DNA of 64,000 nucleotides, taken from NCBI GenBank assembly GCA_902604855.1, contig CACLAF010000001.1, positions 124,001 to 188,000 on the forward strand, written 5' to 3'. How positions within the stretch are numbered: the first letter of the stretch is position 1; every line of letters starts with the position of its first letter. Shown one piece after another: positions 1-64,000 of this stretch. The translations under genes and the position numbers were made by a program. The stretch is from an uncultured SAR86 cluster bacterium (GTDB taxonomy: Bacteria > Pseudomonadota > Gammaproteobacteria > Magnimaribacterales > Magnimaribacteraceae). The notes under the pieces were generated by a model. The model saw only the letters and a list, made by a program, of their open reading frames with translations. It had not been told where the DNA came from and did no database searches.

Positions 1-30
1 GACTATATCGTTACAAGAAAAACTTAAATT

Positions 31-1926
31 GTGAAAATTTTCGATTCCATACCAACTGATGAACCTATTTCAGAGCTGCTAAAAAATATTAATTCGCCTA
101 AAGATCTTAGAGAGCTTAATCAATCTCAGATACCTCAAATAGCTGATGAATTAAGGGAATTCCTGCTTTACACAGTGGGGAAGACAGGCGGGCATTTTGG
201 CGCAGGACTTGGAGTTATTGAATTAACATTAGCCCTACATTACAAATTTGAAACGCCTGATGATAGGATTGTCTGGGACGTTGGACATCAAACATATCCT
301 CATAAAATATTAACCGGAAGAAAAGATGCGATGGAAAGCATGCGTCAGAATAATGGACTAGCACCCTTCCCTGTAAGATCCGAAAGTGAATATGACACTT
401 TTGGAGTTGGCCACTCCAGTACTTCAATTAGCGCGGCGCTAGGCATGATCACAGGAGCGGAAAAGAGAAATAAAAAAAGGCATGTCACGGCGGTGATTGG
501 AGATGGAGCAATGACTGCCGGTATGGCTTATGAAGCTTTAGCTCATGCTGGCTCTATAGATAAAAATCTTCTAGTCATTCTAAATGATAATCAAATGTCT
601 ATTTCAGAAAACATAGGTGGATTAAGAAATTACCTCGCTCGTATATGGGCAAGTAAAACTTACAATAGAATCAGAGAAAGTGGAAAAAATGTTTTAACTT
701 ACGTGCCTCGCGCAAAAGAATTTGCAAGGAAGGCAGAAATACATGCCAAAGGAATGGTCGCTCCTGGTTCATTATTTGAAGAATTAGGTTTCGAATACTT
801 TGGACCAGTAGACGGACATGATACCAATGGATTAATTAATATATTAGATGATTTGAAACATATAAATGGACCAAAATTCCTTCATGTCATTACAACCAAA
901 GGTAAAGGTTTTGCTCCTGCTGAAGATGATCCCATAGGATTTCATGCAATTAATAAAATAAAGCAGGAAGACCTTGTAAATGATAAAAGTGCACTACCGA
1001 AAAAGCCCTCTTTCTCAAAAATATTTGGAGAATGGTTATCTTTTAAAGCAAACAAAGATGAAAGACTTGTTGCAATCACACCTGCTATGGGCGAAGGATC
1101 AGGAATGATTGAATTCTCAACAGAGTTTCCTGATAGATATTATGATGTAGCCATAGCTGAGCAACATAGTGTCAGTTTTGCTGCAGGGCTAGCTTGCGAA
1201 GGAATGAAACCTATTGTTGCAATATATAGCACTTTCTTACAAAGAGCTTATGATCAACTCATACATGATGTAGCGTTACAAAATTTAGATGTTCTATTCG
1301 CTATAGATAGAGCAGGCTTAGTTGGATTAGACGGAGCCACTCATCATGGCGCTTTTGATTTATCTTACATGAGATGTATTCCAAATATGGTGATAATGGC
1401 TCCTTCCGATGAGTCATTAGCATGGAAAATGTTTAACACCGGTTATGACCATTCAGGGCCTGTCGCCATAAGATATCCGAGAGGAACTGGCAGAGGAATA
1501 GATTATTCTAAGAACGAAGAAACTATAGAAATAGGAAAAAGTTCTACAGTTATAAATTCTGATGAGAAAGAAGTTATTATTCTATCTTTTGGCAGTCTGC
1601 TTGAATCTGCCATGGAGGCTGGTAAAAAGATTAACGCAAGAGTAGTTGATATGCGATTTATTAAACCTTTAGATGAGAGCCTTTTAGAAGAAATAAGTAA
1701 CAATTATAAACTTATAGTTACCATCGAAGACAATGTAATGGCTGGGGGAGCTGGTTCGGCAGTCAACGAGCATCTCATAAAATTAAATTCCAGCGCAAAA
1801 ATACTTAATATAGGTCTTCCAGACGAATTTATAGAGCATGGAGATCAAGAACAACAAAAGATTCTTAATGGATTAGATGCAAATGGAATAGAAAAGTCTA
1901 TAAAAGAAAAATTGAAACTAATCTGA
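31..1926 (+). CDS. dxs: 1-deoxy-D-xylulose-5-phosphate synthase
   Basis: Condenses pyruvate and glyceraldehyde 3-phosphate into DXP, the first step of the MEP isoprenoid pathway, with thiamine diphosphate and Mg2+ in the cytoplasm. At 631 aa it has the usual DXS length. Visible signatures are the N-terminal DVGHQTYPHK histidine region, the ThDP/metal motif GDGAMTAGMAYEAL with the following NDNQMSIS, and the central transketolase-type AEQHSVSFAAGLA segment. The start is GTG at 31; the upstream 30 nt show no strong Shine-Dalgarno, as expected if translation is coupled to an upstream gene (ispA in relatives) outside the window. It converges on ribA and the two coding regions overlap by 9 nt, so no dedicated terminator fits between them. 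Confidence 0.97.
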   Translation: MKIFDSIPTDEPISELLKNINSPKDLRELNQSQIPQIADELREFLLYTVGKTGGHFGAGLGVIELTLALHYKFETPDDRIVWDVGHQTYPHKILTGRKDAMESMRQNNGLAPFPVRSESEYDTFGVGHSSTSISAALGMITGAEKRNKKRHVTAVIGDGAMTAGMAYEALAHAGSIDKNLLVILNDNQMSISENIGGLRNYLARIWASKTYNRIRESGKNVLTYVPRAKEFARKAEIHAKGMVAPGSLFEELGFEYFGPVDGHDTNGLINILDDLKHINGPKFLHVITTKGKGFAPAEDDPIGFHAINKIKQEDLVNDKSALPKKPSFSKIFGEWLSFKANKDERLVAITPAMGEGSGMIEFSTEFPDRYYDVAIAEQHSVSFAAGLACEGMKPIVAIYSTFLQRAYDQLIHDVALQNLDVLFAIDRAGLVGLDGATHHGAFDLSYMRCIPNMVIMAPSDESLAWKMFNTGYDHSGPVAIRYPRGTGRGIDYSKNEETIEIGKSSTVINSDEKEVIILSFGSLLESAMEAGKKINARVVDMRFIKPLDESLLEEISNNYKLIVTIEDNVMAGGAGSAVNEHLIKLNSSAKILNIGLPDEFIEHGDQEQQKILNGLDANGIEKSIKEKLKLI

Positions 1927-2508
1927 ATCAGTTAGCATATGACCCATATATTTTGCTTTAATCTTTAGATAATCTTCATTGTGTTCATTAGGTTCAATTT
2001 CAATAGATATTCTTTCTGACACTTCAATGCCAACATCCTCTAATCCCTTGATTTTTGCAGGATTGTTAGTCATTAGTTTTACAGAAGAAATTCCAACTGA
2101 TGAAAGTATCTCTTTGCAATATGAATAATCTCTCTCATCAGCGGCAAATCCTAGGGCTTCATTTGCTTCAATTGTATTTAAACCTTTATCTTGGAGTTCA
2201 TAAGCTCTTATTTTATTCACAAGACCAATGCCTCTACCCTCTTGTGCCATGTAAATAATCATTCCATGACCTTCTTTTGCAATTGACTGCATAGCTTGGG
2301 CAAGTTGAGAGCCACAATCACACTTTAAGCTATATAAAGCATCTCCGGTCAAACATTGAGAATGAATTCTGAGCAGAGAATCATTTTGCAGCTCTCCTAA
2401 ATAGAGAAGTAAGTGCTCCTCTCCTAATTTAGGATCTTCATAAGCAATTACAGAAAAATCACCCCAGTGAGTTGGTAGTTTGGCTTCAGCTTTTTTTTCG
2501 ATAGACAT
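1918..2508 (-). CDS. ribA: GTP cyclohydrolase II
   Basis: Opens GTP to the diaminopyrimidine precursor of riboflavin, releasing formate and pyrophosphate. The 196-aa length matches the E. coli enzyme. The zinc ligands are present as C52, C63 and C65 in QCLTGDALYSLKCDCG, and the catalytic QEGRGIGLVNKIRAYELQ stretch follows. This intact copy matters because the GCH II-like half of ribBA at 20148 has no zinc cysteines, so this gene is probably the only working cyclohydrolase II here. It is the last gene of a minus-strand run thiL-pgpA-ribA; 33 bp separate it from pgpA and no clear Shine-Dalgarno precedes its ATG. Confidence 0.97.
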   Translation of the reverse strand: MSIEKKAEAKLPTHWGDFSVIAYEDPKLGEEHLLLYLGELQNDSLLRIHSQCLTGDALYSLKCDCGSQLAQAMQSIAKEGHGMIIYMAQEGRGIGLVNKIRAYELQDKGLNTIEANEALGFAADERDYSYCKEILSSVGISSVKLMTNNPAKIKGLEDVGIEVSERISIEIEPNEHNEDYLKIKAKYMGHMLTDSD

Positions 2509-2541
2509 AGTTTTTGGAAATAGTATTTTACTTGAGAATTC

Positions 2542-3024
2542 CTAAATGTAATTAAAAAAAGTAAATAGAAAAATCATTGAAAGAGCTGAATAAACACCTG
2601 CGATCACGTCATCGATCATTACATTAAAAGCTCCATGTCCCTTATCGAAGGTTCTAATGCCTAAAGGTTTCCAAATATCAAATAAACGAAATAGAAAGAA
2701 TGAAATCACTAACCACAGAAAAGAACTCTCAATATATGAAAGCGGCAAGCAAGCTACCCACATGCCTACAAATTCATCCCATACGAAACTACCTGGGTCA
2801 TCATCCTTTTCAACAGTTTTAGGATATATGTAAATACCTATTAAAAAACTGATCATTATGAATGTAAGAAAGATTAAACTATTTGTTAAGGAAGCAGCCA
2901 AGCTATCGAAGAAAAAATAGTAAACTATCAACGCAACCAAGCTTCCCGTAGTACCTGGTGCAATTGGTGATAATCCTGAACCGAATCCTAATGATAGCCA
3001 TGAAAGAGGATTTCTGAGATTCAT
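2542..3024 (-). CDS. pgpA: phosphatidylglycerophosphatase A
   Basis: Inner-membrane phosphatase that converts phosphatidylglycerol phosphate to phosphatidylglycerol. The 160-aa protein has the family landmarks: an N-terminal GSGLSPIAPGTTGSLVAL stretch, the conserved acidic metal-binding WDEFVGMWVA segment and a C-terminal DDVIAG motif, with about four hydrophobic segments. It lies 1 nt from thiL, the order thiL-pgpA seen across gammaproteobacteria, so the two are almost certainly co-transcribed and translationally coupled. Confidence 0.95.
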   Translation of the reverse strand: MNLRNPLSWLSLGFGSGLSPIAPGTTGSLVALIVYYFFFDSLAASLTNSLIFLTFIMISFLIGIYIYPKTVEKDDDPGSFVWDEFVGMWVACLPLSYIESSFLWLVISFFLFRLFDIWKPLGIRTFDKGHGAFNVMIDDVIAGVYSALSMIFLFTFFNYI

Positions 3025-3025
3025 A

Positions 3026-3970
3026 CTAAAAATGATTATAACCAGAATTCAATTCAACTCTTTGATTATCAACATCATAAAGAACGAGATCTTTTGAAAG
3101 GTTTGTTTTTCCGATCAATGTGATGGGAATATTTAAAATCTTTGAGATTTTCATTAATTCCTCATACTTATCTTCATCAACAGTAAAACATAATTCATAG
3201 TCATCACCTGAATTGATAAGGTCTAGAGACTTTTCCGAAATTGATGTTGGTATCTTCTCTAGATAAATTTCAGCCCCTACATTACTCGATTGACAAATTA
3301 GATTTAAATCTTGCAATAAACCATCAGAGATATCTATGCACGCACTAGCAATACCAGATAGTTTCAAGCCAAGATCTATATGTGCCTTTGGTTCGAGATA
3401 AGCTTTGGAGTAAGAATCAGTGCCTGTATTATCACTTAGTTCTTTTAAACCTAAATAAGCATTTCCAATGATTCCACTGACGAATATCAATTGATTTTCT
3501 TTGGCAGTAGAGCGAAGAATGGCTGTATTAGAATCAACTTCGCCCATCACTTGAACAGTAATTGAGAGTTTTCCTTTTGTTGTGTCTCCTCCAATAAGAG
3601 GAATCCTATATTCGTCAGAAAATTTTTGTAATCCTATTGAAAAGCTATTTAGCCAGCTATGCTCTACTTGAGGCAAAGTAATAGCTATTGAGTACCATTT
3701 TGGTCGGGCCCCGCAAGCAGCCAGGTCACTTAAAGCAATTACACATGATCTATATGCTATATCTGCTGAAGACATAGAGCTTAAAAAATGAACACCTTCT
3801 ATTGAAGTATCTAAAGAATTAATTTGTTGGATATTTTGTTTTGAGGAAAAAACTGAAGCATCATCTCCAACTGAAATCTCTACATTGTGCTCGGCCAAGA
3901 AAGCCGAGCCAATGTTAGAAAAATATTTTTGAATTAATAAATGTTCGTCCAAGGCTATATCCTTAGACAA
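3026..3970 (-). CDS. thiL: thiamine-monophosphate kinase
   Basis: Phosphorylates thiamine monophosphate to thiamine diphosphate, the cofactor used by neighbouring Dxs. The 314-aa protein shows the ThiL/PurM-type ATP-binding features: GDDASVF near residue 36, SLDTSIEGVHF, GGDTTKGKLSITV, the aspartate-rich CIDISDGLLQDL and SGDDYELCF. In Pseudomonas-type genomes thiL directly follows nusB. Here nusB is 18 kb away and on the other strand, and thiL instead sits 5 bp downstream of a thiolase gene, so it probably depends on the thiolase transcript or a promoter within it. Confidence 0.96.
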   Translation of the reverse strand: MSKDIALDEHLLIQKYFSNIGSAFLAEHNVEISVGDDASVFSSKQNIQQINSLDTSIEGVHFLSSMSSADIAYRSCVIALSDLAACGARPKWYSIAITLPQVEHSWLNSFSIGLQKFSDEYRIPLIGGDTTKGKLSITVQVMGEVDSNTAILRSTAKENQLIFVSGIIGNAYLGLKELSDNTGTDSYSKAYLEPKAHIDLGLKLSGIASACIDISDGLLQDLNLICQSSNVGAEIYLEKIPTSISEKSLDLINSGDDYELCFTVDEDKYEELMKISKILNIPITLIGKTNLSKDLVLYDVDNQRVELNSGYNHF

Positions 3971-3975
3971 TATTA

Positions 3976-5169
3976 TTACTCAGGAATAGATTCGAATAAA
4001 CCTGTAGCTCCCATTCCTCCACCAACGCACATTGTAACGATTCCGTACTTGCCACCAGTTCTTCTTAGTTCTCTAGTTAAATGACCAACTTGTCTAGACC
4101 CAGTCATACCAAAAGGATGGCCGATAGCTATTGAACCTCCGTTAACATTAAGTTTTTCTGTCGGTAGATTAAGTTGATCTCTAATGTAAACAACCTGAGA
4201 AGCAAATGCTTCGTTAAGTTCCCACAGATCAATGTCTTCAACTGTAAGACCGGCAGATTCTAAAAGCTTAGGTATAGAAAATACAGGACCTATTCCCATT
4301 TCATCAGGTTGACATCCAACGGTTGTGAAACCCCTAAAGTAAGCTAGAGGTTTAAGTCCTAATTCATTAGCTTTATCTTCGCTCATTATAAGAGTTACTG
4401 AAGCACCATCAGATAATTGTGAAGAATTACCAGCGGTTACTGATCCTCCTTCAGGATTAAAAACCGGATTAAGACTAGAAAGACCATCTAAAGTTGTTTC
4501 TGGTCTATTGCAATCATCCTTATCAACAGTTACATCAACTTCTTTCTCAGCACCTGTTTCTTTATTCTTTAGGATCATTGTTGTATCCATAGGAATGATC
4601 TCATCATCATAAAGTCCTGCATCTTGTGCAGCAGCACATCTTTGCTGACTTGATAAAGCATATTCATCTTGAGCTTCTCTAGAAACATTGTATCTATCAG
4701 CAACAGCTTCAGCTGTAGTTCCCATAGCATGATATATTCCTGGTACTTCCTCAGCTAATTTATCATTTACATACATATGCATGTTTGTATGTCCCTGAGA
4801 AGTGCTTATAGACTCTACTCCACCTGCAATAATGCAGTCATAAAATCCACTTTGGATTTGTGTTGCTGCCATTGCAATCGAGTTTAAGCCTGAAGAACAA
4901 TAGCGATTAATCGTTACTCCACCTGTTTGAATAGGTAGATCAGATAATACTGCAACATTTCTTGCGATGTTATGCCCTTGAGCTCCTTCTGGATTACCAC
5001 AACCTAAGATAATGTCTTCAACCATAGAAGCATTAACTTTAGGATTCCTTTCTAAAAGTGCATTAACAATATGAGCTGTCATATTGTCTGCACGCGTGTT
5101 ATTAAAGCCACCACGAAATGACTTCGCAAGTCCTGTTCTAACACTATCAACAATTACTGCATTACGCAT
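3976..5169 (-). CDS. thiolase (acetyl-CoA C-acyltransferase)
   Basis: Thiolytic cleavage (or condensation) of 3-oxoacyl-CoA, most likely the last step of a beta-oxidation route. The 397-aa length is typical. The nucleophilic cysteine lies in NRYCSSGLNSIAMAAT, the catalytic histidine in NGGSIAIGHPFGMTGSRQ and the second cysteine in CVGGGMGATGLFE. A clear AAGGAG lies just upstream of the ATG. It is followed on the same strand by thiL after 5 bp and preceded by an 82-bp gap, so a promoter for thiolase-thiL-pgpA-ribA is likely in that gap. Substrate chain length cannot be told from sequence alone. Confidence 0.92.
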   Translation of the reverse strand: MRNAVIVDSVRTGLAKSFRGGFNNTRADNMTAHIVNALLERNPKVNASMVEDIILGCGNPEGAQGHNIARNVAVLSDLPIQTGGVTINRYCSSGLNSIAMAATQIQSGFYDCIIAGGVESISTSQGHTNMHMYVNDKLAEEVPGIYHAMGTTAEAVADRYNVSREAQDEYALSSQQRCAAAQDAGLYDDEIIPMDTTMILKNKETGAEKEVDVTVDKDDCNRPETTLDGLSSLNPVFNPEGGSVTAGNSSQLSDGASVTLIMSEDKANELGLKPLAYFRGFTTVGCQPDEMGIGPVFSIPKLLESAGLTVEDIDLWELNEAFASQVVYIRDQLNLPTEKLNVNGGSIAIGHPFGMTGSRQVGHLTRELRRTGGKYGIVTMCVGGGMGATGLFESIPE

Positions 5170-5251
5170 ATATTCTCCTTTTTTATAAAAACCGGGAACG
5201 AGATGTTAGGTTACTGAAACTCAATAATCAAGTTATATTAAAAACACAAAC

Positions 5252-6310
5252 TTACATATTTGTGACGATTATCTCTTCAGAGCCGACAGGTAATATTACT
5301 AGGGTTCCATCTTCAACAAGAGTCCACTCTTTGCGCACCTGATCCACTCCTCTTACAAACATAATTTCTTGAATATAATTTCTTGGTGCTGGTGTTAAAT
5401 GGTAAAAAAATAATTTTTTTACATTAGCCTCATTAGCTATCTCTGCTGCTTCTACTAACGTAGTATGGTAAGTGGTTATATCATCCAATACGGCTGCCAA
5501 TAACTCCGCACCGCGACTCATCAATGACTTTTCCATAACCGCTAGCATATGATTAGCTTGGGCTTCATGAAACAGGACATCAGCATTCATTGAATTATCA
5601 ATGACACTTTGAGTGTAAGAAGTGTCTCCCGTGATTACTATAGATCTTCCTTTGTATTCAAATTTAAATCCTAAAGCAGGCTCTATTGGTTCATGAACAA
5701 CCCTAAATGCTGTTATTTTCAATTCACCATTATCAAATATCACTGGGTTATTGAGATCTATTACACTGGTGTCAAAACCTGCGTATTCCAAAGGCGCTAT
5801 TTCATCACCGTGATGCTCATTACGAAATACATAATCATGTGCATAAGCCATTTCTATTCCTTGGGTGAATTGATCAACGCCTTCGGGACCAAAAACTTTT
5901 AACTTTGTACTACGCTCACCTACAACCCACGCATTCTGATGGAGGCCAGGCAAATCAGAAATGTGATCTGAATGTAAATGCGTGATTAAAACTGCCTCGA
6001 TATTTCTAAAATTAATATTCCAACTTCTAAGGTTATCGTTACTACCATCACCTATATCTACTACAAATAGATCTTCGCCAGCAGAAATCAGAATACATGT
6101 CTCTGCTCTTCCTGGACTTGGTAATGGTGATCTTGAACCGCAAACAGCAGCACTTAAGGCGTCTTCTTTAGGTAAATTATTCGATCCTGAGCCAAGAGCT
6201 GAGAAAGCCGTTACCAATATTCTATCTTGAACTGAAGGTAATTGGATAATTACCCAAGAAGTAATTCCAAGAATTAATGACGAGATAATAACTCTTATTA
6301 ATAACTTCAT
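5252..6310 (-). CDS. exported metallo-beta-lactamase-fold hydrolase (RNase Z/arylsulfatase AtsA-like)
   Basis: A two-metal hydrolase of the metallo-beta-lactamase fold. The zinc motif HLHSDH is at residues 111-116, followed by a TGDTS aspartate region and a late FYHLTP histidine, the pattern of RNase Z-like and ElaC/AtsA-like members. Residues about 3-24 form one hydrophobic segment, so the protein is probably secreted or membrane-anchored in the periplasm, which argues against tRNA processing and for hydrolysis of a small ester or sulfate. It abuts the acyl-CoA dehydrogenase gene (2-nt gap) and likely shares its operon. The substrate is unknown. Confidence 0.85.
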   Translation of the reverse strand: MKLLIRVIISSLILGITSWVIIQLPSVQDRILVTAFSALGSGSNNLPKEDALSAAVCGSRSPLPSPGRAETCILISAGEDLFVVDIGDGSNDNLRSWNINFRNIEAVLITHLHSDHISDLPGLHQNAWVVGERSTKLKVFGPEGVDQFTQGIEMAYAHDYVFRNEHHGDEIAPLEYAGFDTSVIDLNNPVIFDNGELKITAFRVVHEPIEPALGFKFEYKGRSIVITGDTSYTQSVIDNSMNADVLFHEAQANHMLAVMEKSLMSRGAELLAAVLDDITTYHTTLVEAAEIANEANVKKLFFYHLTPAPRNYIQEIMFVRGVDQVRKEWTLVEDGTLVILPVGSEEIIVTNM

Positions 6311-6312
6311 AA

Positions 6313-7509
6313 CTATAAGCCTAAAACAGCCTTGGCCATTATATTTCTCTGTATCTCATTGCTCCCTCCGTAAATAGTAGTCGCTCTAAGATTCTGATAT
6401 TTGCCAGCTATAGCTCTGTAATCTTCATCACCAATAGGTGGTTCATTGCTACCATAAGTTGTATCTTGAAAAGGAATTCCGTAATAACCTATAACCTCTA
6501 AAGTAAGCTCAGAAATTTCTTGCTCAAGGTCTGTTACTAATGTTTTCATCATAGAAGACTCCGGCCCAGGACTATCTCCCTTTCCTAAAGAACTTAATAT
6601 TCTTAAAGAAGTGTATTGGATAGCTTTAGCTTTAATTTCTAACTCAGTAATTTTAGTTAAGTAAATTTCCAAAAAACTTTTATCTAGATGTTGGGAAGAT
6701 ATTTTTTGAACTAACTTTTTGATAAATTCTATGTCAGATAAGCTTTTCGAGCCACCTACTCCGCCACTTCTCTCAAACTCTAATAAATATTTTGCAACTG
6801 CCCAACCTTCGTTTTCTTCTCCTATCCTGTCTTTGACATGAGCTACGGCATCTGTAAAAACGACCTGATTAAAATCATGATCCTTAGCCATAGTTAAAAG
6901 AGGTTCAACTTTGACTCCCGGCTGATGCATATCCATCATCAAAAATGTAATTCCTTCTTGATTTTTACCTGAATTATCAGTCCTAACCAGACAAAATATC
7001 TTGTTTGCAAGGTGAGCATGAGTAGTCCATATTTTTGTTCCATTAATGATGTACTTGTCACCTTGTCTGACTGCTTTACATTGCAAGCTAGCAAGATCTG
7101 AACCTGCACCTGGCTCACTATAACCCTGACACCAGTAATCATCTCCATTAATAATTCTGGGTATATAGTAATCTTTTTGCTCTTTAGTTCCTCGTCCTAA
7201 TAGTAGTGGTCCAATCATTGCTAAGCCCATTGGTATCAAATTGGGAGCTCCAGCTTCAGCACATTCCGATGAAAAAATATATTTTTGAGCTTGAGTCCAA
7301 TTGGTGCCTCCATATTCTTCCGGCCAAGATGGAACAAGCCATCCTTTTTTAGCCAGTATTGCTTGCCATTCCATAGCAACTTCCTTTTCAGTAAAAACTG
7401 CAGATGTCTTTCTGGAGGTAGTAACTAATTCAGGCTTAAGCTCTTTACGGAGGAAATCTTTAACTTCCTCTTGAAATGACAGTTCTTCTTCTGAAAAATT
7501 GAGATTCAT
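6313..7509 (-). CDS. acyl-CoA dehydrogenase family protein
   Basis: FAD-dependent alpha,beta-dehydrogenation of an acyl-CoA. The 398-aa protein has the N-terminal helical domain, the flavin-contact segment WCQGYSEPGAGSDLASLQ, the middle beta domain, and the C-terminal signature IYGGSNEIQRN. The position of the medium-chain enzyme's catalytic glutamate is Gly here (YGG rather than YEG), so the base probably lies elsewhere, as in the isovaleryl-CoA dehydrogenase subgroup. Next to an MDR oxidoreductase, an MBL hydrolase and a thiolase, it looks like part of a degradative acyl-CoA pathway; the substrate is not identifiable. Confidence 0.92.
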   Translation of the reverse strand: MNLNFSEEELSFQEEVKDFLRKELKPELVTTSRKTSAVFTEKEVAMEWQAILAKKGWLVPSWPEEYGGTNWTQAQKYIFSSECAEAGAPNLIPMGLAMIGPLLLGRGTKEQKDYYIPRIINGDDYWCQGYSEPGAGSDLASLQCKAVRQGDKYIINGTKIWTTHAHLANKIFCLVRTDNSGKNQEGITFLMMDMHQPGVKVEPLLTMAKDHDFNQVVFTDAVAHVKDRIGEENEGWAVAKYLLEFERSGGVGGSKSLSDIEFIKKLVQKISSQHLDKSFLEIYLTKITELEIKAKAIQYTSLRILSSLGKGDSPGPESSMMKTLVTDLEQEISELTLEVIGYYGIPFQDTTYGSNEPPIGDEDYRAIAGKYQNLRATTIYGGSNEIQRNIMAKAVLGL

Positions 7510-7581
7510 TCTTTACCTTAGATTAAATTATAACTTCTATTAAGCTTGGTTCTTCAGAATTTAAGCCATCTTAAAATGCCT

Positions 7582-8577
7582 TTAAATATTAACTATCCTC
7601 GTGCCGATATTCCCACCAGCTAATAAATCTACGAAACCTTGCGGGGCCTTTTCCAATCCTTCAAGCTCATCAGTAAGTACTTTGAGTTGACCTGAATCAA
7701 TCCATCCAATCAAATCATTCGTAGCTTCTTCGTATTTATCTGCAAAATCGAATACGAGAAATCCTTGCATTCTGATACTTTTATTTACCAGTAGCCCCGG
7801 TATCCCTTTTGGTCCTGGTTCTGGTGTACTAGTGTCATATTGCGAAACAACCCCACAGCAAGCTATTCTGCCACCCGAATTTAATCTAAATAATGCCGAA
7901 CCTAAAATCATGCCACCAGTATTATCAAAATAAACATCTACTCCATTAGGTGTTGCTTCCTTTAGATTTTGTCTGAAATTAGCGTCTTTATAATTTACAG
8001 CAGCATCAAAACCTAAATCATTAATAAGTTTTTCACATTTATCATCACTTCCACAAACTCCAATGACACTGCAGCCTTTGATCTTGGCAATTTGTCCCAC
8101 CATATGTCCAACAGATCCTGCAGCTGCTGAGATCATAACAGTCTCCCCTACTTGTGGCTTTCCGATTTCAAGAAGACCGAAGTATGCAGTCAATCCATTG
8201 ATACCTAAAGGGCCCAAATATAAAGAAGGTGCGACAGTATCTCTAAGAAGAGTCAAAGACTGAATATTTTGGGCCGAATACTCTTGCCAACCTGTTTGAG
8301 TAAGTACATTTTTACCGATTGGATATTCTTCTGAATTACTCTTTACAATTTCTCCAATGCCTGTGCAGTTCATAACAATTCCTGTAGTCGGGGCTCCTGC
8401 ATAACTAGCGCTACCTTGGAGACCTGCACGAGTGCCAGCAGTTATCGCAAAAGATATTGTTTTAACTAAAACCTGATCAGAAGAAATTTCGGGTATTTCA
8501 GACTCAACTAGCCTGTAATTACTCTCAGTTAATTTACCTTCAGGAAGACTATTGATAATTACTTGTTTATTTTTCAT
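7582..8577 (-). CDS. NADP-dependent MDR oxidoreductase (CurA/leukotriene B4 dehydrogenase-like)
   Basis: Medium-chain dehydrogenase/reductase without zinc, expected to reduce the double bond of alpha,beta-unsaturated ketones or aldehydes with NADPH. The 331-aa protein has the Rossmann segment AAAGSVGHMVGQIAKIKG and the family's YFDNTGGMILGSALFRL and GGRIACCGVVSQYD stretches. Zinc-binding cysteines of alcohol dehydrogenases are absent. It is divergent from the DUF1330 gene across a 79-bp gap and is the first gene of a minus-strand run toward the acyl-CoA dehydrogenase (72-bp gap). The physiological substrate is unknown. Confidence 0.9.
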   Translation of the reverse strand: MKNKQVIINSLPEGKLTESNYRLVESEIPEISSDQVLVKTISFAITAGTRAGLQGSASYAGAPTTGIVMNCTGIGEIVKSNSEEYPIGKNVLTQTGWQEYSAQNIQSLTLLRDTVAPSLYLGPLGINGLTAYFGLLEIGKPQVGETVMISAAAGSVGHMVGQIAKIKGCSVIGVCGSDDKCEKLINDLGFDAAVNYKDANFRQNLKEATPNGVDVYFDNTGGMILGSALFRLNSGGRIACCGVVSQYDTSTPEPGPKGIPGLLVNKSIRMQGFLVFDFADKYEEATNDLIGWIDSGQLKVLTDELEGLEKAPQGFVDLLAGGNIGTRIVNI

Positions 8578-8656
8578 ATGTTCAAGTTACCTTATTTTAT
8601 TTATATTTAAAACCTTACTAATGACATAAGATATGTTGTAAAACTTGGAGAAGTTT
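8578..8656. promoter_or_regulatory. divergent intergenic region
   Basis: 79 bp separate the divergent MDR oxidoreductase (minus) and DUF1330 (plus) genes, so promoters for both catabolic half-operons should lie here. On the plus strand TAAGAT at about 8624-8629 is a plausible -10 box. GGAG at 8647-8650, 6 nt before ATG 8657, is the ribosome binding site. No operator palindrome was recognised. Confidence 0.4.
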
Positions 8657-9070
8657 ATGGAAGTTAAAAATGCAGTTATGCCCAATGAAGAACAACTTAA
8701 AGGGTTCAATGATCAAGAAGTAGATAAACCAATTTTTATGGTGAATCTTCTTAAATTTAAAGAAAAGGCGCAATATCCAGATAAAAGAGAAACAGACCTT
8801 TCAGGTGAAGAGGCATATGCTATTTATGGCGAGGAAGTTGTTGGGCACTTAGCTAAAGTTGGCGGGAAACCAATTTTTGGAGGTAATGTTGATAGGCTAA
8901 TGCTGGGCGAAGTTGAAGATTTATGGGACAAAGTAGCCATAGCTATGTACCCATCCAGAAAGGCTATGTTGGAAATGATTTCAGATCCTGATTACATACA
9001 AAGTGCACAGCACAGAGTTGCAGGCCTAGAAGGACAGTTAAATATCGAAACTTCTTTAGAGGATATATAA
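8657..9070 (+). CDS. DUF1330 family protein
   Basis: Small protein of the DUF1330 family (dimeric ferredoxin-like alpha+beta barrel fold), 137 aa; no enzymatic function is established for the family. The N-terminal half carries PIFMVNLLKFKEKAQY and a YAIYGEEVVGHLAKVGGKPIFGG stretch, and the C-terminal half VAIAMYPSRKAMLEMISDPDY, all typical of this family. The start is chosen at ATG 8657 because GGAG lies 6 nt upstream. A TTG at 8645 would add four residues but would overlap that site. It heads a plus-strand run of catabolic genes. Confidence 0.85.
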   Translation: MEVKNAVMPNEEQLKGFNDQEVDKPIFMVNLLKFKEKAQYPDKRETDLSGEEAYAIYGEEVVGHLAKVGGKPIFGGNVDRLMLGEVEDLWDKVAIAMYPSRKAMLEMISDPDYIQSAQHRVAGLEGQLNIETSLEDI

Positions 9071-9081
9071 GGAATCTTAAG

Positions 9082-10146
9082 GTGTTATCTAAAGAAAAAG
9101 TTATCCTTATTGGTGCTCCACCATCTCCTTATACAAGAAAGATGCTTGCACTATTAAGATATAGACACATACCTTATGAAATGATCTGGGGTAATCCTGG
9201 AGAACTCTTAGAAAGCGGCGGCGCATTCGAGGAACTTGGCATAGATCCTCCCAAGCCTGTTCTTCTTCCTACATTCCTCATGAGAGATGAAAAGGGTCAT
9301 CTTCAGACTGTGACTGACTCAACTCCTATTATCAGAAGACTTGAAAAAGAATTTGAAGGAAGGAGTGTTATACCGGAAGATCCAGCCCTTTGTTTCTTAA
9401 ATTATCTACTAGAGGATTTTGGAGATGAGTGGGTGACCAAATACATGTTTCATTACCGTTGGCACTTCGATGAGGATGCCGATAATGCTTCTTCTATCCT
9501 GCCATTGAATCATAAAGTAGATCTCAAAGAAGATCTTTGGAAAATCTTTAAGGAAAGAATTGGTTCAAGACAAATAGAAAGGCTTTGGGTAGTAGGTTCA
9601 AATGAAATAACTGCCCCAATCATAGAGAGCAGTTATAAACGGTTTCTAGGTATCATGGAGAATCATTTGAGTAGTTTACCTTTTCTATTTGGACAAAGGC
9701 CAAGCTCAGCAGACTTTGCAATATATGGCCAACTTACTCAGTTAATAGGTTTAGATCCAACTTCTAGAAAAATTGCACACGAAGAATCTCTACGAACTGT
9801 AGCGTGGATAAATAGTATGGAAGATCTATCAGGTATCAATCTAGAAAAAAATGCATGGGAGACTTTTAACTCACTTCCAGAAAGTATGTTGTCTTTATTA
9901 AAAGAAATAGGACATGTATATGTGCCTGCACTTTTAGCAAATAATGAGGCTTTAAAAAATGGTAATGAGACTTGGGAAACAGAAATAGACGGGTCTGTAT
10001 GGAGTCAAAAAACTTTTAATTATCAAGGCAAATGTCTCCAATGGATCAACCAAGAATTTTATTCTTTAACTGAGATTGATCAAAAAAGATTACTAGATCT
10101 ATTTGAGGGAACAGGCTGTGAAAATTTATTATTGAAAGAAGAATAA
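9082..10146 (+). CDS. glutathione S-transferase-like protein
   Basis: 354-aa protein with an N-terminal thioredoxin-like GST domain (residues about 6-85: ILIGAPPSPYTRKMLALLRYR, then TDSTPIIRRLE, the glutathione gamma-glutamyl contact region) and a helical C-terminal domain with PFLFGQRPSSADFAIYGQL. At about 130 residues longer than canonical GSTs it belongs to a long, poorly characterised subgroup. The GTG start at 9082 has AAGGA about 8 nt upstream. It is directly followed (2 nt) by a haloalkane dehalogenase, which suggests a role in handling reactive or halogenated compounds, but this is only context. Confidence 0.8.
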   Translation: MLSKEKVILIGAPPSPYTRKMLALLRYRHIPYEMIWGNPGELLESGGAFEELGIDPPKPVLLPTFLMRDEKGHLQTVTDSTPIIRRLEKEFEGRSVIPEDPALCFLNYLLEDFGDEWVTKYMFHYRWHFDEDADNASSILPLNHKVDLKEDLWKIFKERIGSRQIERLWVVGSNEITAPIIESSYKRFLGIMENHLSSLPFLFGQRPSSADFAIYGQLTQLIGLDPTSRKIAHEESLRTVAWINSMEDLSGINLEKNAWETFNSLPESMLSLLKEIGHVYVPALLANNEALKNGNETWETEIDGSVWSQKTFNYQGKCLQWINQEFYSLTEIDQKRLLDLFEGTGCENLLLKEE

Positions 10147-10148
10147 AT

Positions 10149-11213
10149 ATGAAAATATTAAGAACTCCCGATGAGAGATTTGAAAAGATAACTGATTTTC
10201 CATACAAACCGCATTACACAAATATAAAAACTAATGATGGTTCTGATCTGCGAATACATCATATAGATGAAGGACCAAGAGAAGGACCTATTTTGTTGGC
10301 GATGCATGGTCAGCCAGTTTGGTGCTACCTCTACTCGAAGATGATACCTTTCTTAACTAAAGCAGGAATAAGAGTTATCGCACCTGATTTACCGGGTTAC
10401 GGAAAATCTGATAAACCTGCTGCTAGAGAAGACTACAGTTACCAAAATCAAGTTGATTGGATGGTGGATTGGCTGAAAGCAAACGACTTCCATGAGATCA
10501 CTTTCTTTGGTCAAGATTGGGGTGGCTTTATTGGACTTAGGATGGTTGTTAGAGAACCAGATAGATTTTCAAAAGTGTCTATGGGCAATACAGGTCTTCC
10601 CTATAATCCTGATGCCCCTCAGGAATTTATAGAAGAAATAAAGGCCTTTAGAGAAAGTAACATCAAACTTCATCCTTTATCTATGGCTAAACAAGTAATG
10701 AAAATGGACAGTGGCAAAAATCATCCCGGATTAAAGTTTATGTACTGGCAAAAATTTTGTTGGGACACAGTGGACTTGCCAATAGGATTTATACAATCGA
10801 TGCAAATGGATAAAAGATCTTTAGTTTCACTTGCGTTAAATTATGTTTTTATCTTATTAGGAAAATATAGTGCATCACCTTTCAAATCTTACATAGCCAA
10901 AGCTTACGAAGCACCTTTTCCAGACCCAAGTTATAAAATGGGTCCAAGAGCCATGCCCAGTCATGTACCTACTATCCCAGATCAATCTTTAGCCGAACAG
11001 AAAAAAGCTAGAGAGTTTTTTTCTACTTGGAACAAGCCTTTCCTTAGTGTTTTTGCAGGAGATGATCCAGTGACAAATGGAATGGAAAAAGATGTTTTGG
11101 AGATGTGTCCTAATGCCAAAAGTGCCCCGCAAATTGGTGGTGGGCATTTTTATCAATGGACAAGGCCAAAAGAACTTTCAGAATTATTAATCAATTTTAT
11201 TAAGGAAAACTAA
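10149..11213 (+). CDS. haloalkane dehalogenase-like alpha/beta hydrolase
   Basis: Predicted to hydrolyse a carbon-halogen bond to an alcohol plus halide. The 354-aa protein matches haloalkane dehalogenases: HGQPVWCYLYSKMIPFL (oxyanion and halide-contact region), nucleophile D123 followed by halide-stabilising W124 in GQDWGGFIGL, an acid at about D305/D306 in FAGDDPVTNG, and the catalytic base H333 in GGGHFYQW. It is about 45 residues longer than DhlA because of an enlarged cap region (residues about 165-270). Its start codon is 2 nt after the GST gene, and its stop overlaps the next start (TAATG). Epoxide hydrolase is the main alternative. Confidence 0.85.
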   Translation: MKILRTPDERFEKITDFPYKPHYTNIKTNDGSDLRIHHIDEGPREGPILLAMHGQPVWCYLYSKMIPFLTKAGIRVIAPDLPGYGKSDKPAAREDYSYQNQVDWMVDWLKANDFHEITFFGQDWGGFIGLRMVVREPDRFSKVSMGNTGLPYNPDAPQEFIEEIKAFRESNIKLHPLSMAKQVMKMDSGKNHPGLKFMYWQKFCWDTVDLPIGFIQSMQMDKRSLVSLALNYVFILLGKYSASPFKSYIAKAYEAPFPDPSYKMGPRAMPSHVPTIPDQSLAEQKKAREFFSTWNKPFLSVFAGDDPVTNGMEKDVLEMCPNAKSAPQIGGGHFYQWTRPKELSELLINFIKEN

Positions 11214-12136
11214 TGAATAGAGTAACGGAACATACAGGGTCAAAATATCCAATTATTCAAGCTCCAATGGGTTGGATTGCAAGAAGTCAATTGGCTTCTG
11301 CAGTTTGCAACGCGGGAGGCTTCGGAGTGATTGAAACTTCTTCTGGTGAAGTTGATAACTGTAAAGCAGAAATAGAAAAAATGTCAGAACTGACTGATAA
11401 ACCTTTTGGAGTCAATCTACCACTCCTCTTCTTAAGGGATGAGAGTATGGTAGAGTTTTGTGTTCAACACGGAGTGAAGTTTGTAACGACTTCAGCTGGC
11501 GATCCCTCTAAATATATAGACATACTCAAATATGCAGGCATCACTGTTTATCATGCAGTGCCAAGTGTTGAAGGGGCAATAAAAGCAGCAGATTGTGGTG
11601 TTGATGGACTTGTGGTGGAAGGAACTGAAGGAGGAGGATTTAAGAGTCCAGAGGAAGTTGGTCTTTTCGTTTTAATACAAGCCATCAGAAAAAAAATAGA
11701 TTTGCCAATAATAGCAGCAGGCGGAATTGCAGATGGTGCTGGTATGGCAGCAGCTTTTGCTGTAGGAGCTGAAGGAATTCAAATGGGAACAAGATTTGTT
11801 TCCAGTAAAGAAAGTCCAGTGCATGAGAATTTTAAAAATTATATCTTTGACTCTTCCCTCAATGGAACTTGTATATTAAATAAAACTTCCAAACCCGTAA
11901 TTAGAGCACTAAGAACGGAGTTCACGAAAGAGATTTTGGAAGCTGGAGAAATGGATATGTCAGCAATGGGTAAAATACAAGATCTATATTTTGGTGGTGA
12001 TATGAACGCGGCACCAGCACTTTCAGGACAATCGGTAGGATTAATAGACGGCATAAAGTCAGCTGAAGAAATTATCCAAGATACGATTAAAGAGTTTAAT
12101 CAAACTTGCTCAGAACTAGGGGCACTGAAACTCTAA
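11213..12136 (+). CDS. nitronate monooxygenase-like FMN protein (paralogue 1)
   Basis: TIM-barrel FMN protein of the nitronate monooxygenase / FabK family, 307 aa. It shows PIIQAPMGWIARSQLASAVCNAGGFGVI at the N-terminus (split in two motifs: QAPMG and AGGFGVIET), the phosphate-binding IIAAGGIADGAGMAAAF and GAEGIQMGTRF. The loop that reads GGHPGE in paralogue 2 (14758) reads GGGFKSPEE here, so the histidine usually regarded as the catalytic base is not in the expected place. It may therefore act on a different substrate. The ATG overlaps the dehalogenase stop by 1 nt, implying translational coupling. Confidence 0.85.
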   Translation: MNRVTEHTGSKYPIIQAPMGWIARSQLASAVCNAGGFGVIETSSGEVDNCKAEIEKMSELTDKPFGVNLPLLFLRDESMVEFCVQHGVKFVTTSAGDPSKYIDILKYAGITVYHAVPSVEGAIKAADCGVDGLVVEGTEGGGFKSPEEVGLFVLIQAIRKKIDLPIIAAGGIADGAGMAAAFAVGAEGIQMGTRFVSSKESPVHENFKNYIFDSSLNGTCILNKTSKPVIRALRTEFTKEILEAGEMDMSAMGKIQDLYFGGDMNAAPALSGQSVGLIDGIKSAEEIIQDTIKEFNQTCSELGALKL

Positions 12137-12138
12137 AT

Positions 12139-12612
12139 ATGTTCAACCTAAATCTACTGCCCTCTACTGCAGACAATACATATCGAGGAAGTAGACTTGC
12201 TCTGTGGTTCTTTGTTGCATTTGTGTGTCTCATGACTTGGAGATCAGTCATTCATATGTTTTTTGAGCAATATGGAATGCATGATACTGCAAACTTTATC
12301 GTTTTATCAGGTGATCCGGATCCAATGCCGCTAATTTACATGTTTTTCTCTTTGTGGGGCTTGGCTCAATTAATTTTCTGCGGGATGTCTTGGGTAGTAA
12401 TTTTAAGATATAAATCATTAATTCCTTTGATGTTTATATTTTGGTTAACTGAATGGTCAGTTAGACTTTTTGTATATCCTTTTATGGAGAAGTCTGTTGT
12501 AGATGGTGGTCTCTATACATCTGGCATGACACCCGGAGCTGCAGGGGCTCCGTATGTAGTTTTTCTCCTAATAATATTTTTAATACTATCAACTAGAGAA
12601 AAAGTTAAGTAG
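12139..12612 (+). CDS. small four-helix membrane protein of unknown function
   Basis: 157-aa inner-membrane protein that I do not recognise. Four hydrophobic segments are visible: about residues 18-40, 61-84, 91-110 and 133-152. ATG at 12139 is preferred over an upstream in-frame start at 12106, because the latter would run back into the flavoprotein gene with an unrelated 11-residue extension; the stop of that gene and this ATG are 2 nt apart. It ends 9 nt before the sulfatase gene, so it belongs to the same transcription unit. Function cannot be assigned. Confidence 0.75.
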   Translation: MFNLNLLPSTADNTYRGSRLALWFFVAFVCLMTWRSVIHMFFEQYGMHDTANFIVLSGDPDPMPLIYMFFSLWGLAQLIFCGMSWVVILRYKSLIPLMFIFWLTEWSVRLFVYPFMEKSVVDGGLYTSGMTPGAAGAPYVVFLLIIFLILSTREKVK

Positions 12613-12621
12613 AACCAAATC

Positions 12622-14271
12622 ATGAGGAAGCTTTTCTATTCATTATTAATAATATTAGTTTCAGGACTCCTTCTTTGGGAATATAAGGTAAACGTAATAG
12701 TTTGGATGATGCCAAAAGTAATGAACTTGATTAATCCAGTGCAAGAAAATATACCTACTAGTTGGGCAGAAGGTCCCTCCCAAAATCTTAATATCGATGA
12801 CACAAGGCCAAACATTATTTTAATTTTGGCTGATGATATGGGATACAACGATATTTCGCTTCATAATGGTGGGGCAGCTGATGGAACTCTTCAAACTCCG
12901 CATATAGATTCACTAGCCGAAAGTGGAATATGGTTTTCCAGAGGCTATGCCGCTAATGCAACATGTGCTCCATCAAGAGCTTCCATCATGACTGGAAAAT
13001 ATCCAACAAGATTTGGCTTTGAATTTACACCTGTTCCTGATGCTGGAAGAACAGTACTAAATTGGCTTGTACAAGAAGATGATTCGGCTTTACGAGGAAG
13101 AATTGATAGAGAGATAGCATCAAACCTGCCACCTTTTTTAGAGCAGGGTATGCCAAGTGAGCAGACAACAATTGCCGAGATCTTGCAAGATTCAGGATAT
13201 TACACAGCCCATATTGGAAAATGGCATCTAGGTCATGCGTACGGCATGGATCCTCAAAGCCAGGGATTTCATGATTCGTTGGCATTACAGGGTGGCTATT
13301 ATTTACCACAAGATCATCCTGATGTCGTTAATGCGAAATTCGATACTTCTATAGATAAAATGGTTTGGAGCTCAGGTCAGTATGCAGCAAAATTCAATGG
13401 GGGAGATCTTTTTAAACCAGAAGGATACGTAACAGACTATTACACACAAGAGGCTCTAAAAGTCATTGATAAAAACAAAAATAGACCTTTTTTCCTATAT
13501 CTAAGTCATTGGGCGATCCACAATCCTCTCCAGGCCTTAAGAAGTGATGTCGAGGAGATGAGCCATATGACAGGGCATAATCTGCAAGTTTACTCAGGAA
13601 TGATAGCTGCCCTAGATAGAAGTGTTGGATTGATTGTCAAAAAATTAAAAGAACTAGATATTTATGGAAAAACGTTAATCATATTTACCAGTGATAATGG
13701 AGGAGCTAACTACATTGAGCTAGAAGATGTTAATAAACCTTACAGAGGTTGGAAGATTAGCTTTTTTGAAGGCGGCATAAGAGTGCCTTTTATTGCTAGT
13801 TGGCCTGATGAGATAAATCCCAATCAAATATCGGATAGTGCAATTCACCACTTTGATATCTTTCCTACAATTGCTGCGGCAGCAAAAGCCGAAATATCAA
13901 AGGAAAGTAAGATAGATGGTGTGAACTTAATGCCATTTATAAAAAATGAAAATTCTAATGAGCCTCACGAAACGCTTTTCTGGCGGTCAGGAAATCATCA
14001 ATCTGTCTTACATGGCAAATGGAAATATATAATTAGTAAAAAAGAAAATTTTCGATGGTTGTTTGATACTTCTACAGATCCTTTAGAACAGACAAATCTT
14101 ATTGAACAACATACTAAAGAGGCTCGTATAATTGAAGAGCTTTTAAGTGAATTCAACTCTGAACAAAAAGACCCTCTATTCCCTTCAGCTTATGAGGCAC
14201 CTATTTTGATCGACAAGTATGATGGTCAAATTTATGAAGAAGGTGATGAATATATTTATTGGTCTAATTGA
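12622..14271 (+). CDS. type I (formylglycine) sulfatase
   Basis: Hydrolyses sulfate esters. The 549-aa protein has the sulfatase signature CAPSRASIMTGKYPTR, with C115 the residue expected to be oxidised to formylglycine. It also has the Ca-binding pair in LILADDMGYNDIS, a TSDNGGANY segment and the HWAIHNPL and HIGKWHLG metal/substrate motifs. A hydrophobic N-terminal segment (residues about 5-20) points to a periplasmic or membrane-anchored location. No formylglycine-generating enzyme is encoded in this window, so it must lie elsewhere. Marine sulfatases often act on algal polysaccharides, but no carbohydrate-active partner is present here, so the substrate could be a small sulfate ester. Confidence 0.93.
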   Translation: MRKLFYSLLIILVSGLLLWEYKVNVIVWMMPKVMNLINPVQENIPTSWAEGPSQNLNIDDTRPNIILILADDMGYNDISLHNGGAADGTLQTPHIDSLAESGIWFSRGYAANATCAPSRASIMTGKYPTRFGFEFTPVPDAGRTVLNWLVQEDDSALRGRIDREIASNLPPFLEQGMPSEQTTIAEILQDSGYYTAHIGKWHLGHAYGMDPQSQGFHDSLALQGGYYLPQDHPDVVNAKFDTSIDKMVWSSGQYAAKFNGGDLFKPEGYVTDYYTQEALKVIDKNKNRPFFLYLSHWAIHNPLQALRSDVEEMSHMTGHNLQVYSGMIAALDRSVGLIVKKLKELDIYGKTLIIFTSDNGGANYIELEDVNKPYRGWKISFFEGGIRVPFIASWPDEINPNQISDSAIHHFDIFPTIAAAAKAEISKESKIDGVNLMPFIKNENSNEPHETLFWRSGNHQSVLHGKWKYIISKKENFRWLFDTSTDPLEQTNLIEQHTKEARIIEELLSEFNSEQKDPLFPSAYEAPILIDKYDGQIYEEGDEYIYWSN

Positions 14272-14313
14272 TCAAAAAATAACTTAGATTATATTTATGA
14301 GTATTTTATACGA

Positions 14314-14712
14314 ATGAATCAACTATCCAAAAAAACTCCTATACCTTGGTGGTTAACTATAATTCTTTTCATGGAAGTATGGCCTATGTTTTTGGGGCCA
14401 TATTGGGCATTAACTGATCCATCATTTTTAGGAGACATTAATGCATCATCAACTATTCTGGGAGATTGGATTTATACCGCCAGAAATCTTGCCGTGGGCT
14501 TTGCATTTATTATTGCTTACTTTCTAAAAAGTGCTCCTATGCTATTCATACTAATTTTTATTAGGTTTTTTACCGACTTAATTGACGGACCGGCTTTTTG
14601 GTTTTTTAGAGATCCGGTGAGTGATGTTGCATTCATCATTATTTTTCTTTGTGGGTATTACATCCCAGCATTAATTGCCTTGCGATATCTCTGGAAACAA
14701 ATGACACATTAA
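14314..14712 (+). CDS. small membrane protein of unknown function
   Basis: 132-aa protein with about four hydrophobic segments (residues about 13-30, 52-69, 73-90 and 102-126). I do not recognise a family. It follows the sulfatase after 42 bp, and the segment before its ATG has no Shine-Dalgarno. Its size and topology resemble the membrane protein that precedes the sulfatase (12139), though I see no convincing residue-level similarity between the two. A membrane partner for a substrate of this locus is possible but unsupported. Confidence 0.7.
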   Translation: MNQLSKKTPIPWWLTIILFMEVWPMFLGPYWALTDPSFLGDINASSTILGDWIYTARNLAVGFAFIIAYFLKSAPMLFILIFIRFFTDLIDGPAFWFFRDPVSDVAFIIIFLCGYYIPALIALRYLWKQMTH

Positions 14713-14757
14713 ATGAATCAATCTATATACTAAGTTTCCTAAATTTATGGAGGAGAA
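14701..14757 (+). promoter_or_regulatory. candidate promoter and strong RBS for the second nitronate monooxygenase gene
   Basis: ATGACA (14701-14706) resembles a -35 box and TATACT (14726-14731) a -10 box, with a 19-bp spacer. GGAGGAG at 14749-14755 is the strongest Shine-Dalgarno in this part of the window and lies 2-3 nt before the ATG at 14758. Confidence 0.4.
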
Positions 14758-15729
14758 ATGAAAACACAAATAACTGAACTATTTGGGATAGAACACCCCA
14801 TCATCCAAGGCGGAATGCACTATGTAGGATTTGCAGAACTTGCTGCAGCAGTATCAAATGCAGGTGGCCTCGGAATTATTACAGGTCTTACCCAAGGTAC
14901 ACCTGAAAAACTTGATGCAGAAATAAAAAAATGCCAAGAACTCACAGATAAACCTTTTGGAGTGAACTTAACTTTCTTACCTTCGTTGACGCCTCCAGAT
15001 TACCCAGGACTAATTGAAGTTATCATTAATAATGGTGTAAAGGTTGTTGAAACAGCCGGTAGGAATCCTGCCGTATATATGCCAGCTATGAAAGACGCAG
15101 GTATCAAGGTTATTCACAAGTGCACATCGGTAAGACATTCTATTAAAGCTCAAGAAATAGGCTGTGATGCTGTATCAGTCGACGGCTTTGAATGTGGAGG
15201 TCATCCTGGTGAAGATGATATTCCGAATTTTATACTACTGCCAAGGGCAGCTGACGAACTCGATATACCCTTTGTTGCCTCTGGAGGAATGGCTGATGCT
15301 AGAAGTCTTATAGCTGCAATGGCCTTGGGTGCTGAAGGTATGAACATGGGGACGCGTTTCATTGCTACTCAAGATGCTCCTGTTCATCAGAATGTTAAAG
15401 AAGCTATTGTTAATGCCAGTGAGTTAGATACAAGACTAATCATGAGATCTCTCACAAACACAGAAAGAGTGTTAAATAATCCAGCTGTAGAAAGCCTGAT
15501 GGCCAAAGAAAAGGCTTATGGAGATGAACTTAAATTTGAAGATATTATCGATGAAGTAGCTGGAGTTTACCCGAAAGTTATGATGGATGGAGAGCCAGAA
15601 GCAGGGGCTTGGTCTTGTGGCATGGTAGCTGGATTGGTGTCAGATATCCCAACAGTAAAAGAATTGATAGATAGAATAATGGCTGAGGCTGAAGAAATTG
15701 TCGCCTCCAAACTACAAAAGGCTATATAA
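14758..15729 (+). CDS. nitronate monooxygenase (paralogue 2)
   Basis: FMN-dependent TIM-barrel enzyme, 323 aa, expected to oxidise alkyl nitronates such as propionate 3-nitronate, or a related unsaturated substrate. Motifs are HPIIQGGMHYVGFAELAAAV, AGGLGIITG, the active-site loop ECGGHPGED with the probable catalytic histidine, FVASGGMADARSLIAAMALGA (seen as two blocks) and GMNMGTRF. It is related to the protein at 11213 but the two are clearly diverged. A strong ribosome binding site suggests high expression. A PepSY membrane protein gene follows after 8 nt. Confidence 0.9.
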   Translation: MKTQITELFGIEHPIIQGGMHYVGFAELAAAVSNAGGLGIITGLTQGTPEKLDAEIKKCQELTDKPFGVNLTFLPSLTPPDYPGLIEVIINNGVKVVETAGRNPAVYMPAMKDAGIKVIHKCTSVRHSIKAQEIGCDAVSVDGFECGGHPGEDDIPNFILLPRAADELDIPFVASGGMADARSLIAAMALGAEGMNMGTRFIATQDAPVHQNVKEAIVNASELDTRLIMRSLTNTERVLNNPAVESLMAKEKAYGDELKFEDIIDEVAGVYPKVMMDGEPEAGAWSCGMVAGLVSDIPTVKELIDRIMAEAEEIVASKLQKAI

Positions 15730-15737
15730 AGGTTAGT

Positions 15738-16274
15738 TTGAAAGGTTCCCCCAGAAAGATACATAAATATCTGAGCTTGGCTATTTCGGTTCAACTTCTC
15801 TTATGGACCATATCAGGTATTTATTTTTCTTTTAATAAAATCGAAGAAGTAAGAGGGAGTCAATACTTAAAAACTGTAGCTGTAAAGGAGGTGCCAAAGA
15901 CCCAAAAGATTGAACCACAACAAGCTTTATCTTTGGTCGAAAACAAAACCTTTTTAAAGCCAAGTTCAGTTACAGAAATAACCGAAAATAAACCTGGTTC
16001 AGAATATAGAGGCAGATCATTGCCTCTATATAAAATTGAAGCACTTAACGATGCAAGAGAAGAAATAAATGTATATGTGGATCCATACACAGAAGAAATT
16101 GTCGCAATCAGGTCTAATCAATGGAGAATTTGGGACTTTATGTGGGGTGTCCATATCATGGACTGGAATGAGAGAGATGATATAGGAAATATTTTCTTAA
16201 AAATATTTTCAATTCTGGCCTTAATAAGTGCTTTATCTGGTGTTTATCTCTTCTTTGTCACAAACAAAAAATAA
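15738..16274 (+). CDS. PepSY domain membrane protein
   Basis: 178-aa protein with an N-terminal membrane segment (about residues 11-30, SLAISVQLLLWTISGIYFSF), a periplasmic domain of about 110 residues, and a C-terminal membrane segment (about 153-174). The layout and the WRIWDFMWGVHIMDW stretch match short PepSY-associated membrane proteins, a family linked to metal uptake or flavin reductases, though this copy is too short to be a full iron-regulated reductase. The TTG start at 15738 is chosen because AAAGG precedes it by 5 nt. It converges on the gene at 16283. Confidence 0.7.
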   Translation: MKGSPRKIHKYLSLAISVQLLLWTISGIYFSFNKIEEVRGSQYLKTVAVKEVPKTQKIEPQQALSLVENKTFLKPSSVTEITENKPGSEYRGRSLPLYKIEALNDAREEINVYVDPYTEEIVAIRSNQWRIWDFMWGVHIMDWNERDDIGNIFLKIFSILALISALSGVYLFFVTNKK

Positions 16275-16282
16275 ATTAGATT

Positions 16283-16576
16283 CTACTTTAGAGAATCCTT
16301 GAACCATTCAGGAAGAAGGTCAATATTATGCTTCTTCGCAAATTTAGCAATCATAGGAATTGTTATAGGGGCAAAAGGAATAACTGCCATTAGACCAAAA
16401 CTTAAGTCTTTAAGTATTTCATTTAGTTGTTTATTAGCTTTTTCTATGTCTTCATCGTTAGCTTCACCCTTAACATAATCAGAGTAAATTTTGAGCATGG
16501 TTCTAGTAGATTCAGTTTCCTCTGTGAACTTTTCTTTTAAAAAATCTATAATCTTTTTGACTCTTCCATCGAACAT
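16283..16576 (-). CDS. small LETM1-like protein
   Basis: 97-aa protein of unknown role. The C-terminal half, FGLMAVIPFAPITIPMIAKF followed by AKKHNIDLLPEWF, resembles the ribosome-binding-like core of LETM1 family proteins, which in mitochondria are linked to cation exchange. The N-terminal half is charged and helical. At 97 aa this would be a minimal version with at most one hydrophobic segment (residues about 58-76). It is divergent from nth, 39 bp away. The family link is by eye only. Confidence 0.55.
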   Translation of the reverse strand: MFDGRVKKIIDFLKEKFTEETESTRTMLKIYSDYVKGEANDEDIEKANKQLNEILKDLSFGLMAVIPFAPITIPMIAKFAKKHNIDLLPEWFKDSLK

Positions 16577-16615
16577 TAAACAAGTATACTAAGTAAATTA
16601 AAGAAGAAATAAGTT

Positions 16616-17269
16616 TTGAAGAAAGAACAAAGATTTATTTATATTAGTAAGGAGCTTCAGAGGCTCTATCCGGAAACTCCTATTCCCCTTGATCACGATT
16701 CTATTTATACACTCTTAATTGCCGTTTTATTATCGGCACAATGTACTGATGTAAGAGTTAACCAGGTGACGCCTGAACTCTTCTCATTAGCCAATAACCC
16801 ATTTGATATGGCCTTGGTTGATCCAGATGAAATAAGAAAAATAATCAGGCCTTGCGGTTTATCTCCTAAAAAATCTAAAGCAATAGCAGAATTGAGTAAA
16901 ATTTTGTGCGAAAAGTATGAGGGGCAAGTCCCTGAGAGCTTTGAAGCTTTGGAGACTTTACCTGGCGTAGGTCATAAAACTGCTTCTGTTGTTATGAGTC
17001 AGGGATTCAATCACCCAGCATTTCCTGTAGATACACATATCCACAGATTAGCTCAAAGATGGAGACTTTCGAGAGGCAAAAATGTGAAGCAAACTGAAAG
17101 AGACCTTAAGAAAGGATTTCCTATTGAGGATTGGAATAGACTTCATTTGCAAATTATATTTTATGGACGAGAGTATTGTACCGCCAGAGGTTGTGATGGA
17201 AGAGTTTGCAAAATTTGCTCTGAAGTCAATAAAGGAAGAAAATCACCCGTCAAGACCAATAAAGCATGA
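16616..17269 (+). CDS. nth: endonuclease III
   Basis: DNA glycosylase/AP lyase that removes oxidised pyrimidines in base excision repair. The 217-aa protein has the helix-hairpin-helix LPGVGHKTASVV, with catalytic K121, and D139 in PVDTHIHRLAQRW. Four C-terminal cysteines are present (C188, C193, C198, C201), but their spacing, X4-X4-X2, differs from the canonical X6-X2-X5 iron-sulfur loop. The TTG start at 16616 has only a weak purine-rich upstream region. A TATACT box at 16585-16590 would give a leader of about 19 nt. Confidence 0.93.
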   Translation: MKKEQRFIYISKELQRLYPETPIPLDHDSIYTLLIAVLLSAQCTDVRVNQVTPELFSLANNPFDMALVDPDEIRKIIRPCGLSPKKSKAIAELSKILCEKYEGQVPESFEALETLPGVGHKTASVVMSQGFNHPAFPVDTHIHRLAQRWRLSRGKNVKQTERDLKKGFPIEDWNRLHLQIIFYGREYCTARGCDGRVCKICSEVNKGRKSPVKTNKA

Positions 17270-17300
17270 ACTTAATTAAGAGATGTTAAGTGATATTCTG

Positions 17301-17306
17301 TATAAT
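17301..17306 (+). promoter_or_regulatory. -10 box of glyA
   Basis: A perfect TATAAT lies in the 67-bp gap upstream of glyA. The predicted start point near 17313 gives a leader of about 24 nt. No good -35 hexamer and no Shine-Dalgarno before the glyA ATG are visible. Confidence 0.45.
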
Positions 17307-17336
17307 CAAATTGCGCCCTTAACTATTTAACAATAT

Positions 17337-18635
17337 ATGTTTATTACAGATAAAGGTTTAGAAGAATTTGATCCCGAGTTATGGCAATCCATATCTAAAG
17401 AGTCCGTTCGTCAAGAAGAGCACATAGAATTAATTGCATCAGAAAACTATACTTCAAAAGGAATTCTAGAAATCCAAGGGTCAGTGCTGACAAACAAATA
17501 TGCAGAAGGGTATCCTGGAAAAAGATATTACGGTGGTTGCGAAAATGTTGATGTTGCAGAATCCCTCGCAATAGAAAGAGCCAAGGAACTTTATGGAGCT
17601 GCTTATGCAAATGTTCAACCTCATTCTGGTGCGAGTGCTAACTCCGCTGTCTTTCTAGCTCTATGTGATGCAGGAGACACTATCCTTGGAATGAGCTTAG
17701 ATCATGGTGGACACCTTACTCACGGCGCAAAAGTAAATTTTTCTGGGAAGACATATAATTCATTTCAATATGGACTGGATCCAAAAACTGGTGAACTTAA
17801 TTACCAAGAAGTGGAAGATCTTGCTAGAGAGCATAATCCGAAGCTAATTATAGCTGGCTTCTCAGCCTATTCTGGAATTGTTGATTGGGCAAAATTTAGA
17901 GAGATTGCTGATTCAGTCAATGCTTACCTTTTGGTTGATATGGCACATGTCTCTGGTTTAGTGGCTGCCAAGGAATATCCCTCTCCCATACCCCATGCAG
18001 ATGTTGTAACAACTACAACACATAAAACATTAAGAGGTCCGAGAGGCGGATTAATTCTTGCTAAAGATAATGAAGAAATACATAAAAAGCTTAACTCAGC
18101 CATCTTCCCTGGTACACAAGGGGGACCTTTGATGCATGTAATTGCTGCTAAAGCATTGTGCTTCAAAGAAGCGCTAGATCCAGCTTTTAAAGATTATCAG
18201 AAACAAGTAAAGGCAAATGCAAAACAAATGGCCGCTACGTTCATGGAAAGAGGCATAAATATTGTCTCTAACGGGACAGAAAATCATATGTTCCTTGTTG
18301 ATCTAGTTGAAAAGGGTTTGACCGGAAAAGATGCTGATGCAGCCCTTGGAACAGCTAATATTACAGTTAACAAAAATGCTGTACCTAATGATCCACAATC
18401 GCCATTTGTAACGAGTGGTCTAAGAATAGGAACACCAGCTGCAACAACAAGAGGCTTCAAGGAGCCAGAGGTAACATTAGTTGCAAACTGGATTTGTGAT
18501 ATCTTGGAAGATATTAATAACCAAATTTTAATTAACGACGTTAAGGGCAAGGTTATCGAGCTTTGTTCTAGTTATCCAGTTTACTCCGCTGAATTATGCA
18601 CTGCCCCTACTGTGGCTTCTCTGATACAAAAGTAA
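17337..18635 (+). CDS. glyA: serine hydroxymethyltransferase
   Basis: PLP enzyme that interconverts serine and glycine and supplies 5,10-methylene-tetrahydrofolate. The PLP lysine is K230 in [16 protein letters not shown]. Other landmarks are [20 protein letters not shown] and [12 protein letters not shown]. At 432 aa it is about 15 residues longer than the E. coli protein. Homologues normally end near YPVYS, while this frame continues through [15 protein letters not shown] into the next gene, overlapping nrdR by 40 nt. It probably heads the glyA-nrdR-ribD-ribBA-ribH-nusB transcript. Confidence 0.97.
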
Positions 18636-19051
18636 TCGACTCCAGACTGATAGCTGAAGGTCAGCAAATCAGAAGAAGACGAGAATGTCCTTCATGTAAT
18701 GAAAGATTTACAACATTTGAGACTGCAGAACTTTTAATGCCACGAGTTATCAAACAAAAAAATAATTCAAGAGAGCCCTTTGATGAACATAAGTTGAGGG
18801 AAGGTCTTTATAGATCTTTAGAGAAAAGACCTGTTGGAGAAGAAGAAATAGAAACTCTCATCGAAGATATAAAGAAAGATATTCGATCTTCCGGGGAAAG
18901 AGAAATACCCTCGAGACTAATCGGAGAAGTTGTAATGCAAAATCTTAGAAAAATAGATGAAGTTGCCTTCATAAGGTTTGCTTCTGTATACAGAAGATTT
19001 GAAGACATCAATGAATTTTCAGAAGAGGTAGAGAAATTAACTAGCGATTAA
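18596..19051 (+). CDS. nrdR: transcriptional repressor NrdR
   Basis: Zinc-ribbon plus ATP-cone repressor of ribonucleotide reductase genes, sensing ATP/dATP. The 151-aa protein has the zinc ribbon [15 protein letters not shown] with the second pair [13 protein letters not shown], and an ATP-cone domain (about residues 49-139). Its start lies inside the end of glyA in another frame, so translation is probably coupled to termination of glyA. ribD begins 2 nt after its stop. No ribonucleotide reductase gene occurs in this window to check for operator boxes. Confidence 0.97.
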
Positions 19052-19053
19052 TT

Positions 19054-20142
19054 ATGACGTCCCCATCAGAGCACATGCGCGAAGCTCTATCTCTCGCTAA
19101 AAAAGGTCTTTTAACTACGAGACCTAATCCGATGGTGGGTTGTGTTATTACTCTGGATAACAAAGTCATCGGCAGAGGATGGCATCAAAAAGCCGGAGAA
19201 GGACATGCAGAAGTCAATGCTATTCAGAATGTTTTTGAAAATCTAGGCTCAAGTGCAGAATCAGCTCTAGAGAATTCTGAAATGTTTGTAACATTAGAGC
19301 CTTGCTCTACGACAGGAAGAACTCCGCCCTGTTCTGAAACTATAAAACGACATGGAATTAAGAAAGTTTATATTGCCTCAGAAGATATTTCACAGGATGG
19401 GTTTGCAAAAAAAGAAAAAGATATAGAAATTATTGAAGGTCTTCTAAGAGAAGAAGCACGTGAACTCAACAGAGGATTCTTTTCTAGGTTAGAAAAAAAT
19501 AGACCATTTATAACAGCTAAGATGGCAGTTGGTCTTGACGGAGGGATAGCTTTAAATTCTGGTAAAAGTAAATGGATTACTTCTGAGATAGCCCGAAAAG
19601 ATGTCCATAAACTTAGAGCTTCTAATGAAGCTATCTTGACAGGAACAGGAACTATTTTGAAAGATAATCCTTCTCTTACTTCCAGAGACTCGGGATATGA
19701 CATCAATGACATAAAACAACCACTTAGGGTAGTGATTGATAGAAATAATTACTTAAATGGGGAGGAAAATATTTTTTCCTCGAAAGCAGAGACACTTGTG
19801 TTTACAACTAAATATTCAAAAATTAAATCCAAAAGTAGTGAAATTTGTATTATGTCAAAAAATGATTTGACGGATTTGAACAACATAATGAGTTACTTGG
19901 CGGAAGAAAAATCTATCAATACTCTAATGGTTGAGTCGGGATCAATACTTCTAGATGCGCTTCTGGCCCAAGAATTGATTGATGAATTAATTCTTTATCA
20001 TGCACCAAAACTGCTGGGGAAAGATAGAAATACCTTTTCTAAATTCGGTCAGAACAATCAAAAACTTAGTACAATAGGTTTCACAATTGGGGATATGGAA
20101 AATTTAGGCGAAGATTTAAAGATTACGCTTACCCCAAAATAA
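19054..20142 (+). CDS. ribD: bifunctional riboflavin deaminase-reductase
   Basis: Deaminates the pyrimidine produced by GTP cyclohydrolase II and then reduces its ribose side chain. The N-terminal cytidine-deaminase-like domain has HAEVNAI and EPCSTTGRTPPC, giving the zinc ligands. The C-terminal reductase domain (about residues 147-362) has FITAKMAVGLDGGIAL and a TGTGTILKDNPSLTSR nucleotide segment. The 362-aa length is normal. The gene lies between nrdR and ribBA. The riboflavin synthase gene that usually separates ribD and ribBA in Pseudomonas-type clusters is absent. Confidence 0.97.
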   Translation: MTSPSEHMREALSLAKKGLLTTRPNPMVGCVITLDNKVIGRGWHQKAGEGHAEVNAIQNVFENLGSSAESALENSEMFVTLEPCSTTGRTPPCSETIKRHGIKKVYIASEDISQDGFAKKEKDIEIIEGLLREEARELNRGFFSRLEKNRPFITAKMAVGLDGGIALNSGKSKWITSEIARKDVHKLRASNEAILTGTGTILKDNPSLTSRDSGYDINDIKQPLRVVIDRNNYLNGEENIFSSKAETLVFTTKYSKIKSKSSEICIMSKNDLTDLNNIMSYLAEEKSINTLMVESGSILLDALLAQELIDELILYHAPKLLGKDRNTFSKFGQNNQKLSTIGFTIGDMENLGEDLKITLTPK

Positions 20143-20147
20143 GAATA

Positions 20148-21239
20148 ATGAAGCTCAATAGCATACAAGAAATTATTGAAGACATCTCTCTGGGGAAGAT
20201 GGTCATCCTAATGGATGACGAAGATAGAGAGAATGAAGGCGATCTGGTACTTGCTGCAGAAAAAGTTGATGCAGATGCCATCAACTTCATGGCAATCCAT
20301 GCAAGAGGTTTAATTTGTCTAGCAATCAATGAAGACAGATGTAAAAGACTAGGTCTAGAACAAATGGTAAAAAATAATGGTACAGAATTAGGGACAGCTT
20401 TTACTACCTCTATTGAAGCTGCAGAAGGTGTGACAACTGGTATATCGGCTGCAGATAGAGCAACAACAATACAAGCTGCAGTAAGTAAAAAAGCTAAAGC
20501 CAATGATATAGTTCAGCCTGGACATGTTTTTCCAATTAAAGCTCAGGAAGGTGGTGTCCTGAATAGAGCTGGCCATACTGAAGCTGGCACAGATCTCGCT
20601 AAAATGGCAGGTTTAGATCCATCTGCTGTAATTGTAGAGATTATGAATGATGATGGGACCATGGCAAGGAGAGCTGATTTAGAGGTATTCGCAAAAAAAC
20701 ATAACCTAAAAATTGGAACAATCGCCGATCTCATACATTATAGAAATATCAGCGAAAAGAGTATCAAGCTAGTTGATAAAACTGATATTGAATCTGAGTA
20801 CGGCAAATTTTCTTTATATGCTTATGAAGATACCATCAATGGAGATATACACCTTGCCTTGGTGAAGAATAAAATCAAAAGTACTGATGAAGTGCTAGTC
20901 AGAGTTCAACAAAACAATACTCTTCAGGATATTATGGGTATTAATAAATTTGGCAGTAGATTATCTTTTTCTCATGCAATGAAAAAGATTGATGAAGAAG
21001 GAAAAGGCGTAATACTTCTTTTATCTCACTTAGAGAGTTCTGACGAACTTCTATCTAATATTTCATTTCTAAAAGGCAGAAAACCCAAAACAAAAAATGA
21101 AGGTCCAGATACTAGAATTGTTGGTGTAGGAGCTCAGATATTAAAAGATCTAGGTGTAACCAAAATTAGACTATTGGGTGCCTCCTTAAAATATCCGCTC
21201 ACAGGCTTTGATTTAGAGATAACTGAATTTATAAATTAA
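20148..21239 (+). CDS. ribBA: 3,4-dihydroxy-2-butanone-4-phosphate synthase with degenerate GTP cyclohydrolase II domain
   Basis: Residues 1-205 are a complete DHBP synthase, which makes the four-carbon riboflavin precursor from ribulose 5-phosphate: DDEDRENEGDLVLAAE, GLICLAI and AGHTEAGTDLAKMAG. Residues about 206-363 align with GTP cyclohydrolase II in order, but the zinc-binding Cys cluster is missing and the catalytic core is eroded (QQNNTLQDIMGINKFGSRLS lies where the Cys motif should be). It should therefore function only as RibB, with RibA supplied by the gene at 1918. Such degenerate fusions are known in Pseudomonas relatives. Confidence 0.93.
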   Translation: MKLNSIQEIIEDISLGKMVILMDDEDRENEGDLVLAAEKVDADAINFMAIHARGLICLAINEDRCKRLGLEQMVKNNGTELGTAFTTSIEAAEGVTTGISAADRATTIQAAVSKKAKANDIVQPGHVFPIKAQEGGVLNRAGHTEAGTDLAKMAGLDPSAVIVEIMNDDGTMARRADLEVFAKKHNLKIGTIADLIHYRNISEKSIKLVDKTDIESEYGKFSLYAYEDTINGDIHLALVKNKIKSTDEVLVRVQQNNTLQDIMGINKFGSRLSFSHAMKKIDEEGKGVILLLSHLESSDELLSNISFLKGRKPKTKNEGPDTRIVGVGAQILKDLGVTKIRLLGASLKYPLTGFDLEITEFIN

Positions 21240-21243
21240 CATA

Positions 21244-21708
21244 ATGAAAGGTCTTAAAACTAAAGATATATCAGTAAAAGCTAAACAAGGACTTTACGGA
21301 ATTGTCTTCACCTCCTGGAATGCTTCTATAGTTCAAGATTTATTAAAAGAAACTAAGAAAGAACTTATAAGCCAAGGTGTAGATGAGGCAAATATATACC
21401 TCAAAGAAGTTCCAGGAGCATTTGAGTTACCACTAGCGACTCAATTCATAGCTGAAAAAGAAGGCATATCGTCAGTTATTTCGCTTGGTGCAATCATAAG
21501 AGGTGATACGCCTCATTTTGATTTTATATCCAGTTCATGTCTAGAGGGTCTCCAGGAAGTTGCACTTAAGACCCGCATTCCTGTGATATGTGGAGTCCTA
21601 ACCACCAATACAATTGAGCAAGCTGAAGAAAGGTCTGACCCAAATAAATTGAATAAGGGAAAAGAATTTGCTCTGACTGCATTAAATATGGTGGATTCTC
21701 TATCTTGA
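21244..21708 (+). CDS. ribH: 6,7-dimethyl-8-ribityllumazine synthase
   Basis: Condenses the ribityl-pyrimidine and DHBP into lumazine, the immediate riboflavin precursor, in a multimeric capsid-like enzyme. The 154-aa protein has VPGAFELPLATQF, ISLGAIIRGDTPHFDFIS (with the catalytic histidine) and a C-terminal NKGKEFALTALNMV. It starts 4 nt after ribBA and is followed within 3 nt by nusB, a conserved arrangement. Riboflavin synthase, which would use its product, is not encoded in this window. Confidence 0.97.
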   Translation: MKGLKTKDISVKAKQGLYGIVFTSWNASIVQDLLKETKKELISQGVDEANIYLKEVPGAFELPLATQFIAEKEGISSVISLGAIIRGDTPHFDFISSSCLEGLQEVALKTRIPVICGVLTTNTIEQAEERSDPNKLNKGKEFALTALNMVDSLS

Positions 21709-21711
21709 TCC

Positions 21712-22119
21712 ATGAAATCCAAAAAAGATACTTCGCCCGTAAGATCGAGAGATAAAGTAATACAAAGTCTGTATGAAATTGAGCTTTCTGGCTCAGATAT
21801 TAAAGAGCTCTTAAAAGATTTATCTCTTCAAAGTAGATATCCACATTACAAGGACCTTCTTGAAGGTGTTATGAAATTTAGAGAGAAGATAGATACCTCT
21901 CTATCAACCTTCATGGAAAGAAAACTTTCTTCCCTTGATCCAATAGAGCGGAATACTTTGAGATTAGCTGCCTACGAGATGTTATACACAAATACAGATG
22001 CTCCAATCATTATTAAAGAGAGCATAAGATTAACCAAAAAGTATGGCGCTGCAGATGGGTATAAGTATGTAAATGCAATATTAGATAAGATGTATAAATC
22101 TAACTCTGAGAATATTTAA
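21712..22119 (+). CDS. nusB: transcription antitermination factor NusB
   Basis: All-helical RNA-binding protein of the rRNA antitermination complex (with NusE/S10). The 135-aa protein shows RSRDKVIQSLYEIELSG at the N-terminus and DPIERNTLRLAAYEMLY and PIIIKESIRLTKKYG toward the C-terminus, the family core. It is the last gene of the rib cluster. In relatives thiL and pgpA follow directly, but here the next gene is the convergent DUF3604 gene, which overlaps its 3' end by 20 nt. Confidence 0.96.
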   Translation: MKSKKDTSPVRSRDKVIQSLYEIELSGSDIKELLKDLSLQSRYPHYKDLLEGVMKFREKIDTSLSTFMERKLSSLDPIERNTLRLAAYEMLYTNTDAPIIIKESIRLTKKYGAADGYKYVNAILDKMYKSNSENI

Positions 22120-24298
22120 TAAATATAGGAGATGACCAAGCCCTCTCTTCGTTTTCGGATAAACAATCACCCTCTCCCTGCCCTTTTACATCTCCACAAA
22201 GTTTAACTTTCTTGCACTTACCGCCATCATCAAATTCACAAGCTAAATTTGCAGCCCCAATTGCTAGCGAGGGTTCTTGAATTGCTCTGACATAGTAGAT
22301 AACTTCTCTATTAGCATCCATAAAATTGGGATCTTCAAACTCTACTATGCAACCTTCTTGTGAAGGTTTGCATTCAAAAATCTTCCAAGTATCTTCTATT
22401 AAAGTTTCTATAGGTTCGTCAGGATAGCTTTGGGGTCTTATTCTTATAATTTCTATTCTGGATATATTATTCCTCTCATCAGCAGGATTGAAACATTCTC
22501 CATTACATAGCTTCTCTAGGTAAGTTTTAGTTATCTCATTCTCCGAACTACATCCAGGAGATTGTTTTTGAGAACCTAATACTCTAACTTTGAACTTTGG
22601 ATTTTCTTGCATAGAGAATTCACTGCCCATAGGCATTAACTCTCCGGATGGATGGTTAGTCACATCAAACCATAATAAAATTCTTTCTCCGCTCGTTGCA
22701 TATACTTCTCTATTATTTAAAGAATTCCATATAGAATTTCTATTTTTTTCTAATACATGACTTGCTATCAATCCGCCTGTGTAAAGAAATGAGGCTATTC
22801 TTTCTCCCTGGCTTGGTTTCATCCTATCAATCATTTGCTCCAAGTTAATTTCTTGAGATCTTGGAATAGCATAGTCTTGGGAAAGTTGATTCAAATTCAT
22901 GACTTGATTCGATGACTTATATTTAGAATCAGTATTTCTTATCCTATCAATTTCCTTATAACCTGTTCCAGGCCTTGAAGAGTGATTATCACTCGACCCA
23001 ATAAAACCAAATCTATAAGGTTCAGTTTTTCCTATGGAGAAATCTCTTAAGGCTAAAGCATATTGCACTGAAGATTTTGGTCTATAGTCAAAAGCTGGTA
23101 AGTAACAATCTTTGCATTGTCCACTGTCTAACCATTCTTCTGGCTTTGGATTAGGTATGGTCAATAGCCCGTAAGGATTGGCTTTAGTGAAGTTATCTCT
23201 AGCCTCTTTTGCCCTTTGATTACACATTTCTTCACTTCCCGCTGAAACCCTACATCTTTCTTTGATTATTTCACCGGCCTGAAAGCAATCAGGAACATAT
23301 TTTTCTGTGGGGGCCGGACAAACATATTCTCCATCTAATATCTTGAAAGCTTCCCAGGATCGATATTCTTCTGTATTTCCATGACCTGAAAAAACTTCTA
23401 TTAATTTTTGATATCTAGGACTATGGTCTGCGATATTTAATTGATTTTTCCATGTTGCCATTGGCGGAGAAGTATTTCCCCAAGCAGAGCCATGAGGAAT
23501 AACTAAAGAATCTACCTCCCACTCGTCTAATTTTCTATATAAATCAGAAGGTCTCTCTGCTCTCTCCAAACAGTCAAGCGGGAGGTCTTTTACGTGAGTC
23601 GAATTGTCACAATATTCAAGGTTCTTAATAAGCAACTGTCTTTGCCTATAATTCAAATAATAAGAAGCATTTTTATAGTCAAAAAGCATGGCTCCAAATA
23701 ATGTATAAGCTGGAGCATCTACTATGCTCCTAAAAAACTTATGATCGGGTGCTCCAATAGGTCTTTCAGGGATATTATCATGAAGAGATTTTAGTATTAC
23801 GTTCTTATGTCCATAATGTTTCTCTATATCTAAGCTTGTCTGAGTCCATTCCCAACCAAGAAAAGGTATGATAGAACTTTCATCTGACTCATTAGATATT
23901 CTTGAGCAGTCTCTTAAAGACTTTATTGTGTCTGTCCACTCCCTTCTTGTTAAAAATTCAGCATGATCATTTATAGAAAAGAAATCTAGATTTGCACAAA
24001 ATCTTGCATAGTTACATGCATCTGCGGCTGGGTGAGTTCCCTCTCCTTCTAGAATAGGTAAATTACCTATAAAAGCATCGAGTGAATAGGTCGTATGTAC
24101 ATGTAAATCCCCAAATAAGATTGTTTTTTCGATCAATTTTGTGTCAATCGGACTCAAGAAAGGGGCATTAAATTCTTCAATTTGGCCTTGATCTTGGGGC
24201 TTACCAAAAAAATCAAAAAAGACAGCAAGATATAGAGCCAAGATTAATGAAACTATTAGCAAAATACCCATAGCGGCTATTTTGAAATAGCTTTTCAT
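22100..24298 (-). CDS. DUF3604 domain protein, membrane-anchored
   Basis: 732-aa protein with an N-terminal membrane anchor (residues about 9-30) and a large periplasmic domain. FGDLHVHTTYSLDAF (H66, H68) is the PHP-like metal motif that opens DUF3604 proteins, with further conserved SINDHAEFLT, FIGSSDNHSSRPGTGYKE and EVYATSGERI stretches. DUF3604 members are common in marine gammaproteobacteria and are of unknown function, probably metal-dependent hydrolases. It is co-oriented with, and 5 bp downstream of, a small exported protein gene and purA, and its 3' end overlaps nusB by 20 nt on the other strand. Confidence 0.88.
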   Translation of the reverse strand: MKSYFKIAAMGILLIVSLILALYLAVFFDFFGKPQDQGQIEEFNAPFLSPIDTKLIEKTILFGDLHVHTTYSLDAFIGNLPILEGEGTHPAADACNYARFCANLDFFSINDHAEFLTRREWTDTIKSLRDCSRISNESDESSIIPFLGWEWTQTSLDIEKHYGHKNVILKSLHDNIPERPIGAPDHKFFRSIVDAPAYTLFGAMLFDYKNASYYLNYRQRQLLIKNLEYCDNSTHVKDLPLDCLERAERPSDLYRKLDEWEVDSLVIPHGSAWGNTSPPMATWKNQLNIADHSPRYQKLIEVFSGHGNTEEYRSWEAFKILDGEYVCPAPTEKYVPDCFQAGEIIKERCRVSAGSEEMCNQRAKEARDNFTKANPYGLLTIPNPKPEEWLDSGQCKDCYLPAFDYRPKSSVQYALALRDFSIGKTEPYRFGFIGSSDNHSSRPGTGYKEIDRIRNTDSKYKSSNQVMNLNQLSQDYAIPRSQEINLEQMIDRMKPSQGERIASFLYTGGLIASHVLEKNRNSIWNSLNNREVYATSGERILLWFDVTNHPSGELMPMGSEFSMQENPKFKVRVLGSQKQSPGCSSENEITKTYLEKLCNGECFNPADERNNISRIEIIRIRPQSYPDEPIETLIEDTWKIFECKPSQEGCIVEFEDPNFMDANREVIYYVRAIQEPSLAIGAANLACEFDDGGKCKKVKLCGDVKGQGEGDCLSENEERAWSSPIFIKYSQS

Positions 24299-24303
24299 GG
24301 AAA

Positions 24304-24684
24304 TTAAGACTCTTCTGTAATCAGAGTGATGGATGAATTCTTTAAATCTTCAGAAAGAACAAAAAATTTTTCTCTGGAAGTACGCGAACTTTTTAGATTA
24401 ACCTCAAAGATATCACCATCTCTTAAACTATCTTTGAGAATAAAAGTTTCACCTCGTTTGATCTTATAAATATCTCTCTGATCAACAGCACCATAAGTCA
24501 TGAAGTCGTGAACAGAGAAGGAAAAATCTCTCGCGATTTCTACTCTAGTGGCATCTGATTTGTAGAAAAATAAGGCAATAGTTTCAAATTTATTTGCAAG
24601 AAATTCGTCACCTTCTTTGAACTTTAAATCGTCAGATTGTATTAAGAGAGGCAAGGGTAAAATAAATAAAAGGAGGTATCGCAT
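24304..24684 (-). CDS. small exported protein of unknown function
   Basis: 126-aa protein with a signal-peptide-like N-terminus (MRYLLLFILPLPLLIQSDD) and a predicted mostly beta mature part of about 105 residues. No family is recognised. It is squeezed between purA (3 nt) and the DUF3604 gene (5 nt), so all three are surely co-transcribed; a partnership with the DUF3604 protein in the periplasm is a reasonable guess only. Confidence 0.7.
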   Translation of the reverse strand: MRYLLLFILPLPLLIQSDDLKFKEGDEFLANKFETIALFFYKSDATRVEIARDFSFSVHDFMTYGAVDQRDIYKIKRGETFILKDSLRDGDIFEVNLKSSRTSREKFFVLSEDLKNSSITLITEES

Positions 24685-24687
24685 TTC

Positions 24688-25965
24688 TTATATATCTTTT
24701 CTAATAATTGTATCTTCTCGCTTTGGTCCGGTTGAAATCATAATAACAGGTACCCCTGAAATTTCTTCTATTTTCTCAACAAAAGATTTAGCATTATCAT
24801 CAAGTTCTTCATATGAAGTTTGTCCTGCTGTAGGTTTAGACCAGCCTGGCATCTCAAGATATTCTGGCTTTGCAAGCTCTAGATCCATAGTTTCTATCAT
24901 TTCAGCTTCTGTAAGTTCACTAGAATACTCAGTACATATCTTTATTTTTTCTAAACCGTCCAAAACATCTATCTTAGTTAAGCAGAGTCCGTCTACACCA
25001 CTGACTTTAACCATATTTTTTAGAAGGAAACCATCTAACCATCCACATCTCCTAGGTCTTCCAGTAGTAGCTCCAACCTCACCGCCCGTTTCAGCTAAGT
25101 AAGTTCCCATTTCATCAAATAACTCAGTAGGAAACGGTCCTTCACCAACTCTTGTAGTATAAGCTTTAGTGATTCCTATAGTGTAATCAATATCAGATGG
25201 ACTTATTCCTACACCAGCTGGAACACCCCCAATTAAGTTACTTGATGTTACAAACGGATATGTTCCAAGGCTTACATCTAATAAAGCACCTTGAGCACCT
25301 TCATAGAGTATTTTCTTTTTAGATTTTTGTAATTCTCTAATTTCTTCTATTACATTTCCAACATAAGGCTTTAATTTTTCAGCTTGTTTCAAATTTAAAT
25401 CTATCAATTCATTTAGATCGATTTTAGATATACCAAATGAATGTTCAAAAATTGAATTGTAAAAATCTAAAGCTTGCGTCAATTTATCATTTAATTTTCT
25501 TTCATCATATAGGTCTGAAATTCGTACTGACCTTCTTCCAACTTTGTCTTCGTATGATGTTCCTATTCCTCTTCCTGTTGTTCCTATTTTTGTTAAATTA
25601 GCAGATTGCTCTCTAAGTTGATCTAACTTTATATGATAAGGTTGAATAAGACTGCAAGCTGAACTTATTATGAGTCTGTCTTCTATATCTCCTAAAACTT
25701 CATTCGCTTCGGCCAACTCCGAGAATAAAGCATCTAAACTCACAACAACTCCTCTTGCTATTAAACACTTTATATTTTCATGACATATTGCTGAAGGTAA
25801 TAAATGAAAAATAATTTTTTTTCCATTCACTATTAAAGTATGACCAGCATTATGACCGCCCTGATACCTTACAGCGGCATCTAAATCATTTGCAAGGTTA
25901 TCCACAACCTTGCCTTTTCCTTCGTCACCCCACTGAAGGCCAAGTAAAGAGATATTTAGATTCAT
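24688..25965 (-). CDS. purA: adenylosuccinate synthetase
   Basis: GTP-dependent joining of IMP and aspartate, the first committed step to AMP. The 425-aa length is typical. Motifs: LGLQWGDEGKGKVVD (P-loop), GGHNAGHTLIVNGKK, GTTGRGIGTSYEDKVGRR, EGAQGALLDV and TTGRPRRCGWLD. It follows hisZ by 10 nt, the conserved hflC-hisZ-purA order of Pseudomonas-type genomes. Confidence 0.98.
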   Translation of the reverse strand: MNLNISLLGLQWGDEGKGKVVDNLANDLDAAVRYQGGHNAGHTLIVNGKKIIFHLLPSAICHENIKCLIARGVVVSLDALFSELAEANEVLGDIEDRLIISSACSLIQPYHIKLDQLREQSANLTKIGTTGRGIGTSYEDKVGRRSVRISDLYDERKLNDKLTQALDFYNSIFEHSFGISKIDLNELIDLNLKQAEKLKPYVGNVIEEIRELQKSKKKILYEGAQGALLDVSLGTYPFVTSSNLIGGVPAGVGISPSDIDYTIGITKAYTTRVGEGPFPTELFDEMGTYLAETGGEVGATTGRPRRCGWLDGFLLKNMVKVSGVDGLCLTKIDVLDGLEKIKICTEYSSELTEAEMIETMDLELAKPEYLEMPGWSKPTAGQTSYEELDDNAKSFVEKIEEISGVPVIMISTGPKREDTIIRKDI

Positions 25966-25975
25966 AGTTACATTC

Positions 25976-26944
25976 CTATAGATTAGAAACTGAAACTAAA
26001 TCTAGATCAAATCCTACAGCCGGTCTATCGCGATCTGATTGTTTTCTTAGACCATCATATCTTCCACCTTTTGCAAGCACATAACCTGCTGAATCAGAAT
26101 ACGCGGAAAATACAACTCCATTATGATATTTGAACCCTTGAACCTCAGCTAAATCAACATGCAAAGTTATTCCCGATTTATTTATTAGCTTGGTTGCCAA
26201 GCCTTCAAGATCATCCATAAAATTTTGAGTTGTCTCAAAGTAAGAAAAACTTTCTTTTGCGGACTGGATTATGTCAATCTCACCATACATATCGCACAGT
26301 GATATTAAAGATTGTTTATTATTGTATGAATCTGGAATGATTTTATCTAAGTCAGATTTAGATTTTTTAGAAAGAGCTATTTCTAAGTCTACAAAAATTT
26401 CTTTACCTAATTTCTTGAAAGGTTCAAGGACGGAAGAAATAAATGCAGCGTGACCAAGACTAAGAGTTATATTTTTTATACCTGCAATCTCGAGGCTCTT
26501 TAACATTAAATTTATACTCTCTAATTCAGCCTCATTGGAAGAATCTCCAAATATTTCAGCGCCTACTTGTATAGTCGTTCTTGATCTTAATGACTTTGAT
26601 GCCTTACTCTTGACAACCTCTCCTGCATAACAGAGTTTTACTACTTCATTAGACTGTATTCGATAAGCATCTATCCTAGAGGCTTGTTCTGAAATATCTG
26701 GCCTTATGGATAGATCTTTTCCAGTTAAATTATCTTTGAAACTAAATGCATGAGACTTAATCTCATCATGAGCCTCACCACCTATTGATTCAGATAATTC
26801 TAATAAAGGAGGTGTAATAAATTCAAAACCAGAGGAAATATATTCATCAATCAATTTCCTTCTCAACATCTCCACCTCAATAGCTTTAGGTGGGAGAAGT
26901 TCGTCTACGCCATCGGGTAAGCTCCAGCGTATTTTTGAACTCAT
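25976..26944 (-). CDS. hisZ: ATP phosphoribosyltransferase regulatory subunit
   Basis: A histidyl-tRNA-synthetase-like protein that lacks aminoacylation activity and acts as the regulatory partner of short-form HisG in histidine synthesis. The 322-aa protein keeps the class II fold: GFEFITPPLLE, LSIRPDISEQASRID (motif 2 region) and YVLAKGGRYDGL (motif 3 region), while the anticodon-binding domain of HisRS is missing. Its presence implies a short HisG elsewhere. It lies between hflC (3 nt) and purA (10 nt). Confidence 0.94.
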   Translation of the reverse strand: MSSKIRWSLPDGVDELLPPKAIEVEMLRRKLIDEYISSGFEFITPPLLELSESIGGEAHDEIKSHAFSFKDNLTGKDLSIRPDISEQASRIDAYRIQSNEVVKLCYAGEVVKSKASKSLRSRTTIQVGAEIFGDSSNEAELESINLMLKSLEIAGIKNITLSLGHAAFISSVLEPFKKLGKEIFVDLEIALSKKSKSDLDKIIPDSYNNKQSLISLCDMYGEIDIIQSAKESFSYFETTQNFMDDLEGLATKLINKSGITLHVDLAEVQGFKYHNGVVFSAYSDSAGYVLAKGGRYDGLRKQSDRDRPAVGFDLDLVSVSNL

Positions 26945-26947
26945 CTA

Positions 26948-27823
26948 CTAATTTGTAGCTTTAGAATTATCTAGATATTTAAAGAAATCACTGTCAGGAT
27001 TAATTAAAAGGATATCTGATTTACTTCCAAAAGTTGATTGATATGCCTTTAAACTTCTTGTGAAATCATAAAATTCTGGATCTTTGGAATAAGCATTAGC
27101 ATATGTTGCTGCTGCTGTTGCATCTCCGTTTCCTTTTGTTTCCTCTGCTTGTCTGTAAGCATCAGCAAGAATGATCGTTTTTTCTTTGTCAGCTGTTGCT
27201 CTAATTTTTTCAGCAACCTCATTACCTTGCGCTCTAAGTTCTTTAGCTAGCCTTTCTCTCTCTGTTCTCATTCGGTTGTAAACCGACTCACTAACTTCTG
27301 GAGGTAGATCTATCTTTTTGACTCTCAAATCTATTACTTCTACACCCAACTCTTCAACAGCTATATTATCTAGTTGAAGTGTAAGTTTATCCATGAGCTC
27401 GTCTCTTTCTCCAGAAACAACTTCATTAACTGTCCTTGTACCAAATTCATTTCTTAAACCGGCATCGACTCTTTGGATTAAAAGTCTTCTCAATCTTTCC
27501 TCATCACCACCTGTAGTAGTGAAATACTTTTCTACATCGCTTACTCTCCATTTTACAAATGAATCAACGGTTAAAGCTTTCTTTTCAGATGTTAGATAGC
27601 TTTGAGGTGCAGCATCTAGGGTTAGAATTCTTGCATCAAATTTTCTAACTGTATTAATGATTGGAAGTTTGAAATGTAATCCTGGAGGTACATCGGCTTC
27701 TACGACTTCTCCAAATCTTAATTTAACCGCCCTCTCAGTCTCTTTTACTACGAAAATTGAGGCCGAGATTAAAGCTATAAAAGCTATCAATATAGGTATC
27801 AGTAAAAGTCTTAATGTTTTCAT
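26948..27823 (-). CDS. hflC: protease modulator HflC
   Basis: SPFH/prohibitin-family membrane protein that, with HflK, forms a cage around the FtsH protease. The 291-aa protein has one N-terminal membrane segment (residues about 7-27), the SPFH domain beginning ETERAVKLRFGEVVEADVPPGLHF and a coiled-coil region near 180-225 rich in Glu, Arg and Ala. Its start overlaps the hflK stop by 1 nt, consistent with stoichiometric, coupled synthesis. Confidence 0.97.
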   Translation of the reverse strand: MKTLRLLLIPILIAFIALISASIFVVKETERAVKLRFGEVVEADVPPGLHFKLPIINTVRKFDARILTLDAAPQSYLTSEKKALTVDSFVKWRVSDVEKYFTTTGGDEERLRRLLIQRVDAGLRNEFGTRTVNEVVSGERDELMDKLTLQLDNIAVEELGVEVIDLRVKKIDLPPEVSESVYNRMRTERERLAKELRAQGNEVAEKIRATADKEKTIILADAYRQAEETKGNGDATAAATYANAYSKDPEFYDFTRSLKAYQSTFGSKSDILLINPDSDFFKYLDNSKATN

Positions 27824-28950
27824 TATCTTCGCTCCTCTTGTCTGTTTCTTCGCCTTATCTCTTCAATAACCTGATTTGTTAAATCACTTATTGATGCATT
27901 CCCTGACGAGCTTGGTATATTCAAGTTCTCAACTCCTCTAGCTGACTCAGCAATCTTATCTAAGGGCAGATAAAGTATATTATTTCCACCTTCTACGTCT
28001 ATCATAACCTTTGTACTATTAGACATTACTCCTTGAATCGAATCCAAATATAAACGGTTACGAGTTACATCTGGAGCTTTTTGATATTCAGATAAAAGAA
28101 GATTAAAACGGGTAGCATCACCTTCAGCCTCGGATATGACTTGCTCTTTATATGCCTCAGCATCTTGTAACATTCTCTGTGCTTGTCCTCTGGCTTCTGG
28201 TACCAAGCCATTAGCGTAAGTTTCTGCTTCATTTCTCGCTCTAACTTCGTCTTCCCTTGCTTTGATAACGTCATCAAAGGCTTCTTGTACTTGATTTGGA
28301 GGTGAAGAGTCTTCGATATTTACAATTACAACTTCCAAACCAGTGTTATATTTATTTAAGTAACGTTGTAATCTGGTTTTAACTTCTTGTGCAATTAGCT
28401 CACGACCCGTTGTAAGAGCATCATCCATAATTGAACCTCCTACAACATGCCTTAACGCACTTTCAGTCGCTTGAACTAAACTGGCATCAGCGTCTCTAAT
28501 GTCTAAAACATACTTTTGTGGGTCTGCAATTTGGTACTGAATAGAGACTGTCACATCAACAATATTTTCATCTTTAGTAAGCATCAAAGCATCGTGTCTA
28601 TGTGGCCTAACTCTTACTACATCAACAATCTCCCAAGCGTCAATGATGGGAGGATTCCATCTCAAGCCGGGGCCTTTGATTTCTTGAAATTTACCAAGCC
28701 TAAGTACTACTGACCTTTCTGCCTGCTCAACCTGATATATTCCAGCTCCAACCCATAACAGCACTAATACACCTAAAATCAAAGGTAAACTTTTAAGGCT
28801 GAACCCACCACCATCTGAAGAGTCACCAGAAGATCCTCCTCCAAAAATAGATTCGATTCTTTGTCTGACTTTTTTAATTACTTCGTCGATCTCCGGAGGA
28901 GTGTCATTTCTTCCCCAAGGATCTTTATTATCATTTCCATTCCAAGACAT
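27823..28950 (-). CDS. hflK: protease modulator HflK
   Basis: Partner of HflC in the FtsH-regulating complex. The 375-aa protein has a hydrophilic, Gly/Asn-rich N-terminus (MSWNGNDNKDPWGRND), one membrane segment at about residues 52-70 (SLPLILGVLVLLWVGAGIYQV), the SPFH domain (QAERSVVLRLGKFQEIKGPGL, seen as one block) and a C-terminal coiled coil ending in an Arg-rich tail. It begins next to the hflX stop with no gap. Confidence 0.97.
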   Translation of the reverse strand: MSWNGNDNKDPWGRNDTPPEIDEVIKKVRQRIESIFGGGSSGDSSDGGGFSLKSLPLILGVLVLLWVGAGIYQVEQAERSVVLRLGKFQEIKGPGLRWNPPIIDAWEIVDVVRVRPHRHDALMLTKDENIVDVTVSIQYQIADPQKYVLDIRDADASLVQATESALRHVVGGSIMDDALTTGRELIAQEVKTRLQRYLNKYNTGLEVVIVNIEDSSPPNQVQEAFDDVIKAREDEVRARNEAETYANGLVPEARGQAQRMLQDAEAYKEQVISEAEGDATRFNLLLSEYQKAPDVTRNRLYLDSIQGVMSNSTKVMIDVEGGNNILYLPLDKIAESARGVENLNIPSSSGNASISDLTNQVIEEIRRRNRQEERR

Positions 28951-30249
28951 TTATATTGCTTCCTGTGTTTGTTTTTCTTTGATTAAGTCGAAACCATCAA
29001 CTTCTAATAACTTAATGAGGTCATTTTGAAAATTTTCAAGATGTAATTCTATCAGACCTTCGTTAGATATTCTCTCTTCTAGCACACTTCCAGATGAATA
29101 AAGCTCAGATCTCAACCAACCTAAGTCATTTGTTAAGCTCACCCAATTAGTAGTTATTTTACCTTTAAGCTTAGTGTTGATAGCATCATATAAACTTCCG
29201 AAGCCTTTTTGTGCCGTTGACGATATCCAAACCTGATCAGAACTTTCTTGTGATATCTCGTTCAGAGACGATATATCAAGTTTATCAGTCTTATTATTCA
29301 CTCTTATTAGAAGCTTATCCGATAAGTCCAAATCTTTTAAAATTTTCTCTACTTCTTTCACTTTAAATCTGTGATCTTTATCTGAAATGTCCACAACATG
29401 TAGTAGAAGATCTGCTGAACTTAGATCATCCAACGTTGCTTTAAATGATTCAATGAGTTTTGTTGGAAGATTGGAAATAAACCCAACAGTATCAGAGAAT
29501 AAAATATGCTGCAGCTCTTGTTTACTATTCTTTCTGGTGACTGAGTCTAGGGTTGCAAAAGGTTTGTCAGCAGCATACAGATTATTTTGAGTAAGATGAT
29601 TAAATAAAGTAGTTTTGCCCGCATTTGTATACCCCACAAGTGCTACGACCATTTCTTTACCTTTACTTCTTGCGTAACGATTTATTTCTTTCTGATTATG
29701 TGCCTTATTTAATCTCTTCTTCAAACTTTTTATTCTATGGCCTATAAGTCTTCTATCTGTTTCTAATTGCGTTTCACCTGGACCTCTTAACCCTATTCCT
29801 CCCTTTTGCCTTTCAAGGTGGCTCCATCCTCTAACCAGCCTAGTAGAAAGATGAGTTAATTGAGCCAATTCAACTTGTAGCTTTCCAATATGACTAGTTG
29901 CTCTTGTTGCAAAGATATCAAGAATTAATGATGTACGATCCAAAACTCGAGTTCCAAGGTATTTTTCTAAATTTCTTTCTTGGGAAGGAGATAGATCATT
30001 ATTAAAAATGACTAATCCGCATTTATTTATTTTTACAAGCTCCCTAATTTCATTGAGTTTGCCTAGTTTCACAAAATAATTAGGAGAAGGTCTTTCAATC
30101 TTACATGTTATCTCCGCACAAACACCTGCACCTGAAGACATACACAGTTCTTTAAACTCTTCTTTGGCTTCTAGTTGTAAATCTTTATTTAAAGAAAACC
30201 TTTCCACGTGTACAAGTATGGATTGTGGTAATGTTTCTTCTATATTCAT
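28951..30249 (-). CDS. hflX: ribosome-associated GTPase HflX
   Basis: GTPase that splits stalled or hibernating 70S ribosomes. The 432-aa protein has the N-terminal HflX domain, then GGIGLRGPGETQLETDRR and the G1 motif GYTNAGKTTLFNHL. Further landmarks are a DTVGFI switch and the NKTDKL-type base-recognition motif. Its start overlaps the miaA stop by 4 nt (ATGA). In most gammaproteobacteria hfq lies between these two genes, and here there is no room for it. Confidence 0.97.
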   Translation of the reverse strand: MNIEETLPQSILVHVERFSLNKDLQLEAKEEFKELCMSSGAGVCAEITCKIERPSPNYFVKLGKLNEIRELVKINKCGLVIFNNDLSPSQERNLEKYLGTRVLDRTSLILDIFATRATSHIGKLQVELAQLTHLSTRLVRGWSHLERQKGGIGLRGPGETQLETDRRLIGHRIKSLKKRLNKAHNQKEINRYARSKGKEMVVALVGYTNAGKTTLFNHLTQNNLYAADKPFATLDSVTRKNSKQELQHILFSDTVGFISNLPTKLIESFKATLDDLSSADLLLHVVDISDKDHRFKVKEVEKILKDLDLSDKLLIRVNNKTDKLDISSLNEISQESSDQVWISSTAQKGFGSLYDAINTKLKGKITTNWVSLTNDLGWLRSELYSSGSVLEERISNEGLIELHLENFQNDLIKLLEVDGFDLIKEKQTQEAI

Positions 30250-31184
30250 GAATTTTTTAAAATTAAATCCTTTACCGAAGTAAATAGAGAAGAATTATTC
30301 TCTAGAAAAATTATATTGTCCCAGCTTCTCATCCATGTCATTTGTCTTTTAGCCAGTTGTCTTGTTGAATTAATACCTCTATCAATCATATCATCAAGAC
30401 TGTAATCTCCTGCTAAATATTCACATACCTGACGATACCCTACGCTTTTCATTGATTGAGAATTTGGACTCATTCCTTTGCATCCAAGAATGCCTTCCAC
30501 CTCTTCAATCAGTCCATTGTGGATCATTCCTTTAAATCTTTTTGCAATAATCTCTCGATGTATGTCTTTGTCTTGAGGCTTAATGGCAATTTGAATTAAA
30601 TTAGATTCGCTTATCACCTTATTGATTTCTTTTTTATTTTCAGCCTGCCATTTAGAAAGCTCTTTACCCGTTGCTAAAAAAACCTCAATAGCTCTCTTAA
30701 TTCTTTGGGTATCATTTTGATGAATTTTTAAAGAGGAATTTTTATCTATTTTTTCTAAATATCTATGCATTTCATGTACCCCTCTCTCTTCAAACTCCTT
30801 TTTAACTCTGAGTCTTATTTGACTGTCTACTGGAGGTAATCTTGAGATACCATTTACTAAGTGGTGAAAATACATCATTGTTCCGCCAACGAGTAAAGGT
30901 ATTCTCTTGGTTTGAAATGCATTTCTTATGGAGTCGATGACATCATCTTGAAATTGAGAAGTGGAATAACTTTCGTCTGGTTTTAAGATATCAATTAATT
31001 CATGAGGATATTTCTCAAGAACCTTTGATGATGGTTTTCCGCTCCCTATATTCAAATGTTTATAAATCTGAACAGAATCAACACTTATAATATTGATATC
31101 TAAGTTCTTATATAACTCTATTGCTAAGTCGGTTTTCCCCGCTCCTGTCGGACCCATTAGCGTAATAATTAATCTCTTTTCCAC
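30246..31184 (-). CDS. miaA: tRNA dimethylallyltransferase
   Basis: Adds a dimethylallyl group from DMAPP to A37 of tRNAs reading UNN codons. The 312-aa protein has the P-loop GPTGAGKTDLAIELY, the ISVDSVQIYKHLNIGSGKPS substrate region, LVGGTMMYFHHLV and RQLAKRQMTWMRSW. The frame opens with GTG at 31184 (an ATG 4 nt upstream is out of frame). No Shine-Dalgarno is visible, and a TATCAT -10-like box ends 6 nt before the GTG. It is the first gene of the long hflX-hflK-hflC-hisZ-purA operon, behind the amt terminator. Confidence 0.96.
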   Translation of the reverse strand: MEKRLIITLMGPTGAGKTDLAIELYKNLDINIISVDSVQIYKHLNIGSGKPSSKVLEKYPHELIDILKPDESYSTSQFQDDVIDSIRNAFQTKRIPLLVGGTMMYFHHLVNGISRLPPVDSQIRLRVKKEFEERGVHEMHRYLEKIDKNSSLKIHQNDTQRIKRAIEVFLATGKELSKWQAENKKEINKVISESNLIQIAIKPQDKDIHREIIAKRFKGMIHNGLIEEVEGILGCKGMSPNSQSMKSVGYRQVCEYLAGDYSLDDMIDRGINSTRQLAKRQMTWMRSWDNIIFLENNSSLFTSVKDLILKNS

Positions 31185-31190
31185 TCATAT

Positions 31191-31196
31191 ATGATA
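31191..31196 (-). promoter_or_regulatory. -10-like box placing miaA transcription start at its start codon
   Basis: TATCAT on the minus strand (5 of 6 matches to TATAAT) lies exactly 6 nt before the miaA GTG, so the expected first transcribed base would be the G of GTG. No Shine-Dalgarno is present in between. Confidence 0.3.
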
Positions 31197-31207
31197 GTTT
31201 ATTAAAA

Positions 31208-31242
31208 GAAAAAAAAACCGACTGATTAGCCGGTTTTTTTTT
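31208..31242 (-). terminator. intrinsic terminator downstream of the first amt gene
   Basis: A short hairpin AACCG..CGGTT with a 10-nt loop is flanked by an A run on one side and a run of nine T on the other, so it could work on both strands. It sits 13 nt past the amt stop and before the miaA promoter. Confidence 0.75.
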
Positions 31243-31254
31243 ATTAGTAAAATC

Positions 31255-32532
31255 TCAAGTTAAATCGTAACCTCTTTCTTCATGCTCAGTAACATCTAAA
31301 CCTTCGTATTCCTCTTCTTCACTAACTCTTAAGGAAGTAAAAGAACCGATTAGTCTTAGAATTATCCACGAGGCAACAGCAGTCCATAAACCTATAACAG
31401 CAATCCCCTTTAATTGAATAAAAAACTGTTCCATAGGAATCCATTCTTCACCAGCACTAGAGCCAAGAAAACCTCCTTGGACGCCAAGAAAACTTACCAT
31501 AATAATACCGATTATTCCTCCTACGCCATGAACAGGAAATACATCTAAGGAGTCATCTATTCCAAATAAACCCTTCACAGCTTGGGTAGCATAGAAGCAT
31601 ATTGAACCTGCCATTAGACCAATTAATAATGCACCCTCTGGTCCAACGCTACCTGATGCAGGTGTAATAGTAGCTAGGCCTGCAACCATACCAGTTGCTA
31701 TACCAACTATTGTAGGCTTACCTCCTTTAATCCATTCAATAGCCATCCAAGTTAAGGCTCCTGTAGCTGCACTTATATGCGTTACAAGCATAGCCATGCC
31801 TGCAAGACCATCAGCAGCCCAAGAACTTCCAGCATTAAACCCAAACCAGCCAACCCAAAGCATGGCAGCTCCAGTAACTACCATTGTTCTGTTATGAGGT
31901 GGCATAGCTGTTGAAGGAAAGCCTTTTCTAGGACCTAATACGATAGCTATAACTAAAGCACCAACTCCACAAGTTAAGTGCACAACAAGACCACCGGCAA
32001 AATCCTTAACATCGGCTAGGTAACCTCCTCCCCATATCATATGGCAAGCAGGCAGATAAACTACCGTAAACCAAAGCAAGGAAAATAAGCACATTGCACC
32101 GAATTTCATTCTTTCTGCAAATGCTCCAACAACCAAAGCTGGTGTAATGATGGCAAAAGTCATTTGAAATATTACAAATAGAGAATGGGGCATAGTTGTC
32201 CCGGGAGCCAAAGTATCTCTACCGATGCCACTTAAGAAAAATGCGCTGGTACCTCCAATAAAGGCATTGCCCTCAGTAAAGGCAAGACTGTATCCGTAGA
32301 CAACCCAAGCGACGGAGACGATACAAGCTATAGCAAAACATTGCATTAAAACTGATATCGCATTTTTACTTCTTACTAGTCCCGCATAGAAAAGGGAAAG
32401 CCCTGGAAGAGTCATAAACAGAACTAATGCAGTTGAAGTTAGTATCCAGGCAGTATCTCCTGAATTCAATTCATCTGCTGAAATAGTAAAAGAAAAAATT
32501 AAAGTACTAAAAAGAAAAAGTTTTTTTATCAT
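31255..32532 (-). CDS. amtB: ammonium transporter (AmtB type)
   Basis: Trimeric inner-membrane ammonium channel. The 425-aa protein begins with a cleavable-signal-like segment (residues 1-18), as in E. coli AmtB, followed by about 11 hydrophobic segments. The twin pore histidines lie in GGLVVHLTCGVGALVIA and FPVHGVGGIIGI, and the FAERMKFGAM and MLWVGWFGFNAGSS motifs are typical. The gene follows a PII gene by 15 nt, the usual glnK-amtB pairing, so its gating by the PII protein is expected. Confidence 0.96.
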   Translation of the reverse strand: MIKKLFLFSTLIFSFTISADELNSGDTAWILTSTALVLFMTLPGLSLFYAGLVRSKNAISVLMQCFAIACIVSVAWVVYGYSLAFTEGNAFIGGTSAFFLSGIGRDTLAPGTTMPHSLFVIFQMTFAIITPALVVGAFAERMKFGAMCLFSLLWFTVVYLPACHMIWGGGYLADVKDFAGGLVVHLTCGVGALVIAIVLGPRKGFPSTAMPPHNRTMVVTGAAMLWVGWFGFNAGSSWAADGLAGMAMLVTHISAATGALTWMAIEWIKGGKPTIVGIATGMVAGLATITPASGSVGPEGALLIGLMAGSICFYATQAVKGLFGIDDSLDVFPVHGVGGIIGIIMVSFLGVQGGFLGSSAGEEWIPMEQFFIQLKGIAVIGLWTAVASWIILRLIGSFTSLRVSEEEEYEGLDVTEHEERGYDLT

Positions 32533-32547
32533 GAGATCACCTATAAT

Positions 32548-33079
<532 letters not shown>

Positions 33080-33892
33080 CTACACTTGAGGTGTTCTAAA
33101 TGGTACTGAATCAAATAGAAGCATTTCACTGCAGTCAGGTTGAGGTCCTTCAATTTCCGGAGCAGTTTCCTCAAAGAGTTGTGCACCTAATTCTCTAGAT
33201 TCCTCTGAATCCCAAAATTGATGAAAAGCATAATCATAAGAACCTATTGAGGATCCTGAGATAGGAGTCTCAAAATCTGGAATGTGTATTGTGTAGAAAT
33301 AAGGAGATCCAGTTCCAGCCGTATCTTGCCCTGTTTCAATCCAGCTATTAAAAGTGTCTAAACCTGCAAGTAAATCTGCTTTTCCAAAGCTATCTGTAAA
33401 ACTACAAAACATGAATCCTACGACTCCACCTGGTTCTGAATCAGGCTCAGTAGCAGCTCTGTAAACATTTACGTCGAAACCATAGTTAGCTTCTTCACCG
33501 TTATCAGAAGCTCCACAAGATATAATGCTACTCGTTTTATCAGTCCAAGATTCTGCAGGTCCTGCTATCCATTCTTCCCAACCAGCTTGTGCCTGTTCTT
33601 CAGATTGCCAAACAAGGGTCCACATACCATCATATAAATCAGTTTCTGTTCGCGGAACAAGACCTACAGACATAGGCACAGCAGTCTCAAGGCCATCGAG
33701 AATCTCATTCCATTCGACAAGCATTTCAGAAAAAGACTCTTGGCTCATATCGGGTCCAAAATCACAAAACAAGTATTCGACATATCCTGTATTGATTGCT
33801 GAATCGCTTAACTCCACTTCTTGTGGACTTTCTGAACAAGAGTAAGCCAAAAAGGGTACTAAAAAAAATCCTAAAACTTTGGTTTTAAACAT
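33080..33892 (-). CDS. lipoprotein with a tandemly duplicated domain
   Basis: 270-aa protein of unknown function. The N-terminus has a lipoprotein-like signal ending at C19 (FLAYSCSES), although the residues before the cysteine are not a perfect lipobox. The mature part is an internal duplication. Repeat 1 (about 38-146) opens YVEYLFCDF and closes FDVNVYR. Repeat 2 (about 158-266) opens VVGFMFCSF and closes FDSVPFR. Each repeat has a second cysteine (C126, C254) and Trp-rich segments between. The mature protein is strongly acidic. It has its own RBS (AAGGAGAGG) and terminator. Its place between two PII-Amt pairs is suggestive of nitrogen-linked expression, but no function can be assigned. Confidence 0.75.
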   Translation of the reverse strand: MFKTKVLGFFLVPFLAYSCSESPQEVELSDSAINTGYVEYLFCDFGPDMSQESFSEMLVEWNEILDGLETAVPMSVGLVPRTETDLYDGMWTLVWQSEEQAQAGWEEWIAGPAESWTDKTSSIISCGASDNGEEANYGFDVNVYRAATEPDSEPGGVVGFMFCSFTDSFGKADLLAGLDTFNSWIETGQDTAGTGSPYFYTIHIPDFETPISGSSIGSYDYAFHQFWDSEESRELGAQLFEETAPEIEGPQPDCSEMLLFDSVPFRTPQV

Positions 33893-33934
33893 ATTACCTC
33901 TCCTTAAAAAAAAACCTTAATTGTTATTCTATTA

Positions 33935-34123
33935 CTAAGAAACAGAAACCTTTGAAACTTTAATGAATTGATAAAGTTCTTCTAGCTCATATAAAATTTT
34001 ACCTTCAATCTTGTAATAATTGGGACCTTTCTCCTCTCTTCTCCAAGCTTCCAGTGTTCTTTCACTGCACATTAAAATTTCTGCAGCATCTTTTGGTTTA
34101 ATTAATTTTATATCCATATCCAT
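33935..34123 (-). CDS. small helix-turn-helix protein (MerR/excisionase-like)
   Basis: 62-aa protein with KPKDAAEILMCSERTLEAWRR, a winged-helix HTH of the type found in the MerR/excisionase family (HTH_17), followed by GPNYYKIEGKILYELEELYQFI, the wing. AGGA lies 6 nt before the ATG. There is no integrase, recombinase or phage gene nearby, so it is more likely a small local regulator than an excisionase. It is 42 bp upstream of the repeat lipoprotein gene on the same strand. Confidence 0.75.
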   Translation of the reverse strand: MDMDIKLIKPKDAAEILMCSERTLEAWRREEKGPNYYKIEGKILYELEELYQFIKVSKVSVS

Positions 34124-34172
34124 TTTAATTCCTGAGTTAACATCCTTGTTAATGATTAATTCCTTTTAAACT

Positions 34173-34210
34173 CAAAAAAAAGGGGCAATCCGATTAAGGA
34201 TTGCCCATCT
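34173..34210 (-). terminator. intrinsic terminator of the second amt gene
   Basis: A perfect 9-bp stem GGGCAATCC/GGATTGCCC with a 6-nt loop is followed on the minus strand by a run of eight T. It lies 40 nt after the amt stop. Confidence 0.85.
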
Positions 34211-34245
34211 TTACTATGCCAATCGAGGCATAAAGGTACGCAGCA

Positions 34246-35469
34246 TTATTTGAAATCAGGGTAGGCTTCTACACCAATTTCAGATTTATCTAAGCCGATC
34301 TCTTCATCATTATCAGTCGCTCTAATTCCAACAATACTGTCAATGACTTTGAGAACTATGAAGCTTGTAACAAAGACCCAAGCAAAAATAACTATCACAC
34401 CAATGAATTGAGTTCCAAAAGCACCTGCACCTGATAGAGGTGTTGCCATGATTCCCCAAATTCCTACTGTTCCGTGTGCAGATATAGCACCTACTGGATC
34501 ATCGATTTTTAGTTTAGTGTCTAATATGACTACAGAGAAATACACGATTACGCCACCTATTAAACCTATTAATGTGGCTAAACCACCTGTTGGTGTGTCT
34601 GGTGCTGCAGTAATAGCAACTAAACCAGCAATAGCTCCATTTATTGCCATAGTGACATCAGCTTTTCCACTAAATATTTTACTAGCAAAAAGTCCGCCTA
34701 ATACTCCTCCAGCTGCTGCCATATTTGTATTCATGAATACTTGGCCAACAGCAATAGCATCAGCCGCAGTATTAACTGCTAGTTGAGAACCACCGTTGAA
34801 CCCGAACCATCCAAGCCATAGTATTAATGCACCTAGAGCTGCAATGGGTATATTTGAACCAGGAATAGCATATACAGAACCATCAGCTCCATATTTTCCT
34901 TTCCTAGCCCCTAAAATGCTTACCGCAGCAAGTGCTGCTGCCGCACCACAAAGGTGAACTACCCCTGAACCTGCAAAGTCAGTGTAGCCAAGAGCATCAA
35001 GGCCGCCGCCGCCCCATTTCCAGTATCCTTGGACTGGATATATAAAACCAGTCAAGATTACAGCAAATGCGAAGAATGGTAATAATTTCATTCTTTCTGC
35101 AACTGCTCCCGAGACAATAGACATAGCTGTAGCTACGAATACGACTTGGAAAAAGAAATCAGAAGCTTCTGAATATGATCCATAAGACATATCTTGATCA
35201 CCCATTCCCAATCCTAGATAGGACAAGCTGAATCCAGGGACCCAAGCCGATACAGCTGAATCACCAGGGTACATGATAAAGAAACCACATACTAAGTACA
35301 TAACACAAGCTATTGAGAATAATCCTAAGTTCTTAGTTACTATCTCAGCAGCATTCTTTGATCTTACCAATCCAGCTTCTAACATTGTGAAACCAGCTGC
35401 CATCCACATGACAAATGCCCCACTCATTAGAAGGTAGAAGGTATTGAGCGCGAATTCTAATTCTGTCAT
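34246..35469 (-). CDS. amt: ammonium transporter (second, divergent type)
   Basis: 407-aa Amt family channel. Unlike the copy at 31255 it has no separate signal peptide and opens directly with the first membrane helix (FYLLMSGAFVMWMAAGFTML). The twin histidines are retained in GSGVVHLCGAAAALAAV and GAISAHGTVGIWGI, and GAVAERMKLLPFFAF matches the family. It differs from the first copy throughout, so this is not a recent duplication. The PII gene lies 17 nt upstream and a strong terminator follows. Confidence 0.95.
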   Translation of the reverse strand: MTELEFALNTFYLLMSGAFVMWMAAGFTMLEAGLVRSKNAAEIVTKNLGLFSIACVMYLVCGFFIMYPGDSAVSAWVPGFSLSYLGLGMGDQDMSYGSYSEASDFFFQVVFVATAMSIVSGAVAERMKLLPFFAFAVILTGFIYPVQGYWKWGGGGLDALGYTDFAGSGVVHLCGAAAALAAVSILGARKGKYGADGSVYAIPGSNIPIAALGALILWLGWFGFNGGSQLAVNTAADAIAVGQVFMNTNMAAAGGVLGGLFASKIFSGKADVTMAINGAIAGLVAITAAPDTPTGGLATLIGLIGGVIVYFSVVILDTKLKIDDPVGAISAHGTVGIWGIMATPLSGAGAFGTQFIGVIVIFAWVFVTSFIVLKVIDSIVGIRATDNDEEIGLDKSEIGVEAYPDFK

Positions 35470-35486
35470 TTTTTCTCCTTAAATTT

Positions 35487-35825
35487 TTACAACGCGTCTT
35501 CGTTGAGATCTCCAGTCCTGATACGTATCAGCTGATTCAGATCTACAACAAAAATTTTTCCATCACCTATTTTGTTCGAATTAGCAGAAGTACTTATAGC
35601 ATCCACAACCTCATCAGCGTTATTATCAGAAACAGCTATCTCTATCTTCGTTTTAGGAAGTAAATCAACCTCATACTCTGAACCTCTATATAACTCTGTG
35701 TGGCCCTTTTGCCTGCCGTAACCTTTAACCTCAGTGACGGTGAGACCAGAGACACCAACCGCTAAGAGAGCTTCTCTGACTTCATCGAGCTTGAAAGGCT
35801 TAATAACCGCAGTTATTAATTTCAT
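35487..35825 (-). CDS. glnK: nitrogen regulatory protein PII (second copy)
   Basis: 112-aa PII protein, close to the one at 32548 with substitutions spread along its length. The T-loop [22 protein letters not shown] (two blocks) keeps the tyrosine for uridylylation, and KIFVVDLNQLIRIRTGDLNEDAL is the C-terminal signature. The ATG at 35825 is chosen because AAGGAG precedes it by 5-6 nt and the protein then starts [11 protein letters not shown] as in the family; an upstream start at 35858 would add 11 unrelated residues and lies at the predicted transcription start. A sigma-54-type promoter stands just upstream. Confidence 0.95.
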   Translation of the reverse strand: MKLITAVIKPFKLDEVREALLAVGVSGLTVTEVKGYGRQKGHTELYRGSEYEVDLLPKTKIEIAVSDNNADEVVDAISTSANSNKIGDGKIFVVDLNQLIRIRTGDLNEDAL

Positions 35826-35867
35826 ACTAATTCTCCTTATTATTAAAAAATAATACAAAAGAATATA

Positions 35868-35883
35868 TGCAATCCAAATGCCA
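35868..35883 (-). promoter_or_regulatory. sigma-54 promoter of the second PII-amt pair
   Basis: On the minus strand the sequence reads TGGCAT-N5-TTGCA, matching the sigma-54 consensus TGGCAC-N5-TTGCA at 10 of 11 positions with exact GG/GC spacing. The predicted start point near 35857 leaves about a 30-nt leader that contains the Shine-Dalgarno. It predicts control by RpoN and NtrC. Confidence 0.7.
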
Positions 35884-35981
35884 GAAAAAACTAGTGAATT
35901 CGAGGAAAATTTAGTGCAATTTCTATTTTGATGTTCTAAGAGAGTGCCAAATTGGAGAGAAAAGTTCTAGAATTGGGCAAA

Positions 35982-37274
35982 TTACATTTTTTCCTTCAAA
36001 AGGAGATCTAAGTGATGACTAATATTCTCTAAAGCTCCTCTATTTTTCATGAATACTTTAAATGCGTTATTACCTGCCATCTCCATCTCTTGGTCATCTG
36101 CAATATATTCAATGAATCTATCGGAAAGTTCTCTTGAATTATTTACTATCTTAAGAGCAGCATTTTGTTTTAGTTGTTCTGATATATCTAAAAAATTTCT
36201 CAAGCTTGGGCCTGATAATAAAGGTAGACTTTGCGCAGAGGGCTCTAATAAATTTTGACCTCCATGATCTATCAAACTTCCTCCTACAAATGCTACATCA
36301 GCAAGAGAGTAAAGAAAATTGAGCTCTCCTATGGTATCTCCCAACAATACTTGTGTATTGCTAGTAACGCTTGTTTTTTTTGAGCGCGATGCAAATTGAA
36401 GACCAGAATTTTTAACAATGTTCTTTACTCTTTCAAACCTCTCCAAATGTCTGGGAACAAGAATCAGCAAAGTATTGGGATATTCCTTAATGACTTCTTT
36501 GTAAGCTTCTAGAACTATCTCTTCTTCGATTTCATGTGTGCTTGCTGCTATGAGAACAGGTCTTTTGATTCCATCAAGAGACCAATCCTCTCTTACGGTT
36601 TTGGAAATTTCAATTAATTCTAATGGTACATCTTGATCAAATTTTAAATTGCCACATAAGTTAATTTCTTTTTTATCAACTATCTCTAGAAAACGACTTT
36701 TATCTGACTCAAATTGAGCAAGTAATAAATCTAAAGACTCTATAGCAGGTCGTATTACTGAAGAATATTTTAAATAATTTTCCTTAGATCTCTCAGAAAG
36801 TCTTGCATTTACGAGAGTTGTCAATATGCCTCTATTGTTACAATTAAAAATTATATTTGGCCAAATTTCAGTCTCTAAGAGTATCAATATCTTTGGTTTC
36901 CATTTGTCTAAAAAGAAATTTATGAATATCGGAATATCAACAGGCATATATTGGTGTTTTATCTTGTTTCCTAACCGCTCTATTAATAATTTTGAACCTG
37001 TTGGCGTTGTGGTTGTTACTAATATCTCAGTAGCAGGATATTTTTCTATCAAGCTTCTTATCAAAGGCATGGAAGCATTAACTTCCCCAACAGAAACGGC
37101 ATGAATCCAAATTAATGATTTACCTTTTAGAGGTGAGGTTTTGCTTATACCGAGCCTTTCTGGCCATCTATACAAATACTCTTTGTTAGATAAACCTTTC
37201 CAAAATAATCTTAAAAAATAAAGAGGTAATAATAAGCAAAATATAGCTGTATAAAGCTTTCTTGACATGAGCAT
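35982..37274 (-). CDS. waaA: 3-deoxy-D-manno-octulosonic acid transferase
   Basis: Transfers Kdo from CMP-Kdo to lipid A precursor at the inner membrane. The 430-aa protein has an N-terminal membrane anchor (residues about 7-24), the WIHAVSVGEVNASMPLI stretch with the catalytic glutamate, VTTTTPTGSKL, the AASTHEIEEEIVLEAY motif and GGSLIDHGGQNLLEP, all characteristic of GT30. Two starts 6 nt apart (37274, 37268) are possible; I keep the first. It is divergent from hldD with a 39-bp gap. Confidence 0.96.
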   Translation of the reverse strand: MLMSRKLYTAIFCLLLPLYFLRLFWKGLSNKEYLYRWPERLGISKTSPLKGKSLIWIHAVSVGEVNASMPLIRSLIEKYPATEILVTTTTPTGSKLLIERLGNKIKHQYMPVDIPIFINFFLDKWKPKILILLETEIWPNIIFNCNNRGILTTLVNARLSERSKENYLKYSSVIRPAIESLDLLLAQFESDKSRFLEIVDKKEINLCGNLKFDQDVPLELIEISKTVREDWSLDGIKRPVLIAASTHEIEEEIVLEAYKEVIKEYPNTLLILVPRHLERFERVKNIVKNSGLQFASRSKKTSVTSNTQVLLGDTIGELNFLYSLADVAFVGGSLIDHGGQNLLEPSAQSLPLLSGPSLRNFLDISEQLKQNAALKIVNNSRELSDRFIEYIADDQEMEMAGNNAFKVFMKNRGALENISHHLDLLLKEKM

Positions 37275-37313
37275 ATGCTAACATAGCCCTTATTCCTAAA
37301 TTAAATTAATGTT

Positions 37314-38279
37314 TTGATAGTTGTAACCGGAAGTAACGGATTTATTGGATCCAATCTAATTAAGGGCCTTAATAAAATTGGCTACAAAGATATCATTGCT
37401 GTTGATGATCACAATAACCATAAACTCAAAGAAAATATAATTCATTGTGAAATACAGGATTATCTTGATATAGATGAATTCCTGTTGCTAATTCAAAAAA
37501 ATAAATTTGATGGAACGAAACTCAAATCAATCTATCATCAAGGTGCTTGCTCTAATACGATGGAGTGGGATGCAGAATATCTATACAAGAATAACTTTTT
37601 ATACTCGAAAGAAATATTAAATCTTTCAATAAAATCGAATACTCCCCTAATCTACGCCTCTTCTGCCTCTGTTTATGGAAGTGGTAATGTTTTCGAAGAA
37701 TCAATTGAGAATGAGAGTCCAATTAATCTCTATGCATATTCTAAATTTAAATTTGATCAACTGGTGAGACAAGCCTTAACTGAAAAAACTACACAAATTG
37801 TTGGACTAAGGTACTTCAATGTTTACGGCCCTCAAGAACAGCATAAAGGCAGCATGGCTAGTGTTGCGTATCATTTGCATAATCAGTTAAAAGGTAACGG
37901 CTCTATAAAGTTGTTTAAAGGATCTGACGGATATAGCGATGGTGAACAAAGGAGAGATTTCATTTATATCGATGACATAGTCAAGGTCAATCTTTGGTTT
38001 TTAGAGAACAAAAAAATTTCTGGAATATTCAATTTAGGTACAGGTAAAAGCCGTACATTTAATGATGTTGCTCAGGCTGTAATCAATTGGCATAGCAAAG
38101 GAAGAATTGAATATATTGATTTTCCTGAAAAGTTAAAAGGCTCATATCAAAGCTTTACAGAAGCTAACATTTCAAAATTAAGAGAAGTAGGATACACAGA
38201 AGATTTCATAGATATTACTGAAGGAGTAGACCTCTATTTAGATACCTTAGAAAAATGGCCAAAAAATAATCCCTCCTAA
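37314..38279 (+). CDS. hldD: ADP-L-glycero-D-manno-heptose 6-epimerase
   Basis: NADP-dependent epimerase giving ADP-L-glycero-D-manno-heptose for the LPS core. The 321-aa protein starts with the Rossmann motif VVTGSNGFIGSNLIKGL, has the YHQGACSNTMEWD segment specific to HldD, the SDR YxxxK (YAYSKFKFD) and LRYFNVYGPQEQHKGSMASV (as a run of family motifs). The start is TTG at 37314; the only nearby ATG (37309) is in another frame and stops at once. No Shine-Dalgarno is evident. Confidence 0.96.
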   Translation: MIVVTGSNGFIGSNLIKGLNKIGYKDIIAVDDHNNHKLKENIIHCEIQDYLDIDEFLLLIQKNKFDGTKLKSIYHQGACSNTMEWDAEYLYKNNFLYSKEILNLSIKSNTPLIYASSASVYGSGNVFEESIENESPINLYAYSKFKFDQLVRQALTEKTTQIVGLRYFNVYGPQEQHKGSMASVAYHLHNQLKGNGSIKLFKGSDGYSDGEQRRDFIYIDDIVKVNLWFLENKKISGIFNLGTGKSRTFNDVAQAVINWHSKGRIEYIDFPEKLKGSYQSFTEANISKLREVGYTEDFIDITEGVDLYLDTLEKWPKNNPS

Positions 38280-38283
38280 TCTC

Positions 38284-39222
38284 ATGTCAGAGGACAAAAA
38301 CAAGTTTTCACCATCCCTTCTTTCATTGAAAAGCATAGTCACCTGGATAGGAATAGGTTTGCTAAGAATTATCTCCCTCCTTCCTTATAAAATTCTAATG
38401 AGATTAGGAGACTCTCTGGGACTCTTAATTCATAAACTAAGTCCTCATAGAAAAGAAATAAGCGCCATTAATATTAATAGATGTCTTCAAAAGGAAGGTG
38501 ATGAGCTCAATAAATTTGTTAAATCAAACTTTCAAGCTGTAGGTAGAGGTATCTTTGAGATGGCTATTGGTTGGTGGGCTTCTGATAAAAGGATTTTGAA
38601 TATTAAAACTCGATTAATTAATAGTCATGTATTAAAAAATCAAGCTGAAGGAGCGTTGCTTCTTATAAAACATTCTACCCATTTAGAATTAGATCTAAGA
38701 TTATTAAGTCAGTACTTTAATTTAACCGGCATGTATAAAGCTCAATCTAATGCAGTCTTAAATTATGTAATGATTAAAGCTAGAAATAATTACATAGAAG
38801 CATCGTTAACAAACAAAGAAGGTTTAAAAGCCGCGAGATGGATAAAGTCGGGAAAAATTTTCCTCTATGCGGCAGATCAAGATTATGGTCAAAATGTCTC
38901 AGAAATGGTGCCTTTTTTCGGTCTTCATGCTGCTACAGTTACCTTTCCTGCCTTGTTTTCAAAAAAAAATACAAAAATAATTTTTGCTGATGTTTCTAAT
39001 GTTAAAGGGACCTATGAAATAGAATTAAAAGAATTGCATAGTTCCGAAAATGAATATGAATTCTTAAAACGAATGAATGATCTTTATCAAGAGTTTATAA
39101 TGAAAGAGCCTGAAGGCTATCTTTGGATGCACAGACGCTTCAAATCAGGATTGGAGGAAAATATTTATCCTAAGTGGTCTAGAAGAGATAAAAAAAGAAA
39201 AAAAAGAAGGTTAAAACGATAA
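38284..39222 (+). CDS. lpxL: lipid A acyltransferase (LpxL/HtrB family)
   Basis: Late acyltransferase that adds a secondary fatty acyl chain to Kdo-lipid A. The 312-aa protein has a hydrophobic N-terminal anchor (residues about 17-37), the catalytic H-X4-E in LIKHSTHLELDLRLL, and KSGKIFLYAADQDYGQN plus the PFFGLHAATVT motif. It ends in a very basic tail (KKRKKRRLKR). The gene starts 4 nt after hldD and ends 4 nt before the convergent hldE stop. LpxM or LpxP activity is possible; acyl specificity cannot be told. Confidence 0.93.
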   Translation: MSEDKNKFSPSLLSLKSIVTWIGIGLLRIISLLPYKILMRLGDSLGLLIHKLSPHRKEISAININRCLQKEGDELNKFVKSNFQAVGRGIFEMAIGWWASDKRILNIKTRLINSHVLKNQAEGALLLIKHSTHLELDLRLLSQYFNLTGMYKAQSNAVLNYVMIKARNNYIEASLTNKEGLKAARWIKSGKIFLYAADQDYGQNVSEMVPFFGLHAATVTFPALFSKKNTKIIFADVSNVKGTYEIELKELHSSENEYEFLKRMNDLYQEFIMKEPEGYLWMHRRFKSGLEENIYPKWSRRDKKRKKRRLKR

Positions 39223-39226
39223 GAGT

Positions 39227-40639
39227 TTAGATCATTTTTTGAATAATTTTGGTCGTTGATATACCTTTAACAAGAGGAATAGTCATAACCTTACCTCCAG
39301 ATTTAACTACCTCTTCATATCCAACTATTTCATTAATTTTATAATCTCCTCCCTTTACAAGCACGTCTGGTTTAATAGTTTTAATTAGCTTAATTGGAGT
39401 TTCCTCATCAAAAAAAACTACCTTATCTACACACTGTAAAGAGGCTAAAACTTTAGCTCTATGAGCCAGGGTATTAATTGGTCTACTAGAACCTTTTAAT
39501 TTACGAACTGATTTATCAGTATTTATTGCAACTATAAGCTTGTCTCCCAGATCTTTTGCGGCTGCAAGATACTCAACATGCCCAGCATGCAAAATATCAA
39601 AACATCCATTAGTGAAGACTATTTTTTTTGATCTTTCATGAAGGTCTTGTGAATAACCTTTTATTTCATTAGACGTAACGAAAGATTCAGAAAGACCTAA
39701 GTAAGGAACTAACTCAGACTGGTTAACTGCAGCTGTACCAGATTTACCTACCACTATTCCGGCAGCGATATTAGCCAATCGAATTGACTCTGAAATAGTG
39801 AATCCTCCTGCCAGTCCTGCAGCAATGCTAGCAATAACGGTATCGCCCGCTCCGGAAACATCAAATACATCTCTTGCCTCTGTTGGAAAATCCTCTCTAA
39901 TGATTTTTTCATTTCTTTTGTTTAAGAGTGTCATTCCATCTGAGCCTCTGGTAATTAAGAGTGAATTCAGTCTTAGAGATTTAATAAGATCCTTTCCTTT
40001 CTTTGTAATTTCAGATTCCTTATTTATCTTGCCAACTACTCTTTCAAATTCATGAAGATTTGGAGTGATAATGTCAGCTGACTTGTATTTTGAAAAATCA
40101 TCTCCCTTGGGATCAACTAAGATTATTTTTTTTGTCTTTTTTGCTTCTCTAATGATTAGCGGGATATTCTTTAAGGTACCCTTTCCGTAGTCAGAGATGA
40201 TAAGAACCTTATTTTTTTTATAACTTATATGCTTTTTATAATGAGATAAACTTGATTGCCAATCTGTTTCGGAGAATTCCTCTTCATTATCTATTCTTAT
40301 TAATTGTTGCTGAGATGCCAGGATTCTTAACTTTGAGATAGTAGGATGATCAGATTTGCTTAAAGCTTTTTTAATATTGTTCTTCTGTAAAAGTTTAATA
40401 ACCTGAGTTGAAGAAGCATCTTTTCCAGTTACTCCAATTATTGTTGCATTAGAACCAAGACTAGATAAATTTAAAGCAACATTTGCAGCTCCACCTAATC
40501 TTATCTCTTCGCCGGATGGTTTGAGAACAGGCACAGGCGCTTCGGGAGAAACTCTGTCAACACTACCAGAAATATATCTATCTAAAATAATATCTCCAAA
40601 AACAAGGACATGTCCTTTACTTAACATCTTAAGGTCCAT
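39227..40639 (-). CDS. hldE: bifunctional heptose 7-phosphate kinase / heptose 1-phosphate adenylyltransferase
   Basis: Two-domain enzyme of ADP-heptose synthesis. Residues about 1-315 are a PfkB-type kinase (GGAANVALNLSSLGS; DVSGAGDTVIASIAAGLAGG). Residues about 335-470 are a cytidylyltransferase-like domain with FTNGCFDILHAGHVEYL and a C-terminal GISTTKII. The 470-aa length is normal. There is no visible Shine-Dalgarno before its ATG, and a TATAAT box lies 8 nt upstream of it. Confidence 0.97.
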   Translation of the reverse strand: MDLKMLSKGHVLVFGDIILDRYISGSVDRVSPEAPVPVLKPSGEEIRLGGAANVALNLSSLGSNATIIGVTGKDASSTQVIKLLQKNNIKKALSKSDHPTISKLRILASQQQLIRIDNEEEFSETDWQSSLSHYKKHISYKKNKVLIISDYGKGTLKNIPLIIREAKKTKKIILVDPKGDDFSKYKSADIITPNLHEFERVVGKINKESEITKKGKDLIKSLRLNSLLITRGSDGMTLLNKRNEKIIREDFPTEARDVFDVSGAGDTVIASIAAGLAGGFTISESIRLANIAAGIVVGKSGTAAVNQSELVPYLGLSESFVTSNEIKGYSQDLHERSKKIVFTNGCFDILHAGHVEYLAAAKDLGDKLIVAINTDKSVRKLKGSSRPINTLAHRAKVLASLQCVDKVVFFDEETPIKLIKTIKPDVLVKGGDYKINEIVGYEEVVKSGGKVMTIPLVKGISTTKIIQKMI

Positions 40640-40647
40640 ATGTGGTA

Positions 40648-40653
40648 ATTATA
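40648..40653 (-). promoter_or_regulatory. -10 box of hldE
   Basis: A perfect TATAAT on the minus strand ends 8 nt before the hldE ATG. The expected start point leaves a leader of only about 2 nt. The rest of the 99-bp divergent gap shows no clear -35 hexamer or operator. Confidence 0.4.
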
Positions 40654-40738
40654 TACCTTGAGATCATTATGCTGTTCTATATTATTGATTTGTGTAGTTT
40701 AGTAAGTTTTATCGCATTCAAAATGATCTTAAAAATTA

Positions 40739-41362
40739 ATGAAATTAAATCTTCCTATTGATATAGAAAAAGTGAAAGGCTTTCTTGATCCATTGGAAGG
40801 AGAAGCCCTATATGTTCACTCAAAAAATGCAACTGAGGCAGGTCCTGCACTAGAAATTGGAAGTTATTGTGGAAAATCAGCAGTCTATATTGGTTCAGCT
40901 GCGAAAAAGAATGAAGAAAAACTCTATTCTGTAGATCATCACCGAGGATCAGAAGAACAGCAACCAGGAGAACAGTACTTTGATCCTGATTTAGTGGATG
41001 ATACAGGTGAAGGAATAGACACCCTACCTTACTTTCTTGCAACTATTCGTCGATCTCAATTAGAGGGAGTTGTAATACCGGTAGTTTCAACATCTGAAGA
41101 AGCTTATACTGACTTAAGATTGGAGTTCAGTTTTATCTTTATTGACGGCGGGCACAGTGAGGAAGCAGCTCAAAAAGATTATAAACTATGGCAAAACAGG
41201 TTGTTTGTAGGTGGTTTATTAGCAATTCATGATGTTTTCCCTGATCCAAAAGATGGCGGTAGGCCTCCTTTTAATATCTATAAGAAAGCCCTTGATAGTG
41301 GTCAATTTAAGGAAATAGAGGCTATAAAGTCTCTAAGAATACTTAGAAAAATAAAGGGTTAA
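40739..41362 (+). CDS. class I SAM-dependent methyltransferase (CmcI/Methyltransf_24-like)
   Basis: 207-aa Rossmann-fold methyltransferase. The SAM-binding motif I is LEIGSYCGKSAVYIGSAA, the acidic motif II LYSVDHHRGSEEQQPG, and FIFIDGGHSEEAAQKDYKLW followed by GGLLAIHDVFPDP is typical of the Methyltransf_24 group that modifies sugars or natural products. It sits alone on the plus strand inside the LPS locus, divergent from hldE and convergent (1-nt gap) with the toroid-protein gene. The target is unknown, with an LPS sugar one possibility. Confidence 0.8.
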   Translation: MKLNLPIDIEKVKGFLDPLEGEALYVHSKNATEAGPALEIGSYCGKSAVYIGSAAKKNEEKLYSVDHHRGSEEQQPGEQYFDPDLVDDTGEGIDTLPYFLATIRRSQLEGVVIPVVSTSEEAYTDLRLEFSFIFIDGGHSEEAAQKDYKLWQNRLFVGGLLAIHDVFPDPKDGGRPPFNIYKKALDSGQFKEIEAIKSLRILRKIKG

Positions 41363-41363
41363 A

Positions 41364-42371
41364 TTACGCCCAAGTTTTAGAAAAAAGGTCAGACCCAGGT
41401 GTAAAATTGTAGACAGCATCAGCAGCAAGTAAGACTGCACCTGCAGTCCAAGTGGGCTTTTCAATTGGCCAAAATTTATCATCCGGATATACATATCCTG
41501 TCCAATAAAGTTCATCATTATCACGCCACTGATGCAAGGAATCTAAAAGCTCCTCAGCTTCACTTAACAATCCAATTCTCACAAGAGCAAGGACTAACTC
41601 TGAACTTTCCGCTACTGTTACCCAGGGTTCTTCTTTTACGCACTTACAACCTTTTCCTTCGACAATAAAATCTGACCATTTCGATTCTATTTGTTGAATA
41701 CTTTTATCTTGATCATAAATGCCACACAAAACTGGATAATACCAGTCCATGCTATATCTGGACTTACTCTCCCAACTTCTATCATATCTCTCTGGATTAT
41801 TATTTATTGATTCTTTCAATCCAGCCATTGAAAAATTAACTCTTTCTGTAGACATGCCAAAAATCTTAAAAATTGCTGAAGCGCATTCCAGACTTTTATA
41901 TATTGAACTACTGCCAGTAATTAACGAATCATCTAATATTTCCTTACCATCCTCTGCAGCCCAGTAAATATCACCTTTTTCTGTCTGCATTGAGATAACA
42001 AAATCAATTGCATTAGTTAATGAAGGCAACATTTCATTAAGAAACTCTTCATCTTGAAAAATTAAGTAGTGATGCCATAGACCGGTAGCTATATAAGCAG
42101 AGAAATTTGTTTCTCTTCTTTTAGTAGTGGGCTCCGACTTAATATATTCAGAATACCAAGAACCATCTGTAAGCTGATTATCCCTTAACCATTTATAGGC
42201 TCTTTCTGTTTTATCTTTTTTTCCAGCTATTGCCAAACCCATGGCAGCTTCTATATGGTCCCATGGATCAAGCTTCTTTCCAATTTCCCAAGGAATAGAT
42301 CCATCATTATTTTGAACATCTAGTATGTAATCTACTGAGCTCTTATAAAACTCAAGACTAGAGTAGTCCAT
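41364..42371 (-). CDS. prenyltransferase/squalene-cyclase-like alpha-toroid repeat protein
   Basis: 335-aa, soluble, all-helical protein with repeated segments of the form DGSIPWEI (about residue 24) and DGSWYSEY (about residue 71), plus later Trp-rich repeats, typical of the alpha/alpha toroid fold shared by prenyltransferases and squalene cyclases. The cyclase DxDD acid motif is not visible, so enzymatic cyclisation is unlikely, and a glycan-binding or glycan-processing role is more plausible. It abuts the methyltransferase gene (0-nt gap), which in turn overlaps a glycosyltransferase gene. Function is unknown. Confidence 0.7.
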   Translation of the reverse strand: MDYSSLEFYKSSVDYILDVQNNDGSIPWEIGKKLDPWDHIEAAMGLAIAGKKDKTERAYKWLRDNQLTDGSWYSEYIKSEPTTKRRETNFSAYIATGLWHHYLIFQDEEFLNEMLPSLTNAIDFVISMQTEKGDIYWAAEDGKEILDDSLITGSSSIYKSLECASAIFKIFGMSTERVNFSMAGLKESINNNPERYDRSWESKSRYSMDWYYPVLCGIYDQDKSIQQIESKWSDFIVEGKGCKCVKEEPWVTVAESSELVLALVRIGLLSEAEELLDSLHQWRDNDELYWTGYVYPDDKFWPIEKPTWTAGAVLLAADAVYNFTPGSDLFSKTWA

Positions 42372-43079
42372 TTATATCGGTTTCCTAAAATACATTACCA
42401 GGCTTTTTCCTATAAGAGGTTGCAGAATCGATTCTAATATCTTTGTAAATAGAGGTTTTTTCATTAAATCCCAAACTAGAAGTTTATGGTATTGCTTAAC
42501 TAGAAAAGAATCCTCTTTAGTTTTCCAAAAAAGACATTGCAACCACCAATATGGGGAATGCAATCCATGAGCCCAATGGAAAGACTGATATTCAAGACCA
42601 TTAGATACAGCCAAATTCTTTAGTTCCTGATGTTTGAATATTCTCACGTGTCCGCCTGGTGTTTTTGAATATTCTTTACTTAGTTTCCAGCATATCAACT
42701 CAGGTAAATATCTTGGCACGCTTAATGCCATTACTCCTCCCGGCTTTAGAACTCTTACAAGCTCTCTTACTGATTCATTCGGTGAATCTACATGCTCCAG
42801 GACTTCACTACAAATAACTGCATCAAGAGAAGAATCTTTAAGAGGAATATCATCTATATTACCAAGTCCAAAAGTACAAGATGTACTAAGTTCAGAAGTA
42901 TCAAAATCTTTCAGTCTGGACTGAGCAATTTTTATATCTTCAAAAGAAAGATCCATACCCACTATACTCGCTGGAGTTTCCAACAATGCACCAATTGAAT
43001 GCCTTCCTTCTCCACAACCCATATCCAACATTAGCTGCCCTTCTCTGAGATTAAGATTGTTATATTTAATTGTATTCAT
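42372..43079 (-). CDS. class I SAM-dependent methyltransferase (UbiE/Methyltransf_11-like)
   Basis: 235-aa methyltransferase with motif I LMLDMGCGEGRHSIGAL, motif II VGMDLSFEDI and the motif IV-VI region DAVICSEVLEHVDSPNESV / LKPGGVMALSVPRYLPE. A C-terminal hydrophobic, aromatic stretch (HWAHGLHSPYWWLQCLFWK) may contact the membrane. Its 5' end overlaps the upstream glycosyltransferase gene by 14 nt and its stop meets the start of the toroid gene, so the three proteins are probably made together. Confidence 0.82.
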   Translation of the reverse strand: MNTIKYNNLNLREGQLMLDMGCGEGRHSIGALLETPASIVGMDLSFEDIKIAQSRLKDFDTSELSTSCTFGLGNIDDIPLKDSSLDAVICSEVLEHVDSPNESVRELVRVLKPGGVMALSVPRYLPELICWKLSKEYSKTPGGHVRIFKHQELKNLAVSNGLEYQSFHWAHGLHSPYWWLQCLFWKTKEDSFLVKQYHKLLVWDLMKKPLFTKILESILQPLIGKSLVMYFRKPI

Positions 43080-44304
43080 TGATGAAAGATTCTATTACTG
43101 CCTTAAAAGAAGATTCATAAGAACTTGCTGCAATTTTCCAGTCAAAGATTTCTTCCATTCTTTGCCTTCCTTTTGTGGACAGTTTTCTCATATCTTCTGG
43201 ATTATTGAATAATTTTATCACTGCCTTCTCAATTTCTTCTGCAGAGGATGGCATTATTTTTAGGGCAGCATCGCCAACTACTTCTTCTAGTCCTCCAGAA
43301 TGAGTGCTGATTAAAGGAACTCCGCAGGCCATTGCTTCACCTGCTCCAAAACCAAAACCCTCATAAAGAGAAGGTATAACAGCTAATTCAGAAGAGTGGT
43401 ATAAATCAACAATCTCTTTCTCAGATATTCCTGATCTAAAAGTTATTACATTACTTAGATTCAACTCCTCTATGAGTTTACTGACCTCACTATTATTGGG
43501 AGATTTACCTATAACGGTTAAGGTAGTTTTAGGAAATGAGGACAATATCTTAGGTAAAGCTTTAACTAAATACTTTAGACCTTTCAATGGTATGTCTGCA
43601 CTAGCAGTTGTAATGATTTTGTTTTCTTCTCTCTTGTCAAAAGAACACGGACTAAATGTATTTATATCAATACCATTTAAAATAACCTCGATTCTATTCG
43701 GGTCAACATGAAACTCTTCGACAACATCTTTTTTTGAAGGTTTGCTAACGCAAATAATTTTTTTTAGCTTTGGAGCAACTCTTTTCTGCATAGGAAGAAA
43801 GTTATGCCATCGCTTTGAAGATAGTTTCTCTTTCCAATTAGTAGCATTTTGCATTTCTAGTTTATGATCTTTTGTAATTGGATGATGGATGGTAACCACC
43901 AAAGGAAGAATCTCTTGGATTCTTAATAAAGATCCAGATAAAGATTGGTTGTCCAAAATAATCTCAAAATCACTTTTATTATGTTTAATATATTTGAGTA
44001 CTCTCTTTCCAAAAGTATAAGGCTCAGGAAAGCCACCGGTCATTACAGTAAGCCATTCGTAAAAATCTAGGGGACGAAATAATAAATTCAAACCGAACGA
44101 GCCCATTCTATTTTGAGTCTCAAATAATCCTAAACTAGGAATTTTTATTAATTCTACTGATTCATCTAACTCGGGATAAGGCGGGCCAGATAAGACAGAA
44201 ACTTGATGACCACGATCACTTAGAGCTTTACTCAAGTGCTTAATATAAATACCTTGCCCTCCTGAATAAGGATGACTTCTATAGCTCAAGATTCCAATTC
44301 TCAA
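43066..44304 (-). CDS. glycosyltransferase family 4
   Basis: 412-aa GT-B fold retaining glycosyltransferase. The N-terminal acceptor domain opens with ILSYRSHPYSGGQGIYIKHL; the C-terminal nucleotide-sugar domain has NGIDINTF, TTASADIPLKGLKYLVKAL and the E-X7-E signature in PSLYEGFGFGAGEAMACG. The donor sugar is unknown. It starts 4 nt inside the end of the kinase fusion gene (44301) and overlaps the methyltransferase gene at its own 3' end. Confidence 0.88.
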   Translation of the reverse strand: MRIGILSYRSHPYSGGQGIYIKHLSKALSDRGHQVSVLSGPPYPELDESVELIKIPSLGLFETQNRMGSFGLNLLFRPLDFYEWLTVMTGGFPEPYTFGKRVLKYIKHNKSDFEIILDNQSLSGSLLRIQEILPLVVTIHHPITKDHKLEMQNATNWKEKLSSKRWHNFLPMQKRVAPKLKKIICVSKPSKKDVVEEFHVDPNRIEVILNGIDINTFSPCSFDKREENKIITTASADIPLKGLKYLVKALPKILSSFPKTTLTVIGKSPNNSEVSKLIEELNLSNVITFRSGISEKEIVDLYHSSELAVIPSLYEGFGFGAGEAMACGVPLISTHSGGLEEVVGDAALKIMPSSAEEIEKAVIKLFNNPEDMRKLSTKGRQRMEEIFDWKIAASSYESSFKAVIESFINEYN

Positions 44305-45809
44305 TATTGCTTTCCCTTTAATCTCCTGGATAAAAGGTCATATATAGATCTATGCCCTTTCAAGCTTCTTAAAATTCTCTTTTTATCTTTTTTTATGAAC
44401 TTATTAAAAAAATAAGTGCTATGTAGCTTTCTGGAAGAATCTAGATCAAAAACAACAAGCCCATTTCCGTCCAAGAAAAAATTCGAACTTTTAGCATCTC
44501 CGTGAATGAATTTTATCCATTTCATTCTTTTAAAGAAGGACGCTATATGACCAATTAATCTCAATTGATCAAGGTCTTCTGCTATTGCATCATCAAGTCT
44601 CTGGCCGCAAACTTCTTCTGAAACAAAAAATGACTCTCTAGCCCCTAAAATGCCTGATCCTTCATACAAAAGAACAGGTTTAGCTGTTCTGATGCCAACG
44701 GCGTTCATCCAATACGTTGATAAAAAAGAGTTATGAGCTCTGGTTTTCTTGAACAACCTTGAAAAGAAGTGCAAGGGGCCCTTAATTCTATATTTTTTTA
44801 TGTAGAAGTTTTTACCTTGAATATTGGTTTTAGTAATCAAGTGACCCTTTTCATTTTTTATTATTTCTCCGCTCTTAATGAGTAAATCTTCATCTCTAAA
44901 GAGATTTAGGAATTGTTTTGTATCTGCGTCTTTTCTTGCAAGATATCTTGAAGAGTTACTTATGTGTTTTGCAAAAATACCGTCTTCAGAAGTTAATGAC
45001 GAGTTTTTTATAAATACTTTGAGGTGAGGCTTTAAATACATAGAAAAAGCCCTACTTAAAATGGCTTTGGTAGTGTCTGAATAATTTGAAGTAAATTCTC
45101 TAAACGTACAATCATAATAGGTCATCATAAATCTATAGAAATCTCTTTCTGAGAGATCAAACTGCAAAATAGAATGTATGAAACCTCCCAAATCTTTGAC
45201 AATCCATCTATGCGGAACTTTTGATCTTATTTGAGCTCTGTGCAAATCAATAAGATAGATTTGTATATTGTTAAAATCAATTTCCTTATTTATGTGCAGA
45301 TGGCAAAGATATAAATCTCTATGATTTAACCCGCTGAGATGCATTTCTCTGATGATAGAAGCAGCCGCTTTCAAGAGTTTATTTTTCTGATTAAAAGTAA
45401 GTTTCTTATGCAAGCCCTCTAAAAAAAAGTCTTCTAAAGATTTGGTTTCATACAACTCTTCGGTGATAAGAAAAGAAGAAGAGTTTGCAGGATTTAATCC
45501 GCGAGTAGCAAAACCTTTAACTTGAGGGCAATTAATGCCACATTCATACAAATGATTTAAAGCCTCGTATTCTCTTCGGGCACCAACTACAGGAATTTTT
45601 AATTGTAGAATATTTTTTAAAATCTCTTTCCAGCCTACACCTCCATGAAATTTTATGAAATAGCTTCTGCCCTCATTCACAAATTTCTTTGTAATTCTAT
45701 TTTCATATTTTCTATAAATTTCTCCTTCAAAGTTTCTTGCAACTGTGAAAGTATCTTTGGTATGAAATAAATGCTCTAAATGCTTATCTAAAATTTTAAC
45801 GTTACTCAT
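44301..45809 (-). CDS. waaP: WaaP-InaA dual-domain LPS core kinase
   Basis: 502-aa protein made of two kinase-like domains. Residues about 1-262 match LPS heptose kinase WaaP: GRSYFIKFHGGVGWKEILKN, GARREYEAL, catalytic LNHRDLYLCHLHI (D165) and the metal motif IDLHRAQ (D189). Residues about 300-502 are a second, InaA/RfaY-like kinase: KNFYIKKYRIKGPL, the catalytic FIHGDAKSSNFF (D438) and VVFDLDSSRK (D455). WaaP alone is about 265 aa, so this is a fusion. Both catalytic sets are intact, suggesting two phosphorylation sites on the inner core. It overlaps the waaG stop by 1 nt. Confidence 0.85.
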   Translation of the reverse strand: MSNVKILDKHLEHLFHTKDTFTVARNFEGEIYRKYENRITKKFVNEGRSYFIKFHGGVGWKEILKNILQLKIPVVGARREYEALNHLYECGINCPQVKGFATRGLNPANSSSFLITEELYETKSLEDFFLEGLHKKLTFNQKNKLLKAAASIIREMHLSGLNHRDLYLCHLHINKEIDFNNIQIYLIDLHRAQIRSKVPHRWIVKDLGGFIHSILQFDLSERDFYRFMMTYYDCTFREFTSNYSDTTKAILSRAFSMYLKPHLKVFIKNSSLTSEDGIFAKHISNSSRYLARKDADTKQFLNLFRDEDLLIKSGEIIKNEKGHLITKTNIQGKNFYIKKYRIKGPLHFFSRLFKKTRAHNSFLSTYWMNAVGIRTAKPVLLYEGSGILGARESFFVSEEVCGQRLDDAIAEDLDQLRLIGHIASFFKRMKWIKFIHGDAKSSNFFLDGNGLVVFDLDSSRKLHSTYFFNKFIKKDKKRILRSLKGHRSIYDLLSRRLKGKQY

Positions 45810-46909
45810 TAGAAAGTTTCTTCTATGAAATCAGCAATAAATTTAAACCTAGAAAAAAAGTATTTTTTATCAGACAAGTTGCTAATCGAACTTCTAACAT
45901 AAAATAAATTTTTATCTGAAACACTCTCTTCTAGAAGTAAGTTAAATCTATTTTGGTTAAATTCACCTTCCAGTACAGTTCCGGATCTAAATTTTAGAAC
46001 CTCACTAGAGAATCCAACTTCGCTAGTTACTAAAGAAGGCAAACCTGATACCAAAGCTTCAATTATTATATTCCCAGCAGCCTCCTCTCTAGCTGGGTGT
46101 ATTAGTAAATCTGCAGACTTCATAAATGATGCAACATCTTTTCTTGGACCTAAAAAATGGACCTTCTTAGACAGAGAAGCATCGGTAAGAAGATTTTCAT
46201 AGGGTTTTGACTTATCGTCACCTATCACTACCAAATTAGAGGATATGTTCTTTTCATTAAGGTGACGCAATCCAAGTATTGCACGATCTAACCCTTTTCG
46301 TGAAAAATCTGAACCAACAAAAAGCAATATCTTTTCACCAAGTGAAATATTTAAAGCTTCATAAATATTCACTGGTTCATAATCGGACCAATCCTTATCA
46401 ATACCGGGAGGAGCGATGATTATTCTCTCAGCTTGAGTAGAGTAAAATTCTCTGAATTCATTTGACTGCTTATCATTAAGAGAAAGTATCTTGGTATTAG
46501 ATTTTTGGGAAAATACATCTTCTTCAAACTGCATAGATTGCCTATATCTTCTTGTAAATTTTTGAACCATATTTTTTTTTAGAGCTTGCTTAGCAAAGCA
46601 AGTATCTGCAGCAAAGTATAAATCTAAGCCAGGCATTTTATTGAATCCAAAAATAATATCAGGAGAAAAGTCTTGCATAGAAAGATAAACATCTTTCACA
46701 AAATTCCTATTCTTTGCATAATTAAACTTTCCTCTTTCTCCAAGAACAACGACATCTAAACCTTCCGGTATTGGACCTTCCCAACTGCGCGTAAAAGCTT
46801 TCAGTACATGACCTCTCAAAACTAACTCATTTGCAACTCCAAGAAAGTCTTTTTGTAGTCCTCCATATGGAAAATATTTAAATAATAATAAGGCTAATTT
46901 CTTTTTCAC
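45809..46909 (-). CDS. waaG: LPS core glucosyltransferase WaaG-like
   Basis: GT4 enzyme that adds the first hexose to heptose II of the LPS core. The 366-aa protein resembles E. coli WaaG along its length: FKYFPYGGLQKDFLGVANEL, FTRSWEGPIPEGL, FGFNKMPGLDLYFAADTCFA and the C-terminal HPAREEAAGNIIIEALVSGLP (E-X7-E; two blocks). It lies 8 nt after waaF and overlaps the kinase gene, the same order as in Pseudomonas except that waaC, normally between waaF and waaG, is missing. Confidence 0.92.
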   Translation of the reverse strand: MKKKLALLLFKYFPYGGLQKDFLGVANELVLRGHVLKAFTRSWEGPIPEGLDVVVLGERGKFNYAKNRNFVKDVYLSMQDFSPDIIFGFNKMPGLDLYFAADTCFAKQALKKNMVQKFTRRYRQSMQFEEDVFSQKSNTKILSLNDKQSNEFREFYSTQAERIIIAPPGIDKDWSDYEPVNIYEALNISLGEKILLFVGSDFSRKGLDRAILGLRHLNEKNISSNLVVIGDDKSKPYENLLTDASLSKKVHFLGPRKDVASFMKSADLLIHPAREEAAGNIIIEALVSGLPSLVTSEVGFSSEVLKFRSGTVLEGEFNQNRFNLLLEESVSDKNLFYVRSSISNLSDKKYFFSRFKFIADFIEETF

Positions 46910-46917
46910 ACGCTCTA

Positions 46918-47931
46918 TTACAATGTCTCAAGGGCTTCCATCACTTCTTCAGGGCTAATAGACAAAAGTGAAGCATCGTAGCCGTCAGGTAAATCACCTT
47001 CTCTTATTTTTTTATAACCTTCCATTTTTCTAATGATTACCTTTTGATTAATTAAAGGTGGAGTATATTCGGGAGAGGAAGGACCATAAACCGCTACTAG
47101 AGGAGTTTCAACTGCTGCAGCTATATGCATCAGACCTGAGTCATTTGATACAACCTTCTTGCAGTAAGATAAGAGGTCTACAGCATCAACTAAAGAGGTC
47201 TTGCCAATTAAATTATAGAAATGATCTTCTTCTTGTAAGTTTTCAAAATTAGAAATTTTCTTTCCAGTTTCATGATCATTTGCAGACCCGAAACATAAAA
47301 TATTCCAACCTTTTTTTAGATAATTTTTTGCAACTATAGAATAATTTTCTTCAGGCCATTTCTTCGCAGGTCCAAACTCCGCTCCAGGACAAATAGCTAA
47401 ACAGGGTAAATCTTGATTAATACCAAATTTAACCAAGGAAGATTGTTGATTTTCAAAATCAATGCTTAGTTTCGGAAAAGATAAGCTTTCAAGACAATAA
47501 TTACTGTCTTTCATCGAAAGAGCCGCAAATTTTTCAACCATCAAATGATTCTTATTCTTATCAAGATATCTTATATCATTCAATAGCCCATACCTCATTT
47601 CTCCTAACCAGCCAGTTCGAATGGGTATTCTTGCAAAGAAAGGTATCAGTGAGGATTTCAAAGAATTAGTCAAAATTATTGCCTGATCATAGTTATATTT
47701 CTTTAAATTTTTGCCAAAGTGACGTCTAGAAAAAAATTTAAGGTCTCCATGTAAGTAAGGAGATTTAATTGTTTTGGAGACCTCGGGCATTCTTTGCATA
47801 AGCTCTGAAGACCACTCTGGAGATATGACATCAATCTTGCAGTCTGAAGATTCTTCTTTCAGTCTTTTATAAAGAGTTTGAGCCATGACAGAATCTCCAA
47901 CCCAAGATGGTCCAATTATTAAAATTTTCAT
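46918..47931 (-). CDS. waaF: ADP-heptose:LPS heptosyltransferase II
   Basis: GT9 enzyme that adds the second heptose of the inner core. The 337-aa protein begins MKILIIGPSWVGDSVMAQTLY and has RTGWLGEMRYGLLND, ICPGAEFGPAKKWP and SNDSGLMHIAAA, all matching WaaF rather than WaaC. I choose ATG 47931. An in-frame start at 47958 would add nine residues inside ilvE that have no family counterpart. The gene starts 5 nt past the ilvE stop. Confidence 0.95.
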   Translation of the reverse strand: MKILIIGPSWVGDSVMAQTLYKRLKEESSDCKIDVISPEWSSELMQRMPEVSKTIKSPYLHGDLKFFSRRHFGKNLKKYNYDQAIILTNSLKSSLIPFFARIPIRTGWLGEMRYGLLNDIRYLDKNKNHLMVEKFAALSMKDSNYCLESLSFPKLSIDFENQQSSLVKFGINQDLPCLAICPGAEFGPAKKWPEENYSIVAKNYLKKGWNILCFGSANDHETGKKISNFENLQEEDHFYNLIGKTSLVDAVDLLSYCKKVVSNDSGLMHIAAAVETPLVAVYGPSSPEYTPPLINQKVIIRKMEGYKKIREGDLPDGYDASLLSISPEEVMEALETL

Positions 47932-47936
47932 AGGGT

Positions 47937-48857
47937 CTATTTGACGTAGGTATGCCAAGAAGAGTTTTTTTCTCTAACTCCTCTAACTTGGTCAAAGTAT
48001 ACACTTTGTAATTTCTCTGTTATGGGTCCTCTCAAGCCAGATCCTATGGGTTTATCATCGAGAGAGTTTATTGGTACAACTTCCGCTGCTGTACCTGAAA
48101 AGAACGATTCATCCGCTTCTAGGACATCCTCCACTTTAAGTTTCTTAATTTCAAAGGGAATATCAAGTTCGGAAGCTAAATCTAAAATTGTTCTTCTTGT
48201 TATGCCATCTAAACAGGAATCAAGGTCCGGTGAGTAAAGCGTCCCCTCTTTAACTATAAAAAAGTTCTCTCCACTGCCTTCCGCTACGTAACCTTCTGCA
48301 TCTAACATTAAGGCTTCATCAAATCCACTCTCAAGGGCTTCATTTAAAGCAACAATTGAATGCACATAGTTTCCATTAACCTTAGAGTTAGAAACTGGAT
48401 TTCTTACTTGCCTGGTATACGATGAAAGTTTTACTTTAATACCTTTCTCTCTTGCCTCTGGTTCCATGTAGGAAGGCCATTCCCAAGCAGCGACCATAGT
48501 ATGTACTTTTAAATTATCAGCTCGCAGTCCCATCCCTTCTGAGCCATAGAAACACATTGGTCTTATATAGGCCTCATCAAGATTGTTAGACCTAATGACC
48601 TCTTGATGAGCTTCATTGATAATATCTTTGGTATAAGGTATTTCGATATTGACAGTAGAAGCAGATTTATAAAGCCTATCAGTATGATCATGCATTCTAA
48701 AGATTGATGGACCTTTATTTGTTTTATAGGCTCTAACACCTTCAAAAACACCCAATCCATAATGAAGAGTATGAGTCAAAAGATGAGTATTAGCATCTTG
48801 CCAATCTATCATTTCGCCATCAAACCAAATTTCACCAGTTATTTTTGAGAGATCCAA
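47937..48857 (-). CDS. ilvE: branched-chain amino acid aminotransferase
   Basis: PLP fold-type IV aminotransferase for Leu, Ile and Val. The 306-aa protein has the family motifs HYGLGVFEGVRAY, the PLP lysine in SNSKVNGNYVHSIVALNEA, LDAEGYVAEGSGENFFIV and FFSGTAAEVVPI. The start is a TTG at 48857 with AAGGA 7 nt upstream; no in-frame ATG gives a complete protein. As in Pseudomonas it heads the waaF-waaG-waaP LPS run, an odd but conserved pairing. Confidence 0.96.
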   Translation of the reverse strand: MDLSKITGEIWFDGEMIDWQDANTHLLTHTLHYGLGVFEGVRAYKTNKGPSIFRMHDHTDRLYKSASTVNIEIPYTKDIINEAHQEVIRSNNLDEAYIRPMCFYGSEGMGLRADNLKVHTMVAAWEWPSYMEPEAREKGIKVKLSSYTRQVRNPVSNSKVNGNYVHSIVALNEALESGFDEALMLDAEGYVAEGSGENFFIVKEGTLYSPDLDSCLDGITRRTILDLASELDIPFEIKKLKVEDVLEADESFFSGTAAEVVPINSLDDKPIGSGLRGPITEKLQSVYFDQVRGVREKNSSWHTYVK

Positions 48858-48932
48858 ATCAAATTCCTTTATTTTTTTTATATTCTATCGATATAAATTA
48901 TTTTATGTAGAGTAAATGGATTATTCAGAATA

Positions 48933-48938
48933 TATAAT
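48933..48938 (+). promoter_or_regulatory. -10 box placing algC transcription start at its start codon
   Basis: A perfect TATAAT ends exactly 6 nt before the algC GTG (48945), so the expected +1 is the G of the start codon. There is no Shine-Dalgarno upstream. Confidence 0.4.
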
Positions 48939-48944
48939 TACAAA

Positions 48945-50309
48945 GTGGAGATAAACCATAATATATTTAGGGCTAATGATATTAGAGGGATAGCCTATGA
49001 TGACCTAACCCCAGAAGTAGTTCAAAGTCTTGGCAGAGCTTTAGGCTCAGAAGCAATTGATAGAAATATCCAAGAATTCATCGTTGGAAGAGATGCAAGA
49101 CTTTCAAGTCCTGAAATTTACGATTGGCTCTCTTCAGGAATAATATCTACTGGCTGTAATGTGATTGATATTGGCATAGTTACAAGTCCAATGTTCTATC
49201 ACTCAACTTATGAATTAAACACGTCAAGTGGCGTCGTAATAACAGGCAGTCATAATCCTGGAAACTACAATGGATTCAAAATTGTTTTTAATAATCATTC
49301 GACATCTAGCGAAGAAATCTTGAATCTTAAGCAAAGGATCTTAGAAGAAAATTTTTTAGGGGGAAAAGGGATAACAAAGAAAGAAGATATTAAGGAGACC
49401 TATATAAAAAGTATATTGGAAAGCATTAAACTAAATAAAAATCTAAATATCTCAATAGATTGTGGGAATGGTGTAGCCGGAGTTGTGGCGAAGGATGTAT
49501 ATGAAAGATTAGGATGCAATGTAATAGAGTTACATGGAGAACCAGATGGTTCCTTCCCAAATCATCATCCTGATCCGTCAAAATTAGAAAATATGAAGGA
49601 TCTCATTAAGAGTGTTAAAGAGAATAAATGTTCGGTGGGGCTGGCTTTTGATGGAGATGCCGACAGATTAGGTGTAATTTCTCCAATGGGAGAAATGATC
49701 TTCCCTGATAGACAGATGATAATGTTTTCGAGACAAGTCATTCAATCTAGTCCGAATGCTAAGATTGTTTTTGATGTTAAGTGCTCCAAACTGCTTTCAG
49801 ATGAAATTAAAAAGCTCAAAGGAATGCCCTTGATATGCAAAACTGGTCATACTTTTATAAAACAGAAAATAAGGGAAACAGATGCCTTACTGGGAGGTGA
49901 AATGAGTGGTCATATTTTCTTTAATGATAGATGGCCAGGATTTGATGATGGGATATATGCTGGCGCCAGAATGCTAGAAATAATTGCAAATTCTGGACAA
50001 GACGATCCATTTGTAACTGTTCCTAACATGCTTTCAACTCCAGAGATAAATATACCTGCTGCAGACGAAGAAAAATTTCAAATAGTAAAAACATTTATAG
50101 AAAATTCTAATTTTAGTGACGCTAAAATAGTTAGCATAGATGGTATAAGAGTTGAATTTGAAAAAGGTTGGGGATTGTTGAGGCCATCAAATACTTCACC
50201 TTGTCTAGTATTGAGATTCGAAGCTGAAACAAATGATGATTTAAAAAAGATAAAAGAGATTTTTTACTTAGGATTAAAGAGCATAAAACCAAATATAAAT
50301 AAATTTTAA
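48945..50309 (+). CDS. algC: phosphomannomutase/phosphoglucomutase
   Basis: Interconverts hexose 6- and 1-phosphates for LPS and exopolysaccharide sugars. The 454-aa protein follows Pseudomonas AlgC closely: NIFRANDIRGIAYDDL, the phosphoserine loop TGSHNPGNYNGFKI, metal loop AFDGDADRLGV, sugar loop GEMSGHIFF and the phosphate-binding RPSNTSPCLVLRFEAE. GTG at 48945 is chosen because the conserved FRANDIRG stretch starts seven residues later and no in-frame ATG precedes it. argB begins 2 nt after its stop, as in Pseudomonas. Confidence 0.94.
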   Translation: MEINHNIFRANDIRGIAYDDLTPEVVQSLGRALGSEAIDRNIQEFIVGRDARLSSPEIYDWLSSGIISTGCNVIDIGIVTSPMFYHSTYELNTSSGVVITGSHNPGNYNGFKIVFNNHSTSSEEILNLKQRILEENFLGGKGITKKEDIKETYIKSILESIKLNKNLNISIDCGNGVAGVVAKDVYERLGCNVIELHGEPDGSFPNHHPDPSKLENMKDLIKSVKENKCSVGLAFDGDADRLGVISPMGEMIFPDRQMIMFSRQVIQSSPNAKIVFDVKCSKLLSDEIKKLKGMPLICKTGHTFIKQKIRETDALLGGEMSGHIFFNDRWPGFDDGIYAGARMLEIIANSGQDDPFVTVPNMLSTPEINIPAADEEKFQIVKTFIENSNFSDAKIVSIDGIRVEFEKGWGLLRPSNTSPCLVLRFEAETNDDLKKIKEIFYLGLKSIKPNINKF

Positions 50310-50311
50310 TA

Positions 50312-51175
50312 ATGACCATTACTAGAAAACAGGCAGAAAATATTGCTTCAGTTTTAACTGAAGGCCTTCCCTATATAAGAAAGTTTAAAGATAAAGTAAT
50401 CGTTATTAAGTATGGCGGAGCTGCCATGATAGATGAGTCACTCAAAGAGAGCTTTACGAGAGATGTAGCTCTTATGAAATTAGTAGGAATGAAACCTGTA
50501 ATTGTGCATGGAGGGGGTCCTCAAATTGGCAATGAGCTAACTAAGGCAGGTGTAAAATCAGAGTTTATTAATGGACTTAGGGTCACAACTAAATCTGCCA
50601 TGACTGTTGTGAAGAAAGTCCTTGGGACAACAATTAATAATGAGATTGTGAAATTAATAAAAAAGTTTGGTGGGAATGCAATATCTTTCAACCATACTAA
50701 GTATCAAATTATTAGAGCATCAAAAGAAGCTAGCCAAGGCAGTATTGATTTAGGTTATGTTGGAAAAGTAGATAAGATTAAAACCCGTGATCTCAAAAAG
50801 ACAATAGAAAAAGGCTTTATCCCAGTCATAGCTCCTATTGGAGTATCAAGGGAAAATAATTATTTAAATATAAATGCTGATGTTGTTGCGGGTGAGGTTG
50901 CAGAAGCTCTTGATGCCGAAAAACTAATACTCTTAACGGATGTTAAAGGGATTGGAGACTCTAAAAATAAACTTATTTCTAAAATCTCTTTGCAGAAAGG
51001 GCTAAGAATACTCAAAGAAGAATATATCAAGGGCGGAATGACTCCAAAACTTAAGGCTGCCCTTAATGCCAGGAAGAGAGGTGTAAAAACTTGTCATATA
51101 ATTGATGGAAGAGTTCCACATGCAGTTTTACTAGAAGTACTAACTGAAGAGGGAGTAGGAACTATGATAAGCTAA
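50312..51175 (+). CDS. argB: acetylglutamate kinase
   Basis: Phosphorylates N-acetylglutamate, the second step of arginine synthesis. The 287-aa protein has VIKYGGAAMIDESLK, VHGGGPQIGNELTKAGV, NINADVVAGEVAEAL and LTDVKGIGD, followed by YIKGGMTPKLKAA. The length and the N-terminal helix of about 20 residues before the kinase core suggest the long, arginine-regulated hexameric type. It sits between algC (2 nt) and slmA (9 nt). Confidence 0.97.
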   Translation: MTITRKQAENIASVLTEGLPYIRKFKDKVIVIKYGGAAMIDESLKESFTRDVALMKLVGMKPVIVHGGGPQIGNELTKAGVKSEFINGLRVTTKSAMTVVKKVLGTTINNEIVKLIKKFGGNAISFNHTKYQIIRASKEASQGSIDLGYVGKVDKIKTRDLKKTIEKGFIPVIAPIGVSRENNYLNINADVVAGEVAEALDAEKLILLTDVKGIGDSKNKLISKISLQKGLRILKEEYIKGGMTPKLKAALNARKRGVKTCHIIDGRVPHAVLLEVLTEEGVGTMIS

Positions 51176-51184
51176 ATCTAAATT

Positions 51185-51772
51185 ATGAGTCAGCTTAAAC
51201 CGCGCCAATTAGATATCATGCAATGTCTTGCTAAAATGCTTGGCGAAAAAGGTCCCGTAAAAATCACAACATCCCTTCTAGCAGCTGAATGTGATATTAC
51301 TGAAGCTGCAATCTATAGGCATTTTCCTAGTAAGAAGCAGATATATTCAGGATTAGTAGACTTTTGTGAACAAAATATTTTTGACCTCATCAACAGCATT
51401 AATTCTGCTGAAGGAGATGAACTTGAAAAAGTAAAAAAAATTCTTGTTTTATTGGTAACCTTTAGTGAAAAGAACCCAGGTTTAGCTAGACTACTTACTA
51501 GAGAAGCATTTTCAGTAGATGAAACAAGTCTTGATGAGAGAATAAAGCAAATGATGGCTAAAGTGGAGTTACACATAAAACAAAACCTACAAAAATACGA
51601 ACAAGAAACAAAAAAGAAACTCGGACTACCTACTGCGTCTGCTGCAAATCTTTTATTAGCTTGTTCTGAAGGGATAATTCAACAGTTTGTAAGATCTGGC
51701 TTTACAGAATCGCCCTCAAAGAGAATCAATGATCAATTTGAATTTCTAATCGCATCTTTAGATGCTAATTAG
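51185..51772 (+). CDS. slmA: nucleoid occlusion factor SlmA
   Basis: TetR-fold DNA-binding protein that blocks FtsZ ring assembly over the nucleoid. The 195-aa protein has a TetR-type HTH ending EAAIYRHFPSKKQIYSGLVDF, then FSEKNPGLARLLTREAF, which matches SlmA rather than metabolic TetR repressors. Its 3' end overlaps the convergent mrcA gene by 8 nt. Confidence 0.88.
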   Translation: MSQLKPRQLDIMQCLAKMLGEKGPVKITTSLLAAECDITEAAIYRHFPSKKQIYSGLVDFCEQNIFDLINSINSAEGDELEKVKKILVLLVTFSEKNPGLARLLTREAFSVDETSLDERIKQMMAKVELHIKQNLQKYEQETKKKLGLPTASAANLLLACSEGIIQQFVRSGFTESPSKRINDQFEFLIASLDAN

Positions 51773-54134
51773 GGATGCTCTCTTCTAGAAAGTATTCAAA
51801 CATAGGTTTATTAGTTTGCTCATTGGCTAATTTACCTGAATCCCTATCAATTTTAACTATCGATAAACCCTTAGGAGGAAGTGCAGAAGACATCGGTATT
51901 TCATCTATTATTTGTTTTTTATAATTCAGCCAGATAGGCAGGGCTATGGATGAGCCGAACTCTCGGTCTCCTAAACTCTTAGGTTGATCAAATCCAACCC
52001 AAACAGATGTAACAATTTGATCATTATATCCAGTAAACCATGTGCTTTCAGCTTCGTTTGTTGTACCAGTTTTACCAGCAAAATCTTTTCTTTGTAGTTC
52101 AGAGATTTTTCTAGCTGTCCCTCTAACTGCAGCTTCTTTTAAGATATCATTGATCAAAAAAGCTATCCTTGAGTCAATAACTTGTTGCGGATATTGTATT
52201 TTTTTTTCAAATAGAATCTTGCCAGATCTATCTAAGATCTTCGAGATCAAATAAGGTTCGACCTTTTTTCCTTCATTTGCAAATACCGAATAGGCTACTG
52301 CATTTGATAAAGGATTTAATGATGCCGTTCCTAAAGATAAAGAAAGATCTGCAGGCATTCTTTGCTTATCAAATCCAAATTTTTCGGCAAAATTTCTAAC
52401 TTTATCAACCCCTAATTCCCTTAATAACCTAACGGATACAAGGTTTCTACTTTGCAGTAAACCTTCGCGAAGTCTTGTCGGTCCATAGAATTTACCGCTA
52501 GCATTCCTTGGTTTCCATTTTTCTTCTAAAGCCTCATCTTCAAATATAATTGGTGCATCATTGATAAGAGAAGAAGGTGTAAATCCGTCTGAAAAAGCAG
52601 CTGCGTACAAAAATGGCTTAAAATTTGAACCCAGTAATGGAGAAGCTTGTTCTACCCTGTTAAATTTACTCAAGAAGAAATCATATCCTCCTACTGAGGC
52701 AAGTATTGAACCTGATTTTGGATCAATCGAAACTAATGCACTTTGTGCTTCAGGAATTTGGGTAAGAGAAATAGTTTTAGTGAGATTATCTTTAGACAGC
52801 CATACTAAATCACCTAGTTTAATTATATCTAAAAAGGATCTAGGTCTTGCACCTCTTCTATTTTCGGAAATGTAAGGTCGTGCCCACTTTAAATCTTCAT
52901 TCCACTTAATATTAAGAAGATTGCCGTATTTTGTAAGAACTTCTAGGTTCTTTAAATTATCAGTTACTACTCCTATGAAACGTTCTTTATTGTCAGTAAA
53001 TGTCTCTAGGTATTGGAAAACATTAGATAGATCTGATTTCTCTTCTAAGTCCCTTGATTCTATGTTCAAAGTTTCTTCTGCTTCATAAATCTTTTCTTCT
53101 TTTGAATATTGAAAAAAATTTTCAGGGAAGAGGTTGAATATATTTTCTGGTTCACGAAAACCATGCCTTTTATCATAATCTTCTAAACCTGATCTTAAAG
53201 CATCTGCGGCATGATTTTGGAATTTTGAATTAATAGTCGTATAAACCTTAAGTCCCTCAGAATATGCTTTTAAACCATATTCCTGAATCATATAGCGCCT
53301 TACTTCCTCAGCGACATAAGGTGCCTCAACTTCTGAAACTAGACCATAATAATTAGCACTTATTGGCGCTTCAATTGCGATATTAAACTGATCTTTATGA
53401 ATATATTTTAAATCGAGCATTCTTTGTAGAATCCAATTACGTCTTATCAATGCCCTTTTTGGGTTAACGAGAGGATTTATGGAAGAAGGTGCCTTTGGAA
53501 GTGCAGCAATCATTGCCCATTGGGCTAAATTTAAATCTGATAAAGGCCTGCCATAGTAAACTTCACTGGCAGCAGCAATTCCGTAGGCCCGATTTCCAAA
53601 GAAAATTCTATTCACATAAAACTCAAAAATTTCTTCTTTTGAGTATGTCTTTTCTAATCTATAGGCTAGAAATATATCTTTTACTTTTCGAAAAAGACTT
53701 ATATCTCTACTAGTTAAATAATTCCCTGCAACCTGCATTGTTATAGTGCTTCCTCCTCCTTGGATTCGGCCTGAAACTGCAACCCTATAAAGAGACCTAA
53801 GAAGTCCGGTATAACTCACTCCAGAATGAGAAAAAAATTTATCATCCTCCGCTGCCAATACAGCATTTACATAATGATTTGGTATTTCATTAAAATTTAA
53901 AGCCGTTCTTCTTTGTTCCCCAAACTCACCTATTAATTTGCCATCTGAAGAAAAGATTTTGAGGGGTATCTGAAGTTCGATATCTCTAATGGTTTGTTCA
54001 TTTGGCAGCTTGCTATCAATATATATATTCAAACTAGATAAGGACATTAAAGAAATACAAAAGAATATAAGAAAAACCTTTCCATATAAGCTGAATGAGA
54101 ACGAAATGAAGTATGTTTTTAATTTAAGCCACAT
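51765..54134 (-). CDS. mrcA: penicillin-binding protein 1A
   Basis: Bifunctional peptidoglycan glycosyltransferase and transpeptidase. The 789-aa protein has a cytoplasmic tail and membrane anchor (residues about 15-35), the GT51 motifs NAVLAAEDDKFFSHSGV and GGGSTITMQVAGNYL, the OB-like insert, and the transpeptidase motifs SNFK (S503), SRN and KTGTT (K688). It is slightly shorter than E. coli PBP1A. No Shine-Dalgarno precedes the ATG. A TATAAC box ends 6 nt upstream, overlapping the -10 box of divergent aroK. In Pseudomonas-type genomes pilMNOPQ lies between these genes; here the gap is 20 bp. Confidence 0.96.
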   Translation of the reverse strand: MWLKLKTYFISFSFSLYGKVFLIFFCISLMSLSSLNIYIDSKLPNEQTIRDIELQIPLKIFSSDGKLIGEFGEQRRTALNFNEIPNHYVNAVLAAEDDKFFSHSGVSYTGLLRSLYRVAVSGRIQGGGSTITMQVAGNYLTSRDISLFRKVKDIFLAYRLEKTYSKEEIFEFYVNRIFFGNRAYGIAAASEVYYGRPLSDLNLAQWAMIAALPKAPSSINPLVNPKRALIRRNWILQRMLDLKYIHKDQFNIAIEAPISANYYGLVSEVEAPYVAEEVRRYMIQEYGLKAYSEGLKVYTTINSKFQNHAADALRSGLEDYDKRHGFREPENIFNLFPENFFQYSKEEKIYEAEETLNIESRDLEEKSDLSNVFQYLETFTDNKERFIGVVTDNLKNLEVLTKYGNLLNIKWNEDLKWARPYISENRRGARPRSFLDIIKLGDLVWLSKDNLTKTISLTQIPEAQSALVSIDPKSGSILASVGGYDFFLSKFNRVEQASPLLGSNFKPFLYAAAFSDGFTPSSLINDAPIIFEDEALEEKWKPRNASGKFYGPTRLREGLLQSRNLVSVRLLRELGVDKVRNFAEKFGFDKQRMPADLSLSLGTASLNPLSNAVAYSVFANEGKKVEPYLISKILDRSGKILFEKKIQYPQQVIDSRIAFLINDILKEAAVRGTARKISELQRKDFAGKTGTTNEAESTWFTGYNDQIVTSVWVGFDQPKSLGDREFGSSIALPIWLNYKKQIIDEIPMSSALPPKGLSIVKIDRDSGKLANEQTNKPMFEYFLEESIPN

Positions 54135-54154
54135 CTAGGAGTTATAATAACCTA
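54135..54154. promoter_or_regulatory. 20-bp bidirectional promoter core between mrcA and aroK
   Basis: The near-palindrome GTTATAAT at 54141-54148 provides TATAAT for aroK (54143-54148) and TATAAC for mrcA (54146-54141, minus strand). Each hexamer ends exactly 6 nt from its start codon, so both transcripts would be leaderless. Any -35 elements must lie inside the opposite coding region. Confidence 0.45.
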
Positions 54155-54652
54155 ATGAGGCTAATAATTATCGGCTCTATGGCTTCTGGCAAGTCTACTT
54201 TAGGGAGAAAACTCTCTAAAAAGTTAGGCCTAGATTTTTTTGATATAGATAATGAAATTGAGAATATAGCTGGAGCTACAATATCTTGGATTTTTGATGT
54301 TGAAGGTGAAGAAAAATTTAGAGACAGGGAGCATGAAGCATTTAGTAATCTTGCTACTAATGAAAATTGTGTGATTTCAACAGGCGGCGGTATAGTTTTA
54401 AGAAAAGAAAATAGAGAATTGTTAAATAAAGGTACAGTAATATACTTGGAAATAAGTATTCAAACTCAATTAGAAAGAACTATTAATGATCAAGATAGGC
54501 CGCTTCTTTATGGGGTTAATAAAGAAAAGACACTCAGAAAAATAGCTGAGATACGCAATCCAATCTACGAAGCCTATAGCGATATAACGATAAAAGAAAC
54601 AAATGATCCAAATGAAGCTGCAGATCTGATTGTTTTAAAGTTAAAAGAATGA
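54155..54652 (+). CDS. aroK: shikimate kinase
   Basis: Phosphorylates shikimate in aromatic amino acid synthesis. The 165-aa protein has the P-loop GSMASGKSTLGRKL, FFDIDNEIE, EKFRDREHEAF, the CVISTGGGIVLRKENRELL stretch and the lid region DQDRPLL. It starts with no Shine-Dalgarno, 20 bp from the divergent mrcA start, and its stop overlaps the aroB start by 4 nt (ATGA). Confidence 0.96.
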   Translation: MRLIIIGSMASGKSTLGRKLSKKLGLDFFDIDNEIENIAGATISWIFDVEGEEKFRDREHEAFSNLATNENCVISTGGGIVLRKENRELLNKGTVIYLEISIQTQLERTINDQDRPLLYGVNKEKTLRKIAEIRNPIYEAYSDITIKETNDPNEAADLIVLKLKE

Positions 54653-55722
54653 AAGAGATAAAGATAAATACAGAGTCTAGAAATTATCCAGTTTTAGTAG
54701 GAACGGATATTCTTAATGAGAATAATTTAAATGAGTTTTCAAATAAAGAAATTCTATTAGTCATTGATTCAAAAATTGAAGAATCTTTAAAAAAAGAAGC
54801 TCAGATAACTCTATCAAATATATCATCGAAGTATTCTGAATTAATTTTAGAAGCAAGTGAAGAAAATAAGTCTAGCACCACATTGTCCATCATTCATGAT
54901 GTACTCATTGAGCAAAGCTATAGTAGAGACTGCATCCTTTTTGCACTTGGAGGAGGTATCATTTGTGATATTACAGGATTTGCAGCTGCTACCTACCTTA
55001 GGGGAGTCGACTTTGTTCTAATTCCCTCAACCTTACTATCTCAAGTCGATGCTTCGGTAGGTGGAAAAACAGCCATAAATCATCCTAAAGGAAAGAATAT
55101 GATTGGAGCTTTTCATCAACCTTCAAAGGTATTAACCGATACTAAACTTTTAAAAAGTTTAGAAAAAGTACAAATAAGAGAAGGTCTGGCAGAGATTATC
55201 AAACATGCCCTAATAAAAGATAAAACTTTTTTCAAATGGTTAGAAGAAAATATAGAAGACCTATTAGAGGCTAATGATGAAAAGCTATTAGAAGCTATTT
55301 CTAAATCCATCGAGATAAAAGCGGAAGTAGTCTCAAAGGATGAAACCGAGCAAGGAATTAGAAAATGGCTTAACTTTGGTCATACTTTTGGACATGCCAT
55401 TGAAGTTTACGGTAACTATAAGAGATTTTCTCATGGTGAGGCTGTTGCAATAGGAATGTTGATGGCTACAAATTTATCTCATAAAATTCTAAATCTCGAA
55501 AAAGCAGAAATAGATAAGATTAAGTGCCTTATTCGTTCTATCCTTACTGATGAATTAGTAAAAAGTGAATTTCAACCAATTGATTTGGTAAAACTGATGT
55601 CAGCAGATAAAAAAAAGAAAGGGGATAATCTGAATTTTATTTTGCTAAGCTCTATCGGGGAAGCACAAATCTCATCCGATATACAAGAATCCGATATTAT
55701 CGATTCTATAAAATTAACCTAG
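54649..55722 (+). CDS. aroB: 3-dehydroquinate synthase
   Basis: NAD- and metal-dependent cyclisation of DAHP to 3-dehydroquinate. The 357-aa protein has the glycine-rich LFALGGGIICDITGFAAATYLRG region, PSTLLSQVDASVGGKTAIN, and the metal-ligand segments GLAEIIKHALI and FGHTFGHAIEVY with HGEAVAIGM. aroK-aroB coupling is the standard gammaproteobacterial arrangement. In relatives damX follows; here gltB comes next after 107 bp. Confidence 0.97.
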   Translation: MKEIKINTESRNYPVLVGTDILNENNLNEFSNKEILLVIDSKIEESLKKEAQITLSNISSKYSELILEASEENKSSTTLSIIHDVLIEQSYSRDCILFALGGGIICDITGFAAATYLRGVDFVLIPSTLLSQVDASVGGKTAINHPKGKNMIGAFHQPSKVLTDTKLLKSLEKVQIREGLAEIIKHALIKDKTFFKWLEENIEDLLEANDEKLLEAISKSIEIKAEVVSKDETEQGIRKWLNFGHTFGHAIEVYGNYKRFSHGEAVAIGMLMATNLSHKILNLEKAEIDKIKCLIRSILTDELVKSEFQPIDLVKLMSADKKKKGDNLNFILLSSIGEAQISSDIQESDIIDSIKLT

Positions 55723-55829
55723 GCTAACTTCCCAGATCGTTCAACAAAAGGTACAATTACGCACCTGCGCAACTCTCAGAAATAACTTTTTTGCTAATTA
55801 GTAAGCTGAGGGTCCACAACCCACTAAAT

Positions 55830-58800
55830 ATGAAAAATTTTAGACTTAAAGATAAGTACAGGTTTGGCTTCCCCAAAAAAAGAGGGCTATACGATCCACA
55901 ATTTGAAAAAGATTCTTGCGGTGTAGGATTAGTTGCTAATATTAAGGGCATTCCTTCAAGAGAAATAATGGATGATGCCTTTCATGTCAATTCTCAAATG
56001 GATCATAGAGGTGGATGTGGGTTCGAAGAAAACACAGGCGATGGAGCTGGAATACTTATGGCATTGCCGGATAGTTTTTTCAGAGCAGAAGCCAAAAAAA
56101 TTGAAATAAGCCTCCCTGAAATAGGTAAATACGCAGTCGGGAATATATTTTTACCAACCGATCTTAGTGAACGAGAATTCTGCATTAAAGAAACTGAGTT
56201 AATTATAGAAGAAGAAGATCAAATCTGCTTAGGTTGGAGAGAGGTTCCTGTAAATCCGGAAGGAGCGAATGTTGGTCCAGCTTCTAGAGGAGCTCAGCCA
56301 CATATAAAACAACTTTTCGTTCAATGTCTAGACGGCATTACCAAGGATGAATTTGATAGAAGGCTCTATTTAATTAGGAAAAGAATCAGCAACCTAATTC
56401 GAAACTCAGAAGAACTCAAAGAAGCAAAACTTTTTTACGTATGTAGCTTGTCTACTTCGGTAATGGTATATAAAGGTATGCTTACCCCCTCCCAACTTTT
56501 TCCCTTCTATCCTGATTTAGAAGATAAAGCTTTTGAAACACATCTAGCTATGGTGCATTCAAGGTTTAGCACAAATACATTTCCTTCCTGGGATAGAGCT
56601 CAACCCAATAGATATATGTGTCATAACGGGGAAATCAATACCCTAAAAGGCAATATGAATGCTATGAAAGCTAGGCAAGGAACTGTCGAAAGTGACTTAT
56701 TTGGCAAGGATATAGAAAAACTTTTCCCTATAGCAGAATTAGACTGCACTGATTCTGGTAGTTTTGATAATGTCTTAGAATTCCTACTACTTTCAGGAAG
56801 AAGTCTACAGGAATCCGTCATGATGATGATCCCGGAAGCATGGCAATCAGATGTGAATATGTCTGATCAAAAGAAAGCATTCTACGAATTTAGTTCATCT
56901 ATGATTGAACCTTGGGATGGGCCTGCCTCTATTGTATTCACTGATGGAAAAAAAGTTGGAGCAGTTTTAGATAGGAACGGTTTAAGGCCGAGCCGATTTT
57001 ATCTGACTGATGATGACAAAGTCATAATGGCATCAGAGGTCGGGGTGCTTCCTGTTGACCCAGAAAAAGTAGTTAAAAAAGGCAGATTGCAACCTGGCAA
57101 GATGTTTCTTATAGATTTTGAAAGGGGTGAGATGATTCCCGACGAAACTATTAAAAATGAAATTACAAATCAACATGATTACATAGAATGGAATAAGTCC
57201 ATAGTTGATCTAGACAGCTTAAATGGACAATCAAAAAAAGATGGCGTAGGAAATAATCTCATCGAGAGGATGAGAGCTTTTGGCTATACCACGGAGACCA
57301 TGCAGTTTATGCTTTTACCCCTTGTTTCCGAATTAAGAGATCCTTTAGGTTCAATGGGTAATGATGCAGCATTGGCTTGCCTTTCTGATAAACCAAGACT
57401 TCTCTTCGATTACTTTAAACAGCTTTTTGCGCAAGTTACTAATCCAGCAATAGATTCAATTAGAGAAGAAGTAATTATGTCACTGGAGTGCTTAATTGGT
57501 CCAGAAGGGAATCTTCTAGAAAATGATAAAAATAATGTAAAAAGATTAAGAGTTTTAAATCCAATTCTGTCTAATAAAGAATTGGGTTCTATCAAAGAGA
57601 TCTCTGTTGGTAATTGGAAAACTAAAACAATAGATCTAACCTATGAAAAAAAGGATGGCTTAAAGGGTATGCTATCTAGGCTAGATGAGGTGTGCCAAGA
57701 AGCAGAGAGTGCGATTGAACAAAATTATTCTTTTATAGTCTTATCTGACAAGGGAGTTACCGACTCAAGAATGTCTCTTAGCTCTCTGTTATCATGTTCT
57801 TCAGTACATCATCACCTTACAAAAAAACAACTCAGAACAAAAATAGGTATTGTCATAGAAACTGGTGAAGCAAGAGAGGTTCATCATCATTGCTTGCTAT
57901 TTGGATATGGAGCAGATGCTGTTAATCCATACCTTGCATTTGAGGCAATATTTCAATCCCTAGAGGACGGCACTCTTAAAGATATTACTCTGGAAAATAA
58001 TGAACAAATAGTAAATGCATACAAAAAAGGAACGAAAAAAGGAATCCTTAAAGTAATGGCAAAAATGGGGATATCTACTCTTCATTCTTATAAAGGCGCA
58101 CAAATATTTGAAGCTGTTGGTTTATCTTCTGAAATTATAGACAAATCTTTCCCTGGAACAGCAAGTAGGGTCGGAGGCATAAGTTTTGAGGCATTATTTG
58201 ACGAACAGAAAAGAAGGCATGATCTAGGATATCCAGAAGAAACAATCAATGTAACAACACTTCCAAATCCCGGTGACTTTCATTGGAGAAATGGTGGTGA
58301 TGCTCATATGTGGGACCCCAAAACTATCTCGTCTTTACAGCTCGCTGCGCGAACTAATGATGAAGACGCTTATTGGGCTTTCGCAAAACATGCTAATGAA
58401 GTTTCAACAAAACAAAGTTCTTTAAGAGGTCTATTGAAATTCAAAAGTACTCTAGATCCAATTAGTATTGATGAAGTTGAAAGTGAAAAGGAAATAGTAA
58501 AAAGGTTTGCTACGGGTGCAATGAGTTTAGGTTCGATTTCAACCGAATCTCATGAGTCATTGGCAATAGCCATGAATAAGTTAGGTGGAAAGTCTAATAC
58601 TGGAGAAGGTGGTGAAGATCCTATCAGGTTCACACCGGATGAATCAGGAATTTCTAAAAGATCAGCAATAAAGCAAGTAGCTTCCGGTAGGTTTGGTGTC
58701 ACGATGAGATATCTAACCAATTCGGATGAGTTACAAATAAAAATATCGCAAGGTGCCAAACCCGGTGAAGGTGGAGAATTACCAGGCAAAAAAGTTGATG

Positions 58801-60389
58801 AATATATTGCCAAAATTAGACATTCAACTCCTGGAGTAGGTTTAATAAGCCCTCCTCCACATCATGATATTTACTCTATTGAAGACATTGCTCAATTAAT
58901 CCACGATTTAAAAAATGCTAATAGAACTTCCAGAATAAGCGTGAAATTAGTTTCAGAAGTTGGAGTTGGTACCATTGCTTCTGGTGTTGTAAAGGCTAAA
59001 ACTGATCATCTTGTAATCGCAGGTCACGATGGAGGGACTGGTGCTTCTCCTCTTACATCCATAAAGCATGCAGGACTTCCTTGGGAATTAGGTGTAGCTG
59101 AAACTCATCAAACCTTGGTTATGAACAACTTACGCTCAAGAGTTGTTCTCCAGACAGATGGGCAGATAAAAACCGGAAGAGATGTAGCCATTGCAGCACT
59201 TTTAGGAGCCGAAGAATTTGGATTTGCAACCGCTCCTTTAGTAACTTTAGGTTGCATAATGATGAGAAAATGTCATCTCAACACATGTCCAGTTGGCATA
59301 GCAACTCAAGACAAAGAATTAAGAAAAAAATTCAAAGGCAAGCCTGAACATGTTGTAAATTATCTTTTTATGGTAGCCAAAGATTTACGGATGATAATGG
59401 CAGAAATGGGTTTCAAAACTGTCAATGAAATGATCGGTAGAGTTGATTGCTTAGAAACTGACATAGCAATAGATCACTGGAAAAGAAATGGTCTTGATTT
59501 CAGTGGTATCCTTCAGCCTGCTGAAAAGATATTCGACAATACCGAAGTCTATAATACCCAAAGTCAAGATCATGGTCTTCACAAAGCCTTGGATAACGTT
59601 CTGATAGATAAATGTAAAAATGCAATTAAACAAGGCGAAAAGACTACCATTGATAGCAAAATCAATAATATAAATAGAACGGTTGGAACTATGCTTTCAA
59701 ACGAAGTTGCTAAAGTTTGGGAGACCAATAATCTTTCTGAAGATACGATAGAAATAAATTTCAATGGGTCTGCTGGGCAAAGCTTTGCAGCCTGGTTAGT
59801 TAAAGGAATTACATTCAGGCTAGAAGGCGATGCTAATGACTATGTAGGCAAAGGTCTCTCAGGAGGTAAACTCATCATATATCCTCCTAAAAATAGTAAA
59901 TTTAAGGCTGAAGAGAATATTCTTCTTGGGAATGTTGCACTTTATGGAGCAACCGAAGGTGAAGCTTATTTTAGAGGTATAGCTGCGGAAAGATTCTGCG
60001 TAAGAAATAGCGGTGCTTCAGTTGTTGTCGAGGGGATTGGAGATCATGGATGTGAATATATGACAGGCGGTAAAGCTGTTATTTTGGGTTCAACTGGAAG
60101 AAATTTTGGTGCCGGAATGAGTGGAGGAATAGCTTACATTTTTGATGATGAAGGTGACTTTAAGAAAAAATGTAATAATGAAACTTTTGAATTAGAGCCT
60201 CTACTGGAGGAAGACTTATCTGATCTCAAAGGTTTAATTCTAAAGCATAAGAATTATACCGAATCGACTGTTGCAGATAATATCCTTAAAAATTGGGAAA
60301 ATGCTTCTAAAAAATTCGTAAAAGTTATGCCGACAGATTACAAACGTGTACTAAATGAAATGAAATCAAAACTACAGGGCAATGGGTAA
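55830..60389 (+). CDS. gltB: glutamate synthase (NADPH) large subunit
   Basis: Makes two glutamates from glutamine and 2-oxoglutarate. The 1519-aa protein has an N-terminal class II amidotransferase domain whose nucleophile is C30 (FEKDSCGVGLVANI), exposed after removal of a 29-residue propeptide, then the central and FMN domains (GGTGASPLTSIKHAGLPWELG, two blocks), an iron-sulfur cysteine cluster near GCIMMRKCHLNTCPVGIA and the C-terminal beta-helix GXGXXG domain. ATG 55830 is chosen; an in-frame TTG at 55791 would add 13 unrelated residues. No recognisable promoter or regulatory element was found in the 107-bp upstream gap. Confidence 0.98.
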   Translation: MKNFRLKDKYRFGFPKKRGLYDPQFEKDSCGVGLVANIKGIPSREIMDDAFHVNSQMDHRGGCGFEENTGDGAGILMALPDSFFRAEAKKIEISLPEIGKYAVGNIFLPTDLSEREFCIKETELIIEEEDQICLGWREVPVNPEGANVGPASRGAQPHIKQLFVQCLDGITKDEFDRRLYLIRKRISNLIRNSEELKEAKLFYVCSLSTSVMVYKGMLTPSQLFPFYPDLEDKAFETHLAMVHSRFSTNTFPSWDRAQPNRYMCHNGEINTLKGNMNAMKARQGTVESDLFGKDIEKLFPIAELDCTDSGSFDNVLEFLLLSGRSLQESVMMMIPEAWQSDVNMSDQKKAFYEFSSSMIEPWDGPASIVFTDGKKVGAVLDRNGLRPSRFYLTDDDKVIMASEVGVLPVDPEKVVKKGRLQPGKMFLIDFERGEMIPDETIKNEITNQHDYIEWNKSIVDLDSLNGQSKKDGVGNNLIERMRAFGYTTETMQFMLLPLVSELRDPLGSMGNDAALACLSDKPRLLFDYFKQLFAQVTNPAIDSIREEVIMSLECLIGPEGNLLENDKNNVKRLRVLNPILSNKELGSIKEISVGNWKTKTIDLTYEKKDGLKGMLSRLDEVCQEAESAIEQNYSFIVLSDKGVTDSRMSLSSLLSCSSVHHHLTKKQLRTKIGIVIETGEAREVHHHCLLFGYGADAVNPYLAFEAIFQSLEDGTLKDITLENNEQIVNAYKKGTKKGILKVMAKMGISTLHSYKGAQIFEAVGLSSEIIDKSFPGTASRVGGISFEALFDEQKRRHDLGYPEETINVTTLPNPGDFHWRNGGDAHMWDPKTISSLQLAARTNDEDAYWAFAKHANEVSTKQSSLRGLLKFKSTLDPISIDEVESEKEIVKRFATGAMSLGSISTESHESLAIAMNKLGGKSNTGEGGEDPIRFTPDESGISKRSAIKQVASGRFGVTMRYLTNSDELQIKISQGAKPGEGGELPGKKVDEYIAKIRHSTPGVGLISPPPHHDIYSIEDIAQLIHDLKNANRTSRISVKLVSEVGVGTIASGVVKAKTDHLVIAGHDGGTGASPLTSIKHAGLPWELGVAETHQTLVMNNLRSRVVLQTDGQIKTGRDVAIAALLGAEEFGFATAPLVTLGCIMMRKCHLNTCPVGIATQDKELRKKFKGKPEHVVNYLFMVAKDLRMIMAEMGFKTVNEMIGRVDCLETDIAIDHWKRNGLDFSGILQPAEKIFDNTEVYNTQSQDHGLHKALDNVLIDKCKNAIKQGEKTTIDSKINNINRTVGTMLSNEVAKVWETNNLSEDTIEINFNGSAGQSFAAWLVKGITFRLEGDANDYVGKGLSGGKLIIYPPKNSKFKAEENILLGNVALYGATEGEAYFRGIAAERFCVRNSGASVVVEGIGDHGCEYMTGGKAVILGSTGRNFGAGMSGGIAYIFDDEGDFKKKCNNETFELEPLLEEDLSDLKGLILKHKNYTESTVADNILKNWENASKKFVKVMPTDYKRVLNEMKSKLQGNG

Positions 60390-61833
60390 AACTACTGGAT
60401 TTAAAGAATTCTCTAGGGCGGTAGAGCCTTACCGTCCAGCAAAAGAAAGGGTCTTAGATTTTAAAGAAATCTATACCGATCATGATGATGAAAAACTTGC
60501 CGTGCAAGGTGCTAGATGTATGGATTGTGGAGTTCCTTTTTGCCAATCCGGTGAGGGATGTCCAGTCTATAACCTCATTCCAGAATGGAATGACCTTGTA
60601 TATCAAAACAAATGGGAAGAAGCTTTTGATAAATTAATGCTAACGAATAATTTTCCTGAAGTTACTGGAAGAGTTTGTCCAGCAGTTTGTGAAGGGGCAT
60701 GTGTGCTAGGAATTACAGAAAGCCCTGTAGCAATTAAGAACTTAGAATTTGCCATAGCAGATAAAGGCTTTCAAAACGGTTGGCTAAAACCACGAATTCC
60801 CCATAATAGAACTGGAAAGTCAGTTGCTATAGTTGGTTCAGGTCCCGCAGGGCTATCTGCAGCTCAACAACTTAATAGTGTTGGTCACAACGTAAAAGTT
60901 TACGAAAGAGCAGATCGAATAGGAGGTCTTATGATGTATGGTATTCCAAATATGAAGCTAGATAAATCTATAATCGATCAAAGACTAGAAATAATGGAAA
61001 TAGAAGGCATAGAGTTCTTTACAAATGCTGACGTGGGAGGAAAAGGAGAAAACTCTGTCAGTGTTAAAGAGCTAGTTAAATCAAATGATATCGTCTTAAT
61101 GACAACTGGAGCTACTAATCCAAGAGACTTGCCCATTCCACAAAGAGAAGGTACAGGAGTTCACTTTGCAATGGATTTCCTACGAAAAAATACTAAGAGT
61201 TTATTAGACTCCGAACACGATGACGGGAATTTCATATCTGCAAAAGATAAAAATGTCATTGTAATAGGTGGTGGAGACACAGGGACAGACTGTATAGGGA
61301 CTTCATTGAGACATGGATGTAAATCTTTAATAAATTTTGAGATCATGCCTGAACCTCCGAAAGAAAGAGCTGATAATAATCCTTGGCCTTTGTTTCCAAG
61401 AATATACAAGGTTGATTATGGTCATGAAGAATCTAAAGAAATATATGGTGATGACCCCAGAGTTTATTCAATATCAGGAAAAGAATTCTTAAGAAATAAA
61501 GATGGATCTCTTAGAGGCATAAAGACTATTGAAGTAGACAAAAATTTTCAAGAAATCCCTGGCACTGAAAAGGAGTGGGAAGCGGACCTGATATTGCTCG
61601 CTATGGGTTTCCTAGGTCCAGAAGAATATTCGGTACATACTTTAGATATTCAGCTAGATGAAAGATCTAATTACAAAGCAGAACACAATGTTCACCAAAC
61701 ATCTAATCCAAAAGTGTTCGCTGCCGGCGACTGTAGACGAGGACAATCTCTGGTCGTCTGGGCAATAAATGAAGGAAGGGCTGCAGCTCGAGAAATAGAT
61801 CGGCATTTAATGGGGTCGACAACACTTAAATAA
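60382..61833 (+). CDS. gltD: glutamate synthase small subunit
   Basis: FAD/iron-sulfur subunit that passes electrons from NADPH to GltB. The 483-aa protein has N-terminal cysteines for two 4Fe-4S clusters ([36 protein letters not shown]), the FAD motif [17 protein letters not shown], the NADPH motif [15 protein letters not shown] and the C-terminal [18 protein letters not shown]. The start overlaps gltB by 8 nt, consistent with coupled synthesis. Confidence 0.98.
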
Positions 61834-61856
61834 ATAACTTTCCTTTTGGAAGAATA

Positions 61857-62726
61857 TTACTTCTTCACAACTCTCATAAGACCTTCTTGGACCGCTGAAG
61901 CAACCAAAACACCTTTTTCAGTGTAAACACTTCCTCTATTGAAGCCTCTTGCATTGCTTGCGCTCGGGCTGTCAGTAGAATACAACATCCATTCATCAGC
62001 TCTGAAAGGACGGTGAAACCACATAGCATGATCTAAGCTTGCGCTCATTACATTACCTTTAGCAAAACTTAGTTTATGAGGATTCATCGAAGTACTGAGA
62101 AGTCCCATGTCAGATGCATATGCCAATATAGCTTGGTGTTGCAAAGCATTGTCTGGTAGTTTTCCAACTGCTTTCATCCACACGTGCTTATAAGGAAGTT
62201 TATTTTTTGGTTCATCAAACATACTTTCACCAGGCAAATGTCTCATTTCAATTGGCTTTTCCCTTAGAAAGAAATCTCTATACTTTGCTGGTACCTTATC
62301 GATCATTTTCTTTTTGATCTCTAATTCACTTACACATTCATTGGGACCAGGAATGTCTTCCATGTTTATTTGATGAGATGGACCCTTTTCTTTTTTATGA
62401 AAAGATAATGCCATATCAAATATAGGTTCACCTTTCTGAATAGCTACTACACGTCGTGTAGTAAAACTTCCTCCATCGCGTGTTCTTTCCACATCATAGA
62501 TTATTGGATACTCCATATCACCCGGACGAAGAAAATATGCATGTAAAGAGTGAGTATATCTCTTTTCTGGAACTGTTCTGGCTGCAGCCGTCAGTGCCTG
62601 TCCGATTACTTGGCCACCAAAGACTCTGGGGCCACCTATATTCTCACTTTGGCCCCTGAAAAGATTCTCTTCTAAGGTCTCAAGATCTAATAACTTTATT
62701 AATTTTTTTAGGGCTTTTTTTTGCAT
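61857..62726 (-). CDS. tesB: acyl-CoA thioesterase II
   Basis: Double-hotdog thioesterase that releases free fatty acid from acyl-CoA. The 289-aa protein (E. coli TesB is 286) has ENIGGPRVFGGQVIGQAL at residue about 27, HSLHAYFLRPGD, and a C-terminal half with SLDHAMWFHRPFRADEWMLY and SASNARGFNRGSVY, where the catalytic Asp, Thr and Gln lie. ATG 62726 is chosen because it falls just after the stop of the upstream enoyl-CoA hydratase; an in-frame start at 62846 would add 40 unrelated residues inside that gene. Confidence 0.93.
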   Translation of the reverse strand: MQKKALKKLIKLLDLETLEENLFRGQSENIGGPRVFGGQVIGQALTAAARTVPEKRYTHSLHAYFLRPGDMEYPIIYDVERTRDGGSFTTRRVVAIQKGEPIFDMALSFHKKEKGPSHQINMEDIPGPNECVSELEIKKKMIDKVPAKYRDFFLREKPIEMRHLPGESMFDEPKNKLPYKHVWMKAVGKLPDNALQHQAILAYASDMGLLSTSMNPHKLSFAKGNVMSASLDHAMWFHRPFRADEWMLYSTDSPSASNARGFNRGSVYTEKGVLVASAVQEGLMRVVKK

Positions 62727-62727
62727 A

Positions 62728-63609
62728 CTAAGTAAATTTCTTTTCTTCCCACCAAGGGTAATGTTCTGGCATATCTTTAGAGACTTTATTGGGGAAATTA
62801 GGTGATCTCTTTTCAAGAAAAGAGTTAACACCTTCTTTGGCATCATCTCCTCTACCTAATTCATATATAAACCTTGAATCAACTTTGTGAGCCTCCATAG
62901 GATGGTCTGCTCCTAACATCTTCCATAACATCTGTCTTGTTAGAGAAACTGATATCGATGAAGTGTTTTGAATAATTTCATATGCTATCGACCTCGCCTC
63001 TTCTAGAAGTTCATCCGGTTTATGGATAGAACGGATTAAACCTCCTTCTTTAGCCTCTAAAGCACTAAAAACCTTACCAGAGTAAGTCCATTCTAATGCT
63101 TTGCTTATGCCTACTAAACGTGGCAGAAACCAACTTGAAGCAGCCTCAGGCACTAGACCTCTTCTAGCAAAAACAAATCCAAACTTAGCATCCTCACTAG
63201 CAAGCCTAATATCCATTGGTAAAGTCATGGTCACACCTACTCCAACAGCGGGGCCATTAATTGCGGCTATGATAGGTTTTGGACAATCAAATATTGATAA
63301 AGTGGTCCTTCCACCACCGTCCCTCATCCATTCTGGGTTTGTTTTATGATCGACCTCTTCACCCTTATTATTTCTTACATCTCTATTAAAAGTATTAGAT
63401 CCAGAAGATAGATCAGCTCCTGCACAAAATCCTCTACCTTCACCTGTAACAATTATCACTCTTACATCGTCATCCCTCCCCGCTTCATCAAATGCAGATA
63501 TTAATTCATCCATCATCTGGCCTGTAAAAGCATTTAGTTTTTCAGGACGGTTTAAGGTGAGAGTTAAAATATTGCTCTCTACTTCATATTTTATAGTTTC
63601 ATATTTCAT
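62728..63609 (-). CDS. enoyl-CoA hydratase/isomerase family protein
   Basis: Crotonase-fold enzyme, 293 aa, expected to hydrate or isomerise an enoyl-CoA. The oxyanion-hole segments are GRGFCAGADLSSGS and INGPAVGVGVTMTLPMDIRLA, and the catalytic-Glu region is ARRGLVPEAASSWFLPRLVG. AGGAAG precedes the ATG by about 7 nt. It is directly followed by tesB (1-nt gap), so the pair probably act on the same acyl-CoA pool. Exact substrate is unknown. Confidence 0.9.
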   Translation of the reverse strand: MKYETIKYEVESNILTLTLNRPEKLNAFTGQMMDELISAFDEAGRDDDVRVIIVTGEGRGFCAGADLSSGSNTFNRDVRNNKGEEVDHKTNPEWMRDGGGRTTLSIFDCPKPIIAAINGPAVGVGVTMTLPMDIRLASEDAKFGFVFARRGLVPEAASSWFLPRLVGISKALEWTYSGKVFSALEAKEGGLIRSIHKPDELLEEARSIAYEIIQNTSSISVSLTRQMLWKMLGADHPMEAHKVDSRFIYELGRGDDAKEGVNSFLEKRSPNFPNKVSKDMPEHYPWWEEKKFT

Positions 63610-63618
63610 ACATACTTC

Positions 63619-64000
63619 CTATTCGATTAAATGATCGATGTCATCTGCAGGCACATTATCTATTGCTTGACTTACCTCTTTTGCCGGAACACCCGCAACT
63701 GTTGTGCCCTCCTTTACGTCCTCGAGGACAACACTCCCAGCAGCTATTTTAGCATTACGCCCAATCTGTACATTTCCAAGTACTGTAGAAGAAGCACTCA
63801 AAAGAACACCTTCCATTACCTTGGGATGTCTATCTCCTGTTTCTTTACCTGTGCCTCCTAAAGTTACCCCTTGGAAAATTGAGACATTATCTTTAATAAC
63901 GGAAGTTTCGCCAATAACAACTCCAGTACCATGATCAATCATTATTCCCTTTCCTAATTTAGCAGCTGGGTGTATATCTACTCCATAAACTTCAGAGGTT
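63619..64000 (-). CDS. cysE: serine O-acetyltransferase, 3' part (cut by window end)
   Basis: C-terminal 126 residues of a left-handed beta-helix acetyltransferase that makes O-acetylserine for cysteine. The frame is open to the window edge, and the part before the internal Met at 63942 reads YGVDIHPAAKLGKGIM, which is CysE-like. DHGTGVVIGETSVI carries the active-site His, followed by GVTLGGTGKETGDRHPKV and hexapeptide repeats. The N-terminal half lies outside the window. It ends 9 nt before the enoyl-CoA hydratase gene. Confidence 0.9.
   Translation of the reverse strand, partial: TSEVYGVDIHPAAKLGKGIMIDHGTGVVIGETSVIKDNVSIFQGVTLGGTGKETGDRHPKVMEGVLLSASSTVLGNVQIGRNAKIAAGSVVLEDVKEGTTVAGVPAKEVSQAIDNVPADDIDHLIE

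Follow-up and report, generated by a model that had tools for sequence, protein, structure and literature searches.

A 20-bp divergent gap between mrcA and aroK in SAR86 that probably carries one bidirectional -10 element for leaderless or nearly leaderless transcripts

The mrcA/aroK locus

SAR86 is an abundant uncultured ocean lineage. Within the 64,000-nucleotide stretch analyzed here (the window) from a SAR86 genome of 1.356 Mb in 24 contigs, a gap of only 20 bp separates two divergent units, mrcA (minus strand) and aroK-aroB (plus strand) (Table 1). The gap letters, CTAGGAGTTATAATAACCTA, and the 6-nt distances between its hexamers and the two start codons are as an earlier reading made without database searches (the sequence-only reading) gave them. 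The aroK product matches the Pfam SKI profile (E=3e-50). For mrcA the top NCBIfam model is MrcA (E=2e-196), yet the match falls under the cut-off of that model; the protein passes the cut-off of the PBP1A family TIGR02074, and MrcA is 91-95% identical in close relatives.

As judged from the reading frames, both start codons are fixed, with no other sensible choice. The mrcA ATG at 54134 is immediately preceded by an in-frame TAG (minus strand, 54137-54135), a stop directly ahead of this ATG is found in 17 of the 18 genus genomes compared, and the next in-frame ATG, 107 bp from aroK, lies within the protein. Upstream of the aroK ATG at 54155, the frame contains no ATG, GTG or TTG as far as a stop at 54125.

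Table 1. Features of the mrcA/aroK region, in coordinates of the window
Feature	Position	Strand	Remarks
mrcA, class A penicillin-binding protein (PBP1A family), 789 aa	51765-54134	-	Profile match
44-nt conserved block	54131-54174		25 parsimony changes
Predicted mrcA +1 zone, 0-3 nt leader	54134-54137	-	From TATTAT/TATAAC positions
Whole mrcA/aroK gap	54135-54154		20 bp exactly in 18/18 genus genomes with aroK
AGGAG, Shine-Dalgarno (SD)-like	54137-54141	+	13 nt before aroK ATG; 15/18 genus genomes
TATAAC, mrcA -10 of the sequence-only reading	54141-54146	-	25/29 f1 loci
GTTATAATAAC, odd palindrome GTTAT-A-ATAAC	54141-54151		Invariant in genus, 18/18 genomes
Candidate aroK -10, TATAAT	54143-54148	+	6 nt (54149-54154) to ATG; same place in 29/29 f1 loci
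Preferred candidate mrcA -10, TATTAT	54144-54149	-	TATAATA in 29/29 f1 loci
aroK, shikimate kinase, 165 aa	54155-54652	+	Profile match
Predicted +1 of leaderless aroK mRNA (A of ATG)	54155	+	From -10 position
aroK codons 2-6, with unusual third-position conservation	54158-54172	-	Putative mrcA spacer/-35 region
aroB, 3-dehydroquinate synthase	54649-55722	+	Start overlaps aroK stop

Conservation of the gap in the genus and family

Of the 19 genomes available for the genus, 18 contain aroK (G017 lacks it), and in every one of these the gap has CAT and ATG at its ends with GTTATAATAAC identical; the motif, whose variation among relatives the sequence-only reading had proposed to check, is therefore kept in 18 of 18, in favor of that reading. 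Over a gene tree with a length of 3.15 substitutions per site, the gap length is unchanged and 15 of the 20 positions are invariant. Parsimony assigns 13 changes to the 20 sites, nine of them at the neighboring sites 54152 and 54153. By comparison, third-codon sites of mrcA and aroK changed ~3.6 times each on average, and 20 such sites drawn at random never had as few as 13 changes (200,000 draws). The conserved block extends beyond the gap, comprising codon 1 and the first base of codon 2 of mrcA, the gap, and aroK codons 1-7 as far as the second base of codon 7; all other 44-nt windows (473 in aroK and 1163 in the part of mrcA examined) have at least 37 changes. The mrcA/aroK arrangement, unlike the 8-mer alone, exceeds chance. 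GTTATAAT by itself is not rare, occurring three times in the window versus 3.96 expected, and motif rarity was dropped as an argument, the count being at expectation.

Across the window's family (f1), TATAATA lies exactly 6 nt from the aroK ATG in 29 of 29 loci, including all 11 loci from the five other genera. These 29 loci derive from 35 family genomes, of which three without a match and three with only a distant paralogue-like match (G019, G021 and G026) were left out. The mrcA start is shifted in the 11 non-genus loci, which have gaps of 28-58 bp as called; a 2-bp gap called in L031 probably reflects a spurious upstream ATG. With mrcA starting farther off outside the genus, only the aroK half of the geometry is shared by the family and the mrcA half is genus-specific; GTTATAATAAC is found in only one of the 11 loci.

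At the level of the order, the comparison covered families f2 and f3 (40 loci chosen among the matches listed, none from f4), with letters judged by eye for the eight loci (g11 and g21) whose start was not located by the script. TATAAT-N6-ATG precedes aroK in six of the 40, all from genus g9, indicating that the aroK geometry is not order-wide. Most f3 loci have a TAAAAT-like box farther from aroK. The two genes are also divergent in both f3 loci tested for gene order (L041 and L042), with a promoter different from that in the window, so the gene pair is older than the compact promoter, which may have arisen within family f1 and been completed in the window's genus. The six g9 loci (L060, L061, L066 and L068-L070, family f2) place the aroK TATAAT 6 nt from the start codon and their sister genera do not, a distribution for which independent gain or loss is possible.

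A proposed shared -10 element and its alternatives

The odd palindrome within the gap provides a -10 hexamer for aroK and two overlapping candidates for mrcA. The sequence-only reading chose TATAAC (minus strand, 54146 to 54141) for mrcA; its distance of 6 nt (54140-54135) to the ATG holds, but TATTAT (54149 to 54144), offset by three bases, is more likely the better -10. TATTAT is favored because it has both key bases, -11A and -7T, whereas TATAAC lacks -7T; because it scores higher, at 4.52 versus 0.76 with E. coli base frequencies; and because all 29 family loci retain TATAATA, versus 25 of 29 for GTTATA on the TATAAC side. Moreover, the -11A and -7T of TATTAT coincide with the -7T and -11A of the aroK TATAAT (base pairs A54144/T and T54148/A), giving the opposite-strand overlap with reciprocal -7T/-11A pairing that marks bidirectional promoters of the shared -10 kind. 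With TATTAT as its -10, the mrcA side would place this promoter in the common ~18-bp bidirectional class; reciprocal pairing is given as one reason why that class is the commonest (PMC10268837).

From the position of its -10 element, aroK is very probably leaderless. In all 29 family loci, the window's own included, a TANNNT box begins at -12, and no SD lies between the predicted start and the start codon. For mrcA, TATTAT predicts a start near 54137-54136 and TATAAC one at 54134, the likeliest purine being the A at 54136 (minus strand). A start at 54137-54134, with a leader of 0-3 nt, is thus more likely than one exactly on the ATG, where the sequence-only reading had put it. The TANNNT pattern is split between the two mrcA candidates: in TATAAC the first T is at -12 and the final T is missing, and TATTAT has both T's and begins at -15. 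The minus strand ahead of the mrcA ATG reads TAGGTTATTATAACTCCTAG, with an AGG alone at least 14 nt away. The claim that neither gene has an SD is therefore nearly true, failing literally only for the AGGAG ahead of aroK, which lies 5' of the -10 element and upstream of the predicted transcript. The predicted divergent starts are 18-21 bp apart; the bidirectional class is defined by a distance of 7-25 bp between mapped pairs.

The outer promoter parts would fall in coding sequence. With a spacer of 17 bp, the aroK -35 would be at 54120-54125, within mrcA, and the mrcA -35 at 54167-54172, within aroK; neither resembles TTGACA. Since there is no good -35, a generic two-box promoter scan gave no match at this -10 element; its four matches in the region are in line with shuffled sequences (3.3 expected), and the scan is uninformative at this gap. 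Such -35-poor elements are probably weak. In aroK codons 2-6 there are eight third-position changes over the five sites, compared with a mean of 3.5 each (~17.6 on average for five), and five-codon windows this low number eight of 161 in aroK and two of 282 in mrcA. A contribution of the mrcA promoter spacer and -35 region to this constraint is suggestive only.

Taken together, the sequence, its spacing and conservation, and the genus-wide excess of the aroK geometry (see below) make it probable that the gap is one bidirectional sigma70-type promoter; the start sites, two-way activity, translation without a leader and weak interference at basal activity are inferred from these. The near-symmetric -10 element (TATAATA within GTTATAATAAC) would load RNA polymerase in either orientation. 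Rightward polymerase would use TATAAT and begin a leaderless aroK-aroB mRNA at the A of the aroK start codon; leftward polymerase would use mainly TATTAT, with TATAAC as an alternative, and start 0-3 nt before the mrcA ATG, yielding an mRNA that is leaderless or nearly so. The -35 and spacer of each promoter would lie within the other gene, in its first codons. Both the shared symmetric -10 element and the leaderless aroK geometry, already proposed in the sequence-only reading, are supported by the sequence and its conservation. That reading further held that expression of the two genes is mutually exclusive. Simultaneous occupancy by two polymerases is indeed sterically excluded, but exclusive expression does not follow, to judge from E. 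coli: all five bidirectional promoters tested were basally too weak for the directions to interfere, blocking one direction hardly affected the other, and interference was seen only when one direction was activated (PMC12825309). By analogy, only weak interference between the directions would be expected here at basal activity. We advance more tentatively the idea that a single -10 element with two leaderless mRNAs makes this a minimal gap (the -10 and two 6-nt discriminators) resistant to indels, in which polymerase orientation couples expression of a peptidoglycan polymerase to that of the shikimate pathway.

Three other explanations have to be weighed against a bidirectional promoter. It is unlikely, though worth serious consideration, that the -10 element drives only a leaderless aroK, with mrcA transcribed from a promoter within aroK behind a normal but SD-poor leader and the symmetry a by-product of TATAAT. 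TATAATA is inherently symmetric, five genera (g2-g4, g6 and g7) fix the aroK distance and vary that of mrcA, and TTGCCA-17-AATTAT at 54192-54164, within aroK, faces mrcA. Yet this two-box match is one of those no better than shuffles, a leader from it would have no SD near the mrcA ATG, and the 18 genus genomes show no variation in the 20-bp length or at the mrcA-proximal positions 54136, 54137, 54139, 54141 and 54142. Both genes might also be reached from promoters within the opposite gene.

We regard as quite improbable a block conserved mainly as the operator of a dimeric regulator covering both gene starts, its -10 likeness being secondary. The palindrome GTTAT-A-ATAAC, which extends to GAGTTATAATAACTC where aroK is preceded by ...AACTCA, is what such a site might look like, and the block does extend into aroK codon 6; however, across six genera it is TATAAT with its 6-nt spacing that survives and not the flanking palindrome, as the single non-genus occurrence of GTTATAATAAC attests, and TATAAT-N6-ATG recurs at unrelated genes (see below). 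SD-led translation of aroK through AGGAG, from a transcript begun farther upstream, is highly improbable: although AGGAG is present in most of the genus, it is missing from three of the 18 genus genomes and, at this position, from all 11 other family loci, where TATAAT stays, its distance of 13 nt is outside the spacers 6-8 at which SD motifs peak in this genome, and its bases double as the mrcA start region on the minus strand.

Promoters that fire both ways from one -10 element have been described by Warman, Grainger and colleagues (PMC12825309 and PMC10268837), the founding paper reportedly dating from 2021. The bidirectional promoter proposed for the mrcA/aroK gap resembles them in the opposite-strand overlap of the -10 elements, the reciprocal -7T/-11A bases, the 18-bp class, and predicted starts 18-21 bp apart between divergent protein genes. 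It differs in that both predicted starts lie on or within 3 nt of the start codons, the gap consists of the -10 element and two discriminators with the outer promoter parts in coding sequences, the arrangement is retained genus-wide, and the organism is uncultured and known here from sequence alone. TA-led leaderless bacterial genes carry TANNNT ~12 bp ahead of the start codon (Zheng et al. 2011, PMC3160421), and a -10 motif 6-7 bp before the ORF is described for Deinococcus (PMC12340547). aroK is alike in having the first T of TATAAT 12 bp before the ATG and a predicted transcript without an SD, whereas the mrcA/aroK element would serve two divergent genes; SAR86, a gammaproteobacterium, is also outside the two gamma orders named as leaderless-rich in PMC3160421.

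Neither leaderless genes nor promoters sharing a -10 element are new in themselves. As far as our searches go, what appears to be new is a gap made of a shared -10 element and two discriminators between two predicted leaderless genes, fixed in a genus. A full-text search for SAR86 and leaderless found no paper, and among works on bidirectional or divergent leaderless promoters none appears to match, as judged from titles, the starts of abstracts and, for one paper, passages of its text, mostly outside subscription journals. If correct, the mrcA/aroK gap would represent an extreme of genome compaction, with two genes, one -10 element and no untranslated leader. The predicted 5' ends (54155 and 54134-54137) can be checked in marine metatranscriptomes, and the gap offers a natural test of competition between opposite polymerases at a shared -10 element.

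TATAAT six nucleotides before other start codons

In the 19 genus genomes, TATAAT-N6-ATG occurs 454 times versus a mean of 280 per control spacer (814 in total for spacers 3-5, 667 for 7-8 and 200 for 9), and the pattern read backwards occurs 259 times. The count exceeds the genome's own control mean in 18 of the 19 genomes and the spacer 9 count in all 19. The excess of ~9-13 per genome means that a minority of genes is concerned. Among 354 crudely called genes (381 kb) of the window's genome, five have an exact TATAAT at spacer 6, and the other spacers average 0.7. These calls took as start the upstream-most ATG without overlap of a neighbor, a home-made coding score having given wrong starts for aroK and mrcA; aroK has an upstream gap of 107 in this table, which retains the crude start of its neighbor. 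For TATAATN{0,20}ATG as a whole there is no excess in this genome (351 versus 401 backwards), and spacer 6 alone stands out. SD motifs are most frequent at spacers 6-8, which makes SD-led translation the main mode, and the counts argue for leaderless starts as a genuine, if minor, mode in this SAR86 genus, suggesting that a minority of SAR86 genes use leaderless initiation. A leaderless minority beside leadered genes is also seen in another proteobacterium, Zymomonas mobilis, where 119 of 2,675 experimentally mapped TSS-gene pairs are leaderless; the part of that article available to us (PMC7566282) reports no leaderless pair with a shared promoter.

A second case in the window is a phosphohexomutase-like gene (named by eye) with a GTG start at 48945 and TATAAT 6 nt ahead (48933-48945). 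A TANNNT box lies 6 nt before an ATG or GTG here and in all 10 genus loci compared (L083-L085 and L087-L093); the spacing is constant as the start codon alternates between GTG and ATG, and the box is TATACT in L083. The 6-nt spacing is absent in three loci outside the genus (L095, L097 and L099), and the start was not located in L096. Farther 5' of this gene, at ~48885-48910, members of the genus share a strikingly conserved stretch resembling CTATCGATATAAATTATTTTATRTAGA, possibly a regulator site or a further part of the promoter.

Elsewhere in the window's genome (G000), TATAAT-N6-ATG is also found on the minus strand at C1:21130, C1:92389 and C2:8351, ahead of genes whose first residues, by eye, resemble guaB, a sugar-phosphate nucleotidyltransferase and purB, respectively. 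Finally, a divergent gap of 14 bp, shorter than that between mrcA and aroK, separates tyrosyl-tRNA synthetase-like and M23-peptidase-like genes (named by eye) at G000:C1:204007-204020 (L125, 16007-16020). There TATAAT lies 9 nt before the tyrosyl-tRNA synthetase-like gene, and similar TATAAT-N9-ATG strings are present in 11 other genus genomes among the matches listed.
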